Both the position numbers and the translations under genes were made by a program. DNA of 64,000 bases from Pontibacillus chungwhensis (GTDB lineage Bacteria; Bacillota; Bacilli; Bacillales; BH030062), in assembly GCF_030166655.1 (NCBI RefSeq), contig NZ_CP126446.1, forward strand, positions 372,001 through 436,000, written 5' to 3'. The notes below the pieces were generated by a model that worked only from the letters and a program-made list of their open reading frames with translations, made no database searches and was not told the origin of the DNA. Positions 1 through 64,000 of this stretch are shown piece after piece. The stretch's first letter is position 1. The number at the start of each line of letters is the position of its first letter.

Positions 1-443
1 ATTCCTGTGAAGTTCTTCTCGCCACATGTTGGACAAGCGATGTCATGCTCGTCGATTAGCTTTTCCATTTCTTCAAATGGAAGGCCATCTACGACCATTT
101 CTTTTCCTTCAGCTTCTAGTTTGTTCTCGATCAGTTTGTCTGCGCGGTGACGAGACTTACATTCTTTACAGTCGATCATTGGGTCGTTGAAGTTACCTAA
201 GTGACCAGATGCTTCCCACGTTTTTGGGTTCATTAGGATCGCTGCATCAAGACCTACGTTAAGCGGGTTCTCTTGGATGAACTTTTGCCACCAGGCACGC
301 TTTAAGTTGTTCTTTAATTCAACGCCAAGTGGACCGTAGTCCCATGTGTTCGCAAGGCCGCCGTAGATTTCAGAACCTTGGAAGATAAAGCCGCGATGCT
401 TTGAGTGTGATACTAATTGATCCATTGTAGTTTTCTTAGACAT
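1..443 (-). CDS. glyQS: Glycine--tRNA ligase, N-terminal part (cut by window edge)
   Basis: Charges tRNA-Gly with glycine in the cytoplasm. The visible part, about 147 residues read leftwards from the ATG at 441-443, contains the class II GlyRS N-terminus ([20 protein letters not shown], then [41 protein letters not shown]) and the start of the zinc-binding region with [15 protein letters not shown] and CPTCGEKNF. This is the alpha2 Gram-positive/eukaryote type, not the separate glyQ/glyS subunits. The AAAGGAGGA ribosome site at 451-459 lies 7 bases upstream. A T-box leader precedes it, so it is expected to be induced by uncharged tRNA-Gly. The rest of the gene lies left of base 1. Confidence 0.95.
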
Positions 444-486
444 TTGTATGTCCTCCTTTATCACTTCAAGATGTCGTCCCATAACA

Positions 487-700
487 AATAAAAAAATCTC
501 GTCACTGGGACAATGCCCAGGGACGAGATTAAACCCGCGGTTCCACCCTGATTGATGACTTGCTCGGTTAGCAAGCATCCACTTTATGCGTGCATACTCA
601 GGAATGCCGTTTCTTTAAACCGTTCTCTGAGCTCGCACCGTCCTCAGATCGCTAGGGGAAGGGGGTTTAAATACTATGTTTCCGTCATCATATGATATAA
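487..700 (-). promoter_or_regulatory. T-box leader of glyQS (tRNA-Gly sensing)
   Basis: Read on the minus strand, the universal T-box sequence AGGGTGGAACCGCGG is at 549-535, followed by a terminator hairpin. Upstream lies a stem I region (around 700-600) with the segment AAACGGCATTCC at 612-601. Its GGC at 608-606 is the likely specifier codon for glycine, in the same setting (GGCATTC, then TGAG) as I recall for the B. subtilis glyQS leader. Binding of uncharged tRNA-Gly should favour the antiterminator and allow glyQS transcription. Exact 5' end not determined. Confidence 0.93.
491..530 (-). terminator. T-box-controlled terminator before glyQS
   Basis: On the minus strand, AATCTCGTC / GACGAGATT arms flank a CCTGGGCATTGTCCCAG apical hairpin and are followed by a run of T. 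It directly follows the T-box motif, so it is the conditional attenuator of glyQS. Confidence 0.92.
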
Positions 701-837
701 ACTTTTTTGTTTTCTAATAGTAGCATAGCTTTTTTTCATTCACAAGTCTACCCGGAAAAAGCCGAACTCCCTTTCGTTTTGAGGGGGGATTTTTGCTATA
801 ATGGATGAATGGAATATGGTAAACGGAGGCTAGTGCC

Positions 838-1527
838 ATGTACGATATGAAAAAGTGGGAGCACGTGTTTAAACTTGATCCCAATAAAGAGATTTCAGAT
901 GAAGATTTAGAGAAAATATGTGAATCGGGAACAGATGCGGTCATTGTCGGCGGCACAGACGATGTGACGCTCGATCAAGTGTTGTCTTTGCTAGCTGGCA
1001 TACGACGGTATTCGGTTCCTTGTATATTAGAAATATCCAATCTAGAAGCTATTACACCGGGGTATGACTATTATTTTATTCCAATGGTGTTAAATAGTTC
1101 AGAAAAACGCTGGATGATGGATGTCCACCACGAAGCTGTGAAAGAATATGGAGATATTACCGATTGGGATGAGATGATTGCTGAAGGGTATTGTATATTA
1201 AATCCTGAATCGAAGGCGTTTCAGGCAACGAATAGCGTCATGCCTGATGAGGAAGATGTGATTGCCTATGCCAGAATGTCTGAGCACTTGTTCCGCTTGC
1301 CGATCTTTTACCTTGAATATAGTGGGACTTACGGGGACCCAGGGTTAGTTGAGAAAGTTGGTCAAACGCTTGATCAAACCTTGCTGTTCTACGGAGGTGG
1401 CATCACGACCCCTGAACAAGCGAAGGAAATGAAAGCTTATGCTGATGTCATTGTTGTTGGAAATGTCATTTACGATAATATGAAACAAGCTTTACAAACG
1501 GTAGCAGCCGTAAAAGAACGAGAATAA
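838..1527 (+). CDS. pcrB: Heptaprenylglyceryl phosphate synthase PcrB
   Basis: A 229-residue TIM-barrel protein of the GGGPS/PcrB family. In Bacillus, PcrB joins heptaprenyl diphosphate to glycerol-1-phosphate. Family features seen are the [14 protein letters not shown] segment near residue 40, [11 protein letters not shown] near residue 80, [11 protein letters not shown] near 160 and the phosphate-binding [17 protein letters not shown] near 185. The length is the usual one for the bacterial family. GGAGG lies 7-12 bases before the ATG. It is the first gene of the pcrB-pcrA-ligA-camS block; only 15 bases separate its stop from the pcrA start, so the genes are probably cotranscribed. Confidence 0.95.
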
Positions 1528-1542
1528 AGGAGTGTCGCTCTC

Positions 1543-3783
1543 TTGAGCCCGTTAACAAACGACTTGCTAAAAGGATTAAACGAACAACAGCGTGAAGCCG
1601 TAAAAACGACAGATGGTCCGTTACTTCTTATGGCCGGAGCCGGAAGTGGGAAAACCCGAGTGTTGACCCACCGTATCGCTTATTTATTAGGGGAGAAAGA
1701 AGTTGCCCCGCGCAACGTGCTTGCGATTACGTTTACGAATAAAGCTGCACGTGAGATGAAGGATCGTGTTGGTGATCTTGTTGGACCAGAAGCACGAGAC
1801 ATGTGGATTTCGACGTTCCACTCTATGTGTGTGCGTATTCTGCGAAGAGATATTGACCGAATTGGGATTAACCGTAACTTCTCCATTCTTGATACAACCG
1901 ATCAGCTCTCAGTTATTAAACAAGTATTAAAAGATTTAAACTTAGATCCGAAGAAATTTGATCCTCGTGCGATGCTTGGTGCGATTAGTACTGCGAAGAA
2001 CGAACTGAAAACCCCAGAAGATTTCAGTAAAACGACGGGAAATTATTATGAGCAGCAAACAGCCGCGGTTTATGAGAAGTACCAGAAGACACTACGTAAG
2101 AATCAGTCTCTTGATTTTGACGATTTAATTATGCAGACGCTTACGCTTTTCGATCGTCTTCCTGAAGTGTTGGAGTATTATCAGCGCCGGTTCCAATATA
2201 TCCACGTCGATGAGTACCAGGATACGAACCATGCTCAGTATCAGCTGGTGAAGATGCTTGCTAGTCGCTTTCAGAATTTATGTGTTGTAGGAGACTCCGA
2301 CCAGTCGATTTATCGTTGGCGCGGGGCGGATATTGCAAACATCATGTCCTTTGAGAAAGACTATCCTACGTCCAAAGTGATTATGCTTGAGCAGAACTAC
2401 CGTTCCACAAAACGTATTTTAGATGCGGCAAACGAAGTCATTCAGAATAACTCTGGTCGTAAGCCAAAGAACTTATGGACCGATAACGATGATGGGGAGT
2501 CGATCTTTTATTACCAGGCTCCTACAGAGCGTGACGAAGGGCTTTTCGTTACGAACAAAATTGAAGACATGGTCCGTGCGACGAAGTTTAAATATAAAGA
2601 CTGTGCCGTCTTGTATCGGACAAATGCCCAGTCCCGTACGATTGAGGAAACGTTTGTGAAAGCAAATATTCCTTATCAGATCGTTGGAGGTACGAAGTTC
2701 TACGATCGTAAAGAAATTAAGGACTTGCTTGCCTATCTTCGTCTTGTTGCCAATCCTGATGATGATATTAGTTTCGGACGAATTGTAAACGAACCTAAGC
2801 GCGGTGTTGGTCGTACGTCTCTTGATAACTTACAAATGTATGCAGCGCGCCACGACCTTTCGTTATATGAAGCGGCTGGTGAAGTGGAACAGGTCGGACT
2901 TAGTAAACGGGCGACGAATGCGATTCGTGATTTCCACAAAATGATCCGTAATTGGACGCAGCAACAGGATTTCTTATCAGCGACAGATCTTGTAGAAGAT
3001 GTGCTTAAGATCACAGGATACGAAGATATGTTAAAGAATGAAAATAGCTTAGAAGCGCAGAGCCGCCTTGAGAACATCAATGAGTTCTTATCGGTTACAA
3101 AGAACTTTGAAGAGCAGAATGAAGACAAGAGTCTGATTGCCTTTTTAACAGATCTTGCTCTGGTAGCGGATATCAATTCAGCTGATGAGGATCCATTCGC
3201 TGATGATAAGGTAACCCTTATGACGCTTCACTCTGCGAAGGGGCTGGAGTTCCCTGTTGTCTTCCTGATTGGCATGGAAGAAAGTGTATTCCCTCACAGT
3301 CGTTCCTTGCAGGATGAAGAAGAGATGGAAGAAGAGCGCCGTCTTGCCTATGTGGGGATTACTCGTGCTGAGCAGCAGTTATTCCTGACTAATGCAAAGA
3401 TGCGTACGTTATTCGGTCGTACAAATATGAATCCAGAGAGCCGTTTCATCTCTGAGATCCCGGCTGAATTAATTGAAGGCAGAAACCAACAGCAATCTTC
3501 ACCGTTTGGTGGAGGTTTCCAGGACCCTGCTCCATCAGGCTTCAATACAGGTCAACCGAAACCACCGAAGCGAAAGGCGACTACGATGAAAAAATCAGCA
3601 GCATCCGGTGCTGAGAGTGGTGATTTTGCAGTCGGTGATAAAGTCTCTCATAAGAAGTGGGGAGTAGGAACGGTTGTGAAAGTACAGGGAGAAGGGGACT
3701 CTAAAGAATTAGATATTGCCTTCCCTGCACCAAATGGCATTAAGCGCGTATTGGCTAAATTTGCCCCGATTACTAAGCAATAG
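1543..3783 (+). CDS. pcrA: ATP-dependent DNA helicase PcrA (UvrD/Rep family)
   Basis: A 3'-5' superfamily 1A helicase of 746 residues that acts in repair, rolling-circle replication and removal of RecA filaments. Seen: Q-motif LNEQQREAV (residues 12-20), Walker A AGAGSGKT (31-38), motif Ia [10 protein letters not shown], motif II VDEYQD (about 223-228), motif [16 protein letters not shown], motif IV QNYRS, motif [18 protein letters not shown] and motif [14 protein letters not shown]. The C-terminal tail [15 protein letters not shown] is the tudor-like domain that binds RNA polymerase in PcrA. It starts with TTG at 1543 after AAAGGAG (1527-1532). A near full-length, intact family member. Confidence 0.97.
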
Positions 3784-3789
3784 CTTTGA

Positions 3790-5805
<2,016 letters not shown>

Positions 5806-5820
5806 GGAGAGTGGAGACGG

Positions 5821-6987
5821 ATGAAACGGATCGCATGGATATTGAGCCTTGTCATTTTAATGGCAGGGTGCGCTCCGACCTATGATAAACAGGAAGAGAA
5901 ATTAATGCAGGAAACGCAGGAGAACAGTCAGAGGGAAAAAGCGATTGTGCCGAAGTATAGTATATCTGATGAGTACTATCTTCCTCTTGTGCGTGAAGAC
6001 GAGTATGTACCTAGTAAGGCCAGGGGAATTATCGTACGTCAAATCGATAATCGATTAGATATTGAAGAGATGGAAACCGGACTAAGACGTCATTCGAAAG
6101 CAGTGTATGATCCTGGTGAATACTTCTTTCAGGATGGTCAGTACTTAACCACGGATATATTAGATGACTGGCTCGACAGAAAAGAGAACTCAGACGGGAA
6201 AAATGGAACGCCGAACGGCTTAAACCCTTCCCTTAAATTGGGCGCATCTGAAGAGCAGTATCGCGATAATCCTGTCTACTTGTCTCATATCTTAGAACAA
6301 GATTTCTTTAAGAAGACGGAAGAGAATGTGGTCGACCTAAAAGGGATCTCAATCGGACTTGCGATGAAATCTCAGTATGAATTTCAGGTAGAGAAGTGGG
6401 GCGCATCTTATTATGAGGAAATCCCACGAGATGAGTTGCTTACCCAAGGGAAGAAGATGGCTCAGAAGGTGTTAGAACGTCTTCGGAAAATGGAAGACCT
6501 TCAAGATGTACCGATTATGATTACAATTTATCAGCAAGAGGCGAAGTCATCTGTGGTGCCAGGAAACTTCGTGGCGAAAACGACAGTTGAAGGAAGTGAC
6601 ATGAAGATTAGTAAATGGGAGACGGTGGATGAGAAATACGTTTTATTCCCTTCTGATGAAGCGGAGCAAAACTACAAGAAAGAATACGAGGACATGGTGG
6701 ATTTCCAAAACGATGTCGCCAACTACTTCCCGAACTATATCGGAGTAGTAGGGAAAGGCTTCTATAAGAACGGGGAACTGGTCAATATGGAAGTCACGAT
6801 CCCGATTGAATTTAAAGGAAAAGCCGAAATTGTCTCACTCACCCAATACGTCTATTCTCTCATTATGGAGAACTTCCCGAACTACTTCGGAATTGAAGTG
6901 AAAATCGAATCACATGAAGGACAGGAAAGTCTCATCGTCCGAAAACAAGGCGAAGACAAACCCTTCGTCCACATCTACGACAAATAA
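5821..6987 (+). CDS. camS: CamS family sex pheromone lipoprotein
   Basis: A 388-residue secreted lipoprotein. The signal peptide MKRIAWILSLVILMAGC ends in a lipobox with the lipidated cysteine at residue 17, so the protein is anchored on the outer face of the membrane. The body matches the CamS family (YerH of B. subtilis) by position and segments such as YYLPLVREDEYVPSKARGI and LNPSLKL. In staphylococci and enterococci the processed signal peptide of the homologue acts as a plasmid sex pheromone; the role of the mature protein is unclear. It is the last gene of the pcrB operon and is followed directly by a strong terminator. Confidence 0.92.
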   Translation: MKRIAWILSLVILMAGCAPTYDKQEEKLMQETQENSQREKAIVPKYSISDEYYLPLVREDEYVPSKARGIIVRQIDNRLDIEEMETGLRRHSKAVYDPGEYFFQDGQYLTTDILDDWLDRKENSDGKNGTPNGLNPSLKLGASEEQYRDNPVYLSHILEQDFFKKTEENVVDLKGISIGLAMKSQYEFQVEKWGASYYEEIPRDELLTQGKKMAQKVLERLRKMEDLQDVPIMITIYQQEAKSSVVPGNFVAKTTVEGSDMKISKWETVDEKYVLFPSDEAEQNYKKEYEDMVDFQNDVANYFPNYIGVVGKGFYKNGELVNMEVTIPIEFKGKAEIVSLTQYVYSLIMENFPNYFGIEVKIESHEGQESLIVRKQGEDKPFVHIYDK

Positions 6988-6990
6988 CAA

Positions 6991-7026
6991 GAAAAGGACA
7001 CCGCCTAAAGCGCTGTCCTTTTCTTT
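6991..7026 (+). terminator. Terminator after camS
   Basis: AAAAGGACA and TGTCCTTTT arms with an inner CGC/GCG pair and CTAAA loop, followed by TCTTTT. It closes the pcrB-pcrA-ligA-camS operon. Confidence 0.9.
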
Positions 7027-7045
7027 TATGCTGTAGAGGACCGCT

Positions 7046-7060
7046 GGGTGTCTGACACCC
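7046..7060. repeat. GGGTGTCTGACACCC palindrome, solitary
   Basis: Perfect 7-bp arms around a central T. A degenerate copy (GTGTCTGGCAC) follows at about 7085-7095. The core resembles the GGGTACCTGACACC core of the hairpins that end the 52-bp arrays at 43.3-54.6 kb. The rest of the 301-bp gap between camS and yrrT holds only the terminator and an AT-rich promoter region for yrrT. Confidence 0.7.
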
Positions 7061-7289
7061 TTTAGTACTGTGCAGATACATAGAGTGTCTGGCACGCTTT
7101 ACTCTGTTGCAGTGATTCCTTTATCTCACGACGGTTCAGTCTATACGTTGCTACCCGGACGCTTGCGCTTTTGAATATAGGCGCATGCCTATTTACTTTT
7201 TCTTTTAGAATATGTTAGAATTTTTTATAAGATTAAAACCGAGTAAACTTATAAGGATTGTATAAATTTACCCCAATGAGGTGAAGGGT

Positions 7290-7931
7290 ATGGGAAGAGA
7301 GTTTATTGATTTGTTTGATGGTTGGGCTGCGTCTTATGATCAGACCGTGTCTGGGGAGGACGTTGAATATAAAGAAGTATTTGCAGATTACGATGGGATC
7401 CTGGACGCTGTCGTTGATCATACAAAGGGTCCAAATGTTATGGAATTTGGCGTCGGCACTGGCAATTTAACGAAGAAGTTGATTAACCGGGGGCATTCTG
7501 TAATTGGAATAGAGCCGTCTTCGGAGATGTTGAAGATTGCACAGATTAAAGTACCAGATGCAAAGGTGTATGACGGAGACTTTATTGAGTTCCCAAAACC
7601 TGAGGTTCAGGTCGACTCTATTGTTAGCAGTTACGCATTTCACCACCTCACAGATGAGGAAAAGGAAATGGCGATTAGTAAGTACAGCCATTTATTAAAG
7701 AAAGGGGCGCGGATTGTTTTCGCTGATACGGTTTTCGAAACGCAAGCTTCAAAAAGGAGAGCCATTGAAACAGCTATTGCATCGCACTATAACAATCTCG
7801 CTGATGATCTGTCCGCTGAGTATTATACGGACATTCCGACACTGCAAAGAATCTGTAAGAAATATGACTTTGAAGTACTGTTTGAGCAGAAGAATAAATA
7901 TGTTTGGGTAATGGTAGCAGAGAAAAAATAA
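7290..7931 (+). CDS. yrrT: SAM-dependent methyltransferase YrrT
   Basis: Class I methyltransferase of about 213 residues. Motif I is [15 protein letters not shown] (around 50-64), followed by [14 protein letters not shown] and [12 protein letters not shown], the usual SAM-binding Rossmann segments. The N-terminus [22 protein letters not shown] matches YrrT of B. subtilis, the first gene of the yrrT-mtnN-mccA-mccB cluster; its methyl acceptor is not established. I chose the ATG at 7290 rather than the GTG at 7281 because GAGGTGA (7278-7284) then sits 5 bases upstream. Its product S-adenosylhomocysteine would feed the downstream genes. The first of four closely spaced genes. Confidence 0.9.
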
Positions 7932-7959
7932 ATTCAATAAAAAAGGGAGAGGTTTATCC

Positions 7960-8427
7960 ATGCCAATGAACGTAGAAAGTTTTAACTTAGATCACACAAA
8001 AGTCAAAGCACCATATGTACGCTTAGTTGGAATTACAGAAGGACCAAAGGGAGATAAGGTATACAAATACGATCTTCGCGTTAAGCAACCGAACAAAGAC
8101 CATATGAACATGCCTGCTCTCCATTCGTTAGAGCACATGCTGGCTGAGTTCAGTCGTAACCACCATGATCATATCTTAGATATTGGTCCAATGGGATGCC
8201 AGACTGGTTTCTATATTGCCGTATTAAATGACGGAAGTTACGAAAATGTTCTAACAGTTATTGAAAATGCATTAAAAGATATCCTAGAAGCTACTGAAGT
8301 GCCGGCTTGTAACGAAGTGCAGTGTGGATTTGCTGCTAGTCACAGCCTAGAAGGAGCGAAGCAGCTGGCTCAGGAACTGCTAGAAAAACGAGATGAATGG
8401 ACAGAGGTTTTCGCTGAACAACAATAA
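7960..8427 (+). CDS. luxS: S-ribosylhomocysteine lyase LuxS
   Basis: Cleaves S-ribosylhomocysteine to homocysteine and DPD, the precursor of autoinducer-2. The 155-residue length is normal. The metal site is complete: HSLEH at 55-59 and a cysteine at 122 in NEVQCGF. The catalytic cysteine is C80 in MGCQTGFY. A perfect ribosome site (AAGGGAGAGG) precedes the ATG. It lies 28 bases after yrrT and 12 before mccA; in B. subtilis mtnN, the previous enzyme of the same route, is found at this place and luxS is elsewhere. Its product homocysteine is the substrate of the next two genes. Confidence 0.97.
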
Positions 8428-8439
8428 GGAGCGAACAAT

Positions 8440-9354
8440 ATGCAGTACGTTACAAGCATTCAACAACTCATTGGTCACACCCCTCTTATGGAACTCCGAA
8501 ATGTAGGAGTTCCTGAGGGTGTGCGCCTCTTTGCAAAGTTAGAGTATTTCAATCCAGGGGGGAGCATTAAAGATCGGCTCGGTCAGAAATTGCTCGATCA
8601 TGCTCTAATGTCAGGTGAATTAAAGCCGGGAGGCACCATTATTGAACCTACAGCTGGTAATACAGGAATAGGATTAGCTCTCGCCGCTATAGGTCGAGGG
8701 TTTCGAGTGATGTTCGTTGTCCCGCAGAAATTTAGTATGGAAAAGCAGACTCTTATGAAGGCGTTAGGGGCAGAAATTATTAATACTCCAACGGAAGATG
8801 GCATGAAAGGCGCGATTGAAAAGGCGCAAGAACTGGCTCAAGAGTTAAATGCCTTTTGTCCGCAACAGTTTGATAATGAAGCAAATCCAGAAACCTATTA
8901 TGAAACGCTGGGTCCTGAAATCTATGATTCTCTTGATGGCAAAGTAGATGTATTCGTAGCAGGTGGCGGTACTGGCGGAACATTTATGGGAACGGCACGT
9001 TTTTTGAAAGAGCAGAATCCTTCTATTAAAACCGCGATCGTGGAGCCAGAAGGTTCTATTCTAAACGGGGGAGAAGCGGGGTCCCATCGTACAGAAGGAA
9101 TTGGAATGGAGTTTCTGCCAAGGTATATGGACACGGACTACTTTGACAGCATCCATACGATTTCTGATCTTGATGCTTTCCGCGCGGTGAAGGTGCTAGC
9201 GGAGAAAGAAGGATTGCTCGTGGCGAGTTCTTCTGGGGCGGCTTTTGTAGCGGCAATGAAAGAAGCGGAGCAAGCGAAGCCAGGCACGCATATTGTAACG
9301 GTATTTCCAGACAGCAGTGAACGTTATTTAAGCCAAGGAATTTATGAGGAGTGA
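8440..9354 (+). CDS. mccA: O-acetylserine-dependent cystathionine beta-synthase MccA
   Basis: PLP enzyme of the CysK/CBS family, 304 residues, joining homocysteine and (acetyl)serine to cystathionine, the first step of reverse transsulfuration. Seen: the PLP lysine K44 in NPGGSIKDRLG, the TAGNTGIGLALAA phosphate-side segment, the GGGTGGTFMGTARFLK PLP phosphate loop and EGIGMEF. No CBS regulatory domain or heme region is present, as in bacterial MccA (YrhA). It sits between luxS (12 bases) and mccB (4 bases), which favours MccA over a general cysteine synthase. Confidence 0.92.
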   Translation: MQYVTSIQQLIGHTPLMELRNVGVPEGVRLFAKLEYFNPGGSIKDRLGQKLLDHALMSGELKPGGTIIEPTAGNTGIGLALAAIGRGFRVMFVVPQKFSMEKQTLMKALGAEIINTPTEDGMKGAIEKAQELAQELNAFCPQQFDNEANPETYYETLGPEIYDSLDGKVDVFVAGGGTGGTFMGTARFLKEQNPSIKTAIVEPEGSILNGGEAGSHRTEGIGMEFLPRYMDTDYFDSIHTISDLDAFRAVKVLAEKEGLLVASSSGAAFVAAMKEAEQAKPGTHIVTVFPDSSERYLSQGIYEE

Positions 9355-9358
9355 GCAT

Positions 9359-10498
9359 ATGAGAAGGAAAACACAACTAATACATGGTGGTATTACAGGT
9401 GATGACCAAACAGGGGCCGTTTCTGTTCCGATCTATCAGGTAAGTACGTACAAACAAGACGGCGTCGGGAAACACAAAGGATACGAGTACTCGAGAACAG
9501 GAAATCCAACGCGACATGCACTAGAAGAGCTGATTAAAGACTTAGAAGGTGGGCATGCCGGATTTGCATTTGGGTCTGGAATGGCTGCTATTACGTCTAT
9601 TCTTATGATGTATAAGAGTGGAGACCACCTTATCATAACGGATGATGTGTACGGAGGAACTTATCGCCTTCTTTCTGGTGTGCTTAGTCGTTTTAACCTT
9701 GATGTGACATTTGTAGATACTTCTGATGTTGATCAGATTGAAGAGGCCATTCGTCCAAATACGAAGGCGGTGTATGTAGAAACGCCAACGAACCCTTTGC
9801 TTAAGATTACAGATCTTGAAGCAGTATCTCGTCTCACGAAAGAAAAAGGGTTTACTTTTATCGTTGATAATACATTCAGTACTCCTTATTGGCAGAACCC
9901 AATTGAGAAGGGTGCGGACATTGTGCTTCATAGCGCAACAAAGTATCTGGGTGGCCATAGTGATGTGGTAGCAGGCCTTGTTGTCGTGAACTCCGAACAG
10001 CTAGCAGAGGAATTGCATTACGTACAGAACTCAGCAGGCGCGGTATTAGGACCGCAAGATTCCTGGTTACTAATGAGAGGAATTAAAACGTTAGGCATTC
10101 GTATGGAAGAAATCGAATCGAATACCCACGCGTTTGTATCGTTCCTTCAAGAACACCCGGAAGTGACAACGATCTATTACCCTGGTTTAAAAGACCATAC
10201 TGGGCACGACATCCATGCCCTCCAGGCTAGAGGAGCAGGCGGCATGATTTCCTTTGATGTCGGAAGTGATGAGAATGCGGAGAAGCTGTTACAGAACTTA
10301 AAGTACTTTACACTAGCAGAAAGTTTAGGCGCTGTAGAGAGCTTGATCTCTGTTCCGGCAAAAATGACTCACGCTTCTATTCCGAGTGAGCGCAGGGCTG
10401 AATTAGGAATTACGGACGGACTTGTTCGGGTATCTATTGGACTTGAAGATATAGAAGATTTAAAAGAGGATTTTGTGCAGGCATTGAAAGGTGAATAA
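9359..10498 (+). CDS. mccB: Cystathionine gamma-lyase / homocysteine gamma-lyase MccB
   Basis: PLP-dependent Cys/Met metabolism enzyme, about 379 residues, that splits cystathionine to cysteine, 2-oxobutyrate and ammonia. The PLP lysine is about K195 in LHSATKYLGGHSDV; YEYSRTGNPTR, GSGMAAI and ETPTNP are the family motifs, and AESLGAVESLISVPAKMTH lies in the C-terminal domain. I chose the ATG at 9359, which has GAGGAG 6 bases upstream, over the in-frame ATG at 9344 that lies inside mccA. The last gene of the yrrT-luxS-mccA-mccB unit, followed by a terminator. In B. subtilis this cluster is repressed by CymR; I could not locate a convincing CymR box here. Confidence 0.93.
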   Translation: MRRKTQLIHGGITGDDQTGAVSVPIYQVSTYKQDGVGKHKGYEYSRTGNPTRHALEELIKDLEGGHAGFAFGSGMAAITSILMMYKSGDHLIITDDVYGGTYRLLSGVLSRFNLDVTFVDTSDVDQIEEAIRPNTKAVYVETPTNPLLKITDLEAVSRLTKEKGFTFIVDNTFSTPYWQNPIEKGADIVLHSATKYLGGHSDVVAGLVVVNSEQLAEELHYVQNSAGAVLGPQDSWLLMRGIKTLGIRMEEIESNTHAFVSFLQEHPEVTTIYYPGLKDHTGHDIHALQARGAGGMISFDVGSDENAEKLLQNLKYFTLAESLGAVESLISVPAKMTHASIPSERRAELGITDGLVRVSIGLEDIEDLKEDFVQALKGE

Positions 10499-10505
10499 CT
10501 AGAAT

Positions 10506-10537
10506 AAGAAGCTCAGAGATTGATCTGGGCTTCTTTT
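10506..10537 (+). terminator. Terminator after mccB
   Basis: AAGAAGC-CAGA / TCTG-GCTTCTT arms with a short loop and a trailing TTTT. From here to 10835 the sequence is very AT-rich and I see no gene. Confidence 0.85.
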
Positions 10538-10835
10538 ATAATTTAAAAAAAGATGTTTTATTTCTCATGAGAAAGGGTAATTAAAATAGCTGTAAGAAAT
10601 ACAAATGTCGCTATTAGGATTTTTTTCTAAAAAAAGATAAAAATGACAAAAGTTCTAGATTTAATTTTATAAATTATGATGAATACATATAGGCAATTCT
10701 ATTTATATTATTACATATGCAACAAAATGATGTATAATAATACAAAATAATACGAAGAACTTATTAATCACAATGTTCTGATAATTTCTTTATGTTATAG
10801 TACTTGTTGTATATCAATTGCGAATTCTTTATGCT

Positions 10836-10878
10836 TACCATACATTACTTGTCAGAATTATAAGAAAAATGTATGGTA
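10836..10878 (+). promoter_or_regulatory. Promoter with overlapping 10-bp inverted repeat, upstream of the symporter pair
   Basis: TACCATACAT at 10836-10845 is repeated inverted as ATGTATGGTA at 10869-10878. A sigma-A-like promoter lies within: TTGTCA (10849-10854), a 17-base spacer and TATGGT (10872-10877). The right arm covers the -10 box, so a dimeric regulator bound here would block the promoter. The regulator is unknown. Confidence 0.6.
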
Positions 10879-10915
10879 TTGTATATAAAATGCATTGAAA
10901 AGGAGGGGGCGTCGA

Positions 10916-11011
10916 ATGTTAACAACTGCAACATGGATGTGGCTCTTTATTCCCATGCCGTTATTAATTATCCTATCAACCATTACTTTATTTACTGGAA
11001 GGAGAGAATAG
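10916..11011 (+). CDS. 31-residue membrane peptide, putative small symporter subunit
   Basis: Too short for routine gene calls. ATG at 10916 follows a near-perfect AGGAGGGGG (10901-10909) with a 6-base spacing. The peptide begins MLTTATWMWLFIPMPLLI, continues IILSTITLFTG and ends GRREstop: one hydrophobic helix with a positive tail, as expected for a single-span peptide with the C-terminus inside. It ends 6 bases before the symporter start. Small accessory peptides encoded directly upstream of sodium/solute symporters are known (for example MetS with MetP); assignment here is by position and shape, not by recognised sequence. Confidence 0.7.
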   Translation: MLTTATWMWLFIPMPLLIILSTITLFTGRRE

Positions 11012-11017
11012 AACTTA

Positions 11018-12562
11018 ATGAATATAGCTACGTTAATTACGTTTATCGTTTATTTATTAGGAATGCTTTTAATTGGTGTTATTGCATCAAGAATGACAAA
11101 TGACCTATCCGATTATGTGTTAGGTGGTCGACGCTTAGGACCAGGTGTTGCTGCGTTAAGTGCAGGGGCTTCTGATATGAGTGGTTGGCTATTGCTTGGT
11201 TTACCAGGTGCTGTTTATGCTTCAGGTCTATCTGCTGCATGGATTGGGATTGGACTAGCCATTGGTGCTTATTTAAACTGGCAGTTTGTTGCACGTCGCC
11301 TTCGTGTCTACACAGAAGTTGCGAACGATTCCATTACAGTACCGGACTTCTTAGAAAATCGCTTCCATGATACATCACATATTTTACGTGTGATCTCCGC
11401 ACTTGTAATCTTATTCTTCTTCACCTTCTACACATCCTCAGGTATGGTAGGTGGAGCTAAATTATTTGCTGCATCCTTTGACATGGGGTATAACCAAGCC
11501 CTTTGGATTGGTGCGATTGTTATTATCTCGTATACCTTCTTAGGTGGTTTCCTTGCGGTAAGTTGGACAGACTTCTTCCAGGGAATTCTGATGTTTGTTG
11601 CTTTACTTGCTGTACCAATCGTTGCAATCAGCGAACTTGGTGGATGGAATGAAGTTGTAACCATGGTAAGTGAGATTGATGCAACGCGTCTTGATATGGT
11701 TAAAGGTGTTGGAGTCTTAAGTGTTATCTCATCCCTTGCCTGGGGACTTGGTTACTTCGGACAGCCGCACATCTTAACTCGTTTTATGGCGTTACGTTCT
11801 CCTAAAGACGTGCCAAAAGCTCGTTTCATCGGTATGACTTGGATGATTCTTGGTCTTTACGGCGCAATCTTCACAGGTCTTGTAGGTATCGCTTATGTAG
11901 CCAATGGCGGTACAGCAGGAGAGCTTGCTGACTTAGGTGTTAAAATCGTTCAACAAGATGGATTAAGCATGATCCCGGACTCAACTGAAGCTGAGAAGAT
12001 CTTCATTGCGTTCTCACAGATCTTGTTCCACCCTATTATTGCAGGTATCTTACTAGCAGCGATCTTGTCTGCGATTATGAGTACCATTGACTCTCAGCTG
12101 CTTGTGTCTTCATCAGCAGTAGCAGAGGACTTCTACAAAGCAATCTTACGCAAGAACGCTTCTGAGCGTGAACTTGTATGGGTTGGTCGTATTTCAGTAG
12201 CCGTGATCGCCCTATTAGCGATTGCTCTAGCATACGGTGCACAAAGCTCTGTACTTGAGCTTGTAAGTTACGCTTGGGCAGGATTTGGTGCCGCATTTGG
12301 TCCAATCATTCTCCTAAGCCTGTTCTGGAAAGGTCTTTCTCGTAACGGTGCGGTAGCTGGTATCCTTGTAGGTGCTGCTACAGTCGTTGTTTGGGGAGAT
12401 TGGTTAAACCCTGTTGAAGGTAAAGACTGGACAAATATCTTCGGTCTTTACGAAATTGTACCAGGATTTATCCTTTGTACAGTTGTTGCTATTATCTTTA
12501 GCGCAGCAGGTGGCGGACCATCTAAAGAAATTCAAGCTGAATTTGATAAAGCAAATAGCTAA
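11018..12562 (+). CDS. opuE: Sodium/proline symporter (OpuE/PutP)
   Basis: A 514-residue inner-membrane transporter of the sodium:solute symporter family with about 13 hydrophobic helices. Signature segments are SDMSGWLLLGLPGAVYASGL, TVPDFLENRF, FFTFYTSSGMVGGAKLF, FLGGFLAVSWTDFFQG, GYFGQPHILTRFMAL and AAILSAIMSTIDSQLLVSSSA, all typical of PutP/OpuE. It takes up proline with Na+. In B. subtilis OpuE lies at the same place before gatC and supplies proline as an osmoprotectant, so the same role is likely in this organism. GGAAGGAGA precedes the ATG by 12 bases. A terminator follows. Confidence 0.93.
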   Translation: MNIATLITFIVYLLGMLLIGVIASRMTNDLSDYVLGGRRLGPGVAALSAGASDMSGWLLLGLPGAVYASGLSAAWIGIGLAIGAYLNWQFVARRLRVYTEVANDSITVPDFLENRFHDTSHILRVISALVILFFFTFYTSSGMVGGAKLFAASFDMGYNQALWIGAIVIISYTFLGGFLAVSWTDFFQGILMFVALLAVPIVAISELGGWNEVVTMVSEIDATRLDMVKGVGVLSVISSLAWGLGYFGQPHILTRFMALRSPKDVPKARFIGMTWMILGLYGAIFTGLVGIAYVANGGTAGELADLGVKIVQQDGLSMIPDSTEAEKIFIAFSQILFHPIIAGILLAAILSAIMSTIDSQLLVSSSAVAEDFYKAILRKNASERELVWVGRISVAVIALLAIALAYGAQSSVLELVSYAWAGFGAAFGPIILLSLFWKGLSRNGAVAGILVGAATVVVWGDWLNPVEGKDWTNIFGLYEIVPGFILCTVVAIIFSAAGGGPSKEIQAEFDKANS

Positions 12563-12572
12563 TTGTTTGATG

Positions 12573-12605
12573 AGAGCCTCTTCTTTTAAGAAGGGGCTCT
12601 TTTTA
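12573..12605 (+). terminator. Terminator after opuE
   Basis: GAGCC-CTTCTT / AAGAAG-GGCTC arms with a TTA loop and a TTTTT tail. The remaining 190 bases to gatC hold no gene; they presumably contain the gatCAB promoter. Confidence 0.9.
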
Positions 12606-12795
12606 TAGCTCTTTCCGTTATAGTATAGGGATAAACATTTTGTCGCCAGATAGTGTGGGGTCTACGTCGGACTTCCTCATTCTCACCCCGCCTGCGCTTT
12701 TCTGGTTGCTTTTCTTAGCAGGAAGATTGATTATATCCCTTAGTTTTTGGTATTATCATTATTATGTGATGTTCGATACGAATGGAGGTTAAAGG

Positions 12796-13086
12796 ATGTC
12801 TAGAATTAGTAAAGAGCAAGTGAAACACGTGGCTCATTTAGCGCGTTTACACGTTTCTGAAGAGGAAGCGGAGCGTTTCACGAAACAGTTGGATGATATT
12901 ATTTCGTTTGCGGAGCAATTAAACGAGTTGGATACAGAAGGGGTCGAGCCTACGACACACGTTCAGGACCTTAAGAATGTAATGCGTAAGGACGAGCCGA
13001 AGAAGTGGATTACACAAGAAGAAGCGCTTAAGAATGCGCCAGAAACGCAAGATGGTCAAATCCGTGTACCATCTATTTTGGAATAG
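12796..13086 (+). CDS. gatC: Asp-tRNA(Asn)/Glu-tRNA(Gln) amidotransferase subunit C
   Basis: A 96-residue subunit that wraps around GatA and stabilises the GatCAB complex, which converts Glu-tRNA(Gln) (and Asp-tRNA(Asn)) to the correct aminoacyl-tRNA. The N-terminal [25 protein letters not shown] and the loop [19 protein letters not shown] followed by VPSILE at the end are the GatC pattern. Good ribosome site (GGAGG) before ATG. First of three genes, 11 bases before gatA. Confidence 0.96.
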
Positions 13087-13097
13087 GAGGGTGACGA

Positions 13098-14573
13098 ATG
13101 TCTCTTTTTGATTATAAATTATCAGATCTTCAAGAAATGCTACATAAGAAAGAGATCAGCGTAAATGATCTTCTGGATGAAGCATATAATCGCATCAGCG
13201 AAGTAGACGGAGACGTGAAAGCCTTCATTACGTTAAATGAAGAAACTGCTCGTGCTCGTGCGAAAGAATTAGATGAATTAAGAGGTACGCCAGAAGGACG
13301 CGGCCTATTATTCGGTATGCCAATTGGTGTAAAGGATAACATCGTAACGAAAGGGCTTCGTACTACAGCTGCCAGCCAAATTTTAGATAACCTAACAGAT
13401 CCATTATATGACGCAACCGTTGTGCAAAAGCTTGATGCCGCTGAAGCGATTAACGTTGGTAAGTTAAACATGGACGAGTTCGCAATGGGTTCTTCCAATG
13501 AAAACTCAAGCTACTATGCAACCCGTAACCCTTGGAATACAGACTATGTACCAGGTGGTTCTAGTGGTGGTTCTGCAGCAGCGGTCGCAGCAGGTGAAGT
13601 GCCGTTCTCATTAGGCTCTGACACAGGTGGTTCCATCCGCCAACCAGCAGCGTATTGTGGTGTTGTAGGTCTTAAACCGACGTATGGCCGTGTGTCTCGT
13701 TTCGGTCTAATTGCTTTCGCATCTTCTCTAGATCAAATTGGTCCATTAACTCGTACGGTTGAGGATAATGCGTACATTCTAGAGACGATTGCAGGCCTTG
13801 ATCAGATGGACTCTACTTCTGCAGACATTGAAGTACCAAAATACACAGAAGCTCTTACAGGTGATGTAAAAGGCCTTAAGATCGGTGTACCGAAAGAATA
13901 CCTTGCTGAAGGTGTTTCTGAGGAAGTAAAAGAGGCCGTTCAAAAAGCTCTAAAAGTATACGAAGATATGGGCGCGACGTGGGAGGAAGTTACACTACCT
14001 CACTCTAAATATGCTCTTTCTACGTATTATCTACTAGCTTCATCTGAAGCATCTGCTAACCTTGCACGCTTCGATGGTGTTCGTTATGGTCGTCGTTCTC
14101 CAAATGCTGAGAATATGCTTGATATGTTCAAACTATCCCGTAGTGAAGGCTTTGGTGACGAAGTGAAGCGTCGTATTATGCTTGGTACATTTGCGCTAAG
14201 CTCTGGTTACTACGATGCATATTATAAGAAAGCACAACAAGCTCGTACGCTCATCAAGAAAGACTTTGACGATGTACTAGCGGATTACGATGTCATCATT
14301 GGACCAACAACGCCAACACCAGCCTTTAAAGTAGGCGAGAAGACAGAAGATCCACTAACGATGTATGCGAACGATATCCTAACGATCCCTGTAAACCTTG
14401 CAGGTGTTCCAGGAATCTCTGTACCATGTGGGTTCTCTAAAGATGGACTTCCAATTGGTCTTCAGATTATTGGTAAGCACTTCGATGAAGCAACGGTTTA
14501 CCGTGCAGCACATGCTTACGAACAGGCGACTGATTTCCATACACAAAAGCCAAGCCTGGGAGGTGCGAAGTAA
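13098..14573 (+). CDS. gatA: Glutaminyl-tRNA(Gln) amidotransferase subunit A
   Basis: Amidase-signature glutaminase of 491 residues that releases ammonia from glutamine and passes it to GatB. The Ser-cisSer-Lys triad is visible: K79 in [10 protein letters not shown], the cis-serine near 155 in the glycine-serine-rich signature [15 protein letters not shown], and the nucleophile near S179 in [12 protein letters not shown]. Full length. AGGAGGGTGA precedes the ATG. Its TAA overlaps the gatB ATG by one base (TAATG), which implies translational coupling. Confidence 0.97.
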
Positions 14574-16003
14574 TGAACTTTGAAACAGTTATTGGTATTG
14601 AAGTACACGTTGAGCTAAAGACAGCTTCTAAAATCTTTAGCCCGAGCCCGAACATGTTCGGTGACCAGCCGAATACAAACGTGAACCCAATCGACTTAGG
14701 GTACCCAGGTGTTCTGCCTGTCCTAAACGAAGAGGTTGTCAATTACGCAATGAAAGCTGCGATGGCATTAAATTGCGACATCGCTACTCATACAAAGTTT
14801 GACCGGAAGAACTACTTCTACCCGGACAACCCGAAAGCGTATCAAATCTCTCAATTTGATCAGCCGATCGGTGAGAATGGGTATATCGACATCGAAGTAG
14901 ACGGCAAGACAAAGCGTATCGGAATTACGCGTCTTCATATCGAAGAAGATGCTGGTAAATTAACGCACAGTGACGACGGCTATTCCCTAGTCGACTACAA
15001 CCGTCAGGGTACACCGCTTGTTGAGATCGTTTCTGAGCCAGACATCGCTTCTCCTGAAGAAGCTTATAAATACCTTGAGAAACTGAAGAACATCATTCAA
15101 TACACTGGCGTATCTGATTGTAAGATGGAAGAAGGTTCTCTTCGTGCCGATGCGAACATTTCGATCCGTCCAATTGGTCAGGAAGAATTCGGTACGAAAA
15201 CTGAGCTTAAGAACTTAAACTCCTTCTCCTTTGTTCAAAAAGGACTAGAGTTTGAAGAAAAGCGTCAGCAGAAAGTACTTGAATCAGGTGGCGAGATCCT
15301 TCAAGAAACGCGCCGTTTCGATGAAGCGACGAAAGAAACGATCCTGATGCGTGTCAAAGAAGGTTCGGATGACTACCGTTACTTCCCAGAGCCAGACCTT
15401 GTACCTCTTTACGTGAGCGAAGACTGGAAAGAGCGCGTCCGTGCTGAGATTCCAGAGCTTCCAGATGCTCGTAAAGCTCGTTACATTAATGAACTTGGCT
15501 TACCTGAGTACGACGCAATGGTTCTTACAAACAATAAAGAGCTATCTGACTTCTTCCAAGAAACAATTGATGCTGGGGCAGATGTGAAACAAGCATCAAA
15601 CTGGATGATGGGTGAAGTATCAGCTTACTTGAACAAGCAACAGAAAGAACTATCAGACGTTGCGTTAACACCTGCTAATCTTGCTAAGGTCATTAAGCTA
15701 ATTGAAGATGGCACCATTTCTTCTAAGATCGCGAAGAAAGTATTCGCTGAAACTGTAGAAAATGGAACAGAGCCAGGACAATACGTGAAAGACCAAGGCA
15801 TGGGTCAGATTTCTGACGAAGGACAGCTACGTGAGATCATCACAGGCATACTTGATCAGAATCAGCAATCAATTGAAGACTATAAGAACGGAAAAGACCG
15901 TGCGCTAGGCTTCCTTGTTGGTCAAACGATGAAAGCGACTAAAGGACAAGCGAATCCACCAATGGTGAACAAGATTATCGTTGAAGAAATGGATAAGCGC
16001 TAA
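14573..16003 (+). CDS. gatB: Asp/Glu-tRNA amidotransferase subunit B
   Basis: The 476-residue kinase/amidotransferase subunit of GatCAB, which activates the misacylated tRNA with ATP. Seen: [21 protein letters not shown] at the start, [60 protein letters not shown] and the [14 protein letters not shown] block, plus a C-terminal YqeY-like tail with [16 protein letters not shown] that contacts tRNA. Intact and in the standard gatC-gatA-gatB order. A terminator follows. Confidence 0.97.
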
Positions 16004-16022
16004 AAAAGATAAACATCGCATG

Positions 16023-16048
16023 AAAGCACGCTGCTACAGCGTGCTTTT
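16023..16048 (+). terminator. Terminator after gatB
   Basis: AAAGCACGCTG / CAGCGTGCTTT with a CTA loop and T-rich tail. Confidence 0.9.
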
Positions 16049-16156
16049 GTGTGGGTTGTAAAAAGGAAAATAAGCCTAATAGGAAAAACTTTTCAAATGA
16101 ATGAAAAAGGTTTATGATGATGTAAGGAAAAACAGGCTTGGATGGGGGAAGGACCT

Positions 16157-17059
16157 ATGAAACGTGCTCGAATTATATACAATCCCACGTCAGGCAGGGA
16201 AGCTGTAAGAAAAGAGCTCCCTGATATCATGCAACGCTTTGAGCAAGCAGGTTATGAAACGTCGACACACGCAACGACGTGCGCTGGAGATGCAACCAAT
16301 GCAGCCAAAATCGCCGTAGAGCGTAAGTTTGATGTGGTGGTTGCAGCAGGTGGAGATGGGACGATTAATGAAGTCATTAATGGTCTCGCTGAACATGAAC
16401 ACCGCCCGAAAGTCGGGATTATTCCAGTCGGAACGACGAACGACTTTGCGCGAGCGCTTTGTGTTCCGCGTAATGTAAAAAAAGCAGTTGATGTGATTCT
16501 GGATGGATTCTCAAAAGAGCTGGATATTGGCCGGGTGAACGACCAGTACTTTATGAATATCGCAGGTGGCGGTAAACTAACGGAACTGACGTATGAGGTT
16601 CCAAGTAAATTAAAAACGATGCTGGGGCAACTCGCTTATTATCTGAAGGGCGTTGAAATGATCCCTTCCATTCGTCCAACGTCTGTTGAGATCGAATATG
16701 ATGGGAAGTACTTCGAAGGCGAAGTGATGGTATTTCTCGTGTCGAACACGAATTCAGTTGGTGGATTAGAGAAGCTAGCACCAGATGCGGAGATGGATGA
16801 TGGCATGTTTGATTTGCTGATCATTAAGCGCGTCAATCTGGCTGAACTGATTCGTCTCGCTTCACTTGCGATGAAAGGGAATCACATCAGTGACCCGAAC
16901 GTGATCTATACAAAAGCAAACCGCATTAAAGTTCATACGAACGAGAAGATGCAGTTAAATATTGACGGGGAATATGGCGGATTATTGCCCGGGGAATTTG
17001 TCAATTTATATCGCCACTTGGAATTCTTTCTCCCAAGAGATCGATGGGACGAGGAATAA
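16157..17059 (+). CDS. dgkB: Diacylglycerol kinase DgkB
   Basis: Soluble lipid kinase of about 300 residues that phosphorylates diacylglycerol released during lipoteichoic acid synthesis and returns it to phospholipid. Family motifs: RIIYNPTSGREA at the N-terminus, the ATP/lipid-binding VVAAGGDGTINEVINGL, GIIPVGTTNDFARAL, and FMNIAGGGKLTELTYEVP. The ATG at 16157 preceded by GGGGGAAGGA is preferred over the in-frame ATG at 16142, which lacks a comparable site. It lies between gatB and rlmCD, the same order as in B. subtilis (yerQ-yefA). Confidence 0.94.
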   Translation: MKRARIIYNPTSGREAVRKELPDIMQRFEQAGYETSTHATTCAGDATNAAKIAVERKFDVVVAAGGDGTINEVINGLAEHEHRPKVGIIPVGTTNDFARALCVPRNVKKAVDVILDGFSKELDIGRVNDQYFMNIAGGGKLTELTYEVPSKLKTMLGQLAYYLKGVEMIPSIRPTSVEIEYDGKYFEGEVMVFLVSNTNSVGGLEKLAPDAEMDDGMFDLLIIKRVNLAELIRLASLAMKGNHISDPNVIYTKANRIKVHTNEKMQLNIDGEYGGLLPGEFVNLYRHLEFFLPRDRWDEE

Positions 17060-17201
17060 GGAAAAGGAACGGCTCGGATTTTGTCACAATGGCAAGATTC
17101 AGAGTCGTTTGTTATTCTGTTTGATTCCTTTCGGAAATGGTAAAACTAATGAACATTAAGCTGATTCCATTCAGCAATCTGAACGGCAAAGGAAGATGTG
17201 A

Positions 17202-18575
17202 ATGTCTAAGCCAGCACCACCGGTACAGAAGAATGACACCATCGAAGTGACATTCGAGGACTTAACGCACGAAGGAAATGGCGTCGGCAAGATCGACGGC
17301 TACCCGCTCTTCGTCCCTTATGCTCTACCAGGTGAAACAGGAAAAGTAAAAGTGATTAAAGTAAAGAAGAACTTCGGATTCGGTAAACTACTAGACGTAA
17401 CAGAAGCAAGCCAGGACCGCGTCGACCCGCCTTGTCCCGTTTATGTGCAGTGCGGAGGCTGTCAGCTTCAGCATATGAGCTACCAGCTGCAGCTTGATAT
17501 GAAACAAAAGCAAGTCAAAGACGCCATGCATAAGATCGCGCACTTAAGCGACGTCCCCGTCCACCCAACGATCGGGATGGAAGATCCGTGGTACTACCGC
17601 AACAAAGTGCAGATCCCTGTCGGACAAGACGGCGAGCGCCTGAAAGCCGGTTTCTACCGTAAACGTAGCCACGAAATCATTGAAATGGATACATGCATGA
17701 TTCAAGACGAGCACAATAACCGGATGGTCGAAGCTGTCCGCCGCATTGCGGAGAAGTACGGCGTTGAAGCGTATAATGAAGAAAAGCACCGCGGCGTCCT
17801 GCGTCACATTATGGTCCGCACCGGCCAGACAACAGGTGATGTGATGGTTGTGATGGTGACTCGTACGAAGCAGTTGCCATACGCTGAACAAATTGTCGAA
17901 GAGATCCGTGAGACGTATCCGAATGTGAAATCAATTGTCCACAACGTCAACTCGAAGAAAACAAACGTCATTTTAGGCGACAAAACGACTGTCTTATACG
18001 GAGACGACTACATCGTCGATCGTATTGGCGATATCGAGTTCAAGATTTCACCAAAATCGTTCTACCAGGTCAACCCGGTTCAGACGAAGAAATTATATGA
18101 CCAGGCTCTAGCCTATGCGGACCTAAAAGGCCATGAAACGGTCATCGACGCCTACAGTGGTATCGGTACGATTTCCCTCTTCCTAGCTCAACAAGCGAAG
18201 AAGGTATACGGAGTAGAAATCGTTGCCCCAGCTGTGACGGACGCGAAGAAAAACGCAAAACTGAACGGGATGAACAATGCTGAGTTCTTCGTAGGTGAAG
18301 CCGAGAAAGTATTCCCGTGGTGGAAGAGCCAGGGCCTTGATCCTGATGTGATCGTGGTCGATCCACCGCGTAAAGGCTGCGATGAAGAGCTATTGAAGGC
18401 GATGATTGAGATGCAGCCAGAGAAAATCGTTTATGTATCTTGCAGCCCATCAACACTAGCCCGCGACCTTCGCATTCTAGAAGACGGTGGATTTGAGACC
18501 CAGGAAGTACAGCCAGTGGACATGTTCCCACAGACCGGTCATATTGAGAATGTAGCTTGGTTGAAAAGAAAATAA
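17202..18575 (+). CDS. rlmCD: 23S rRNA (uracil-C5)-methyltransferase RlmCD
   Basis: A 457-residue TrmA/RumA family enzyme. The N-terminal TRAM domain (residues about 10-68) is followed by the iron-sulfur cysteines ([15 protein letters not shown] plus CMIQDEH upstream/downstream), the SAM motif [28 protein letters not shown], and the catalytic cysteine in [13 protein letters not shown]. The B. subtilis homologue YefA methylates U747 and U1939 of 23S rRNA; the same is inferred here. Note richer GC-content codons than the following island. AAGGAAG lies before the ATG; a terminator follows the stop. Confidence 0.92.
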
Positions 18576-18589
18576 TACAAAAGACAAGA

Positions 18590-18624
18590 GTCCCGAGAGT
18601 TTGTCCATTCTCGGGATTTGTTTT
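18590..18624 (+). terminator. Terminator after rlmCD
   Basis: AGTCCCGAGA / TCTCGGGATT arms, 9-base loop, then TTGTTTT. It lies just before the yehS-like gene. Confidence 0.88.
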
Positions 18625-18646
18625 ATAAATGAAGGTGGTCTTTACA

Positions 18647-19135
18647 ATGATAAACAATGATCGATTAATCCGATTGCGATATGCGCTCGACTTAAAGAAT
18701 GACGAAATGGTCGAGATCTTTAAACTCGGTGACATGTCGGTAACAAAAGAAGAAGTAGGTGAAATGCTTACTAAACCAAATGATAGTGACCTGGAGGAAG
18801 CGGAAGAGACGGTCGATGATGAAACGGTAGAGCGCTTCTTAAATGGATTGATTATTTATAAAAGAGGCAAGCAAGAACCGAAACCAGGCCAACCGGAGCG
18901 CCCAGCGCTTTCAGGGGATGAGTGGATCAACAATGTTATGTTAAAGAAGTTGAAGATTGCTCTTAAGCTGACGAGTGAAGATATGCTTGATATCTTTGAT
19001 AAAGCAGGAGTTCCTGTGACAAAGGGGCAGCTGAGTGCTTTATTAAGAAAGAAGGGGCATAAGCATTATAAGGATTGTGGGGATAAGTTTGCGCGGAGCT
19101 TTTTGAAGGGACTTACGGTTAGGTATAGGGGATAA
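18647..19135 (+). CDS. DUF1456 family protein (YehS-like)
   Basis: About 162 residues with two copies of the DUF1456 helical module: NNDRLIRLRYALDLKNDEMVEIFKLG near the start and NNVMLKKLKIALKLTSEDMLDIFDKAG in the second half, each followed by a variable acidic region and an FLNGLIIYKRGK / FLKGLTVRYRG end. The same two-module form is seen in E. coli YehS; its function is unknown, perhaps nucleic-acid or protein binding. I prefer the ATG at 18647 (AAGGTGG 8 bases upstream) over the one at 18629. It is the last ordinary gene before the defence island. Confidence 0.85.
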   Translation: MINNDRLIRLRYALDLKNDEMVEIFKLGDMSVTKEEVGEMLTKPNDSDLEEAEETVDDETVERFLNGLIIYKRGKQEPKPGQPERPALSGDEWINNVMLKKLKIALKLTSEDMLDIFDKAGVPVTKGQLSALLRKKGHKHYKDCGDKFARSFLKGLTVRYRG

Positions 19136-19320
19136 ATGAAATGATTTAGATTAACTTATTATTATCCCTCTATGCTCTGAATTGTAACGCTGTAGCTATA
19201 CTTTCCCAATACTTGAGATTTCCTTCGTTCTTTATCGGTGGATAGTTAAGAGGGGAGGAAGTTTTGGATAAAAAAAGAGAAAACAGTATATTAGTAATGA
19301 ACAAATTATTTTTACATCTA

Positions 19321-19349
19321 TTGTAATACGATAGGGCTATATATAAAAT
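19321..19349 (+). promoter_or_regulatory. Likely promoter of the BREX operon
   Basis: TTGTAA (19321-19326), 17-base spacer, TAAAAT (19344-19349), 43 bases before the first BREX-associated start codon. The 257-base gap between the yehS-like gene and the operon holds nothing else I can identify; no integrase, tRNA end or attachment site was seen. Confidence 0.5.
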
Positions 19350-19392
19350 AAGAACTAAGTATAAAAAAAGTAAGACGAATGAGGTGGATTGA

Positions 19393-19653
19393 GTGGGGAT
19401 TAAACTCTTCCATAAAACACAAAGAGACTTAGCTTCATCAATAAATCATGTGATCGATCGATATTGGGATAACGAGATTGAAGAAGACCAAATGATGGGG
19501 CTAGTAAAGACTCTTTATAACAACAATGATACTAAGTTTTTAAAGAATGGGGACTTTACAACAGTCTTAAAGCAACAATGCGGTAAACGAAGATTAGAAG
19601 TCGTAAACAAAATTCTCTCCAACCGTGATAAATGTGATGGAAAGAGAATGTAG
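19393..19653 (+). CDS. Small protein leading the BREX operon (86 aa)
   Basis: Starts with GTG at 19393 after GAGGTGG (19381-19387). The product, MGIKLFHKTQRDLASSINHV at its start, is charged and helical, with LVKTLYNNNDTKFLKNGDF and the end KQQCGKRRLEVVNKILSNR. I recall a family of about 85-residue Bacillus proteins of this kind (TIGR04540), but cannot verify the match. It ends 9 bases before brxA and so belongs to the operon. A role as a regulator or accessory factor of BREX is inference from place only; no helix-turn-helix is obvious. The C-terminal half resembles a short helical hairpin. Confidence 0.75.
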   Translation: MGIKLFHKTQRDLASSINHVIDRYWDNEIEEDQMMGLVKTLYNNNDTKFLKNGDFTTVLKQQCGKRRLEVVNKILSNRDKCDGKRM

Positions 19654-19662
19654 GTGAAAAAT

Positions 19663-20265
19663 ATGCAATATTCGGCCGGTTTTACGAAAGAAAAATGGTC
19701 AGAACATGAGATGTATATCGTTATTGAACTCATGAAGCAAAATAAAACAAAGATTGAAATATTAGATGAAGTAACTGAGAAGAATCTATTCCAGTTGCGA
19801 AGCCCAGTCAGTATAAAGAATAGATTTAACATGGTTTATAGACGAGCAGCAGTCTTAGGTGATGAATTACAGCAACATTTTCTAAATGCAGTAGATTACG
19901 ACCGGAGAGCTTTGACATTGTATTCTTTTTTACAGGTATATCGCGTCCCTTTAGAGTTTTATTGGGAAAGAATCGTCTATAAATATGAACTTCAAGAGTC
20001 GTTGTATGCTAATGACTTTCATTATTTCTTTGAAGAAAAGGCTAACAGAGACGAAAAAGTTCGTAACTGGAGAGCTGAAACGGTTAAGCGTCTTATTAGG
20101 TCATTAAACTTGTTCTTTAAAGAAGCCAACATGATTGAAAAAGTGGATCAAACAAAATATTCAATACATCCGATACATATGACTCAATCCTTAAGAACGT
20201 ATTCTGAGAAGAATGAACCTTTATTATACTCTTTTACAGTCCTAGAGAAGGTGAATAAATCATGA
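19663..20265 (+). CDS. brxA: BREX protein BrxA (DUF1819 family)
   Basis: A 200-residue protein with the DUF1819 pattern: YSAGFTKEKWSEHEMYIVIELM at the start, FQLRSPVSIKNRFNMVYRRA, FLNAVDYDRRALTLYSFLQVYRV, and FFEEKANRDEKVRNWRAETVKRL. BrxA is a small DNA-binding, NusB-like helical protein found in type 1 and several other BREX systems. The ATG at 19663 (AGGTGA 5 bases upstream) gives the usual family length of 200. Its stop overlaps brxB in ATGA (20262-20265), showing translational coupling. Confidence 0.93.
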   Translation: MQYSAGFTKEKWSEHEMYIVIELMKQNKTKIEILDEVTEKNLFQLRSPVSIKNRFNMVYRRAAVLGDELQQHFLNAVDYDRRALTLYSFLQVYRVPLEFYWERIVYKYELQESLYANDFHYFFEEKANRDEKVRNWRAETVKRLIRSLNLFFKEANMIEKVDQTKYSIHPIHMTQSLRTYSEKNEPLLYSFTVLEKVNKS

Positions 20266-20810
20266 AATCGACTTATGAACGTTTAGAGCAGATGGAAAAA
20301 AGGGTCAACCAGGAAGGTTTTACCAATCCTAAAGGCATTGGAAGTGATATTCCTCATTTTGTGCTGGATTACCCCCCGCAAGATGAGTTGCAAGTACGTG
20401 TCTATTTAAAAAACATGTTGAAACGTACCAAAGTGAATATTAAAGAAGTGAACTTATTTGAATTTTTACTCTCCTTTTTTGAAGAGGATGAAATGGAAGA
20501 ATTGTATGAAGTGGCTGAAGAGGAAGGTCTAGCTGGGTTAAATGATGTAATCGAGCCAATTCTTAACGAGGGTAATACAATGATTCAGCAATTCAAAGAT
20601 ATGACAGAAAAAGCAGAGTTGATTTTCATTACTGGCGTTGGTACAGCACATCCTTTTCTTCGATCGAGCCAATTATTAAAAGCTATTTCAAGTAAAGGGT
20701 ACAAAAAGCCTATCGTACTTTTTTATCCAGGGGAATTTACAGGATTAAGGTTGAAGTTATTCAGTATTCTGGATTATGAAGATGACTATCAACTATCTCG
20801 AATTTCATGA
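20262..20810 (+). CDS. brxB: BREX protein BrxB (DUF1788 family)
   Basis: A 182-residue protein of the DUF1788 family: TYERLEQMEKRVNQEGFTNPKG at the start, PHFVLDYPPQDELQVRVYL, and a C-terminal LIFITGVGTAHPFLRSSQLL...PIVLFYPGEFTG segment with a Rossmann-like look. BrxB is a conserved core BREX component of unknown biochemical role. The start overlaps the brxA stop; the stop lies 10 bases before the brxC ATG with a GGAGGGG ribosome site between. Confidence 0.93.
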   Translation: MKSTYERLEQMEKRVNQEGFTNPKGIGSDIPHFVLDYPPQDELQVRVYLKNMLKRTKVNIKEVNLFEFLLSFFEEDEMEELYEVAEEEGLAGLNDVIEPILNEGNTMIQQFKDMTEKAELIFITGVGTAHPFLRSSQLLKAISSKGYKKPIVLFYPGEFTGLRLKLFSILDYEDDYQLSRIS

Positions 20811-20820
20811 GGAGGGGAAA

Positions 20821-23800
20821 ATGATGCAGATTAAAGATATATTTGAAAAAGATATATTTCGTCCAATTAATAACGTCGTTCAGGCTGAACAAGTAGAAGA
20901 GGATGTAGTGGAAACGGAATTGGATGAATACGTCCTGACCGAAGAAAGTGAGCATTATCTTGAGAGATTTTATAAGAATTATTTAGCTGTCTATAATCAA
21001 CCATCAACAAAAGTGGGGGTATGGATTTCAGGTTTCTTTGGATCTGGTAAATCACATTTCTTAAAGATACTATCTTACTTATTACATAATCAGACAATTG
21101 CAGGTAAAACACCTGCTGATTATTTTGAAAATAAGACCGAAAACCAGAATCTTTTAAACATGATGCAGCAAGTATCTGAGAAAAAGTCGGATGCATTATT
21201 ATTTAATATTGATTCACGTTCTACATCTTCTTCTAAGGATTCAGAAAAAGAGCGTATTATTGAAGTGTTTTTGAGAGTGTTTAATAATCATTTAGGATAT
21301 TCAGATACCTTATGGGTTGCTGAGATGGAACGCCAACTAGATAGTGATGGGAAATACGAAGAATTCAAACAAACAATCTATGATCAAAACGATAAGTCTT
21401 GGGAAGAACTCCGTTTGAAGATTTTATTACGTAAAAGAAAAGTTATAAAAGCTCTTGAAACAGTAGGTTATGACCAAGATACGGCGGAAACATTCTTTGA
21501 TATGAATAGAGAATGGTTTGCTATTGATGCTCAACGAGTTGCTGAGCTCGTTGCAGATTATTGTAAGAGTCAGGGGCCAGATTATCGTATTGTTTTCCTT
21601 GCGGATGAAATCGGGCAGTATATCGGAAACAACACAAGCTTAATGCTTAATCTACAAACAATTACAGAAAAACTAGGTGATTTATGCCAAGGGCAGGCAT
21701 GGGTAATTGTGACATCACAGGAAAAACTAGAATCCACGGTTTCTGATCTCGATAGTACGAAAGACTTTTCTAAAATCCAAGGACGCTTTGAGACAAAAAT
21801 TAACTTGTCCAGTGCGAATACAGATGAAGTAATCAAAAAGCGTCTTCTGGAGAAAGAACCAGTTGGTGCAGATACACTAAAGACTATTCATGACCAAGAA
21901 GGAAAACTGATTCATAATCGTCTGGCTTTTGATACAAATAATACTCAATTGCGTTCCGGGTACCGGAATATCGAAGAATTCGTTTCCTTTTATCCATTTG
22001 TTCCTTATCAAATTGAGTTACTCCAGCTAGTCTTCACCAAAATCCGTAACCTGGGTGAAGGTGGACAGCACACCTCCCGCGGTGAACGTTCCTTACTTAA
22101 AGCTTTCCAGGAAGCGGCTCAGTTAAATGCTGAAGAAAATGTAGATAATATGGTTACCATGGCAGAATTTTATCCTTCTATTCGTGATTATTTGGAATCA
22201 TCGATCACGGGTACAATTGCAAGAGCGCATGACCGTGCCCGAAACCACGAAGGGTTAGAAGAATACGACGTAAAAGTGTTGGAAGTTCTCTACCTAATCA
22301 AAGGGATCGATGAAATTAAATCTACACCAAGCAATATTGCCACACTTATGATAGAAACGGTGTACGATGAACGCCAACCATTAGAATACAAAATAAAGGA
22401 ATCACTAAATCGACTACAAAATGTCATGTTCATTGAGCAGCATGCAGATGGTTCATACTCATTCTTGTCAGACGAAGAACAAGAAATTAATCGTGAAATA
22501 CGCGTTGAAGACTATAATGGTTCTGCTGTAAAAGAACGATTAGGTAATCTCTTTTTTAATGTCATGTATCGTCAACCGAAGTATGAATACAAGTATAACA
22601 AACATACTAAGCATTTTGATTTTAATAAGCGGTTTGACAACTATTTAAAAGGACAGATGAATCACGAATTGACCATGCAAGTATTTTCTGAGGGAATGAC
22701 CGATTCAGAAGCGGCTTTACAGGCAAACTCTGGACATTTAATTATTCTTTTAGACAAAGACCTCGTTGCGGAAGCAGAGGGATCTCTTGCATACATTCAA
22801 CAAGTCGATAGCTATGTACGCCGTAAGCAGTCAAGTACAACTTCTCAGCAACAAAGGCGTATTTATGAATCTAAGCTTGCTGAAGTGGATGAATTCGCAC
22901 AAAAAGCTGAAGAATTGTTAGGTAAAGCATGTGAAAATGCTGGATTTTATATTCAGGGACAACGTCGTGATCTCAGTGGGAAATTCGAAAGTAAAGTAAA
23001 TCAAGCTATGGATATGTTGATCCGTAACACATTTACAAAGTTCCATTATATAGAAGAGCCCATTTCTTTTAAAAACAGCAAGAAAGAATGGGAGAAAGTA
23101 GCTGAAGATTTAGGCCAGCAACGTTTATTCAGCGATTTAAATAAGAATGCTATGGATGAGATAAAACATTTTGTTGAAGAACTTGAACGATCCCATGACC
23201 AAAGGACCCTAAAGCAGGTTGTGCAAAAATATAAAACAATTCCTTATGGCTGGGAAGAACAGGATACCATTGGTGTTTTGATGGGGTTAATTAATGCTGG
23301 GAAAGTACGATTCACTTATGCTGGAGAACCTTTTACACCGAACTCTAATCAGTTCTATGACCGACTAGAGAAAGTATCTGAACGTGATCGAATTGTGGTT
23401 ATGCCGATTGTAGAAATGGATAAGCAAGTGAAACAAGAATTAATTGCATTGGTTCGTGATTTCTTCTCAATTACTCAATCATATGACACGTATGATACTT
23501 ATAACGAAATAATAAGAGAGAAAGTTGAAGAAGAATTTGTTCAACCTATTGAAAAGGTTCGGGAAAGAAGACACCAGCAAAGTGCTTTTAGTGAATACCC
23601 GTATCCTGGCGAAAGTGATATAAGAACAGTCGTTAATGGAACACAAAAGTTATTAGCTAACCGAGATCCAGAGCAATTTTGTCGCACGTTTATACAGTAC
23701 GAAGATGATATTGAAGAGTGGTATGACATTTTAGAGAAGCTTCAAGGTTTTTATGAAGGGAATCCTATCGTCAAGTTTGATGAAGCAGTTAAAACTTTAA

Positions 23801-24387
23801 TGGAACATGATCAGGAAATAGAAGTCATTCATAATGATAAGCTTGATGAAATCGTACAACAGATGAAACAAATTTTGTTACAAGAAGAACCAACTAAAGA
23901 TATCATTCAATTACCAAAGTTAAAGGCTAATTTGAAGAACCTTATTAAAGAAGAAACGAATAAACAAAAGCGGGCAGTTCTTGTACAATCTGATAAATCT
24001 CTGAATGAACTAGCAGTCTTACATGAGCAATACTCCGAATATGAACCTATTACGGAATACCTTCGATCAAGAACTAACCAAGCTAGTTATCTTTATGAAA
24101 AAATAAAAGAAAGCGAACGTATTTCTAGTGCGCGTATTAATCAACAACAGTTAAGCGAGCTCATTGATTCAATAAAAGTCAAAGTACGGCAGATGATTAA
24201 AGAATTAAGAGAGGAATCAGACACTGTTAAGAGAGAACCAAAGGTTATTACCGAGCAGGAATTATACAATTCTTTCTTTAGCCAAGTTGATACTATTAAT
24301 TCTGAAGAAGATTTGGAAAGGGCAATTGAATCATTGAAAAGGAATTTAATAAAAGAATTACAAACACACTATTTTATTAAATCATAA
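20821..24387 (+). CDS. brxC: BREX ATPase BrxC
   Basis: A large P-loop ATPase, about 1188 residues, the usual size for type 1 BrxC. Walker A is GFFGSGKSHFLK (about residues 70-81) and a Walker B-like IVFLADEIGQYIG follows near 258. A long, charged, helical C-terminal half contains coiled-coil-like stretches (about 630-740 and 1000-1170). BrxC belongs to the core complex needed for both host methylation and phage exclusion. The start at 20821 is set by GGAGGGG at 20811-20817; an upstream in-frame ATG at 20776 lies inside brxB and is rejected. Confidence 0.95.
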   Translation: MMQIKDIFEKDIFRPINNVVQAEQVEEDVVETELDEYVLTEESEHYLERFYKNYLAVYNQPSTKVGVWISGFFGSGKSHFLKILSYLLHNQTIAGKTPADYFENKTENQNLLNMMQQVSEKKSDALLFNIDSRSTSSSKDSEKERIIEVFLRVFNNHLGYSDTLWVAEMERQLDSDGKYEEFKQTIYDQNDKSWEELRLKILLRKRKVIKALETVGYDQDTAETFFDMNREWFAIDAQRVAELVADYCKSQGPDYRIVFLADEIGQYIGNNTSLMLNLQTITEKLGDLCQGQAWVIVTSQEKLESTVSDLDSTKDFSKIQGRFETKINLSSANTDEVIKKRLLEKEPVGADTLKTIHDQEGKLIHNRLAFDTNNTQLRSGYRNIEEFVSFYPFVPYQIELLQLVFTKIRNLGEGGQHTSRGERSLLKAFQEAAQLNAEENVDNMVTMAEFYPSIRDYLESSITGTIARAHDRARNHEGLEEYDVKVLEVLYLIKGIDEIKSTPSNIATLMIETVYDERQPLEYKIKESLNRLQNVMFIEQHADGSYSFLSDEEQEINREIRVEDYNGSAVKERLGNLFFNVMYRQPKYEYKYNKHTKHFDFNKRFDNYLKGQMNHELTMQVFSEGMTDSEAALQANSGHLIILLDKDLVAEAEGSLAYIQQVDSYVRRKQSSTTSQQQRRIYESKLAEVDEFAQKAEELLGKACENAGFYIQGQRRDLSGKFESKVNQAMDMLIRNTFTKFHYIEEPISFKNSKKEWEKVAEDLGQQRLFSDLNKNAMDEIKHFVEELERSHDQRTLKQVVQKYKTIPYGWEEQDTIGVLMGLINAGKVRFTYAGEPFTPNSNQFYDRLEKVSERDRIVVMPIVEMDKQVKQELIALVRDFFSITQSYDTYDTYNEIIREKVEEEFVQPIEKVRERRHQQSAFSEYPYPGESDIRTVVNGTQKLLANRDPEQFCRTFIQYEDDIEEWYDILEKLQGFYEGNPIVKFDEAVKTLMEHDQEIEVIHNDKLDEIVQQMKQILLQEEPTKDIIQLPKLKANLKNLIKEETNKQKRAVLVQSDKSLNELAVLHEQYSEYEPITEYLRSRTNQASYLYEKIKESERISSARINQQQLSELIDSIKVKVRQMIKELREESDTVKREPKVITEQELYNSFFSQVDTINSEEDLERAIESLKRNLIKELQTHYFIKS

Positions 24388-24391
24388 AATA

Positions 24392-24416
24392 AGGGGCAGT
24401 TTAATAGTCCGCCCCT
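24392..24416 (+). other. Hairpin between brxC and pglX
   Basis: AGGGGC (24392-24397) pairs with GCCCCT (24411-24416) over a 13-base loop. There is no T-run after it, so it is more likely an mRNA processing or stabilising hairpin than a terminator. ACATACAGAGGTG with the pglX ribosome site follows; a near copy (ACATATAGAGGTG) follows the other end of pglX. Confidence 0.55.
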
Positions 24417-24436
24417 CTACATACAGAGGTGAAAAA

Positions 24437-27400
24437 ATGAATAAAGTTGAATTGAAAAAATTTGCTGTAGAAGCAAGACGTGATTTGATAAATAAAGTTT
24501 CATTGAAAGCAGGACAATATGGCATTCAAGAAGATATTCAAGAATTGAAGCTTGAAGAAAATTATGGGCAAATATTTGTAAACGGTAAGCCATATCCATC
24601 AGAAATGAAACATGCTTTTCATCTGTTACAACAGCGCTTAAGTGCTGTTGGTTATAACCAGTTAATTGAAGAAGTAGCATATACTTGGTTTAACCGAATT
24701 ATTGCAATTCGTTATATGGAGGTGAATAATTACTTACCCGATAGAGTCAATGTATTATCTAGTAGTACCGGGAAAAATGAACCTGATATTCTACATCAAT
24801 ATGAAACTATGAATTTAAACGTAGATCATCAAAAAATAAATGAATGGATACAAAAAGGGTATAATAATCAAGCTTTTCGTAAACTTTTTATAGCACAATG
24901 TAATGCATTACATTTGTCCTTCCCTTTTTTATTTGAAGAAATAAATGACTACACTGAATTGTTATTACCGGAATTTTTATTAGACAGTGAATCAATTATT
25001 ATAGAGTTAGTGAAGAACCAAGAATTGGCGGAAAGTTTTAAAGAAGTAGAGGTTATTGGTTGGGTTTACCAATTTTATATATCAGAACCCAAAAATAAAG
25101 TTTTTAGTAATCTAAATAAGAAAAAGAAAATAGGGAAAAATGAAATACCAGCAGCAACACAACTCTTTACTCCAAAATGGATTGGTCAGTATATGGTCGA
25201 AAATTCACTTGGTCAATTATGGTTAGAATCAAACCCTGATTCTGAACTAAAAGAAAACATGAATTACTATATTGAGCAATCAACTCAAGAAAAAGATGTA
25301 CAAAAGGTACTAAATACAATTAGATATTCTAATATCAATATTGAAGAAATTACATTAATCGATCCTTGTTGTGGTTCTGGGCACTTACTTGTATATGCAT
25401 TTGATCTGTTTTATAAAATGTATGAAGAGTCTGGCTATCTACGCACTGAAATCCCTAAACTAATATTAGAAAATAACTTATATGGTATAGATATTGATTA
25501 TCGCGCAGTACAATTATCCTCTTTTGCATTAATTATGAAAGCTAGAGAAAAATCAAGGCGCATATTTAAGCAGAATCCTCAATTAAATATATATGAAATA
25601 CTTGAAACTAACTCATTAGATATTAATGAGATTATTCACTTCTTAGGATGTAATAATCAAGAAGAAAGAGATTTACGTCACATTTATAATTCCTTCTATG
25701 ATGCGAAAAATTATGGTTCATTAATTGTTCCAACTAATCTTGATTATAAACATTATTTATATTTAATAAATAAGGCTTATGAAAGTGAAGTCACACTTGA
25801 AAATTATATATTATTTGAACAACTAAGGGAATTTGAGGACATTCTTACTTTATGTAGTGTGGTAGGTAATAAGTATGATGTATCAATTACAAATCCACCT
25901 TATATGGGTAGTAGAAAGGCAATGAATAAAAATTTAAAAGAGTTTGTTAATAAGTATTACCCGGAGTCAAAATCAGATTTATACGCTTGTTTTATTGAAA
26001 GGTGTAATACATTCACTAAGTTAAACGGTATGTCGTCCCTAGTAACTCAACATTCTTTTATGTTTACTGATGATTATAAAAAACTGAGGAAAAAACTGTT
26101 GGAAAACACACACTTCCTATCATTAGTTCATTTAGGTACGGGATCTTTTCCGGAAATAAATGGGGAAATTGTTCAAACTACTATGTTTGTGTTAAGAAAA
26201 ACTTACATTAAGCGATATAGAGGGGAATTTGTAAGACTTGTGGATTATAAGGGAGATTTAAAGCAATTAAACTTGCACAATGATAATAATCATTATAATA
26301 GATATGTAAATGAAGATTTTAAAAAAGTTAAAGGATTTCCGTTATCATATTGGATGAGTGAAAACATGAAAAAGACCTTTTTAGAATACGGTTCCTTTGA
26401 AGATATTGGAAATCCTAGAGCCGGTATAACTACAGGGGATAATGAAAAATTTGTTAGGTTCTGGGCTGAAGTGAATTATGAAGAAATTGGATTCCAAAAA
26501 GAGAATATTAGTGAATTTCACTCTACGGAATCTAAGTATGTACCATACAATAAAGGAGGGAAACAAAGAAAATGGTATGGAAATAATGAGTTTGTATTAA
26601 AGTTTGATAAAAAACATTATAAGCTACTTGAAAATCAGGGTAATCATTTACCTTCGAGGCAATATTATTTTCGGAAAAGTATAACTTGGTCAGATATATC
26701 AGGGAGAAAATTTGCGGCTAGGTATTGTGATTACGGTTTTGTGTTTGATGTGAAAGGGTCTAGTGGATTTCCTGCTTATGAAGATATTTATTATGTACTA
26801 GCATTATTAAATTCTTCTTTAACACCTAGATATATAGATACACTAAATCCAACATTATCAACACAAGTTGGGGATTTGAAAAGAATACCTATTGTAGAAG
26901 TTAATGAAGATGTAAAACAGAAAATCAATGAATTAAGTAGAGAAAATGTAAATATTGCGAAAGATGACTGGGATAGAAGTGAGTTATCTTGGGATTTCGT
27001 TCGTAACCCACTAATAAACTATTTTGATGAAAGCTGTGCCATTGATAAGGCTTTTAATGATTGGAAAGCTAAAACATATAAAAATCTCTATAAATTAAAA
27101 GAAAATGAAGAAAAGTTAAATCATATTTTTATTAACCTGTATCAACTTCAAGGTGAAATGCAACCTGAAGTAGAAACTAAGGATTTGCCTTTCTCAGTGG
27201 CAGAAAGAGAAGCTGAAGCAAAGTCATTTTTATCATATTTTATAGGATGTGTTGTAGGACGTTATTCGTTAGATTATGAAGGTGTTTCTTTTGCAGGTGG
27301 TAAATTTGATGTATCAAAATACAAGAAATTTCAACCAACTACTTATGGATTAATTCAGTTCACTGATGAACATTATTTTGACAATGATATTATAGTACGT

Positions 27401-27928
27401 TTAAGAGAGTTTTTATCAGTAGCATTTAGCACAGATAATGTAGTTGAAAATATGAGGTGGTTAGCTGAATCGCTAAAAATTAAAAATAATGAGTCACCAG
27501 AGGAGCGATTACGACGTTATTTCTTAGACGAATTCTTTAAGGATCATTGTAAGATGTACCAGAAGCGTCCAATTTATTGGTTAGTTGATTCAGGGAAACA
27601 AAAAGGGTTACGAACACTTATTTATATGCATCGATATCAGCCAGATACGATGGCAACAATTCGTTTTGAACACTTACAGGAAATTCAATCGAAATATCAA
27701 AATGAAATAGATATGATTGATACTCGTTTGGCTAATCCAAGCTTAACTACGACTGATCGTCGCAACTTAGAAAAATCTAAGACATCATTTCAGAAAAAGA
27801 TTGAAGAACTACAAGAGTTTGATAAGCATTTAGCTACTTATGCGAATGAACAAATGGATATTGATTTAGACGATGGTGTTAAAGTGAACTACGCCAAATT
27901 TGATAAAGTACTAGCAAAGATTAAGTAA
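24437..27928 (+). CDS. pglX: BREX adenine-specific DNA methyltransferase PglX
   Basis: An N6-adenine methyltransferase of 1163 residues, the type 1 BREX size (about 1200). SAM motif I is DPCCGSGHLLVYAFD (about 309-323) and catalytic motif IV is NPPYMGS (about 485-491). LYGIDIDYRAVQLSSFAL lies between. A long C-terminal target-recognition region follows, ending in a helical tail. It methylates a non-palindromic 6-bp-type site in the host and is needed for defence. The gene is visibly richer in A and T than pglZ and brxC and is bounded by hairpins on both sides, which suggests exchange as a cassette. GAGGTG lies before the ATG. Confidence 0.95.
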   Translation: MNKVELKKFAVEARRDLINKVSLKAGQYGIQEDIQELKLEENYGQIFVNGKPYPSEMKHAFHLLQQRLSAVGYNQLIEEVAYTWFNRIIAIRYMEVNNYLPDRVNVLSSSTGKNEPDILHQYETMNLNVDHQKINEWIQKGYNNQAFRKLFIAQCNALHLSFPFLFEEINDYTELLLPEFLLDSESIIIELVKNQELAESFKEVEVIGWVYQFYISEPKNKVFSNLNKKKKIGKNEIPAATQLFTPKWIGQYMVENSLGQLWLESNPDSELKENMNYYIEQSTQEKDVQKVLNTIRYSNINIEEITLIDPCCGSGHLLVYAFDLFYKMYEESGYLRTEIPKLILENNLYGIDIDYRAVQLSSFALIMKAREKSRRIFKQNPQLNIYEILETNSLDINEIIHFLGCNNQEERDLRHIYNSFYDAKNYGSLIVPTNLDYKHYLYLINKAYESEVTLENYILFEQLREFEDILTLCSVVGNKYDVSITNPPYMGSRKAMNKNLKEFVNKYYPESKSDLYACFIERCNTFTKLNGMSSLVTQHSFMFTDDYKKLRKKLLENTHFLSLVHLGTGSFPEINGEIVQTTMFVLRKTYIKRYRGEFVRLVDYKGDLKQLNLHNDNNHYNRYVNEDFKKVKGFPLSYWMSENMKKTFLEYGSFEDIGNPRAGITTGDNEKFVRFWAEVNYEEIGFQKENISEFHSTESKYVPYNKGGKQRKWYGNNEFVLKFDKKHYKLLENQGNHLPSRQYYFRKSITWSDISGRKFAARYCDYGFVFDVKGSSGFPAYEDIYYVLALLNSSLTPRYIDTLNPTLSTQVGDLKRIPIVEVNEDVKQKINELSRENVNIAKDDWDRSELSWDFVRNPLINYFDESCAIDKAFNDWKAKTYKNLYKLKENEEKLNHIFINLYQLQGEMQPEVETKDLPFSVAEREAEAKSFLSYFIGCVVGRYSLDYEGVSFAGGKFDVSKYKKFQPTTYGLIQFTDEHYFDNDIIVRLREFLSVAFSTDNVVENMRWLAESLKIKNNESPEERLRRYFLDEFFKDHCKMYQKRPIYWLVDSGKQKGLRTLIYMHRYQPDTMATIRFEHLQEIQSKYQNEIDMIDTRLANPSLTTTDRRNLEKSKTSFQKKIEELQEFDKHLATYANEQMDIDLDDGVKVNYAKFDKVLAKIK

Positions 27929-27959
27929 CAAAAAGAGGGGATTTTCTCCTCTTTTTGTT
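27927..27959. terminator. Strong hairpin between pglX and pglZ
   Basis: AACAAAAAGAGG (27927-27938) and CCTCTTTTTGTT (27948-27959) form a perfect 12-bp stem with a 9-base loop and T-rich arms, so it may terminate transcription from either side. It overlaps the last base of pglX and sits inside an operon whose next gene starts 21 bases later; some read-through or a second promoter is therefore needed for pglZ. Confidence 0.8.
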
Positions 27960-27979
27960 TACATATAGAGGTGGAAGAC

Positions 27980-30475
27980 GTGAATGTAATTGAAAAACTA
28001 CAAGAAAAAATACAACAAGAAAAGGAAACTAAAGGTCGAGCAATAGTGTTTTGGTATGACCCGCAGGCTCAAGTGAGTATTGATGAACTACGCCAACAAT
28101 TAATGGGTGTTGAGGTTAGGTATTTGACAGCTCAAAACTTCTTTAAACTAAAGGTGGAGATTGAACTTCAAAGAGTCACAGACTCCTATTTAATCTATTC
28201 TGATGTACCAAGACCCAACGATAAAGATAATTTGATGTTGGATATATTGTCTTACAGCACAGAATTTAAAGCAGATGAAACAGCTATGCTATCAGAAACA
28301 TTACACGTATCTGATCAGGTTTTACGTCCAATGATGGAAAAGTATCCATCATTCTTCAATAGCAAAGAGCGTAAAAGAAAACTTCATAAAGTACTACCTG
28401 AGCAAGCGAGTGAAACTCAGTTTGAGATTAGTATGATGGCCGTTATAACAAAAACTTCGGTTTCTGACGTCAGAGTTATTTCACGTCAAATTCTCTCGTC
28501 TGATTTACAGTTGGAAGATAATGAGTTCGTGAAGTCGATTAAGCGTAACTTCTCCTTAGATCGCACATTGGAGATTGTTGGTCGCTATTTTGGTGTTTCT
28601 TTAAATCATATAAATCAACCTTTCAAAGAGCTGATAAATATACTCATTTATCAACACTTTAAACAAAAGGCAAGTTTTATTGTGGAAGAGTGGGAAAATC
28701 GTTGGACTTCTTCTTCCCCTAACGTTTGTGCGCTTTTCATTGAAGAGTGGCTTCAGCAGAGTGATGCAGATATTCTTGAAAAACACATTAAGGAATGGGA
28801 GAAGGCATTTTATGTGAGGGAGAAACTAGGTACACAGGATATCTCTAATTTTTCTCTAACAGATACCTTCCCTGCTGTTGATGCTCTGATAATAGAAAAA
28901 TGCATCGACGAGCTACTTCATCAAACAATTCAGGGGGAGGAACGCTTATATTTAATTGCGCAACGCTTGCAGACCCATTGGGGCTCAAAAGGTAAATTAA
29001 GAGCTTTGTATAAAACCATTTTCGAAGCTATTCGAATGGAGACTCTAAAGACTGTTGTACATAGAATTCATCAAGAAAATGATTTTTATGAAAGTTATGC
29101 GGAATCTTTGTACGAAATTGATCAAGCCTATCGTCATTTCATGAATCATTTCACACGCCTTGATTCGAAAGAGATGTTAGAAGAGGTTACTAATCGCTTG
29201 ACAAATTGGTATGAAAATGAATATTTAGGTCGTCTATCAGGAGAAATGAATTTCAAACTGGAAGATGGGTATGCACCAAAAATAATGCCGCAGCGAACAT
29301 TCTTTTCTGAAAAGATTCAACCAATATTGGATAAAGAACAAACAAGAGTATTCGTTATCATTTCAGATGCTTTGCGTTATGAAGCTGGTTATGAACTTCA
29401 TGACCTTTTAACGAAGCGTGAAAATGGTAGGTCTAGTATCCAACCAATGGCAGCAAGTTATCCAACTTACACACAATTAGGAATGGCGTCATTACTACCC
29501 CATAGGCAGCTAGAGGTCGATGAAAAAAACGGTGTATTAGCAGATGGCCAATCGACTAAAGGAATGGATAACCGCCGTAAAATCCTGCAAACGGTTGAAT
29601 CACAAACAGAAGTTTTTAAGTTGAAACAACTACTAGATATGAAAACAAGTGAAGCCGAGCAATTATTAAGAGGAAAGCGGTTGATTTACCTATACCACGA
29701 TCACATTGATGCATTAGGGGATTCAGCTAAATCAGAGCGTGAAACCTACGGGGCTGTTCAACAAGCAATTCAAGATTTACAATTTGCTGTTGATCGTTTG
29801 TCCCGTCTTCAAGCAAAGCGAATTTTTATAACAGCGGATCATGGATTTCTGTTCCAATTTAAGCAAATTGAGGAGCACGGAAAAATCCCAGCTGTTGACG
29901 GAAATGTATTAGATGGTAGCCGACGTTTTGCAATTGGACATGATTTGTCAGTTCCAGAAGGAGCAATTAAATTAACTGAGAACCAAACCCCTTTAAAAAA
30001 TTCTGAAGTCGTTCTTGCGAAGAGCCTCAACCGTTTTAAAACTGGTGGCGGCCTTCAATTTATCCATGGCGGGGCCTTACCCCAAGAAGCTGTTGTTCCT
30101 TTGATTGATTACCGTCGCATTGAAAAGGCTCAATCAGTGGATATTGCGGTAGCTATGATTAATAAAGTCATTGCGAACTATCAGGTGCCTGTTTCTTTTT
30201 ATCAGGAACAAAGCATCACAGATGAATACACGTCTCGGAAAGTGCGAGCAGCTTTTTACCAGGGCAATGAGCGAATATCCAATGAAGTTGAACTTGTGTT
30301 TGATCTAAAGGGGGAAAATAAAGAGCGTAATAGGCAAGTAGAGTTTAGCTTAATTGAAAAGCATTATAAGATAGGTGAAAAATGTAAACTGAGAATTGAT
30401 ACAGTAACTAAAAAGGGTAAGGAAACATATCTCGAAGAAGAGTTTGTTTTACGCCTATATGAAGCCTTGTATTAA
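27980..30475 (+). CDS. pglZ: BREX alkaline-phosphatase-like protein PglZ (type A)
   Basis: About 831 residues, close to the usual type 1 PglZ (about 835). The alkaline phosphatase-like domain is seen in VFVIISDALRYEAGYEL (about 455-471, metal and nucleophile region) and ITADHGFLFQFK (about 615). It is the hallmark BREX protein and is needed for defence; its enzymatic target is not settled. I chose GTG at 27980 with GAGGTGG 5 bases upstream; the upstream in-frame GTG at 27971 overlaps that site. It is followed after 27 bases by the helicase gene. Confidence 0.95.
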   Translation: MNVIEKLQEKIQQEKETKGRAIVFWYDPQAQVSIDELRQQLMGVEVRYLTAQNFFKLKVEIELQRVTDSYLIYSDVPRPNDKDNLMLDILSYSTEFKADETAMLSETLHVSDQVLRPMMEKYPSFFNSKERKRKLHKVLPEQASETQFEISMMAVITKTSVSDVRVISRQILSSDLQLEDNEFVKSIKRNFSLDRTLEIVGRYFGVSLNHINQPFKELINILIYQHFKQKASFIVEEWENRWTSSSPNVCALFIEEWLQQSDADILEKHIKEWEKAFYVREKLGTQDISNFSLTDTFPAVDALIIEKCIDELLHQTIQGEERLYLIAQRLQTHWGSKGKLRALYKTIFEAIRMETLKTVVHRIHQENDFYESYAESLYEIDQAYRHFMNHFTRLDSKEMLEEVTNRLTNWYENEYLGRLSGEMNFKLEDGYAPKIMPQRTFFSEKIQPILDKEQTRVFVIISDALRYEAGYELHDLLTKRENGRSSIQPMAASYPTYTQLGMASLLPHRQLEVDEKNGVLADGQSTKGMDNRRKILQTVESQTEVFKLKQLLDMKTSEAEQLLRGKRLIYLYHDHIDALGDSAKSERETYGAVQQAIQDLQFAVDRLSRLQAKRIFITADHGFLFQFKQIEEHGKIPAVDGNVLDGSRRFAIGHDLSVPEGAIKLTENQTPLKNSEVVLAKSLNRFKTGGGLQFIHGGALPQEAVVPLIDYRRIEKAQSVDIAVAMINKVIANYQVPVSFYQEQSITDEYTSRKVRAAFYQGNERISNEVELVFDLKGENKERNRQVEFSLIEKHYKIGEKCKLRIDTVTKKGKETYLEEEFVLRLYEALY

Positions 30476-30502
30476 ACTTGAGAGGGAAATGGAGGTGTTT
30501 TT

Positions 30503-33500
30503 ATGCTTAAGAAAGGTGAAATAGTTGGGGGATCTTTCTGGCCAGAGCCTGTTCAAATTAAGCATGTCGAAAGCATTGATGATGAGTTGTTTTTGGTAGA
30601 AGCTGTCGGTCGTGAATCCAATCAATTCTTCGAAAATTATTTAGAAGAATTTCAATTAGAACAAGTGGAACATTATTCTGAGAATGAAACTTCAGATCAA
30701 TGGAAGAATCGCTTTCAACACTATTTACAGTATCACGTATTGCGAACGGAAAAAGAATACTCTCAAGCACGGGCTCGTGGGAATAAGAATATGATACCTC
30801 TGCCTCACCAAATTGAAGCGGTTTATAGTAAGATGCTTCAGGCACCTCAAGTACGTTATCTATTGGCTGATGATCCAGGAGCAGGTAAAACGATTATGTC
30901 CGGTATGCTGATCAGGGAATTGAAAGCACGAAATATGGTTCGCAAAACGTTAATTCTAGTTCCTCCGCTAGTATTAAAACAGTGGCAGGCAGAGTTAAAA
31001 GAAAAATTCGATGAAGATTTCTTAATTATAACTCGTGATTACTTGAAAGCTTCGGGTGAAATCAACCCCTTTGAAATGCACCAGCAAGTGATAGCATCCA
31101 TGTATTGGGCTTCTAGAGAGGATATTAAAAATATGATCCTAAATTCTCACTTTGATTTAGTGATTGTAGATGAGGCTCATAAGATGGCAGCTTACACAGT
31201 AGGACAGAAAAAAAGAAAAGTGAAACGCACGAAAATGTTTCAACTTGGGGAGAACCTGTTACGTCATTCAGAACATTGCATGCTTCTAACAGCTACTCCG
31301 CATAAAGGAGACAAAGAAAACTTTAGGTACTTAATGAGCCTTATCGATCATGACATTTTTTCTCATCTTAATCGAAGTGACTCTATTTTCGAAAAGAGTA
31401 ATCCATACGTAATCCGTCGGTTAAAAGAAAAGATGGTTAAATTTGACGGAACACCCTTGTTTCCAAAACGAACGACAAAGACACTTGGTTTCGAGTTAAG
31501 CTCTGCAGAAGTAGAGCTATACGACGCTGTGACAGACTACGTACGTCATTACTTTAACCGTGCGAAAAAGAATGATAAACCGAATGTTGCTTTTGCTATG
31601 ATGATTTTACAACGGAGGCTTAGCTCTTCTGTGGAAGCAATCTACCTCTCTCTATTACGAAGAAAAGAACGACTGCAGAAAGTTTTGGAGACAGGACAGA
31701 GGTTGCAGCAATTAATAGACACAGAAGAATATGAAGAAAGCTCCTTTGAAGATCAGGAATTGATGGAGCAATATGCAGAAGGTGAATTTGAAGAACTTGA
31801 TATGGACGAACTTCAGGTGGAAATAGAAATGCTTGATCATTTGATCCGCAAAGCAAATGTGGTACGGCAGCAGGAGAATGAGAGAAAATTTCTTGAACTG
31901 GAAAGCACCTTATTTGGAGCAGACGGACTTCTTGCTCAAGGGGAGAAAATACTAATTTTCACAGAATCAAAAGATACACTGAATTATTTAGAAAAGAAAT
32001 TTAAGGCTTATGTACCGGATATTGCTAAAATTGTGGGTGGTTTTTCCATGGACAGGCGTCAAGAAGAGGTGGAGAAGTTTCGCAAAGATTTGCAAATCAT
32101 GCTTGCTACGGATGCTGGTGGAGAATCCATTAACCTTCAGTTCTGTAATCAGATGGTAAATTACGACATACCATGGAATCCGAATCGATTGGAACAGCGA
32201 ATGGGGCGTATTCACCGTATCGGTCAAAAGAACGAAGTGTTTGTCTTTAATTTAGTAGCTACAAATACTCGTGAAGGGGATGTGCTTTCACGTCTTCTTA
32301 CAAAGATGGAACAGATGAGAGAAGACCTTGGTCAGGAACTGGTATATGATTTCATCGGTGAAGTATTAGAAGATCATCAGGCTGATTTACCTTCTATTAT
32401 GGAACAATCCATTATCGGAAGGGAAAACCTCGATAATGTAATTGAGCGTATGGAAAAAACCTTATCCGAAGAACATGAACGTTTGCTAGAGTTAGCTAAG
32501 AATGAGCGGCTGAATGAAAACTTTGATTTACCAGGAGCTAAACGCTCTTTTGATAAAGTATCAATCCATAGCATTCCTCGGCGGTTCTATGGTCACTTCG
32601 TTTTACAAGGTTTAGAAAGTACGAGGACACGTGTGAGCGTCTCGGGAGATAAATCAGCAGCTCGTATTGATCGTTTTCCTAAACGGATCCGTGACTTTGC
32701 CCGTGGACGAAAGTTAATGTTCAATTTTGATGAATCTATTCGCTTTGCATTATCTACGAATTCAGAAAGTACTCAACTTTCAATGTTACAAAATGATAGC
32801 CCCGTGTTTAACATAATAATGCAATTGACCTCTAAAGAAATGCAGCAGGCTGTTTTGCCATTTTATGAAGTTCAAGCCTCCGTTCCTGAAGATATGAAAA
32901 TTGAGTTGAATCAGGTAACGATTGTGGATGGAAATGGTCGTGAGCTTGAACAACAGTTAATGATGACTGGGAAACGCGAGAATGGTGGTTTTGTCCAAGT
33001 CTCTCCTTATTTCTTATTTCACCAAACATTAGAGGTGGAGGGTACGTTCGTTCAAGAAGACCAAGACATTAAACGGTACGTCATTAAGCATGCAAGAAAC
33101 CTTTTAAAAACAATTCAACGTAAGCGAGAGGATTATGCTAATAGAAAAAGAGTCTTTTTAAGAAAGTCTTTTGAAGAGCAGATTGAAACATTACAGCAAC
33201 GTTTAGAAAAATACCAGAGAGAAAACGTAGAAAGAAAAAATAGTGCATTAATCAACCAGACTTATGCACAGATAGATGAAATAGAAGACCGCAGTAAAGA
33301 GCGTTTGAATGAAATTGATCGGGAACGCTCCATCCAACTAAAACCAGTAAAGCGGATAGCACAATTTAAAGTTTCATCCAATGGTGTATCAAATGGACGT
33401 GTTATTCCTCAGGACTTTCTCTCTCTAATTGAGGAGTATGAATTGAAAAGTGGTAGGTTGAATGTTCAATTACAACCTGCTTTTGGACTCGTAGATTTTA

Positions 33501-33682
33501 TTAGTGAGGATGTTGAGGGCGAAAATAGGTTGATCGTCGTCACTGACGATTTATATCAGTTTAAACAACAACTGGTGTTGGAGGATTATAGTGATATAAC
33601 AGAACGGGTTTTCGTGTATGAGGTCAGAGCACATGGAATTAAAGAGCATAAGTTGGATCAAGGGTTAATGTTTACTTATTAA
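30503..33682 (+). CDS. SNF2-type helicase in the place of brxL (BrxHII/DrmD-like)
   Basis: A 1059-residue superfamily 2 translocase. Motif I is LADDPGAGKTIMSG (about 120), motif II VDEAH (about 221), motif III LTATPHKG (about 260), motif IV-V ILIFTESKDTL and ATDAGGESINLQF (about 535), and motif VI RLEQRMGRIHRIGQ (about 566). A long coiled-coil region (about 850-950) and a C-terminal domain ending VYEVRAHGIKEHKL follow. Such helicases occur as BrxHII in other BREX types and as DrmD in DISARM. Here it follows type 1 genes at the position of the Lon-like brxL, which is absent. Ribosome site GGAGGTG; good coding continuity. Confidence 0.9.
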   Translation: MLKKGEIVGGSFWPEPVQIKHVESIDDELFLVEAVGRESNQFFENYLEEFQLEQVEHYSENETSDQWKNRFQHYLQYHVLRTEKEYSQARARGNKNMIPLPHQIEAVYSKMLQAPQVRYLLADDPGAGKTIMSGMLIRELKARNMVRKTLILVPPLVLKQWQAELKEKFDEDFLIITRDYLKASGEINPFEMHQQVIASMYWASREDIKNMILNSHFDLVIVDEAHKMAAYTVGQKKRKVKRTKMFQLGENLLRHSEHCMLLTATPHKGDKENFRYLMSLIDHDIFSHLNRSDSIFEKSNPYVIRRLKEKMVKFDGTPLFPKRTTKTLGFELSSAEVELYDAVTDYVRHYFNRAKKNDKPNVAFAMMILQRRLSSSVEAIYLSLLRRKERLQKVLETGQRLQQLIDTEEYEESSFEDQELMEQYAEGEFEELDMDELQVEIEMLDHLIRKANVVRQQENERKFLELESTLFGADGLLAQGEKILIFTESKDTLNYLEKKFKAYVPDIAKIVGGFSMDRRQEEVEKFRKDLQIMLATDAGGESINLQFCNQMVNYDIPWNPNRLEQRMGRIHRIGQKNEVFVFNLVATNTREGDVLSRLLTKMEQMREDLGQELVYDFIGEVLEDHQADLPSIMEQSIIGRENLDNVIERMEKTLSEEHERLLELAKNERLNENFDLPGAKRSFDKVSIHSIPRRFYGHFVLQGLESTRTRVSVSGDKSAARIDRFPKRIRDFARGRKLMFNFDESIRFALSTNSESTQLSMLQNDSPVFNIIMQLTSKEMQQAVLPFYEVQASVPEDMKIELNQVTIVDGNGRELEQQLMMTGKRENGGFVQVSPYFLFHQTLEVEGTFVQEDQDIKRYVIKHARNLLKTIQRKREDYANRKRVFLRKSFEEQIETLQQRLEKYQRENVERKNSALINQTYAQIDEIEDRSKERLNEIDRERSIQLKPVKRIAQFKVSSNGVSNGRVIPQDFLSLIEEYELKSGRLNVQLQPAFGLVDFISEDVEGENRLIVVTDDLYQFKQQLVLEDYSDITERVFVYEVRAHGIKEHKLDQGLMFTY

Positions 33683-33696
33683 AGGGGGATACATAA

Positions 33697-34683
33697 ATGA
33701 AGCGTTGGTGGATGGTTCGAGCAGGGGACAATAATGAATTAGTTCCAGTGTGGGAAGAACAGGGCATTGCATCTATTGGATGGCCGCAATTAGAAGATCC
33801 AAAACAATTTCAATCAAAGAGTGAAATGATTGATATGGCGGATGAAGTATATGAAGAAAGTAAACCGAGATCCAGAAGCAGTTGGGTAAATCAAGTTTGG
33901 CGTTTTAGTAGAGACATCAAAAAAGGGGATAAGGTAATAACCTACTACAAAGAAACTAGAGAGTACATGGTAGGAACAGTGAGAGGCGAGCATTATTTTG
34001 ATAAGTCGATTGGAGATTCAAATTATCCTAATCATATAGACGTTGACTGGGAAGAAGTTACGGTAGAACGGGATCTTTTGTCACAAGCAGCTAAAAACAG
34101 TTTAGGCTCAGTACTAACGGTATTTCGTGTTGATGAATGGGGAAAAGAAATTGAAAGGTTAGTGGAATCCCCTTTCTTAGAACCTGAGGATATAAATGAA
34201 GATGAGGAAGAAGAAAGTGAAATCATACAAGACCTGGTTAATAAAGCATTAGTGATGGTTCAGGATAAAGTAGATAAGTTCGATCCCTGGCAAATGCAAG
34301 AGTTAGTGGGTGGTTTATTACAAGCAATGGATTATAATGTTCAGGTAAGCCCTAAAGGGCCTGATGGAGGAGTGGATGTATTAGCATATAAAGATGCTTT
34401 TGGTTTTGAAAAGCCTATTATCAAAGTGCAAGTAAAACATAGAAAATCATCAGCAGGTGCTCCTGAAATTCAACAATTACTAGGCGCTAACCCTATTGAT
34501 GCTAATTGTTTATTTGTATCAACGGGTGGATTTACCTCACAAGCTGAAGTGGTAGCTAAACATAACTCAGTTAGATTAGTAGATTTAGAGGAATTAGTAG
34601 ACTTGGTGGTGAAGTGGTACGAAAATATGCCGACAGATAAAAGGGCTATACTTCCGTTGAAGAAGATGTATGTGCCTGAGTAG
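33697..34683 (+). CDS. Mrr-like restriction endonuclease with N-terminal EVE/PUA-like domain
   Basis: A 328-residue protein. The N-terminal part (KRWWMVRAGDNNELVPVWEE, GIASIGWPQL, KGDKVITYYKETREYMVGTV) looks like the EVE/PUA-like modified-base reader fused to some restriction systems. The C-terminal domain is an Mrr-type PD-(D/E)xK nuclease: GPDGGVDVLAY (about 220), IIKVQVKHR (about 244) and FVSTGGFTSQA. It begins 14 bases after the helicase and is thus part of the same operon. Inference: it may cut DNA carrying modified bases, complementing BREX as known GmrSD- or Mrr-type partners do. Confidence 0.88.
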   Translation: MKRWWMVRAGDNNELVPVWEEQGIASIGWPQLEDPKQFQSKSEMIDMADEVYEESKPRSRSSWVNQVWRFSRDIKKGDKVITYYKETREYMVGTVRGEHYFDKSIGDSNYPNHIDVDWEEVTVERDLLSQAAKNSLGSVLTVFRVDEWGKEIERLVESPFLEPEDINEDEEEESEIIQDLVNKALVMVQDKVDKFDPWQMQELVGGLLQAMDYNVQVSPKGPDGGVDVLAYKDAFGFEKPIIKVQVKHRKSSAGAPEIQQLLGANPIDANCLFVSTGGFTSQAEVVAKHNSVRLVDLEELVDLVVKWYENMPTDKRAILPLKKMYVPE

Positions 34684-34870
34684 GAAACATTAAATGAGGA
34701 AAGTTGTTTCTTTAGAGTGCCGAAGTAAATTAAACTGAACTCTTAACTTATTGGTGAAGTAGGACAGTGTATCTTTCCCTGCGTTCATAAAATAGAAGCG
34801 TTAGTGAAAAGTTACGAATCTGTATAAAATTAGGTGTATCAGAAAGAGTTATAGCTAAAGGGAAGTGGAG

Positions 34871-35791
34871 ATGGCTATGCAAAAGAAAATTTTGTGTGTT
34901 TATTGTCTAAAGCAGAAACATAGAACAAAAGTAGGAGAACATCCTATACCAGATTCTTGTGGTTCTGATATAACTACAGTTAGAGTTTGTAAAGAATGTA
35001 ATGGTGTTGCAAATAACTTAGTGGATTCCCCTTTTACTAATATGAAATACATAGAATTTATCAGATCAGTTCTTGGGATAACTACAAAAGAGGGTGTAAT
35101 TAAAACACACCAACAAAAAGTTAATTTTAATGAGAGCAGTGGTAATCGCACAACAGGTAAAATAACGATAGGTAAAGAGGGGAGTACTTATGAGCTTCAT
35201 CCGAAGGTAATAAACAATCCTCAGGATCTTATCAGTACTAGGTTCTTTCTAGGGCAAGATCACACACATCATATTAAAGCTGTGATAAAGAAAGCACAGA
35301 AGTCTAATATAACACCTGTCAGATTTAATTTAAAAAAATCCGTTACAACAATAAATGGATCCTTAAAGTATGAAGTTGATGGTGAAATAATAAGAAAAGA
35401 GCTTATCAAAGCAATGTATGCTTTAGCTACAATATACTTAAACGGGTTTGAATATACAAAAACAGGATGTATATTGCGGAAATACTGGAAAGGTGAAGGG
35501 ATACTTAGTCCATCAATTAAGCCTGAATTTCAGCTAGCAGTTTTTAATGGATTAAATATAAATGAAGTGAAAAACCATTTAAACACAACCTCCCACAATC
35601 ACTTGTTCTCGTGCGTTAAAGAAAAGAATGGGGACATATTAATGTTACTTAACTTGTTTGGAATGCTTACTGTAGCTATAAGACTATTACCAAAATGTTC
35701 AAAGGAAATGAATAATGTGCTTAATAACGAATGTAAATCAATCATTATTAATCCTGTAACAAGAGAAAGCTTGGAAATGACTATTTTTTAA
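34871..35791 (+). CDS. HNH-like endonuclease, unknown role
   Basis: About 306 residues. The N-terminal 50 residues show CVYCLKQ, EHPIPDSCG and VCKECNGVANNLVDSPF, the spacing of an HNH_5-like zinc-bound nuclease (two Cys pairs, His in EHPIP, Asn after the last Cys). The remaining 250 residues, with DLISTRFFLGQDHTHHIKAV and a lysine-rich middle, are not recognised. Strongly AT-rich with runs of poly-A codons. It lies 187 bases after the Mrr gene and carries its own ribosome site (AAGGGAAGTGGAG), so it is probably a separate unit. The start at 34871 versus 34877 is uncertain. Confidence 0.65.
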   Translation: MAMQKKILCVYCLKQKHRTKVGEHPIPDSCGSDITTVRVCKECNGVANNLVDSPFTNMKYIEFIRSVLGITTKEGVIKTHQQKVNFNESSGNRTTGKITIGKEGSTYELHPKVINNPQDLISTRFFLGQDHTHHIKAVIKKAQKSNITPVRFNLKKSVTTINGSLKYEVDGEIIRKELIKAMYALATIYLNGFEYTKTGCILRKYWKGEGILSPSIKPEFQLAVFNGLNINEVKNHLNTTSHNHLFSCVKEKNGDILMLLNLFGMLTVAIRLLPKCSKEMNNVLNNECKSIIINPVTRESLEMTIF

Positions 35792-35800
35792 TTTTTTATA

Positions 35801-35832
35801 AGTAAGGAGATAGCTGAGTGTACCTCCTTACT
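35801..35832 (+). terminator. Hairpin after the HNH-like gene
   Basis: AGTAAGGAG (35801-35809) pairs with CTCCTTACT (35824-35832). Followed by ATTACAACT, not a T-run; a T-rich stretch precedes it, so it may serve the minus strand instead. Confidence 0.6.
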
Positions 35833-35917
35833 ATTACAACTATAATGTCTATTTTACCCTATTTAACGTTACGGTGAACCGTACCATAATTAAGGATATG
35901 TCCAGGATGATTAGTAT

Positions 35918-35950
35918 GAGAGGGGGAATTGCCTCACCCCCTCTCTTTTT
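35918..35950 (+). terminator. Terminator at the convergent junction
   Basis: GAGAGGGGG (35918-35926) and CCCCCTCTC (35937-35945) with a 10-base loop and TTTTT. It separates the rightward BREX/HNH genes from the leftward nuclease and helicase pair. Just upstream a short palindrome, TACGGTGAACCGTA, lies at 35870-35883. Confidence 0.88.
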
Positions 35951-35994
35951 GGGAAATATATTACTAATCCAACTTCGCCAAGCGTTCAATATTC

Positions 35995-36894
35995 TCAACT
36001 AACATCATAACTCATATCAATAAACCCCTTAGCCCTTTCAACATCCTCATCACTACTAATCGAAATCTCCAAATCCCCTGTACCATAATGCCCGATATTC
36101 CGCACATCCCGAGTGAAGCCCTTCTCCAACTCAACCGTCTCAGGATCGACTTTCACATAAAGCAAAATCTTCTTCGTAGCCGGGTGAACTTCCACACAGG
36201 CAAAATTCTTTATTCGTTTAAAAGCAATGTAATTCTTCAACGTCTTCATTTGCACGTCGTCCCCTAGAGCTACTAGATAAGCCTGTAGTAATTCATAGCG
36301 ATCGCTAAGCTCTGTGCTAGACTGCTTTAAGTAATCACTCACGGTTTTACTTTTGGTTGGCTTTGAATCGCCAGTCGGTGTTTCTTGAACCGTCGTTGCA
36401 TTGACTAAGTCAAGTAGAAGTAAGTCGTTCGTGTAGTGCTTGTATTGATATAATTCAATGTTTCGATTGATCTGCTGCACGGCGTGTTCGTCGTACTTTG
36501 TGAATCCGCCAGCTATACACAATAACCTTGGGCTTGTCCAATCGATAGCATTGGAGACTTCTTCACCGTATTGGCGCATGACCATTAGTTCGAATTCTCC
36601 TTTATGATCAAGCAGCCAATCAAGGTAGAAGAGGCCCTGGTTAATCACATTTTCATTTGTGGATCGTTTGTATTCTATGATGACAGGGGAGTAGTTCTCG
36701 TCGATGCCTAACGTATCGATTCGACCTCCGTGACGTTTGCCTGTGCTATATTCTGATGCGAGAAAGCGGACGCCCAGACAAGCTTCTGAGTTTTGTTCAA
36801 TGATGTGCTGTAGTGATTTCTCCACAGCTACGGCGTGGCCTTCTAGTTCTTCTGCGTGATTTTCATTTATGTGAAAGAGTTTAATATCTCCCAA
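35995..36894 (-). CDS. NucS/DUF91-like nuclease with DUF5655 domain
   Basis: A 299-residue protein. The N-terminal domain is PD-(D/E)xK: GGRIDTLGID with D60, then VIIEYKR with E74 and K76. Q86-type NQGLFYLDWLL follows, as in endonuclease NucS/DUF91 relatives. The C-terminal part (KTLKNYIAFKRIKNFACVEV, ILLYVKVDPE, GTGDLEISISS) fits DUF5655. It starts with TTG (36892-36894) behind AAGGAAG. It lies 26 bases downstream of the helicase on the same strand, so the pair is probably cotranscribed and may act jointly in repair or defence (inference). Confidence 0.82.
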   Translation of the reverse strand: MGDIKLFHINENHAEELEGHAVAVEKSLQHIIEQNSEACLGVRFLASEYSTGKRHGGRIDTLGIDENYSPVIIEYKRSTNENVINQGLFYLDWLLDHKGEFELMVMRQYGEEVSNAIDWTSPRLLCIAGGFTKYDEHAVQQINRNIELYQYKHYTNDLLLLDLVNATTVQETPTGDSKPTKSKTVSDYLKQSSTELSDRYELLQAYLVALGDDVQMKTLKNYIAFKRIKNFACVEVHPATKKILLYVKVDPETVELEKGFTRDVRNIGHYGTGDLEISISSDEDVERAKGFIDMSYDVS

Positions 36895-36920
36895 TTTAAT
36901 CTTCCTTTCTTTACTAGATT

Positions 36921-39890
36921 CTACTCTATATTTTCCGTCTGACTACAAAGCGGATAGTTACTACACCCGTAGAAATATTCCCCGCTTTTATTCTTTCGTT
37001 TAGCCATAAACCCTCCACAGCGACTGCATTTCTTCTGATGCTCAAGCACACTCACATCATTAATGGTGTACCCGCACTGAGGGTAATTGCTACAGCCCAC
37101 AAAGGAATCATTTCGAATGGTAAGGTCACCAGAGTGGCAGCGAGGGCATTTTAGTGTTTCTTCTGCTACATGCCCTCCTGTCTCATAAGCTATGTTGTAC
37201 TCTTCTTTTAGTTCTTTCACAAATGAAGAAGGGCTTTTTTCAGGGACCAGGATGTACGTTGAGTTTTGGGTTCTTGTTATTGCTGTATAGAACAACCTGC
37301 GTTCTTCTGAGAAGAGGAACTGATCCTTCGTTTGGAGGACCCATTCTAGTACGGGATCATCTTCTATTTTGTTAGGAAAGCCCGTTTTCCCGTTCTTAGC
37401 GTTTAGAAGGATGACGTAATCAGCCTCTAATCCTTTTGATTTATGAACAGATAGGAACTGAATAGAAAGGTTCGGATATTTCTTGTACGTCACTTTACCA
37501 CTCTTGTGTTGTGCATAAAAGTCAGGACTCTTCTCGAAGATGAGAATGTCGTAGTTGTTTCGCCCAAGGAGCATAATCGTTTGATTCGTTCCTTTTGCGG
37601 CTACGACTTCATCCAAGATATCTTCAAGGCGTTGAATGATTTGTCTGTTTTTAAATAAGAACATGCGTATCGGTGTTTCGTTTGTTTTATCTGATCTTAA
37701 GTTTTTCTTATATTGGCTCGGATTTTTCATTACGAATTGTCCTGCAGTATCAATGAGTTGTTGGGAGTTCCTGTAAGTCTTCTCAATTCGTAGTAGTTCG
37801 TGATCGCCAAAGTAGGCTTCAAAGTTTGTGAACAGTTCAATATCACTGCCAGCGAAGCGGTAGATCGACTGCCAATCATCACCCACACACATTACTTTCG
37901 CCCCGGTTTGTTTTCTAATGGCGTTAATGAGGTGGAAGCGACTTTGGGAGATGTCCTGGTATTCATCGACGATGATATATTTATAGGGAAACTGAGGTTT
38001 TGTTTCTTCTATAATGCTCGTTGCCCGGTTAATCATATCGTTAAAGTCAATGGCATTCTTGGAAGCAAGGCTCTTCTCGTAATAGTGATAGATCGGCTTC
38101 ACCAAGGAGAAGAAGATCTCGTTTCTTTTTCTCATAAATAGGGAGAGGTTTCTTTTATTTTGCTTCTCTAACGTTTGGAAGTCTTCAGCTCCATAGCCAG
38201 ATGATTTAAATAAGGTAATAAATGTTTTCACTAGCTTTTTTAAATCCTGAAAGTAGGTGTTGTTAAGGTGATCAAAGATTTGCGAGAACAACTTCTTACT
38301 GTCAATCGGCTGGAATACTACGCCTTCTTCTTTGAGCATCCTCTCTAATTCTTCTAGCAAAATCCCTTCTCGATTGTAATAAGAGTAAGTCTCTAAAAGT
38401 CTTGTTTCGTTCTCTTTGTGCAATTCCCGTTTCCATTTCAGATCCTCAAGGTAACGCTCTTCTTCAATCGCACTTAAGTGCGGAGCTCTCATATTTTCAT
38501 CAATTCCAAAGTGTTCTAAGTACAGGCCATAATCATCTAAGTAAAAGTCTGGCTTATATTGTCTGTACTGTTGATTCCCTGTTAAGTATTCGTAGGGTTT
38601 CTCATAAGTATAGGAAATTCCATTTAAATAGAGGAAGTTGGCGATGATGAATTCTTCTAAACTTTTCACCGTTTCGCCCTGGTACGTCTTCTTTTGAGCC
38701 GCTAATTGGTCCGTGCTTTGCTTCACGTGTTCTTGTTGTTTATGTGCTTTACCTTTCAATGTTTCAAAGTCGAGGTTCTTGTGATATTCATGGTACTCGC
38801 CGAGCGTGTTAAAATCGCTGATATCTTTAGGGATTTTTAAATAAACGCCAAAGAAGTGCATCAGCTTATGGATGTAGTTCTTGTGTTTGTGCATCTGTTC
38901 TTTGAAAAAGGTGTGGAGAACGGCGTCCATTGAATCTTCTATATCCGGTTTCTCGTTCCCGGCTTCTGAAATGATCTCAAGGCCTAGTTTATGAAATGTC
39001 TTCACATCAATCTCAACGCCTAGTTTCTTCGCAATCCTCTCATGCATTTCACCGGCTGCTTTCTTGGTGAATGAGATAAGCAGGATTTCTTCTGGCTTTA
39101 TCCCTTTTCGTTCGATCAAGTATTTCACTTTGCCTGAGATCGTTAACGTCTTCCCGCTCCCGGCTCCGGCTAGGATTAAGTTGCTATCTTCGTCTGTTAC
39201 GATGGCCACTCGCTGCTGGTGGTCTAGTGATTTTCCATCGATATTATTAAAGAAGTGTTGATTGTTACGTAGTTCTTGATCGATGTAATGCTTGTTCCAA
39301 TCCTTGATTTTTTCAGATAGGTTCTCGAACAGTCCATTAAACTGTTGAATGGTACGATCCGGGTGGCCTCCTTCAAAGAAGTCATAAGCGTTTTGATAAG
39401 ACGAAGCCAGTAGTGATTGTTTATGAGAATGGGTGATGTAGGACTTCTTTAACAGATCGACGCGTTCCATGAATGTATAAGCTTCTACCGTATGCATGGT
39501 GATCACTTTGTTCCTGGTTTCTTGGATAGACGGTAGTTTGATTAAGAGGGAACGAATGGCCTTTTTGTGTTCATTCCGTTTTTCTTCGTAGTCTTTATAG
39601 ATTGGCAGTGTTCTAAGCTGTTCCAAATGCTTATGTATAGAAGAGTTCGTGATAGCTTTTAGTGGCTGGTCTTTGAGCACTTCATTATACGTTTCTTGAA
39701 GGGTCTCGATTTGATGGTTCGTAATGATTTCGGTCTGATTCTTTAAAGCCAAAGACTTCGCCCAGAGTGACTCTTTACTGTGTTGCCATTTAGTAAGATC
39801 TTGTTTTAACGCAACTGAGAAATCTCTGTATTGTATTTTGTTTATGAATAGCTTGATTTTGTGAAATAGGTCTTGCAATGTTATTTCCAC
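36921..39890 (-). CDS. UvrD-type helicase with embedded nuclease segment and two zinc ribbons (helicase IV-like)
   Basis: A 989-residue superfamily 1 helicase. Walker A AGAGSGKT is at 241-248, preceded by a helical N-terminal region. Motif II is VDEYQD (about 637), with GDDWQSIYRFAGSD, SVHKSKGLEADYVIL and RRLFYTAITRT. Between motifs I and II lies YKPDFYLDDYGLYLEHFGID (about 445-465), the Vsr/PD-(D/E)xK-like insert known from helicase IV. The C-terminus carries two topoisomerase-type zinc ribbons (CPRCHSG...CSNYPQCGY; CSRCGGF...CSNYPLCSQ). The GTG start overlaps its ribosome site; a TTG at 39878 is a possible alternative. Transcribed leftward with the DUF5655 nuclease. Confidence 0.88.
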   Translation of the reverse strand: MEITLQDLFHKIKLFINKIQYRDFSVALKQDLTKWQHSKESLWAKSLALKNQTEIITNHQIETLQETYNEVLKDQPLKAITNSSIHKHLEQLRTLPIYKDYEEKRNEHKKAIRSLLIKLPSIQETRNKVITMHTVEAYTFMERVDLLKKSYITHSHKQSLLASSYQNAYDFFEGGHPDRTIQQFNGLFENLSEKIKDWNKHYIDQELRNNQHFFNNIDGKSLDHQQRVAIVTDEDSNLILAGAGSGKTLTISGKVKYLIERKGIKPEEILLISFTKKAAGEMHERIAKKLGVEIDVKTFHKLGLEIISEAGNEKPDIEDSMDAVLHTFFKEQMHKHKNYIHKLMHFFGVYLKIPKDISDFNTLGEYHEYHKNLDFETLKGKAHKQQEHVKQSTDQLAAQKKTYQGETVKSLEEFIIANFLYLNGISYTYEKPYEYLTGNQQYRQYKPDFYLDDYGLYLEHFGIDENMRAPHLSAIEEERYLEDLKWKRELHKENETRLLETYSYYNREGILLEELERMLKEEGVVFQPIDSKKLFSQIFDHLNNTYFQDLKKLVKTFITLFKSSGYGAEDFQTLEKQNKRNLSLFMRKRNEIFFSLVKPIYHYYEKSLASKNAIDFNDMINRATSIIEETKPQFPYKYIIVDEYQDISQSRFHLINAIRKQTGAKVMCVGDDWQSIYRFAGSDIELFTNFEAYFGDHELLRIEKTYRNSQQLIDTAGQFVMKNPSQYKKNLRSDKTNETPIRMFLFKNRQIIQRLEDILDEVVAAKGTNQTIMLLGRNNYDILIFEKSPDFYAQHKSGKVTYKKYPNLSIQFLSVHKSKGLEADYVILLNAKNGKTGFPNKIEDDPVLEWVLQTKDQFLFSEERRLFYTAITRTQNSTYILVPEKSPSSFVKELKEEYNIAYETGGHVAEETLKCPRCHSGDLTIRNDSFVGCSNYPQCGYTINDVSVLEHQKKCSRCGGFMAKRKNKSGEYFYGCSNYPLCSQTENIE

Positions 39891-40008
39891 CCTTTAACAT
39901 TATAGGATAAATCTATGGTAGCATAGAATTACATAGTTTTACTTTTAAAAGAGTCAATTAACCTATATGTTCTCAAGGTCTAATTGTATTTACAAGGGGG
40001 TAGGAAAT

Positions 40009-40347
40009 GTGAAGCAAGAGATTTTAATGGTGAAGATCCATAATGGCATTAAAGAAGGAAAAAGTTATTACGAAGCTACTCGTGGGAACTGGAAGATTAA
40101 TAGAAAAAGAATTGAATATATTGAATATGTTGTAGGCATTAATAAAGGAAAAGTTGTGTGTGCCTTTCAACCTTCTAAATGGTATATAGTCGAAGAAAGT
40201 CAAGAGTCTGGGCGGAGCTTTTTTGATGGCTCGCCTGTAGAGGAGAATATGCTGGCTAACTTAAAACAATCACAGGATCTATTAGTTGATAAATTTGGGC
40301 AGGGTTCTGCGGTGGCTTATGCGTTAAAGTCTGAATGTAGAAACTAG
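40009..40347 (+). CDS. Small EVE/PUA-like domain protein
   Basis: About 112 residues from the GTG at 40009, with AAGGGGG 8 bases upstream; the longer reading from 39967 has no ribosome site. The sequence IHNGIKEGKSYYEATRGNWKI, VVGINKGKVVCAFQPSKWYIVEE and RSFFDGSPVEENML resembles the beta-rich wing found beside nucleases and EVE-like readers, where an ATRG-W motif binds a ligand. I do not know a function. It stands between the divergent helicase and the SEFIR gene, 76 bases upstream of the latter. Confidence 0.6.
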   Translation: MKQEILMVKIHNGIKEGKSYYEATRGNWKINRKRIEYIEYVVGINKGKVVCAFQPSKWYIVEESQESGRSFFDGSPVEENMLANLKQSQDLLVDKFGQGSAVAYALKSECRN

Positions 40348-40377
40348 GAGGGAAAGAAGAGGCTTGATAATGTTAAA

Positions 40378-40404
40378 AATTAATCTGGTTTGACCTGATT
40401 AATT
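40378..40404. promoter_or_regulatory. Inverted repeat before the SEFIR gene
   Basis: AATTAATC (40378-40385) and GATTAATT (40397-40404) with 11 bases between, 20 bases before the start codon. It could be an operator or an mRNA hairpin; it lacks a T-run and is not a good terminator. Confidence 0.45.
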
Positions 40405-40423
40405 GAAAAAGGGTGGGTTTTAA

Positions 40424-41401
40424 ATGACTGAGGATATTAAAAAAGTATTTGTGAGTTACAGTTGGGATGATTCTGAACATAGACAATGGGTAATGGACCT
40501 TGTGAGGAACCTAAGAAGAAATGGTGTTGATGCTACATTTGATCAATTTGAGACTCAATCAGGGACAGTTCACCTTCAAGAAATGATGATAAATAGCATG
40601 AAGGAAAATGATAAAGTAATTATTGTATTAACACAGGATTACGCTGAGAGAGCTGAATCAATGCAAGGAGGAGTTGGTTTTGAGACTAGATTAAGTTTAC
40701 ATGAGTTACAAGACAATCCTCATAAGTTTATATTTTTATTAAGAGGCGGAAATTTTGAAGAATCAATTCCTTACCATTTAAAAGGTTATTATGTAATAAC
40801 TTTTACTGATGTTGAGATGTATGAAGAAAAGTTTAAAGAACTTCTTCATCGTATTGAAAATGTGCCCTTGTATGAAGTGAATCCAATTGGCCCGAAGCCA
40901 AACCTATCTCCTCAGAAGGCAATAATGGAAGCTTCTAAGGGTGGTTCAGATAATCGTTTTACGGGGAGCGATTTTCAGTTAAACAGGGAAGTAACTGATT
41001 TAGATAAAGAAAAATTCTTAGCCAACAGTTATACTGAAATGAAAGATTTGTTTACTGAACTATTTGCCCATATAAGAAGTCAGAACTCTGGATTTGATTA
41101 TAATCTAGAAAACTTTGGAGATAAAAAGCATATTTTCAAGCTATATGATAGAGGAAGTTATCAAACGGGCATTAAAATGTGGTTAGGCGGAGGTTTTATG
41201 AAGGGTATTAACTTATACTATGGAGTGCATTTGGATCCGTCTTCCGATAATGCCTATAATGAAACCTTACAATGTGAAGAGATAGATGGTGTTTTATATC
41301 TTAAAATGACAATGAACACCTTTGGCGATATAGAGAAGGGAAATCCTAAGGCGCTTGTAGAAGAAATTTGGCAAAACCACTTATACCATTACTTCAAATA
41401 A
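40424..41401 (+). CDS. SEFIR-domain protein, putative defence effector
   Basis: A 325-residue protein. Residues about 4-140 form a SEFIR/TIR-like domain: KKVFVSYSWDDSEHRQWVMD, NGVDATFDQFE, DKVIIVLTQDYAERAE, GVGFETRLSLHEL and KFIFLLRGG. In bacteria such domains are attached to immune sensors and may act as NAD hydrolases or signalling modules. The C-terminal half (about 195-325: KIKMWLGGGFMKGINLYYGV-like, then LKMTMNTFGD) is an unrecognised alpha/beta domain that may sense a trigger. Ribosome site GGGTGGG. No partner gene is certain; the preceding small gene is a candidate. Confidence 0.8.
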   Translation: MTEDIKKVFVSYSWDDSEHRQWVMDLVRNLRRNGVDATFDQFETQSGTVHLQEMMINSMKENDKVIIVLTQDYAERAESMQGGVGFETRLSLHELQDNPHKFIFLLRGGNFEESIPYHLKGYYVITFTDVEMYEEKFKELLHRIENVPLYEVNPIGPKPNLSPQKAIMEASKGGSDNRFTGSDFQLNREVTDLDKEKFLANSYTEMKDLFTELFAHIRSQNSGFDYNLENFGDKKHIFKLYDRGSYQTGIKMWLGGGFMKGINLYYGVHLDPSSDNAYNETLQCEEIDGVLYLKMTMNTFGDIEKGNPKALVEEIWQNHLYHYFK

Positions 41402-41497
41402 CTATTTATATTAAAAATTATTTCACTATATAAATTTAAAAAGATATGCTCATATAATTATGCTAGTCACTATAAACCTTGATGAGGAGTTATGCCT

Positions 41498-42490
41498 TTG
41501 GAGACCATCCAACAACTAACCCAACAACTCCACGACTGGGAAAACATGCAGGGCATTGATGAAGAAGAGGAAGAGCAGGAGTGGATTGGTGCGGGGATTG
41601 CTCTTTACGAGAAGATCATCAAAGTAGATAAAGAGAATAAAAGCGACTATCTACAGGAGCTCTCAAGACTTTATCTGAACTATGGAAGAAATGAAAAGAT
41701 GAAGTTTTCTAATTTCACACGTGCGGTGCGTCATTTAAAGCAAGCTGTCTATATTGATCCAGAAGATCCGAGGCCTTGCTACCATCTTTCTTTTTTGTTG
41801 ATGCGCCAAGATCATCCTGAAGGAGCGCTTTTTTACGCGGAGCGTGCCCTTAAGCTTGGACTTGATGATAAACAGACTTATAAACTGTTTTGTAATATGG
41901 CCCTCGGTTATTACAAACTGCTTTTACTTAAAGAATCATATGGTTACTTACTTAAAGTAGAAGAGAAGGCAAAGCAGGATCCGGTTCTCGGAGCGTTCTT
42001 AAAACCGTATCAAGCGACTATCAAAGGTTCTAAAAAGAAGGGATATGTTCCTCTTTCTGAACAACATGGAACGATTGTGGAAACAGAGGATGAATTGGAG
42101 GATCGTGTATCTGGTGGAGAATGCGTTGTCTTGATGATCCACCCTTACCGAACAGAACTTAACGGGGAAGAGGAGTGCGTCAGTTTTTCTTCCGTAAACG
42201 CGCAGATTTTAGAAGCGATCCTGTTGAGTGAGGGAGGCCTCACTGTGACTCAGATCTCTGGAGTTCTGTGGGGGTATAACGCAGTCGAAATGTCCCCTTC
42301 TTATGTCCCAAGGATGATGAACAAGATTCGTTCTGATCTCAAGAAAGCCACAGGGATCGATGGAAAGAAGCTTCTTAAGACAGACGGAAATTTATACGTT
42401 TGGGATCACACTATTTTAAAAGGAAACATCCATTATAAGAATCATAAGCGATCTGGTTCCAGGTCAAGAGAGGGGATTACAATTTTGTAA
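41498..42490 (+). CDS. TPR-repeat protein with C-terminal winged-helix-like domain
   Basis: About 330 residues, from TTG at 41498 with GAGGAG 8 bases upstream; the ATG at 41492 would leave only 2 bases. Residues about 35-160 are tetratricopeptide-like helices (FTRAVRHLKQAVYIDPEDPRPCYHLSFLL, EGALFYAERALKLG, ALGYYKLLLLKESYGYLLKV). The C-terminal 110 residues (SVNAQILEAILLSEGGLTVT, QISGVLWGYNA, SYVPRMMNKIRSDLKKATG, KLLKTDGNLYVW) look like an OmpR/SARP-type winged helix. A transcription or signalling role is inference. A terminator hairpin overlaps its last codons. Confidence 0.65.
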   Translation: METIQQLTQQLHDWENMQGIDEEEEEQEWIGAGIALYEKIIKVDKENKSDYLQELSRLYLNYGRNEKMKFSNFTRAVRHLKQAVYIDPEDPRPCYHLSFLLMRQDHPEGALFYAERALKLGLDDKQTYKLFCNMALGYYKLLLLKESYGYLLKVEEKAKQDPVLGAFLKPYQATIKGSKKKGYVPLSEQHGTIVETEDELEDRVSGGECVVLMIHPYRTELNGEEECVSFSSVNAQILEAILLSEGGLTVTQISGVLWGYNAVEMSPSYVPRMMNKIRSDLKKATGIDGKKLLKTDGNLYVWDHTILKGNIHYKNHKRSGSRSREGITIL

Positions 42491-42503
42491 TCCTCTTTCT
42501 TTT
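42469..42503 (+). terminator. Terminator overlapping the end of the TPR gene
   Basis: GGATTACAA (42474-42482) and TTGTAATCC (42485-42493) form a tight perfect stem extended by AGAG/CTCT, followed by TTCTTTT. The stop codon lies in the right arm. Confidence 0.75.
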
Positions 42504-42536
42504 ATACTAAGGGTAATAAATGAGGAGGCGATGGAT

Positions 42537-43325
42537 ATGAAGTCAAATTTATTATCTCTTGAAATGATGAATGGGCAGGAAAGGTTACACGAGGCACTTG
42601 AGATGAGAGGGTTTCTAGTCAAGAAGGAAGGACCGTTCTTAATGTTAGCAAGTGGAAGTTCAAAGAGGGACCTTAGGAGTTTGAAAATGCTTTTAAACAA
42701 ACTGCATATCCCAATCTTCTGGAATGGCGATCGTTTTCAACTGCTTACGAACAAGTTTCCAGTCATGATGATGAAGAAAATCACAGAGCACCGCGGGGAA
42801 GAGTTTCCTGTCAGTATGGAAGGGTATCATTTCAGATGGAGAGCATTCGTTAACCGGAAGAATGGACTTAAGGTAGATGCATTAGACCTGGACCCGCACA
42901 TTGCATGCTTCGTTAAAGCAGTGAACGAGGCGGGAATCCCTTGCCTGGCGGGATGTGATGGTCATTTGAAACATGCGCCTAACCTTCAGTTCTCCGGCGT
43001 ATATAGTGGAGCGTGGTTTCAGATTATCCAAGAGCAGTATCTTAGCGAATTTGAGCTGAACTATACCTGGAACGTAGAATTTAAAGGCGGTTCAGGCTCA
43101 CGACTCGTTGCTAGTAAAGCGCGCAACGAACGTTGGGATCGTCATAAAATTTATGAGGATACGTTAAAGATGGCGTACAAATTGAAAGAGCATGCTGATG
43201 AGATAAAGAAAAGGAAAGCGAGCAGCTTTAAGCGTAATGCCGGGATGAAGGAAGAGGCAGAAGGATTGCGTACGGATGGTCGCTTTGAGGAGTTGGTGGA
43301 TTGGATGGAGCGGTTGAGTAACTGA
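42537..43325 (+). CDS. Conserved-looking protein of unknown function (262 aa)
   Basis: I do not recognise this family. The ATG at 42537 has GAGGAGG 8 bases upstream; the ATG at 42531 is too close. The product begins MKSNLLSLEMMNGQERLHEA and has FLVKKEGPFLMLASGSSKRDL, LHIPIFWNGDRFQLLT, then RWRAFVNRKNGLKVDALDLDPHIA, and IPCLAGCDGHLKHAPNLQFSG (a possible small metal or ligand site). The C-terminus is a basic helix (RKASSFKRNAG). It is soluble, without signal or membrane segments. The segment YTWNVEFKGGSGSRLVASKA could bind a phosphate. It ends 24 bases before the first 52-bp array. Confidence 0.7.
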   Translation: MKSNLLSLEMMNGQERLHEALEMRGFLVKKEGPFLMLASGSSKRDLRSLKMLLNKLHIPIFWNGDRFQLLTNKFPVMMMKKITEHRGEEFPVSMEGYHFRWRAFVNRKNGLKVDALDLDPHIACFVKAVNEAGIPCLAGCDGHLKHAPNLQFSGVYSGAWFQIIQEQYLSEFELNYTWNVEFKGGSGSRLVASKARNERWDRHKIYEDTLKMAYKLKEHADEIKKRKASSFKRNAGMKEEAEGLRTDGRFEELVDWMERLSN

Positions 43326-43349
43326 GTCGTTGTCTTGAGGAGCAGTGTA

Positions 43350-43589
43350 TATCTTCCCTTTTGAAGAGAATAGAGGTCAAAAAGGTCACAGATTCGTTTA
43401 ATCTGTGACCTTTTATTGCGTTTAAAGGCTTGAAAGGTAAGAGAGGAAGGCTATCAATGACCTTTTGAGAGATTTATGTGCTGAAAAGGGAAGAGAAGGA
43501 CTCTCTCTGTTCCTTTTTCGGAGTATGGTAGAGGCAAAAGGGAACAGAAGCGCCAGGGCGGGACTGGGTACCTGACACCCCGTCCCGCC
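43350..43589 (+). repeat. 52-bp array A: four units plus terminal GGGAC hairpin
   Basis: Four 52-bp units fill 43350-43557. The first G of each AAAAGG half-site lies at 43384, 43436, 43488 and 43540; CCTTTT half-sites start at 43357, 43409, 43461 and about 43513. The second hairpin is perfect: AAAAGGTCACAGATT (43380-43394), loop CGTTT, and the complementary arm 43400-43414. The array ends in a stem GGCGGGAC (43557-43564) / GTCCCGCC (43582-43589) enclosing GGGTACCTGACACC. It fills the gap between two convergent genes. Confidence 0.93.
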
Positions 43590-43600
43590 GCTCCCCGGCC

Positions 43601-44506
43601 CTATTCAAAATACGCCCACTGATTCACGCTTTTCATCGTAAAATGCTTCTGCAGAACGCTTCTAATCCTCTTGAGACTTCCAAGCTGCCCGCACCATTCA
43701 TAAACGATTTGTGTCTTGATTTTCTCTTCAGGAAACAGCAACTGTAATTCTTCAACGCTTCGCAAGATCGCTTGGCTGGATTTTTCTTTGGCACCACAGC
43801 TCTTGCATATACACTTATGACCCTCAACCTCAACGGATAAGGAAGAGCATTGGAGGCAGGTAATCCCTTTTCGTAAATTATCAAATGTATAAGAAGGTGT
43901 TTCATTTAAGGAAGAATCAGTGATGTGGAGCGCATGGAGCTCTTCTGCTAATTTCTTATGGAAAGAGGTTAGTGGAGAAGAGGTCTTCAGTTGGTCTAGA
44001 AAAGATGTTAACTGTGTTGGGAATATGATGGTTGGTGTGAGTGGTGCTTGGTAAAGGTGGAAATGGGGATTGATAAAGATGACATACCCTTCGATAGGGA
44101 GGGTGTATCCTTGTGATTTTAACAGTTGACCTAGTAATGAGGTAGCTCTTTGCAGCTGGTGGAGAGGGTTTAGAATCTCGTTTTTCGGTAAACGGTAGAA
44201 TTGATTGTCTTCGTAAATAAAGTCCCCTTCATAATTCTTAATTTCAAAGAGATAGATTTTCTCAGAAGTAATCATAAGCGTATCGATTTGAAACGTCGTG
44301 TTTTGTTTTTTGAGTAAGAGGTCGTGAAGTAAATAAGCTTCATTGGCGAGAGGTTCTATAAAATGATCGAATCGTTGTTCTCCTTCGAATCCTTTCAGCC
44401 AGCGGGCATAATCGCTGCTTGCTTTGGAGGATAGAGAAGTTCTTTTTTGTAGGGTTTCTAGAATGGTTAAGTGGGAAGGTTTCGTTCGAGGTTTGTATAG
44501 CGGCAT
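43601..44506 (-). CDS. NERD-domain protein
   Basis: A 301-residue protein with the nuclease-related NERD domain (about 36-155): LKGFEGEQRFD, QIDTLMITSEKIYLFEIKNYEGDF with D75 and E88-x-K90 in PD-(D/E)xK spacing, and NPLHQLQRATSLLGQLLKS. The C-terminal part has a four-cysteine zinc ribbon (CLQCSS...CICKSCGAKE, about 215-240). NERD proteins are thought to process nucleic acid; the exact role is unknown. ATG at 44504-44506 with AAAGGAA upstream. Two 52-bp arrays flank it (A on its 3' side, B on its 5' side). Confidence 0.88.
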   Translation of the reverse strand: MPLYKPRTKPSHLTILETLQKRTSLSSKASSDYARWLKGFEGEQRFDHFIEPLANEAYLLHDLLLKKQNTTFQIDTLMITSEKIYLFEIKNYEGDFIYEDNQFYRLPKNEILNPLHQLQRATSLLGQLLKSQGYTLPIEGYVIFINPHFHLYQAPLTPTIIFPTQLTSFLDQLKTSSPLTSFHKKLAEELHALHITDSSLNETPSYTFDNLRKGITCLQCSSLSVEVEGHKCICKSCGAKEKSSQAILRSVEELQLLFPEEKIKTQIVYEWCGQLGSLKRIRSVLQKHFTMKSVNQWAYFE

Positions 44507-44569
44507 TTCTTCATTCCTTTCTTGAAGAGGCTAACTAGAGTATAGCACATGGGCTTATCGGGCGTCTGA

Positions 44570-44809
44570 TCTATTACCTTTTAGAGAGAAGATCTTTCAA
44601 AAAGGGAAGAGAGGGGGCTGATCTGTGACCTTTTGATAGATAAAAGCGTTCAAAAGGTAAGAGATAGGGGCAATCAGTGACATTTTACTACTTAAAAGCC
44701 TTCAAAAAGTAACAGAAGACCGTTATCTATGACCTTTTCCTAACAAAAAGCCATCAAAAGGTAACAGACTCCCCAGGCGGGACTGGGTACCTGACACCGC
44801 GTCCCGCCT
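44570..44809 (+). repeat. 52-bp array B: four units plus terminal GGGAC hairpin
   Basis: Four units fill 44570-44777. AAAAGG phase positions are 44604, 44656, 44708 (AAAAAG here) and 44760, each 52 apart; CCTTTT sites lie 27 bases before each. The closing stem is AGGCGGGAC (44775-44783) / GTCCCGCCT (44801-44809) with the core GGGTACCTGACACC. It lies in the divergent gap between the NERD and UPF0182 genes, so it is not tied to transcript 3' ends. Confidence 0.92.
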
Positions 44810-44865
44810 CACACCTCCCGCGCCCGACACCCCTTCCAAACACCGCAAGACCCCGATCTAAAAAA

Positions 44866-44906
44866 TTGATCAAACGTTTGATCAACACAAACATTAGCAC
44901 TATGAT
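44866..44906 (+). promoter_or_regulatory. 20-bp palindrome over the -35 box of the UPF0182 promoter
   Basis: TTGATCAAACGTTTGATCAA at 44866-44885 is a perfect palindrome. Its right half supplies the -35 box TTGATC (44878-44883), followed by a 17-base spacer and TATGAT (44901-44906). A dimeric repressor, of TetR type by shape, could block this promoter. The same 20 bases recur at 54300-54319. Confidence 0.75.
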
Positions 44907-45005
44907 TGAAGTCCCACGAGCATTTCGTTATATTCAATATAGATTCACGAAACATTTTAGAACCTCAATCGTATAGTTAGATAGAGAGAAAAAGGAGGCG
45001 ATGGT

Positions 45006-47813
45006 TTGGATAATGAAACAAGTAATGTCAGAGGGTTTCCCTCTGGTGGGAATAAAAAGATGAAAAAGTTTGGCGGATGGTTTGGGAAAATTGCGCTTGT
45101 CGTGGTTGTTCTCTTGGTTCTCACCCTCTTGTCTCTAAGCTGGATTACAGAGTACATATGGATGGGGAGTGTGGGCTACCAGGATTCCTACATGACGATT
45201 TTAACAAGCAAGTTTATGCTTGGAATCGTTGGTTTTATCCTGTTTGCTGTCTGTACGTATATTACGTTTAGTTGGGTAAGGAAATCGTATTTAAGGCACT
45301 TTACGGAAGGGCAGCTGCCAACTCTTGTAACGAGTAAAAAGTGGAGTCGCTCATTGGTTCTTCTTCTGGCCTTAATCATCGGTCTAATCGGAAGTACAAT
45401 TGTACAGGGGATAGGATGGGAACCATGGCTTAAGTTCTTAAATTACGAGCCGTTTGGTGTGAGCGATCCCCATTTTGATCGCGATGTGTCATTCTACATG
45501 TTCGTATTACCATTCATTGAATTTGCACTATCCACTGTGCTTGGTCTTGCGATTTTCTTCTTATTTGTGGAAATCGGATTGTATTCCGTCTTCACTATGT
45601 ATCGCACAAGCCGAACAGCGCAAGTCCATCTTGGTACGACGCTTGCGATTATTGGTGTTCTTCTTGCAGCGCAGCACGTGTTTGAACCGTTTTATTCACT
45701 TCTAACAAATCGAGTGAACGTAGCGCAACAAAGTGTTGTCCATGGTTTAAGCTACACCGATGATGTCATTAACAATCCAGCCTCATACGTGCTAGCTGGT
45801 GTGGCCCTCTTAGGAACAATTTGGGTCATTATTTCGCTGTTCCGCGGCAAATGGAAGAGCATGATTCTGCCGATTATTTTGTATATCGTTGTAGGGATTG
45901 TAGCGCAGGGGGCTTCGATGATTGTTCAGAACTTCGTTGTATCGCCAAATGAATTCTCGAAAGAGCGTCCGTATTTGGAAGAGAACCTGGCTATGACCAG
46001 GACGGCTTATGAGCTTGAAGATATGACAGAAGCTCAGCACCCGGGAGCAGATACGCTAGACCGGGAAATGGTAGAACGGAATCAGGATACCATTAATAAT
46101 GTGCGCATTAACGATAGTCGTCCGATTTTGGATGTGTACAATCAGCTTCAAACGTTCCGTACGTATTATGAATTTAATGATATCGATATTGATCGTTACA
46201 ACATTGACGGGGAGTATCAGCAAGTCTTCCTTGGTGCCCGTGAGCTGAATACATCAGACTTACCGTCCCAAGCTCAGACGTGGGTGAACCAAAACCTTCG
46301 TTATACGCACGGGTACGGGCTTGCAATGAGTAATGTGCATGAAATTACCCCACAAGGGCAGCCGGAATACATGGTTCAGAACTTGCCTCCACAAGGGGAA
46401 CTTGAGATTACACGACCTCAGGTGTACTTCGGGGAAGAGCAATATGACACGGTTGTTGTAAATAGTGGAGTCGACGAGTTTGATTACCCTTCTGGTGATG
46501 AGAACAAGTCGAACCGATTTGAAGCAGACACAGGAATCCCGCTTTTAGGTATTAATCGCGCGCTCTTTGCACTTGATGAAGGGTCGTTCCGTTTATTCGT
46601 GTCAGATCAAGTAACAGGTGACAGTCAAATGCTTCAGACGCGAAACATTATGGATCGCGTTGAGCGCATTGCTCCGTTTCTTCAGTATGATGAAGATCCG
46701 TATATTTTCGTAAGAGATGATGGCACGATGGCCTGGATGATTGATGCATATGTAACAGAAAGCAATTATCCGTATTCGGAAGCCTATGAAGGTAGCAAAA
46801 ACTATATTCGTAACTCTGTTAAAGTAACAGTGGATGCTTATACAGGGGAAACGACGTTCTACGTTGTTGATCCTGATGAACCGCTCCTTCAGACATACAG
46901 AAACATCTTCCCGGAACTGTTCACAGAAGAGGTACCAGAAGATGTGCGTAATCACTTCCGTTATCCAATCGACCTATTCAAGGTTCAGTCTCAGCTTTAT
47001 CAGACGTACCACATGACGAATCTTGAAGTCTTCTATAACCGCGAGGACTACTGGGAGATTCCGACGGAGAAATACTTCAACGAAGATGTAACGATGGAAC
47101 CGTACTACGTGACCATGCGTCTTCCTGAAGCAGAGGAAGAGGAATTCGTTCTAATGACGCCATTTACACCACGAAATCGTCAAAATATGATCGCCTGGAT
47201 GGGCGTCCGAAACGATGGTGATAACTACGGTGATATGATGGTTTATGAATTCCCTAAACAAGAAAACGTCTATGGGCCGCAGCAGATTGAGAACCGGATT
47301 AACCAGGATAGTGATATATCTCAGCAGTTGAACCTCTGGTCTCAAGGTGGCTCTGAAGTTATCCGCGGGAACTTACTCGTTCTGCCGATTGAGGATACCA
47401 TCCTTTATGCGGAACCGATCTATATCAAATCATCCAATGAAACGTCTCTACCAGAAGTGAAGCAGGTGATTGTCGCTTATCAGAACCAGATTGTGATGGA
47501 GCCGACCTTTGACCGTGCTTTAGAAGTCTTGTTATCCCGCATTGATCCGGACAGCGAAGCGCCGGAAGGAGAAGGGGAGCAAGGAGAGACGCCTGATACA
47601 GGTGAGATGCTTGAATCGAGCCAAGTGCTTCAGCAAGTATCCGACCTATTCGATCAGTATCAGGAACAAACGTCAGAAGGAAATTATCAAGAAGCCGGGC
47701 GAATTATGGAAGAGATTCAGTCTCTACTTGAGGAAGCTCAACAAGAGCAACAACCTTCAGAGCCAACAGAGGTTGAAGGTGAAGAAGAGTCAACGGATAG
47801 TCCGGAAGAATAA
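45006..47813 (+). CDS. UPF0182 family membrane protein
   Basis: A 935-residue protein with about seven N-terminal membrane helices (residues about 20-300) and a large extracytoplasmic domain. Recognisable family segments are SWITEYIWMGSVGYQDSYMTIL, GWEPWLKFLNYEPFGVSDPHFDRDVSFYMFVLPF and YTHGYGLAMSNVHEITPQGQPEYMVQNLPP. The function of the family is unknown. The C-terminal tail (about 855-935) is very acidic and rich in Glu and Gln. It starts with TTG at 45006 after AAGGAGG (44992-44998); an in-frame ATG at 45060 is a weaker alternative. Probably controlled through the palindrome at 44866. Confidence 0.93.
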   Translation: MDNETSNVRGFPSGGNKKMKKFGGWFGKIALVVVVLLVLTLLSLSWITEYIWMGSVGYQDSYMTILTSKFMLGIVGFILFAVCTYITFSWVRKSYLRHFTEGQLPTLVTSKKWSRSLVLLLALIIGLIGSTIVQGIGWEPWLKFLNYEPFGVSDPHFDRDVSFYMFVLPFIEFALSTVLGLAIFFLFVEIGLYSVFTMYRTSRTAQVHLGTTLAIIGVLLAAQHVFEPFYSLLTNRVNVAQQSVVHGLSYTDDVINNPASYVLAGVALLGTIWVIISLFRGKWKSMILPIILYIVVGIVAQGASMIVQNFVVSPNEFSKERPYLEENLAMTRTAYELEDMTEAQHPGADTLDREMVERNQDTINNVRINDSRPILDVYNQLQTFRTYYEFNDIDIDRYNIDGEYQQVFLGARELNTSDLPSQAQTWVNQNLRYTHGYGLAMSNVHEITPQGQPEYMVQNLPPQGELEITRPQVYFGEEQYDTVVVNSGVDEFDYPSGDENKSNRFEADTGIPLLGINRALFALDEGSFRLFVSDQVTGDSQMLQTRNIMDRVERIAPFLQYDEDPYIFVRDDGTMAWMIDAYVTESNYPYSEAYEGSKNYIRNSVKVTVDAYTGETTFYVVDPDEPLLQTYRNIFPELFTEEVPEDVRNHFRYPIDLFKVQSQLYQTYHMTNLEVFYNREDYWEIPTEKYFNEDVTMEPYYVTMRLPEAEEEEFVLMTPFTPRNRQNMIAWMGVRNDGDNYGDMMVYEFPKQENVYGPQQIENRINQDSDISQQLNLWSQGGSEVIRGNLLVLPIEDTILYAEPIYIKSSNETSLPEVKQVIVAYQNQIVMEPTFDRALEVLLSRIDPDSEAPEGEGEQGETPDTGEMLESSQVLQQVSDLFDQYQEQTSEGNYQEAGRIMEEIQSLLEEAQQEQQPSEPTEVEGEEESTDSPEE

Positions 47814-47820
47814 AGAAGAG

Positions 47821-47855
47821 AATGCCTGCCCCCTTGATTGGGGCAGGCATTTTTT
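47821..47855 (+). terminator. Terminator after the UPF0182 gene
   Basis: AATGCCTGCCCC / GGGGCAGGCATT arms with a short loop, then TTTTT. Confidence 0.93.
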
Positions 47856-47899
47856 GTGGGAGTTGTGGGCCCGGTCCCTTGTCCCTTTTGGATACTTGA

Positions 47900-48138
47900 T
47901 CTGTGACATTTCAAGATAAATCAAAGACAAAAAGGTCACAGATCTAGCCGATCTGTGACCTTTTGTTGCACTTAAAAGCTTAAAAGGGAAGAGAAGAGGG
48001 CGATCTATGACCTTTTCATGGTTTTAGAAGCCTAAAAGGTAACAGAAGCCCGCTCTCTGTTCCCTTTTCTAAGTGAAATGGATGCGAAAGGTAACAGAGG
48101 CACTCGACTGGGACGAGGGACCTGACCCCGATTCCCGC
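47900..48138 (+). repeat. 52-bp array C: four units plus terminal GGGAC hairpin
   Basis: Units fill 47900-48107 with AAAAGG phase positions 47934, 47986, 48038 and 48090, all 52 apart. AAAAGGTCACAGATC (47930-47944) pairs perfectly over TAGCC with the arm at 47950-47964. The closing motif GGGACGAGGGACCTGACCCC starts at 48110 and CCCG closes at about 48138. A GGTCCCTTGTCCC segment lies 15 bases before the first unit. Convergent gap between the UPF0182 gene and metA. Confidence 0.92.
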
Positions 48139-48146
48139 GCTATCGC

Positions 48147-49076
48147 TTAAATACTCCAAGAATCCACCGAGTCCCACTCATAAGGAGTCTCCTGATAGAC
48201 ACAATAATTCAACCAATTCGAAAATAGCAAATAAGCTTGTGATCGCCAGCGGTTGAGCGGTTTCTGATCTGGATCATCGTTTGGATAATATCCTGTTGGG
48301 ACGTTCACATCGAGTCCCTTTGCCACATCCCGCTCATATTCTTCTGCGAGCGTCGTCGACTCATACTCAATATGCCCTGTAATCATGACGTGCTTCTCAT
48401 CTTTTGACATCATTAATAGCGCTCCAGCTTCCTTCGAAGAGGCGAGTAACGTCAATTGATCGTTTGCGAGAATCTCTTCTTCTGATACATCGGTGTAGCG
48501 TGAATGGGGGGCCAGAAAGGCATCATCCATTCCACGGACTAATTTATTCGTTTCATTCATAATACGGTGTTGAAAGACGCCGGATATTTTCTCAGGAAGT
48601 TCATATTTCCGAATCCCGTAATGGTGATACAGTGCGGCCTGTGCACCCCAACAAATGTGCAGAACAGAGGTAACGTTCGTTTTTGTCCATTCCATAATTT
48701 GAGTGAGTTCTTCCCAGTAAGCTACCTCTTCAAAAGGCAGCTGCTCGACAGGGGCCCCTGTAATGATCATTCCATCATAGTTCTTTTCTTTGATTTCGTC
48801 ATACGTTTTGTAGAACTGTGATAAATGAGATTTACTAATATTTTTGGATTCATATGTAGATGTGTGAATGAATTCGACGTTTACTTGTAATGGGGAATTA
48901 CTGAGTAAACGTAACAATTGGCGTTCGGTTTTCTCTTTCTCTGGCATTAGGTTCAAGATGAGAATATTCAACGGTCGAATATCCTGCTTACTAGCACGAG
49001 GGTCTTCCATGAGGAAGATGTTTTCTTTCTCTAAAATGTCTTTAGCCGGTAGTGTCTCAGGTATATTAATAGGCAT
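48147..49076 (-). CDS. metA: Homoserine O-acetyltransferase MetA (MetAA)
   Basis: Acylates homoserine in methionine synthesis, 309 residues. The catalytic cysteine is C142 in [16 protein letters not shown]. The residue that sets acyl-CoA choice is E111 in [14 protein letters not shown]; glutamate here goes with acetyl-CoA, glycine with succinyl-CoA, by published work on the family. That numbering holds with the start at [11 protein letters not shown] (49074-49076), which also has the better distance to AAGGGGTGA than the ATG two codons upstream. A TGTTATAAT extended -10 box lies about 45 bases upstream. No SAM riboswitch was found. Confidence 0.95.
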
Positions 49077-49268
49077 ATGCATTCACCCCTTATCTAAACT
49101 TTTTCAATATTTCATCTATTATAACAAAAGAATATGATCCTACCACATGAAAATTCTTAGGCGGTGAGGCTTCTCCACCCATTCGTCCCTACCGTAAAAA
49201 GGGCGTACCCGTCCCTTCTAACCTTAATAAACTAATAGTGTCATTCTAGAAAGATTGGAGGCAAAAAG

Positions 49269-51248
49269 ATGAATCCTGATATTTGTTTTTTGATTGAGAA
49301 TGGAGCGACTGTGAGTTGTTTCTTGTCAGATGAAGAGGGGAACCCTGTGCGTACTGATGCGATAACATGTGAGGAAGTGGGGGATCGTGAGGATGTTCTA
49401 TATACCCTGCCTGACGGACAAGAAGTGACATTACAGAATGTCTTTATTCAGAAACAAGGTTTCGTTGTAGTCGAAATCAATGGAGAAGACGGCGGGTGTT
49501 TGTCTAATCCGATTCCTTTTATGCTATTCGAACAACTGCTCCTTTGTGCACCACAGGGAACTGAAGTTGAATGTGAGGCAACGAAATTTAGATGTAGGGC
49601 AAGTGTTGTCTGTCGCAATGGTGAATTTATTTCGGTTAAATTGTGGATTGAAACGTGCCAGAATGTGCAAGTGGTGGCGGAAACTTGCCTCGAAATAGAA
49701 GGGAGGGTATGTGCCCCGAGGCCGCTGATGGAACCGGAGCAAACGTGTTTGCCGCTTACTAAAAAATCTTCTAAACCAATGATCTCTGGTACTTGGAAAT
49801 CCCCTTCACAGAAATATCCTCATGCTATCCGCGCAAACAAGGTCTATGACTGGGTCATTTTTAACCAGAAAGAGGAGCGAACGATCCCTGCTGATGAGGT
49901 TGATTTTACTTGTTCACCGTGTGAGGTTGGGTTGTTTGTACCCGCTACGATTATTTGTAGCCGTGAACTGTCTGGAAATGTGAGGTGTGGTGGAGCACCA
50001 ATCGTGGGGGCTGAGGTAACGTTATCCTCTGATTCTGTCCGTGTGACTTTTGATATGAATCCAGTCTATACAGATGAGCATGGAAACTTTACAGTGGTGG
50101 CAAATGTAGAAGTTGGAGTTCCTGAAGATGCTACTATTACAGCCACTACTACCATTGATGAAGTGGAGTATTCGATTACCCTGCCTACGAAAATCTCCTG
50201 TCGTTCGGAAGAATGTGTATTGTTCGTATTTGAGCCTGATCTTCTTGAGTGTAATGGGGTACTAGAAGGTAGAGTTAGGTGTGGGGAGACCTTGATTGAA
50301 GGGGCTGTAGTAACCTTTAATAGCAATGACACAAACGTTACAGTGACCCCTGATTCGGACACTACAGGCACAAATGGAAACTTCCTAGTCGGTTTATCTG
50401 CAACTCCTGGAACTTCTGGAGCGGCAACTATTACAGTTACCGCCTCATTCGATGGAAATGTACTGATGCAAGATGTACTTGTTAATTATAACTGTCCTAG
50501 TCAAACATGTAGTCTTACACTTGACCCTCTGCCTGCGCTCATTACGTGTACGGGTAATATAAGTGGAAACATTAGCTGTGGAAACGTAGGTCAGGAAGGT
50601 GTAGAGATTACTTTTACAGCTATTCCTAGCGTTGTTACGATTCCACCGACTATGTCGGATGTAAATGGTGATTTTGAAGCACCTATAACAGTACTTGAGG
50701 GTATTGATAACACATCCGTTCTTATTACGGTTAATGCTGAAGGGTTAGGAGTATCGATGTCAGTAGGGACAAATGTAATTTGCTTACCTCCTGAATGCCC
50801 ATGTAAATTCCGTATTGGAATAGCTGGCAATAGCGCCAGGGCAACAGTTAACGTGGTGGATAATGGAACTCCTCGAACACTTACAGGTGATATTAATGTA
50901 TCCTCTGTTCAATGCTTTATAGCTGGTCCTGGATGTAACCCGGCAGTAGATAACTTTAACGTGACGTTTGGTGGTAATCAAGGAAGAACGATTAACTTTA
51001 TTGGTGGTAGAAGAATTATAATTTCGTGCGAAGACAATACTGTAGCCAGAGTCTTCGGAACTGCACGAGCTCAAGGGAATGTATTTACAGGAATATTCGA
51101 AGTCACGATTGAACTTACGATTGGAGCGGGTAACATTGGTACATGGGTGGTAGAAGCGAATGATGTCTTTGGAAATTCATTTGAAACAACGTTCACTGCA
51201 CCTATTAGTCCAATTACCTTTATTGGGGATTGTGATGATATTCCTTAA
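49269..51248 (+). CDS. Cysteine-rich Ig-like repeat protein, unknown (659 aa)
   Basis: No family recognised with certainty and no signal peptide visible. An N-terminal domain of about 210 residues has many cysteines (VSCFLSDEEG, CEATKFRCRASVVCRNGEF). Three beta-sandwich repeats of about 95 residues follow, each opening with a C-x5-7-G-x3-C pattern: CSRELSGNVRCGGAPIVGAE, CNGVLEGRVRCGETLIEGA and CTGNISGNISCGNVGQEG, then a V-x-F core and a G-N/D-F strand as in Big/CarboxypepD regulatory-like domains. The last domain begins CPCKFRIGIAGNSARAT. A coat or surface structural role is inference. Start ATG with GGAGG upstream. Confidence 0.75.
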   Translation: MNPDICFLIENGATVSCFLSDEEGNPVRTDAITCEEVGDREDVLYTLPDGQEVTLQNVFIQKQGFVVVEINGEDGGCLSNPIPFMLFEQLLLCAPQGTEVECEATKFRCRASVVCRNGEFISVKLWIETCQNVQVVAETCLEIEGRVCAPRPLMEPEQTCLPLTKKSSKPMISGTWKSPSQKYPHAIRANKVYDWVIFNQKEERTIPADEVDFTCSPCEVGLFVPATIICSRELSGNVRCGGAPIVGAEVTLSSDSVRVTFDMNPVYTDEHGNFTVVANVEVGVPEDATITATTTIDEVEYSITLPTKISCRSEECVLFVFEPDLLECNGVLEGRVRCGETLIEGAVVTFNSNDTNVTVTPDSDTTGTNGNFLVGLSATPGTSGAATITVTASFDGNVLMQDVLVNYNCPSQTCSLTLDPLPALITCTGNISGNISCGNVGQEGVEITFTAIPSVVTIPPTMSDVNGDFEAPITVLEGIDNTSVLITVNAEGLGVSMSVGTNVICLPPECPCKFRIGIAGNSARATVNVVDNGTPRTLTGDINVSSVQCFIAGPGCNPAVDNFNVTFGGNQGRTINFIGGRRIIISCEDNTVARVFGTARAQGNVFTGIFEVTIELTIGAGNIGTWVVEANDVFGNSFETTFTAPISPITFIGDCDDIP

Positions 51249-51260
51249 AATATGAAGATA

Positions 51261-51293
51261 AAAGCGCCTGGTGTGAATCAGACGCTTTTTTTG
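51261..51293 (+). terminator. Terminator after the Cys-rich repeat gene
   Basis: AAAGCG-CTG / CAG-CGCTTT arms around GTGTGAAT, followed by seven T. Confidence 0.85.
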
Positions 51294-51358
51294 TGTTGCT
51301 AGGGGACTGACTGGTTCCTTGTCCCAATTTCTCCTGAGGTGATGAGAAATGAGTAGAA

Positions 51359-51595
51359 TCTATGCCCTTTTAACAAAAATAACGGTTGAAAAGGTCACAG
51401 ACCCAGCCGATCTGTGACCTTTTTCAATAGTTAGGAGTTCAAAAGGTAATAGAGGAAGGGTCTCTCTTCCCTTTTCAGAGTTTTGAAGACTCAAAAGGTA
51501 ACAGAAGACCGCTATCTGTGCCCTTTTCTTACTAAAATAGCTTCAAAAGGGAACAGATGCGACCAGCTGGGACGAGGGACGTGACCCCCTGGCCC
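51359..51595 (+). repeat. 52-bp array D: four units plus terminal GGGAC motif
   Basis: Units fill 51359-51566 with AAAAGG phase positions 51393, 51445, 51497 and 51549, all 52 apart. The second hairpin pairs AAAAGGTCACAGA (51389-51401) with TCTGTGACCTTTT (51411-51423). The end motif is GGGACGAGGGACGTGACCCC from 51569, its stem poorer than in A and B. A GTCCC segment is at 51321-51325. This copy sits between two genes of the same direction. Confidence 0.9.
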
Positions 51596-51690
51596 TGAAT
51601 TTGATAAAAATCCCATCCCATATTCTCCTCTATATTATGTTAAGATTACAAATGTTACAGAATCATTACATACACCAAGGAGGCACATCA

Positions 51691-54261
51691 TTGAGATTAA
51701 GATCTATTATTGTAGCCCTCATCGTAGGACTACTTTTTCTGACTTCAACAGAACGGGTCATTGCTGAAGAGGATCAGGATTTTCAGGACCTTGTTCGTTT
51801 CGATGAAGAGATTCATTATTTAAGAGATTCAGGAGTTGTGAACGGGTTTACGGACACGCTCTTCTACCCAAAGGCACCGATTAAACGAATTGATGCTGTT
51901 CGAATGATTATGCGTGAATTGGATCCCGATTTAGAAACTGTTGAAGACCCTGGATTTACGGATGTATCGAAGGACCATGATGCTTATAAAGCAGTTGCAA
52001 AAGCAAAAGAGCTTGGCATTATTGACGGAATGGGCGACGGGACCTTTCAACCGGAAGGGAAACTGACTCGCGCTCAAATGGCTAAAATTCTTGTGAATGC
52101 GTATAAGCTGGAAGGAACGTATGAAGAGTCGTTTGAAGACCTTTCAGAAGATTACTGGGGCTACTCGTATATCAGCACCCTTGCCCATCATAAGATTACG
52201 ATTGGGTATACGGACGGAACGTTTCGCCCAACCAAAGAAATCAGTCGCCAGAATTTCTCGGCGTTCTTAGCCAGGCATTTAAATGATTACTTTAAACCGA
52301 ATCAGGAAACACCGGAGCTAAGCGTCGAAGCGGTAAACAATACAACTGTAAGACTAACGTTCGATCAGCCCGTGAGCCATGTGAAAACCTCAGGTGCGAT
52401 TGAAGGAATTCGCTATGGAATGGATGTAAAAGGCTATGAGTCCATTACGAAAGTAAACGACTCGGTTTATGAGGTTCATTTCCCATTCCCTTTATATGAG
52501 TACCAGGAGTTCATGATCGATTATGGACAGATCACACAAGGAACGACGTTTATAGAAGATGAAGATGGCAATCCACTGCGCGGCGGGGTTTACCCATTCT
52601 CTCATGAGGATACAACTCCTCCGGAAGTAACGGGAATGACATATAAAGATCAGAATGAAATCGTTGTGAGCTTCTCAGAGCAGGTTCAAGAGCTACAAGC
52701 AGGAGATCATATTCGCTATGCACTATCATCGGAAGAGCATGGAAATATGGCGATTAACCATGCGACGTTAAATGAAAAAGGGGATAAAGTAACCCTTGAA
52801 ACAGCTTCTTCCCTAACTGGTAGCCAGACGTTTACCCTGTTTGTAAATGGGATTGTCGATTATTCTCAAAACGAGAATGAAATGGAGCCTCAATCGATTA
52901 CAGAAACATTTTCAAGCATGGAGAAAGCTCCATTGGTAGATTTCACGTGGCTTTCACCAGATTCAACCGATGTTTCTCTACAAGATTCTCAAACAGCCTA
53001 TATTCTGTTTGTAGAAGAAATGGAAGAGAGCGCATTATTAGATCAGAGTCATTATAACGTTCAGACAAAAGACGGGGATAGGCTTTCGGCTGATGAGTTT
53101 ACCCTTTCTCATGTAGCGGATCATCAAGGAGTCTTAATTGAATCCAAAAATGATTCGATTGCCGGAGGCACAGTAGTCGTTTCAGGTATTCCTAACCACA
53201 GTGGTCAGGTTATGAGAGAGACGACAGCTCATATTCCAGAGCAACCAACTAAACCAGCCCTTGAGGATATTGTGATTGATGACGATGGACATATCCACCT
53301 TCGCTTTAACCAAAAGCTAAAAGAAGCTGATTTCCGCGATTTCGCCGTTTCTGTAAATGATGAGCCTTATCGGGAGACGGAAATGAGCATGAGCACTTTA
53401 ACCAACAAGCGTGGTAAAGGAACGATTAACCTGTATCCTCTTCTGCCCATAGACGAGAGCGAAATCGCAGATGGACTTCTGCGTGTGCAATCTGTACAGA
53501 ATGCAGCGGTGGACCCATCAACTCAAGAAGAGACCTCAGGTACGAAAACTCTTCTAGGCGAACAGGTTGATTTGGAACCTGTCGTTGTACTAGACAGTAG
53601 CAAACCAAAGTTAATGCGCAAGCCCGATTCTATTGCAACACGAGACTTTAATGAGAATGGAAACATCGATCATATCCAGCTATTCTTCCAAGAGCCAATC
53701 GATCCAAACTCTGTGCATAAGGATCAGTTCGAGGTTGAAGGATATACCATTACGGATGTGAAAGTCGGCGGTAGGGTAACGGATTACGAAGAGCTCGATT
53801 CTTACACGGCAGACCGACTTGTTCAGATCACCGTTCAGGAATTAGAAGAGGTTGATGGATATAAACAGCCGAAAGTAACGGTCCGAGAAGGATTGAGAGA
53901 TCTGGCTGGGAATGTCTTCGATGGTGTGGAAAACAAAGAAGCAAAAGACCGCGTTCAACCGATGATTTTTGTAGTCGGGGATCAGGCAAACGATACGGTA
54001 ACGGTTATATTCTCAGAGCCTATTGGTTCTGGAATTGAAGAGGTTCACCTATCAGACGGTGCTATCTATGACACGTCGACCGCAATCAAGCTCTATAATG
54101 AAGGCTTCGAAGACCCTATAGGCCTTGCCTTTGAGACGATTGCAGTAGATGATCTTTATTCGGTGGAGTATATCATTGAGCCGAATACGATCACAGATGT
54201 TCACGGCAACTATGTAGAAGAAGGTACCTATCCAATCTATCCAATAGAGAATATGCAGTAA
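51691..54261 (+). CDS. Secreted S-layer-homology (SLH) surface protein
   Basis: About 856 residues from TTG at 51691, which has AAGGAGG 7 bases upstream; the longer reading from 51601 lacks a site. A signal peptide (RLRSIIVALIVGLLFLTSTERVIA) precedes three SLH domains: residues about 35-85 (IHYLRDSGVVNGFTDTLFYP), about 95-150 (AKELGIIDGMGDGTFQPEGKLTR) and about 155-200 (YISTLAHHKITIGYTDGTF). These bind pyruvylated cell-wall polymer. The rest (about 210-856) is a chain of Ig-like/SLAP-type beta modules with segments such as VRLTFDQPVSHV, IVVSFSEQVQ and TVIFSEPIGSG. A cell-wall anchored structural protein; partners unknown. Confidence 0.9.
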   Translation: MRLRSIIVALIVGLLFLTSTERVIAEEDQDFQDLVRFDEEIHYLRDSGVVNGFTDTLFYPKAPIKRIDAVRMIMRELDPDLETVEDPGFTDVSKDHDAYKAVAKAKELGIIDGMGDGTFQPEGKLTRAQMAKILVNAYKLEGTYEESFEDLSEDYWGYSYISTLAHHKITIGYTDGTFRPTKEISRQNFSAFLARHLNDYFKPNQETPELSVEAVNNTTVRLTFDQPVSHVKTSGAIEGIRYGMDVKGYESITKVNDSVYEVHFPFPLYEYQEFMIDYGQITQGTTFIEDEDGNPLRGGVYPFSHEDTTPPEVTGMTYKDQNEIVVSFSEQVQELQAGDHIRYALSSEEHGNMAINHATLNEKGDKVTLETASSLTGSQTFTLFVNGIVDYSQNENEMEPQSITETFSSMEKAPLVDFTWLSPDSTDVSLQDSQTAYILFVEEMEESALLDQSHYNVQTKDGDRLSADEFTLSHVADHQGVLIESKNDSIAGGTVVVSGIPNHSGQVMRETTAHIPEQPTKPALEDIVIDDDGHIHLRFNQKLKEADFRDFAVSVNDEPYRETEMSMSTLTNKRGKGTINLYPLLPIDESEIADGLLRVQSVQNAAVDPSTQEETSGTKTLLGEQVDLEPVVVLDSSKPKLMRKPDSIATRDFNENGNIDHIQLFFQEPIDPNSVHKDQFEVEGYTITDVKVGGRVTDYEELDSYTADRLVQITVQELEEVDGYKQPKVTVREGLRDLAGNVFDGVENKEAKDRVQPMIFVVGDQANDTVTVIFSEPIGSGIEEVHLSDGAIYDTSTAIKLYNEGFEDPIGLAFETIAVDDLYSVEYIIEPNTITDVHGNYVEEGTYPIYPIENMQ

Positions 54262-54265
54262 AAGA

Positions 54266-54297
54266 AACATGTAGCCTTATTAGGCTGCATGTTTTTT
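54266..54297 (+). terminator. Terminator after the SLH gene
   Basis: AACATG-AGCCT / AGGCT-CATGTT arms with a TATT loop and a T6 tail. Confidence 0.9.
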
Positions 54298-54299
54298 AA

Positions 54300-54319
54300 T
54301 TGATCAAACGTTTGATCAA
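54300..54319. promoter_or_regulatory. Second copy of the 20-bp palindrome
   Basis: TTGATCAAACGTTTGATCAA, identical to 44866-44885. Here it lies just after the SLH terminator and no good -10 box follows at 17 bases on either strand, so it looks like an orphan operator or a marker of a duplicated segment. Confidence 0.7.
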
Positions 54320-54371
54320 GAGGAATTTATCATGCGGTTGTCTAGAGTTGTCCATGTGTTTGAGGTCAGGA

Positions 54372-54632
54372 TCTATGACTTTTCCGAGAGAATAATGAAG
54401 AAAAAGGTCACAGAGTCAGCCGATCTGTGACCTTTTCATAGCTTCGCAGATGTAAAAGGGAAGAGAAGAGGGTGATCTGTGACCTTTTCATAGCTTCACA
54501 GATGTGAAAGGGAAGAGAGGAGTGCTATCTGTTCCCTTTTCTTATGAAAAATCACACAAAAGGTAACAGATGAAGAAAAGCGGGGCCAGGGACCTGACCC
54601 CTCGTCCCGCGGGACAAGGGACCCGTCCCCCC
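54372..54632 (+). repeat. 52-bp array E: four units plus terminal hairpin
   Basis: Units fill 54372-54579 with AAAAGG phase positions 54406, 54458, 54510 and 54562, all 52 apart. AAAAGGTCACAGA (54402-54414) faces TCTGTGACCTTTT (54424-54436). The end hairpin GCGGGGCCAGGGACCTGACC... runs 54580-54610, closed by CGTCCCGC. A further GGGAC...GTCCC pair follows at 54611-54632. Convergent gap between the SLH gene and the DUF1700-like gene. Confidence 0.91.
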
Positions 54633-54637
54633 ATCCC

Positions 54638-55387
54638 TCAACTATGTTGCTCTCTCTTCGACACAATCAATAGATAAAGACCAACCAACGCAAGGGGGAG
54701 GGTCCCGGAAACGATGAGCTTTGTATCCTCTGCAATACTTGTCATATCAATAAACACCCTTGGGAGGAACCAAAGAAGAGGGATGATAATGGTTACCCAT
54801 GATTTACTCCATAGAGCGACTCCGATAAAGACGGAGATGGAAACAGCGACTGCTAGAATGACGCCAACGGTTCCAAATTCAATAGAAGGGGTTTCAAAAA
54901 AGCGATCTACATAATAAATAACGATAAATAAGGATGCAGGGATCATTCCAACGAGGGATAAAAAGAGCCATTGCTTGGTTTCGGATAATGAGCTGGTTGC
55001 TAAATATCTAAAAGCAATTCTAAACATAATAAAAAGGTTGATAAATAAAATTAAGGGATAGCCGATGAGTTCAAGCAAGGAATATTCCATAGTACCGCGA
55101 ATCGCGTCATCTATTAGTATAAATGAAAAGGCACCAAGGAAGATAATAGGGATATACTTTAACACTCCAGTAAGGTCAAATGGCATTTCATCTGCTACTT
55201 GATTCATGTACTCTTTTGGGGACTGCCCGATGATTTCTTCTACATCTTTCCCGTGCTTCTCAGCCTCGTGTAAATGATCTTTTAGCTCTTCAACGATTTC
55301 ATTAATTTCTTGTTCATTTTTTCCACTGGATAATAAGTAGACTCTCAGGTTATCTAGAAATTGCTGACTTTCCTTAGACACTTTCAT
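54638..55387 (-). CDS. DUF1700/HAAS-type membrane protein
   Basis: A 249-residue protein. Residues 1-70 are a helical HAAS-like domain (SKESQQFLDNLRVYLLSSGKNEQEINEIVEELKDHL-type, with EAEKHGKDVEEIIG), and residues about 75-245 hold six or so membrane helices. Such proteins are often encoded next to PadR regulators and their HAAS domain may bind the regulator or a kinase. The ATG (55385-55387) has AAGGAAG upstream and lies 5 bases after the padR stop, so the two genes form one leftward operon. Confidence 0.85.
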   Translation of the reverse strand: MKVSKESQQFLDNLRVYLLSSGKNEQEINEIVEELKDHLHEAEKHGKDVEEIIGQSPKEYMNQVADEMPFDLTGVLKYIPIIFLGAFSFILIDDAIRGTMEYSLLELIGYPLILFINLFIMFRIAFRYLATSSLSETKQWLFLSLVGMIPASLFIVIYYVDRFFETPSIEFGTVGVILAVAVSISVFIGVALWSKSWVTIIIPLLWFLPRVFIDMTSIAEDTKLIVSGTLPLALVGLYLLIVSKREQHS

Positions 55388-55392
55388 TTTCG

Positions 55393-55719
55393 TTATCCTT
55401 CCTTTCTTAATAAAGAATCAACACTACCAGAAATAGCACTCCATCTCTTCTTGAACTCTTCTAATTCGTCCTCGCCTTTTTTTGTTAACGAGTAATATTT
55501 ACGTTTCGGTCCGCCTGAGGGCACTTTCTTCTGAGTGGTTGCGACAAGCCCTTCTTTCTTCATACGGAGTAAGAGTGGATAAATGCTTCCTTCCTTGACC
55601 ATGGTGAACCCATGGGTATGGAGCTTCTCCATCATTTCATAGCCATACGTTTCCCCTTTTCCAATGATGGATAGGAGACACCCTTCTAAGATTCCTTTCA
55701 GTATCTGACTCGAAGACAA
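55393..55719 (-). CDS. PadR family transcriptional regulator
   Basis: A 108-residue winged-helix repressor. Seen: GCLLSIIGKGETYGYEMMEKL, VKEGSIYPLLLRMKKEGLV (recognition helix region), and KKVPSGGPKRKYYSLTKKGEDEL forming the wing, then a short dimerisation helix. It starts with TTG (55717-55719), with AAGGAGG 8 bases upstream; the nearby ATG is out of frame. It probably represses its own operon through two palindromes at 55754-55832. The effector is unknown; PadR/DUF1700 pairs often answer to membrane or drug stress. Confidence 0.92.
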   Translation of the reverse strand: MSSSQILKGILEGCLLSIIGKGETYGYEMMEKLHTHGFTMVKEGSIYPLLLRMKKEGLVATTQKKVPSGGPKRKYYSLTKKGEDELEEFKKRWSAISGSVDSLLRKEG

Positions 55720-55753
55720 TTCATTTCCTCCTTGGTTGATTTATACAAGTGAA

Positions 55754-55776
55754 ACTATATTGTTATGCAAGATAGT
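55754..55776. promoter_or_regulatory. Putative PadR operator 1
   Basis: ACTATATTG, five bases TTATG, CAAGATAGT: a 23-bp near-palindrome with one mismatch between arms, 35 bases upstream of the padR start. PadR proteins bind dyads of this size next to their own gene. Confidence 0.7.
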
Positions 55777-55809
55777 GGGGCTAAAAAATAAGCGATACAA
55801 GTACATGTT

Positions 55810-55832
55810 ACTACTTTGTAATGCAATATAGT
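55810..55832. promoter_or_regulatory. Putative PadR operator 2
   Basis: ACTACTTTG, five bases TAATG, CAATATAGT: same plan and same centre (T-A/T-ATG) as operator 1, starting 56 bases away. The rest of the 400-base gap between padR and the HAD gene contains no gene that I can support. Confidence 0.65.
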
Positions 55833-56069
55833 TTAAAGATAATATACATATGATGGAATTTCAAGTCTAATTATTTATGGAAATAATTTCCTTGACTTAA
55901 AGTGAGGTGGGTACTGGAATAAAGCTTCTGCTGGTGAAGTGGAGAAAGCAGGCTTTCATAAAAAAGGGGCTCGCTGTTAAGAGTGTGAAGGTTAATGGGG
56001 GTGGGAAAATCATCATCGCTTGCCATTATTAATCTTGATGATGTTAAATCATAACGTTTGCTGAAATAG

Positions 56070-56106
56070 AAAACCGAAGAACTGCATTAGTTCTTCGGGA
56101 TTTCTT
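56070..56106 (-). terminator. Terminator after the HAD phosphatase gene
   Basis: Read on the minus strand, CCGAAGAAC / GTTCTTCGG arms with a 7-base loop are followed by TTTTCTATTT. The plus strand side also has TTTCTTTT, so it may act both ways. Confidence 0.8.
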
Positions 56107-56125
56107 TTACGTCTTGTGTAATTCG

Positions 56126-56950
56126 TTATTTATACGTGGAGTTCTCTTTCAATAAGAATTTCTCAACAACTTGCGCTACCCCATCATTTACATTCGTATC
56201 GGCCACAAAGTCAGCGATCTCTTTAATATCCTCTGGTGCATTTCCCATCGCGACGCCAAGACCCGCGAATTCAATCATTTCCTGATCGTTGTAACTATCA
56301 CCCATGGCAATAACTTCTTCGCGTTTTATACCAAGCTCGTCTATTAATTTCTCAATACTTGTTCCTTTTGTGATACCTTTAGCCGTGAATTCAAGGAAGA
56401 ATGGCTTCGAGCGCATCACGCTGAACTCGTCTCCTAGTTCGTCTTGAAGCTTCTTCTCGACGGCTTGGAGGTGCTCAGGCTCACCGACCATTAATACTTT
56501 CACAACAGGTTCTGTGACACCATCCATAAAGGAGTCTACTAATTTAATAGGTAGACCAGTTAGGTCAGATTCGATGGAGGTATAACGGTTGGCCTCTGCT
56601 GTTACGATCTCCTCACCCACGTAGGTGTGGATCTGCACGTTCTCACGCTTACTAATCTCTTCTAAGCGAGAAACCGCATCGATGCTTAACGTCTGGCTGA
56701 AGAATTCTTCGTTCGTCTGACAGTTGATAATTTTTCCTCCGTTAAAGGACAAGATAAAGCTTCCGTATTCCGCCAGAGAAAGCTCTTTGGCAAAGGGAAC
56801 CATTCCATAGGTAGGTCGCCCTGATGCGAGTACGACTTTATCTCCTTGTTCTTGCACCTTCATTAAGGCCTGTTTATTGCGCTCTGAAATGCTGTGGTCA
56901 TTTCCTAGTAAGGTATCGTCTAAGTCTAGAATAATCATTTGGTAAGACAT
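56126..56950 (-). CDS. Cof-type HAD-IIB family phosphatase
   Basis: A 274-residue HAD hydrolase with a type IIB cap. Motif I LDLDDTLLGND (about 7-17) supplies the nucleophile Asp, LASGRPTYGM is motif II, the KGTSIEKLIDELGI lysine is motif III, and MGDSYNDQEMIEFAGLGVAMGNA is motif IV. Members dephosphorylate sugar phosphates, flavin or PLP intermediates; the substrate here cannot be told. ATG at 56948-56950 with AGAGGA upstream. The 315-base gap to the right holds divergent promoters but no supported gene. Confidence 0.93.
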   Translation of the reverse strand: MSYQMIILDLDDTLLGNDHSISERNKQALMKVQEQGDKVVLASGRPTYGMVPFAKELSLAEYGSFILSFNGGKIINCQTNEEFFSQTLSIDAVSRLEEISKRENVQIHTYVGEEIVTAEANRYTSIESDLTGLPIKLVDSFMDGVTEPVVKVLMVGEPEHLQAVEKKLQDELGDEFSVMRSKPFFLEFTAKGITKGTSIEKLIDELGIKREEVIAMGDSYNDQEMIEFAGLGVAMGNAPEDIKEIADFVADTNVNDGVAQVVEKFLLKENSTYK

Positions 56951-57265
56951 CGCTGCATAATCCTCTCTTTATCTAGATTCATTTCGTATCTATTGTCATT
57001 TTACTAGAATTCTTAAGAAATAGGGATAGGTCTTTCCTTTGAAGTATAGGAATATTGTGGTTCAAAGCTGGTCTTATAGAGTTTATAGGATTGATAAAAT
57101 ATTGTGGTATTCGATTATTTCGTTTTCCGAAACAAATAAATTGACCATTCCTTACTTGAGGCGTATCTTTATATGCACGCTTCATTCTATCTAGGATAGA
57201 TGCAATAAAGATTAAAATTTTAACATCCATTTATTCTATTAACGCATTATTAAGGAGAATTGATT

Positions 57266-58567
57266 ATGGAAAACTATCAAGATCTTATACAAAAGCAGAA
57301 ATCATTTTTCCGTACAGGAAAGACGAAAGACGTGCAGTATCGAATTGATACGTTAAATAAATTGAAAAATCTTATGAACTCTCATGAGCAGGAGATCCTG
57401 AATGCTCTAAAAGCGGACTTGAATAAACCTGAAGGAGAAACAAAGCGTGCAGAGATTGGGCTCGTCGTAGCGGAAATCAATCATATGATTGAGCATTTAC
57501 CAACCTGGTCTACTCCACAAGAAGTAGAAACGCCATCAACCCATGCTGGTGCAACAAGCTATATTACACCTGAGCCTTATGGGACAGCGCTTGTCATTGC
57601 GCCTTGGAATTATCCCGTTCAATTGGCCGTTAACCCGCTTGTAGGAGCTATTGCTGCTGGGAATACAGCTGTGTTGAAACCTTCTGAGCTAACCCCGAAT
57701 ACATCAGCGCTTTTAGCGAAGATGATTAATGACAACTTCTCTGAAGAATACTTATGTGTTGTTGAAGGGGAAGTTGAGACAAGTACAGCGCTTCTGAAAG
57801 AAAACGTTGACTACATCTTCTTTACAGGCAGTACAGGCGTAGGGAGAATTGTAGCAGAAGCGGCAGCGAAGAATTTAACGCCAACGACACTTGAGCTTGG
57901 AGGAAAAAGTCCTGCTATTGTGCATGAGGATGCTGACCTTGATGAAACAGCAAAACGAATTGCAGGCGGGAAATTCGCCAATGCAGGTCAGACTTGCGTA
58001 GCCCCAGACTATGTCCTTGCTCATAGCCGTATTAAAGATCAATTAATCACTAAAATTAAAGAAGCGATCACAAACACGTATGGTGAAAACGTGTCAGCAA
58101 GTGACTATAACCACGTAGTAAGTGAACGACACTTTGATCGTCTGCACAACTTCTTGGATAATGGAGACTTAGCTGTTGGAGGAGATTCAGATCGAGCTCA
58201 GCTGTTTATTGAGCCAACAATTCTAGACAATGTTTCATTAGAAGATCCAGTGATGCAAGATGAAATATTCGGTCCAATCCTTCCGGTGCTGACGTATGAC
58301 GAGACATCAGAAGCGATTGAAATAGTTGCAAATCGTCCAAAACCATTAGCGCTGTATCTATTCTCTGATGATCAAACGGTACAAGATGATGTACTGAACA
58401 ACGTTTCCTTTGGTGGTGGTGCCATTAATGACACAATTAATCACATGACTACGCACTACCTTCCATTTGGCGGAGTAGGCGATAGTGGCATGGGAGCTTA
58501 CCATGGGAAAGCAAGCTTTGATACGTTTACGCACTTTAAGAGTATCCTTAAACGTTCAAATAAATAA
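57266..58567 (+). CDS. Aldehyde dehydrogenase (NAD(P)+)
   Basis: About 433 residues, a short-form class 3-like aldehyde dehydrogenase. Seen: VIAPWNYPVQLAVNPLVGAI, AGNTAVLKPSELTPNTS, the cofactor segment FFTGSTGVGRIV, the general base Glu in LELGGKSPAIV and the catalytic Cys in FANAGQTCVAPDYV, then EIFGPILPVL and the C-terminal HYLPFGGVGDSGMGAYHGK. It oxidises medium or long aldehydes in relatives (YwdH-like). I chose ATG 57266, 8 bases after AAGGAG, rather than the TTG at 57260. Single gene, closed by a strong terminator. Confidence 0.94.
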   Translation: MENYQDLIQKQKSFFRTGKTKDVQYRIDTLNKLKNLMNSHEQEILNALKADLNKPEGETKRAEIGLVVAEINHMIEHLPTWSTPQEVETPSTHAGATSYITPEPYGTALVIAPWNYPVQLAVNPLVGAIAAGNTAVLKPSELTPNTSALLAKMINDNFSEEYLCVVEGEVETSTALLKENVDYIFFTGSTGVGRIVAEAAAKNLTPTTLELGGKSPAIVHEDADLDETAKRIAGGKFANAGQTCVAPDYVLAHSRIKDQLITKIKEAITNTYGENVSASDYNHVVSERHFDRLHNFLDNGDLAVGGDSDRAQLFIEPTILDNVSLEDPVMQDEIFGPILPVLTYDETSEAIEIVANRPKPLALYLFSDDQTVQDDVLNNVSFGGGAINDTINHMTTHYLPFGGVGDSGMGAYHGKASFDTFTHFKSILKRSNK

Positions 58568-58575
58568 GTCATAAG

Positions 58576-58616
58576 AAAGCTGGGGATTCTCTACAAAAAG
58601 AGAATCCCCAGCTTTT
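58576..58616. terminator. Bidirectional terminator between convergent genes
   Basis: AAAGCTGGGGATTCTC and GAGAATCCCCAGCTTT make a perfect 16-bp stem with a TACAAAAA loop and T/A tails on both sides. Confidence 0.95.
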
Positions 58617-58620
58617 ATTT

Positions 58621-58650
58621 AAATCTAACTCTAAATCTAACTCTAAATCT
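58621..58650. repeat. Short 12-bp tandem repeat at a gene end
   Basis: AAATCTAACTCT is repeated 2.5 times up to the stop codon of the dehydrogenase gene. Probably slippage; no function suggested. Confidence 0.6.
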
Positions 58651-59530
58651 ATTGATCCTCAGCCATCATCTTATAATACTTATAAAGCGCGTGCGTCCCG
58701 TCATTATCTCCACCAGCTTCACTTAAGCGGTCATACAGTTCTTTAGCTAGCTTTAAGCCGGGTACCGGTAGTTCCATTCTGTCAGCTGATTCGATAGCCA
58801 GGTTCATGTCTTTAATAAAATGCTTCACGTAAAAACCGGGCTCAAAGTTCCCCTCAATCATTCGTGGTGCTAAATTGGTTAGGGAAAAGCTGCCAGCTGC
58901 CCCAAACTGAATGCTTTCTAAGACGGTCTTAGTATCGAGTCCTGCTTTCTCCGCATAGGTTATGGCTTCAACGACTCCCATCATCGTAGAAGCAATAGCA
59001 ATTTGGTTACACATTTTCGTATGCTGACCTGATCCGGCAGGTCCTTGTAGCACAACGTTTTGTCCCATTGCTTCGAATGCAGGCAGTACGGCATTAAAAT
59101 GTTCTTTATCGCCGCCAACCATAATTGTTAACTTCCCTTGTTCTGCATAAATGTCACTTCCTGATACAGGAGCGTCGTAGGCATGAAGATTCTTTTCCTT
59201 AGCTTGTTCAAAGATCTGTTGAGCAAGCTTTGGAGAAGAGGTCGTCATATCAATCAGGTAGGAACCAGATTTGGCGTGCTGGATAATGCCCTGGTCTCCA
59301 AGATACACTTCTTCCACATCATGAGGATAGCCAACAATCGTAATGATGATATCTGAGCTTTCGGCTAGCTGTGCCACATCCTCTTGCCATTTGGCCCCCT
59401 CTGAAACAAGCTCATCTGCCTTTGCTTTCGTTCGAGTGTACACATTTACTGGGAACCCAGCTTTCATCAAGTTACGAGCCATGCTACTCCCCATAACTCC
59501 TGTGCCAATAAATCCAACTGTTTTACTCAT
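58649..59530 (-). CDS. NAD(P)-dependent beta-hydroxyacid dehydrogenase
   Basis: A 293-residue member of the 3-hydroxyisobutyrate dehydrogenase/tartronate semialdehyde reductase family. Rossmann motif GFIGTGVMGSSMARNLMKAG at 6-25, substrate segment YDAPVSGSDIYAEQGKLTIMVGG (about 115-137), and the catalytic Lys in GSGQHTKMCNQIAIA (about 170). VNVYTRTKAKA after the second strand suggests NADP(H) use, since R-T-K follows the strand instead of an acid. ATG behind GGTGA. Monocistronic by context. Confidence 0.9.
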   Translation of the reverse strand: MSKTVGFIGTGVMGSSMARNLMKAGFPVNVYTRTKAKADELVSEGAKWQEDVAQLAESSDIIITIVGYPHDVEEVYLGDQGIIQHAKSGSYLIDMTTSSPKLAQQIFEQAKEKNLHAYDAPVSGSDIYAEQGKLTIMVGGDKEHFNAVLPAFEAMGQNVVLQGPAGSGQHTKMCNQIAIASTMMGVVEAITYAEKAGLDTKTVLESIQFGAAGSFSLTNLAPRMIEGNFEPGFYVKHFIKDMNLAIESADRMELPVPGLKLAKELYDRLSEAGGDNDGTHALYKYYKMMAEDQ

Positions 59531-59710
59531 ATGTATTCACCATCCCACATTTAATCTGTTTTCAGTATAGCAGGTAGATAAAAGGGATGATAGAAAACCG
59601 ATCGGAGAGAGAGGTTGATGTTCTAAATAAAGTCTTGCTGTTCATGTCCATCCATGACAAATCAGACATAAAAGGGGGACTGTTTGTAGAAAAATATCGA
59701 AAAACTTTCC

Positions 59711-59858
59711 TTGAAAGGCCCGGGATCTATGATACTATTAAAGCAATTAGAAACCGCTTTCATTTTTTTTCGGTATTTCGAAACCGCTTTCGGCTATTCG
59801 TTCTGCTTTGAATGGATCAATGGAAGTATTTTTTATGCCGAAAACGAAACCGGTTTCG
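59711..59858 (+). promoter_or_regulatory. Promoter and three LacI/CcpA-type operators before the glucanase
   Basis: A promoter TTGAAA (59711-59716), 16 bases, TACTAT (59733-59738) is followed by AGAAACCGCTTTCA (59749-59762), CGAAACCGCTTTCG (59779-59792) and the perfect palindrome CGAAACCGGTTTCG (59845-59858). All three have the central CG of LacI-family operators; the first also fits the CcpA cre consensus with one mismatch. This suggests carbon-source control of the glucanase by a LacI-type repressor and perhaps CcpA. Confidence 0.8.
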
Positions 59859-59891
59859 GTATTGAAAACAACATAATGGGAGGCTGGATGG

Positions 59892-62867
59892 ATGAGGAAA
59901 CTTTTCGTATTTTGTCTGTTGGTAGCTTTGGTACTAAGCGGTACAGTTCAAGTGGAAGCAGCGAAAAGCAAAGACGTTGAAGGAAGGTGGATGGAGCATA
60001 AAGACTTTCACCCTACTAATGAAAATGCAGCGACATCAAGACTCGCTTTCGCAGATTTATTGAATCAAGCAGTAGGATTTGCTGAGGAGGAAGAAGAGAT
60101 CCTAAATCTAGCAGAAGAGCTAGGTTATTGGCAAGATGAAGAGGGAGATGGGGATTCAGCTATTAAACACGGTGAAGCTGTTAAGCTATTAACGTACTTC
60201 TTCCCAAATCAAACATGGGATGCGGATGATAAGTCTAACAAGCCTGTGAAGTGGGGACAAGCCGGTGCTTACATTCAGTCTCTTGCTGATACGGTGTTTA
60301 CTTCCGGTACATACACCAATAAGACAGTTGAGGGATCAGCTCTTATTACCCAATCGGACGTTACACTTGAAAATGTCACGATTAAAGGGGACTTACTCTT
60401 AACAAAAGGCGCTAGTAATGCGGTACTGAACCATGCGACAGTAGAGGGTAATGTTTACATCGAAGCGTCTATACAAAATACAATCAAATTGGTTGAGTCC
60501 GACATCAATCAAGCGATTGTCTATACATTTGGACAAGAAGCATCTGACTGGACGCTTGTTTGGAATGATGAGTTCTTAACAGATGACATAGATCCTGATA
60601 AGTGGACATACGACCTCGGAAACTGGATTGTGGATGAGGATGGAAATGGAGTTGCTGCTGGTTGGGGAAACAATGAGCAGGAGTACTATACCGATTCGAA
60701 AGAAAACTCTTATATTGAAGACGGTCATTTAGTGATTAAAGCGAAAGAAGAAACGGTATCAGATAAGTTTGGAACATACGACTATACGTCAGCCAAGTTA
60801 AAAACGAAAGGCTTATTCAGCAAAAAGTACGGTAAATTCGAAGCGCGTATGAAGCTTCCTGAGGGCCAAGGCTATTGGCCTGCGTTTTGGATGATGCCTG
60901 AGGACAGCGTTTACGGCAACTGGCCTGTATCTGGTGAAATTGACATCATGGAGGCAGCTGGAAAAGATACGAGTACGGTTGGCGGAACGATTCACTACGG
61001 TAAAGAATGGCCGAACAATACGTATACGGGTGATGAATACCACTTCCCTGAAGGGGAGGACTACACAGGTTACCATACCTACTCTCTTGAGTGGGAGCCT
61101 GGTGAACTCCGCTGGTATGTAGATGGTGAACTGTACCAGACGTTAAACAAATGGTTTAGCAAAGGCACCAATGAAGCAGCGAATTACACATTCCCTGCGC
61201 CATTTGATCAAGAATTCTACATGATCTTAAATCTGGCTGTTGGTGGCTGGTATGGTGGTGATGTGGATGAGACAACTGAATTTCCTGGCAAGATGGAAGT
61301 GGACTATGTGAGGGTTTATGAACTAACAGGTCGTGACTATATGGAACCTGTGGAGCCAAGCTATGAGCCTGAAACTCTTCCTGAAGATGCGAAACAACCG
61401 CAAGAGGATGGAAACCTGATTTACGATACATCTTATAATGAAGGATTCACTATTGTGGATGGAACAAACGTTGACATGAACGACACATATTGGAATTTCC
61501 TTACGCTACCGGACTTTGCTGGAGAAGGTAGTATTAAAACAGATGAGGTAAACGGGACTACGTTTGCCAAGACGGAAATCATAAATCCGGGTAATGCGCT
61601 ATGGGCCCTGCAATTGATTCAGAACGTTTCGATTGGTGAAGGTCGCACCTATAAGGTGAGCTTTGACGCTAAATCGGATGGGAATCGTTCCTTGATGACG
61701 AAAGTATCTGGTGGTGCTGAACGAGGCTACGCCAATTACTCTGGTGAACAAACGATGAACTTAACAAGTGAAGTTCAGTCATATGAATATACGTTTACGC
61801 TTAACCAAGAGACAGATCTTGCCGCTCGTTTAGAATTCAATATGGGTCAGACTTCAACAAACCCTGTTTGGATTGGGAATGTAAGAGTAGAAGACATTAC
61901 AGGGCAGGTTGATGAATCAAATCAAAAAGAACCGTTAGCAGATGGTAACCATGTGTATAACGGAACATTCGACCAAGGTGACTTCAGCCGACTTGTCTAC
62001 TGGGAAACAGTAACCCAAAATAGCGCAGAAGCTGAAGCTTATGTGACAGCAGAAGAGCGATTTATGCATATGAATATTGCAGATGGCGGATCTGATATGA
62101 AAGATATTCAGTTGAAGCAAAACGGTCTGCAATTCTTAAAAGGAAGCACCTATGACCTCACATTCCGGGCGAAGGCTCAACAAGATAAAGAGATATCCGT
62201 TAGCTTTGTGAATGAGGATGGATCCATGGTTTATCAAGAAGCTGAAGTTATTTCCTTAGGAAGTGAATGGAACACGTATACCGTTCCATTTGAAATGACG
62301 AAAGAAATGTCTGATTTGGATGGTCAACTGATCTTTAACATGGGTGGAGATGCGGCAAACGTTTATATGGATGACGTTCGTCTGGATCAAACATCTAGTT
62401 ATGTTGATTACAGTGATGTTGATTTGAGTCCGTTAACGAATGGCTATTTCTTAGAAGGTATGAAATTATGGTCTAATTACGTTCACTTTGATGCTAATGC
62501 TAATGTAGAGGTAGTGGATGAAGCCTTGAATGTTGATATCACAAATGCAGGAAATGAAACTTGGAGCGTCCTTGTAGAACAACCTGGTTTAAAATTATCT
62601 AAAGGGATATCGTACGAGTTATCTTTTGACGCCAAATCTTCTGTACCACGTGATATCGAGGTAACGTTAGAGAATGCTGGTTATTACCGATACCTTAGTG
62701 AAAAAGTTTCCTTAACCGAAGACTACAATACTTTTACTTATCAATTCGAGATGCCAGCAAATGATACGGTTTCTCTAAAATATCTAATGGGCCAATTTGC
62801 TGGAGAGCATTCCATTGAGATCGACAACGTCAGTCTGGAAGTCGTTATGCCAGAACAAGCAAATTAA
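59892..62867 (+). CDS. Secreted GH16 beta-glucanase (laminarinase-type) with CBM-like domains
   Basis: A 991-residue exoenzyme. A signal peptide (MRKLFVFCLLVALVLSGTVQVEA) is followed by an SLH-like segment (about 50-115) and a short beta-helix-like stretch (about 140-210: VTLENVTIKGDLLLTKGAS). The GH16 domain spans about 215-480 and contains the catalytic EIDIME (E349, D351, E354) after WPAFWMMPEDSVYGNWPVSG, which is the laminarinase/1,3-beta-glucanase form. Three CBM4/9-like beta-sandwich modules fill about 510-985. GGGAGG lies 8 bases before the ATG. It degrades external beta-glucan such as algal laminarin (inference). Three operators precede it. Confidence 0.93.
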   Translation: MRKLFVFCLLVALVLSGTVQVEAAKSKDVEGRWMEHKDFHPTNENAATSRLAFADLLNQAVGFAEEEEEILNLAEELGYWQDEEGDGDSAIKHGEAVKLLTYFFPNQTWDADDKSNKPVKWGQAGAYIQSLADTVFTSGTYTNKTVEGSALITQSDVTLENVTIKGDLLLTKGASNAVLNHATVEGNVYIEASIQNTIKLVESDINQAIVYTFGQEASDWTLVWNDEFLTDDIDPDKWTYDLGNWIVDEDGNGVAAGWGNNEQEYYTDSKENSYIEDGHLVIKAKEETVSDKFGTYDYTSAKLKTKGLFSKKYGKFEARMKLPEGQGYWPAFWMMPEDSVYGNWPVSGEIDIMEAAGKDTSTVGGTIHYGKEWPNNTYTGDEYHFPEGEDYTGYHTYSLEWEPGELRWYVDGELYQTLNKWFSKGTNEAANYTFPAPFDQEFYMILNLAVGGWYGGDVDETTEFPGKMEVDYVRVYELTGRDYMEPVEPSYEPETLPEDAKQPQEDGNLIYDTSYNEGFTIVDGTNVDMNDTYWNFLTLPDFAGEGSIKTDEVNGTTFAKTEIINPGNALWALQLIQNVSIGEGRTYKVSFDAKSDGNRSLMTKVSGGAERGYANYSGEQTMNLTSEVQSYEYTFTLNQETDLAARLEFNMGQTSTNPVWIGNVRVEDITGQVDESNQKEPLADGNHVYNGTFDQGDFSRLVYWETVTQNSAEAEAYVTAEERFMHMNIADGGSDMKDIQLKQNGLQFLKGSTYDLTFRAKAQQDKEISVSFVNEDGSMVYQEAEVISLGSEWNTYTVPFEMTKEMSDLDGQLIFNMGGDAANVYMDDVRLDQTSSYVDYSDVDLSPLTNGYFLEGMKLWSNYVHFDANANVEVVDEALNVDITNAGNETWSVLVEQPGLKLSKGISYELSFDAKSSVPRDIEVTLENAGYYRYLSEKVSLTEDYNTFTYQFEMPANDTVSLKYLMGQFAGEHSIEIDNVSLEVVMPEQAN

Positions 62868-62895
62868 GATCTCTTATGAAACTAAGATGAGAATC

Positions 62896-62936
62896 AAAAA
62901 AGACAAGAATCGCAAATCGATTCTTGTCTTTTTTTG
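62896..62936 (+). terminator. Terminator after the glucanase
   Basis: AAAAAGACAAGAATCG / CGATTCTTGTCTTTTT stem with an AAAT-type loop and a long T-run. Confidence 0.95.
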
Positions 62937-62944
62937 TCCTCTTC

Positions 62945-62982
62945 AAATTGTTATACACCAAATAGAACAATTTTGTTATAAT
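62945..62982 (+). promoter_or_regulatory. GntR promoter with operator-like inverted repeat
   Basis: AAATTGTT (62945-62952) and AACAATTT (62966-62973) form an inverted repeat just before an extended -10 box, TGTTATAAT (62974-62982). Autoregulation by the following GntR protein is likely. Confidence 0.65.
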
Positions 62983-63010
62983 AAGAGTAGAACAGAATGG
63001 AGGTGGGAGG

Positions 63011-63397
63011 ATGTATATTCAAATTGAGCCAGACTCGGATATACCGATCTATTCCCAGGTGAGCACGCAGGTTATGGAAGAAATTATTCGCGGAGAATTG
63101 CAGGCTGGTGATGTATTGCCGTCTGTACGTGGTCTTGCAGGAGACCTTGGTGTGAACATGCATACGATTAATAAGAGTTATCATGACTTGGAGGCAAAAG
63201 GGGTTATAACGATCGTACCGAAATCAGGGGCTGTTATAAACGCGGATCCAACGAAAGATATCTCTAAAGAGCAACATGATAGATTGTCTGAAAAGCTACG
63301 ACCTACTGTTGTTGAGGCTATGGTTTCAGGGATGAATGATGAACAGATTCACGCGCTTGTAGACTCAATAATGAGAAATGTAAGGGAGATGAAGTAA
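63011..63397 (+). CDS. GntR family transcriptional regulator (YtrA-like)
   Basis: A 128-residue short GntR regulator. The winged helix reads PIYSQVSTQVMEEIIRGELQ, AGDVLPSVRGLAGDLGVNMHTI, NKSYHDLEAKGVITIVPKSGA; only a small helical dimerisation tail follows, as in the YtrA subfamily, with no ligand domain. GGAGGTGGGAGG precedes the ATG. Its TAA is adjacent to the ATG of the next gene, which shows cotranscription. Confidence 0.93.
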   Translation: MYIQIEPDSDIPIYSQVSTQVMEEIIRGELQAGDVLPSVRGLAGDLGVNMHTINKSYHDLEAKGVITIVPKSGAVINADPTKDISKEQHDRLSEKLRPTVVEAMVSGMNDEQIHALVDSIMRNVREMK

Positions 63398-64000
63398 ATG
63401 GAAGGGATCATTTTATTCTTATCCACGCTGATCGTGAGTGTCATTCAAGTTTCTATACCGTTCTTGGTGAAACGGACTGTTGTGTTTGGTGTGACGGTGC
63501 CGATGGAACATACGAAACACGCGGTGATTAAGCGATCGAAGAAAATCTATTCTCTTATTACCGGTGTGTTAACTCTTGGGGTTCTTATCACGTTCTTAGT
63601 TTGGAGCATGAGCACGAGTCCGAGCGATGTCCAGATGGCGCTAGCGGGAATGATGTTGCCGCTTCTCGTGATTGTTACGTCTCTTGCTCTTTACTTCTAT
63701 TTCCATGTGAAGATCTCTAAGTTGAAGAAGGAAAAGCGCTGGTTTGAAGGGAAAAAGCAAGTGAAAATCTCAGACCTTACTATACGAGCCAACGATGAAA
63801 TGCTGCCTTGGTATGTGGTTTCCCTGCCTGTCCTTTTAACGATTGGATTAATCGCTTTTACAGTAGCTAACTATAATCAATTCCCAGATCAGATTCCGGT
63901 CCACTGGGGAGCGGATGGAAAACCAGATGCTTATACGGAAAAGAGTGTCTTTTCGGTGTTATCTCTTCCGCTTATATTGCTTGTCCTTCAAGGAATGTTC
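63398..64000 (+). CDS. DUF1648 membrane protein (cut by window edge)
   Basis: Starts with ATG at 63398 directly after the GntR stop; GGGAG lies 7-11 bases upstream. The first 201 residues are visible, with membrane helices near 3-22, 55-72, 82-102 and 143-163. The DUF1648 signature YNQFPDQIPVHWGADGKPDA is at about 164-183, followed by another helix. GntR/DUF1648 pairs such as this are common in Bacillaceae (SdpI-like and YhdJ-type proteins); the role is unknown, possibly immunity or envelope control. The gene continues beyond base 64000. Confidence 0.88.
   Translation, partial: MEGIILFLSTLIVSVIQVSIPFLVKRTVVFGVTVPMEHTKHAVIKRSKKIYSLITGVLTLGVLITFLVWSMSTSPSDVQMALAGMMLPLLVIVTSLALYFYFHVKISKLKKEKRWFEGKKQVKISDLTIRANDEMLPWYVVSLPVLLTIGLIAFTVANYNQFPDQIPVHWGADGKPDAYTEKSVFSVLSLPLILLVLQGMF

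Follow-up and report, generated by a model that had tools for sequence, protein, structure and literature searches.

Arrays of eight alternating half-sites in Pontibacillus chungwhensis: a four-unit variant of the 52-nt repeats of Bacillus and most likely a protein-binding array

Architecture and genomic position of the arrays

The window analysed here is a stretch of 64,000 nucleotides (positions 372001-436000, handle G000:C1) of the 4.17-Mb genome of Pontibacillus chungwhensis. Five intergenic gaps of the window contain the arrays A to E, and a gene for a NERD-domain protein lies between A and B (Table 1). Each array spans 199 bp and is composed of eight 13-bp half-sites of alternating orientation, R (TCTGTKMCCTTTT) and L (AAAAGGKMASAGA), which repeat with a period of 52 bp in the order R-17-L-9-R-17-L-9-R-17-L-9-R-17-L. 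The bases vary among the five arrays and the spacing is constant: as stated in the original prediction, the L half-site (AAAAGG...) recurs at 52, 52 and 52 bp (15/15 intervals exact), and CCTTTT is found 27 bp ahead of AAAAGG. The likeness of whole elements unit by unit is also seen, with AGCCGATCTGTGACC common to C, D and E in a gapless alignment; resembling elements lie mostly within the same cluster. No chains of half-sites were found in the base-shuffled window (five shuffles), and the L-9-R pattern with up to 3 mismatches occurs at no fewer than 65 places in the P. chungwhensis genome, compared with 2 for the reversed control. Tandem Repeats Finder reported three of the five arrays in the 64-kb window.

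Table 1. Positions (window coordinates) of the arrays, the GGGAC-type hairpins and the NERD gene
Feature	Position	Strand	Remarks
Array A	43350..43548	no strand	R-L-R-L-R-L-R-L, four 52-bp units; convergent gap
GGGAC hairpin after A	43557..43596	no strand	separate REP-like repeat
NERD-domain protein gene, 301 aa	43601..44506	-	between A and B; candidate partner; Pfam PF08378, 75 bits
Array B	44570..44768	no strand	four units; divergent gap, NERD gene / UPF0182 gene
GGGAC hairpin after B	44776..44815	no strand	separate REP-like repeat
Array C	47900..48098	no strand	four units; convergent gap
GGGAC hairpin after C	48107..48146	no strand	separate REP-like repeat
Array D	51359..51557	no strand	four units; tandem gap
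GGGAC hairpin after D	51569..51595	no strand	read from sequence; separate REP-like repeat
Array E	54372..54570	no strand	four units; convergent gap
Two GGGAC-type hairpins after E	54579..54647	no strand	29-bp tandem pair; separate REP-like repeat

Based on the sampled regions, rather than the entire genomes, of three Pontibacillus genomes (G000, G005 and G006), 75 chains of half-sites were counted (25, 23 and 27, respectively). Exactly four units had been predicted for every copy; this is true of all five window copies and of 52 of the 75 chains, while two chains are longer (9 and 10 half-sites) and 21 are shorter, one of them (G000 1269876) being clipped by the edge of the sampled region. A variable unit number had been named, as had an existing repeat family (see below), as a finding that would speak against the prediction: it is seen in other genera, where arrays have about 3 to 30 units, and Pontibacillus mostly keeps to four. 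Within the 52 complete elements, the step from L to R is 22 bp in 155/156 intervals and the step from R to L is 30 bp in 189/208 (29 bp in 16, 31 bp in 3). The chains are largely non-coding, since 65/75 share at most 30 bp with any ORF of 80 aa or more. Decayed copies are under-counted because the elements were found through their half-sites. Concerning the distribution across species, L-9-R sites with up to 2 mismatches number at least 63, 61 and 51 in the three carrier genomes, and 0-1 among the matches listed for five other Pontibacillus genomes (G001-G004 and G007). Halobacillus salinus contains one chain of eight half-sites and one of six, and Ornithinibacillus massiliensis one run of 15 half-sites. 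Positions 8 and 10 of the half-site are interdependent in 37 Pontibacillus elements (C with C or T, A with G), as if there were two binding modes or two related proteins.

A GGGAC-type hairpin begins 10-11 bp past every window array, reading GGGGC in E, and had been taken as the closing part of the element. It is present within 70 bp of 34/75 chains, on the 5' side of 19 and on the 3' side of 20, and therefore neither closes nor orients them. The claim that all copies point the same way is unsupported for the same reason and for another: eight alternating half-sites make the element dyad-symmetric, without a direction of its own. The hairpin occurs at 68/6095 random positions; among gaps of at least 100 bp, it is found in 39/71 with an array and in 15/95 without one (Fisher P 1e-7), an association which is inflated because array gaps are longer (median 414 vs 233 bp). 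Often near arrays but on any side of them, the hairpin constitutes a separate, REP-like repeat. Its likely owner is a REP-type tyrosine transposase, the gene of which (L029:6217-6987, minus strand; G000 3642716-3643486) lies among GGGAC doublets and adjoins the array at 3642410; it scores 72.4 bits with NCBIfam NF047646, under the cut-off of 80.

With a simple ORF rule, the array-bearing gaps are convergent in 30 cases, tandem in 29 and divergent in 12, compared with 10, 56 and 29 for array-free gaps of at least 100 bp under the same rule, so the arrays favour gene ends. The view that they are not simply terminators is upheld. In G000, 51% of the chromosome is free of arrays; with P 0.091 over 7 clusters, no replication bias is claimed (the origin was placed at the contig start by eye, from a DnaA-like translation).

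The 52-bp class and its dyad core

The original prediction knew of no described family of this form. Such a family, the 52-nt tandem repeats of Bacillus, is already in print (Subirana and Messeguer 2021, PMC8161180). As far as the available text of that paper describes them, a survey of 176 Bacillus genomes found repeats of constant length (52 nt or 20-21 nt) and variable sequence; the 52-nt repeats occur in Bacillus and other Firmicutes (about 30% of Bacillus species) and form several families per genome with species-specific short signals, often accompanied by their reverse. They are said there to have no sequence conservation, their function is given as unknown, and a polymerising protein or a small RNA is proposed for them (PMC8161180). 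Neither Pontibacillus nor Halobacillus is named in the main text.

The Pontibacillus arrays share with these repeats, as characterised in the same available text, a period of 51-53, a non-coding location, species specificity and signals with their reverse complement. A repeat length of 51-53 nt is found in 15/15 window intervals and in the 22 + 30 bp spacing of the 52 elements. At least four repeats, with at least 60% of equal length, are seen in the five window elements and 52/75 chains (by counts of R-L units). The L and R half-sites are the short signals with their reverse, and other genera have different half-sites. For the families per genome, the G000 search covered a single half-site family, and Tandem Repeats Finder covered the 64-kb window. 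On visual comparison, the arrays of genome G217 agree with the B. coagulans consensuses in print. There are also differences: the Pontibacillus form mostly stops at four units, the units of one element differ strongly in their spacers, and a single half-site family occurs dispersed in the form of whole elements. The Pontibacillus element is a four-unit, dispersed variant of a published, unexplained class.

An element model based on sequence only, with six candidates scored per genome, matched at least 56/397 Bacillales genomes, belonging to 28/135 genera, at E 1e-4; outside Bacillales, weak matches were found in 3/198 genomes of a phylum sample. The matched arrays of other genera have different sequences and the same 52-base period. 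In contiguous stretches of 400 kb (Tandem Repeats Finder, periods of at least 20), 17/29 arrays of G217 have a period of 52, 53, 156 or 260, and 13/17 of G285 a period of 52, 104 or 156; both stretches were picked at earlier matches. In a stretch where no match was known (G120:C1:1000001-1400000), 11/29 arrays have a period of 52, 104 or 156. Seven more in this stretch have a period of 20-21, which is the other size class described by Subirana and Messeguer.

To compare arrays, one consensus was made for each and near-duplicates were removed, which gave 36 families (the N-masked 'family' L293 was excluded beforehand). Symmetric runs exceeded those of shuffled sequences at P 0.05 in 23/36 families, including 10/14 from G217 and G285, and likewise in 16/21 published consensuses. 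The dyad is centred on a base in 35/36 families and in 18/18 published consensuses of length 52. Counting from the dyad, the 35 families are A-rich at positions 17-14; position 12 is G in 60/70, position 11 is T in 47, position 10 is C in 44, position 5 is A in 44, and position 0 is G or C in 60. Among the 14 families from G217 and G285, the G, the T and the C are found in 20, 23 and 21 of 28 cases, respectively. The Pontibacillus half-site AAAAGGTCACAGA agrees with this dyad profile base by base.

GTC with a gap of 19 is the top triplet-gap pair of the published consensuses (7/21; P 0.003 under a relabelling that keeps the dyad). The result is weaker when coagulans is left out (5/18; P 0.043 under the strict null), and the GTC core is absent from 14/21 published families. 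The same pair ranks first in the G217 and G285 families (10/14) and is present in 6/22 families which were found by pattern or model. In raw DNA, it comes first in G120 (7 arrays) and, as the complement GAC with a gap of 27, in G285; in G217 the top pair is CTT with a gap of 21 (10 arrays), and GTC with a gap of 19 is found in 6. It also ranks first (13) in 26 further arrays found by the model. A three-unit core pattern with one mismatch occurs at 2409 places in 33/123 Bacillales genomes (21/75 genera), compared with 28 places in 6 genomes for the reversed control. What is new here is a dyad core, GTC-N19-GAC flanked by A/T-rich bases, that arrays of otherwise unlike sequence have in common.

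Two further patterns were searched in the 397 genomes: one in which 24 bases were fixed and two gaps left free matched 8 (reversed control in one), and another with free gaps but 18 fixed bases was uninformative, as it matched 385/397 genomes via terminators. A phage or plasmid origin was rejected: blastn of element C against phages and plasmids gave no match, and the viral contigs contain 0 exact instances of the CCTTTT/AAAAGG geometry and one match of the GTC core pattern (one array, reversed control 0). That match is a 52-bp array of the AAATGTC...GACATTT type in an IMG/VR contig (L357:3480-3720), possibly a prophage edge or host DNA.

Half-site constraint and explanations of the arrays

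In the 37 perfectly spaced elements, half-sites of the same slot agree between copies at 0.79, compared with 0.305 for the 17-bp and 0.324 for the 9-bp spacers (0.263 and 0.252 are expected from composition). In seven best-matching pairs between species, which are non-independent and were chosen through half-sites, identity is 514/560 core positions vs 411/665 spacer positions. From centre to centre, the A/T tracts are spaced by 21 and 31 bp, or two and three turns. Together with the 52-bp repeat, this places all putative contacts on one face, and the earlier suggestion of one-face protein binding (52 bp being about five helical turns, with near-rigid spacing) remains plausible.

We consider it moderately probable that each element is a double-stranded DNA array with eight half-sites for one sequence-specific, self-associating protein; judged from sequence, a one-faced protein-binding array is the most likely form. 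Two half-sites facing across the dyad (L-9-R) would be a putative dimer site, and with such sites every 52 bp, about five turns, four dimers could lie side by side. We infer the binding of a protein itself, and that one protein family would act across genera; a nucleoprotein structure would then form locally in gaps poor in genes, for the most part at the 3' ends of genes. Candidates for this protein are the NERD-type nuclease-like protein encoded between arrays A and B or else some nucleoid protein. The protein-array explanation is drawn from the rigid spacing, the conservation of half-sites against near-random spacers, the shared GTC-N19-GAC core and the absence of covariation described below. 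Counting against it are the CTT top pair in the raw DNA of G217, the families lacking the core, the weaker result without coagulans, the match of L and R in G120 and G285 and the transcription of the B. coagulans repeats (both below; PMC8625621, as far as the available part of that source goes).

As an alternative, which we regard as unlikely, the arrays could lack a host function and be repeats of the REP/BIME kind, selfish or neutral, that a transposase has spread along with the GGGAC hairpins. Alternating inverted units, fixed spacing, an intergenic location and many copies are shared with the REP/REPIN/BIME elements and their RAYTs, the REP-type transposase gene and GGGAC doublets are near one array, and hairpins and arrays share gaps at the frequencies given above. 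The arrays also cluster, resemble their neighbours and are patchy between species. However, the hairpin association is inflated by the length of array gaps, there is no covarying hairpin stem, and half-sites are constrained at loci common to three species. Y1_Tnp matches are found in 16/16 genomes, with and without arrays, including the array-poor Pontibacillus, and G217 has only one broken fragment. A RAYT as the driver was set aside, as transposase matches in these 16 genomes do not follow the presence of arrays. Concerning other repeats, the bcr1-like MITEs of the Bacillus cereus group, in the descriptions available, are likewise short dispersed intergenic elements with inverted ends; the Pontibacillus arrays differ by their internal periodicity of eight half-sites. 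CRISPR arrays share repeat blocks and variable spacers of fixed length, but the half-sites studied here are short, degenerate and alternating and the copies are dispersed; Pfam scans of 8 proteins from the window and of 30 encoded next to arrays found no cas family.

A transcribed RNA with stacked hairpins, acting as a small RNA or sponge as suggested by Subirana and Messeguer, seems quite improbable to us. The half-sites are inverted repeats, and in the named structures 84-85% of cells are paired vs 38-58% when slid; L and R agree within families, and the same authors obtained RNA-seq reads from B. coagulans 52-nt satellites, according to the part of the source available (PMC8625621). On the other hand, pairing within Pontibacillus is no better than in shuffles. 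None of the 16 R/L pairings exceeds |z| 2.74 in 52 elements, and both signs occur. In a 22-element alignment, the covariation score of a structure with three hairpins and an outer stem is equalled in 56/500 shuffles, and that of four R-L hairpins in 256/500. The absence of covariation within Pontibacillus elements speaks for a protein that binds double-stranded DNA rather than for an RNA hairpin. The half-sites which face each other in G087 are unlike (CATTAG vs TAATAG) and match below shuffled ones (z -4.9); in the pooled units of G120 and G285, L and R match above shuffles (z +7.4 each), which mixed families can produce, but a hairpin can too. An Rfam scan of the window positions 42000-56000 gave no match up to E 1. 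An RNA structure is thus unsupported within species by three covariation analyses.

Intrinsic DNA curvature, with A/T tracts in helical phase and no dedicated protein, is very improbable: the tract distances near 2 and 3 turns and the A/T-rich positions 14-17 from the dyad are consistent with it, but G, T and C at 12, 11 and 10 and A at 5 are conserved at least as much as the tracts, and curvature alone requires none of them.

For the protein-array explanation, the shared dyad core and the fixed spacing would turn the enigma of the 52-nt repeats into a testable problem of protein-DNA recognition, and the core offers a single search pattern for the whole class. The Pontibacillus form, with four units and randomised spacers, may be used as a natural saturation mutagenesis which shows the bases that matter.

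The NERD-domain gene and other neighbours

A profile search of the sampled DNA found eight full NERD homologues (G000, G005, G006, G217, G281, G138, G037 and G285), most of them in DNA sampled because of an array; only the G285 gene is from a stretch which was not array-centred. The D...(D/E)xK motif is retained in these proteins (D75 in 8/8, E88 in 7/8 with D in one, K90 in 8/8), as are four Cys residues in 8/8 (zinc ribbon). An array is located 6-74 bp past the stop codon in 8/8 full NERD genes (52 bp in G000), and in G109 a NERD fragment lies 51 bp from an array and next to an ORF for an IS-type integrase. Outside Pontibacillus, the 35 array loci with neighbours listed include four with a full NERD gene, two of which are one locus in two species, and one with a fragment. 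No close NERD homologue was found beside 26 arrays in 16/18 further 20-kb pieces (18 further genomes); piece L367 contains a distant NERD-like ORF (30.6 bits) 2.4 kb from an array, and piece L276, in which there is no array, a weak NERD match (19.9 bits). No NERD homologues were found on plasmids at E 1e-15 or in viral contigs.

The AlphaFold2 model of the NERD protein (pLDDT 87.7) contains the NERD domain and a C-terminal helix-helix-helix-strand-strand segment, which we read as a predicted winged helix. Foldseek gave no match to the model at E 0.001 or better (best 1.1e-3 and above). The best matches are, as we assume, largely restriction-endonuclease-like folds, e.g. Nt.BspD6I, Can2 and AddAB. 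The position of the gene beside arrays makes the NERD protein a candidate partner and a lead, and gives a named protein to test.

A bolder and tentative reading, which we think has a rather low chance of being right, is that the NERD-zinc ribbon-winged helix protein and the 52-bp arrays belong together as the two parts of a chromosomal system of Bacillales which has so far gone unrecognised. The protein would be a sequence-specific nuclease or nickase; its dimer would read GTC-N19-GAC and hold the arrays at five-turn phase, and the protein would create, homogenise and spread the arrays by cutting and copy repair. The NERD gene would then lie between arrays like cas genes by CRISPR or RAYT genes by REPs.

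In G000, G005 and G006, the UPF0182 gene has an array on either side (both loci were reached without the motif), and the position of array B beside it is also occupied by an array in G005 and G006. In G001 and G007 the UPF0182 gene has no arrays and different neighbours, and an empty orthologous site with conserved neighbours was not found in these two genomes. Beside the UPF0182 gene of the array-free G001 (L358:7868-8029; also L236), there is a tandem duplication of about 51 bp which combines a GGGAC-type hairpin with an A/T stretch. An identical 22-bp palindrome, AATTGATCAAACGTTTGATCAA, is present in two gaps of the window (44864-44885 and 54298-54319), and in G005 and G006 it recurs close to the UPF0182 gene; it resembles a repressor operator. 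The genes around arrays D and E (49269-51248 and 51601-54261) encode proteins with Ig-like repeats and S-layer (SLH) domains, and the 30-unit array of G036 also adjoins an SLH/subtilase gene.
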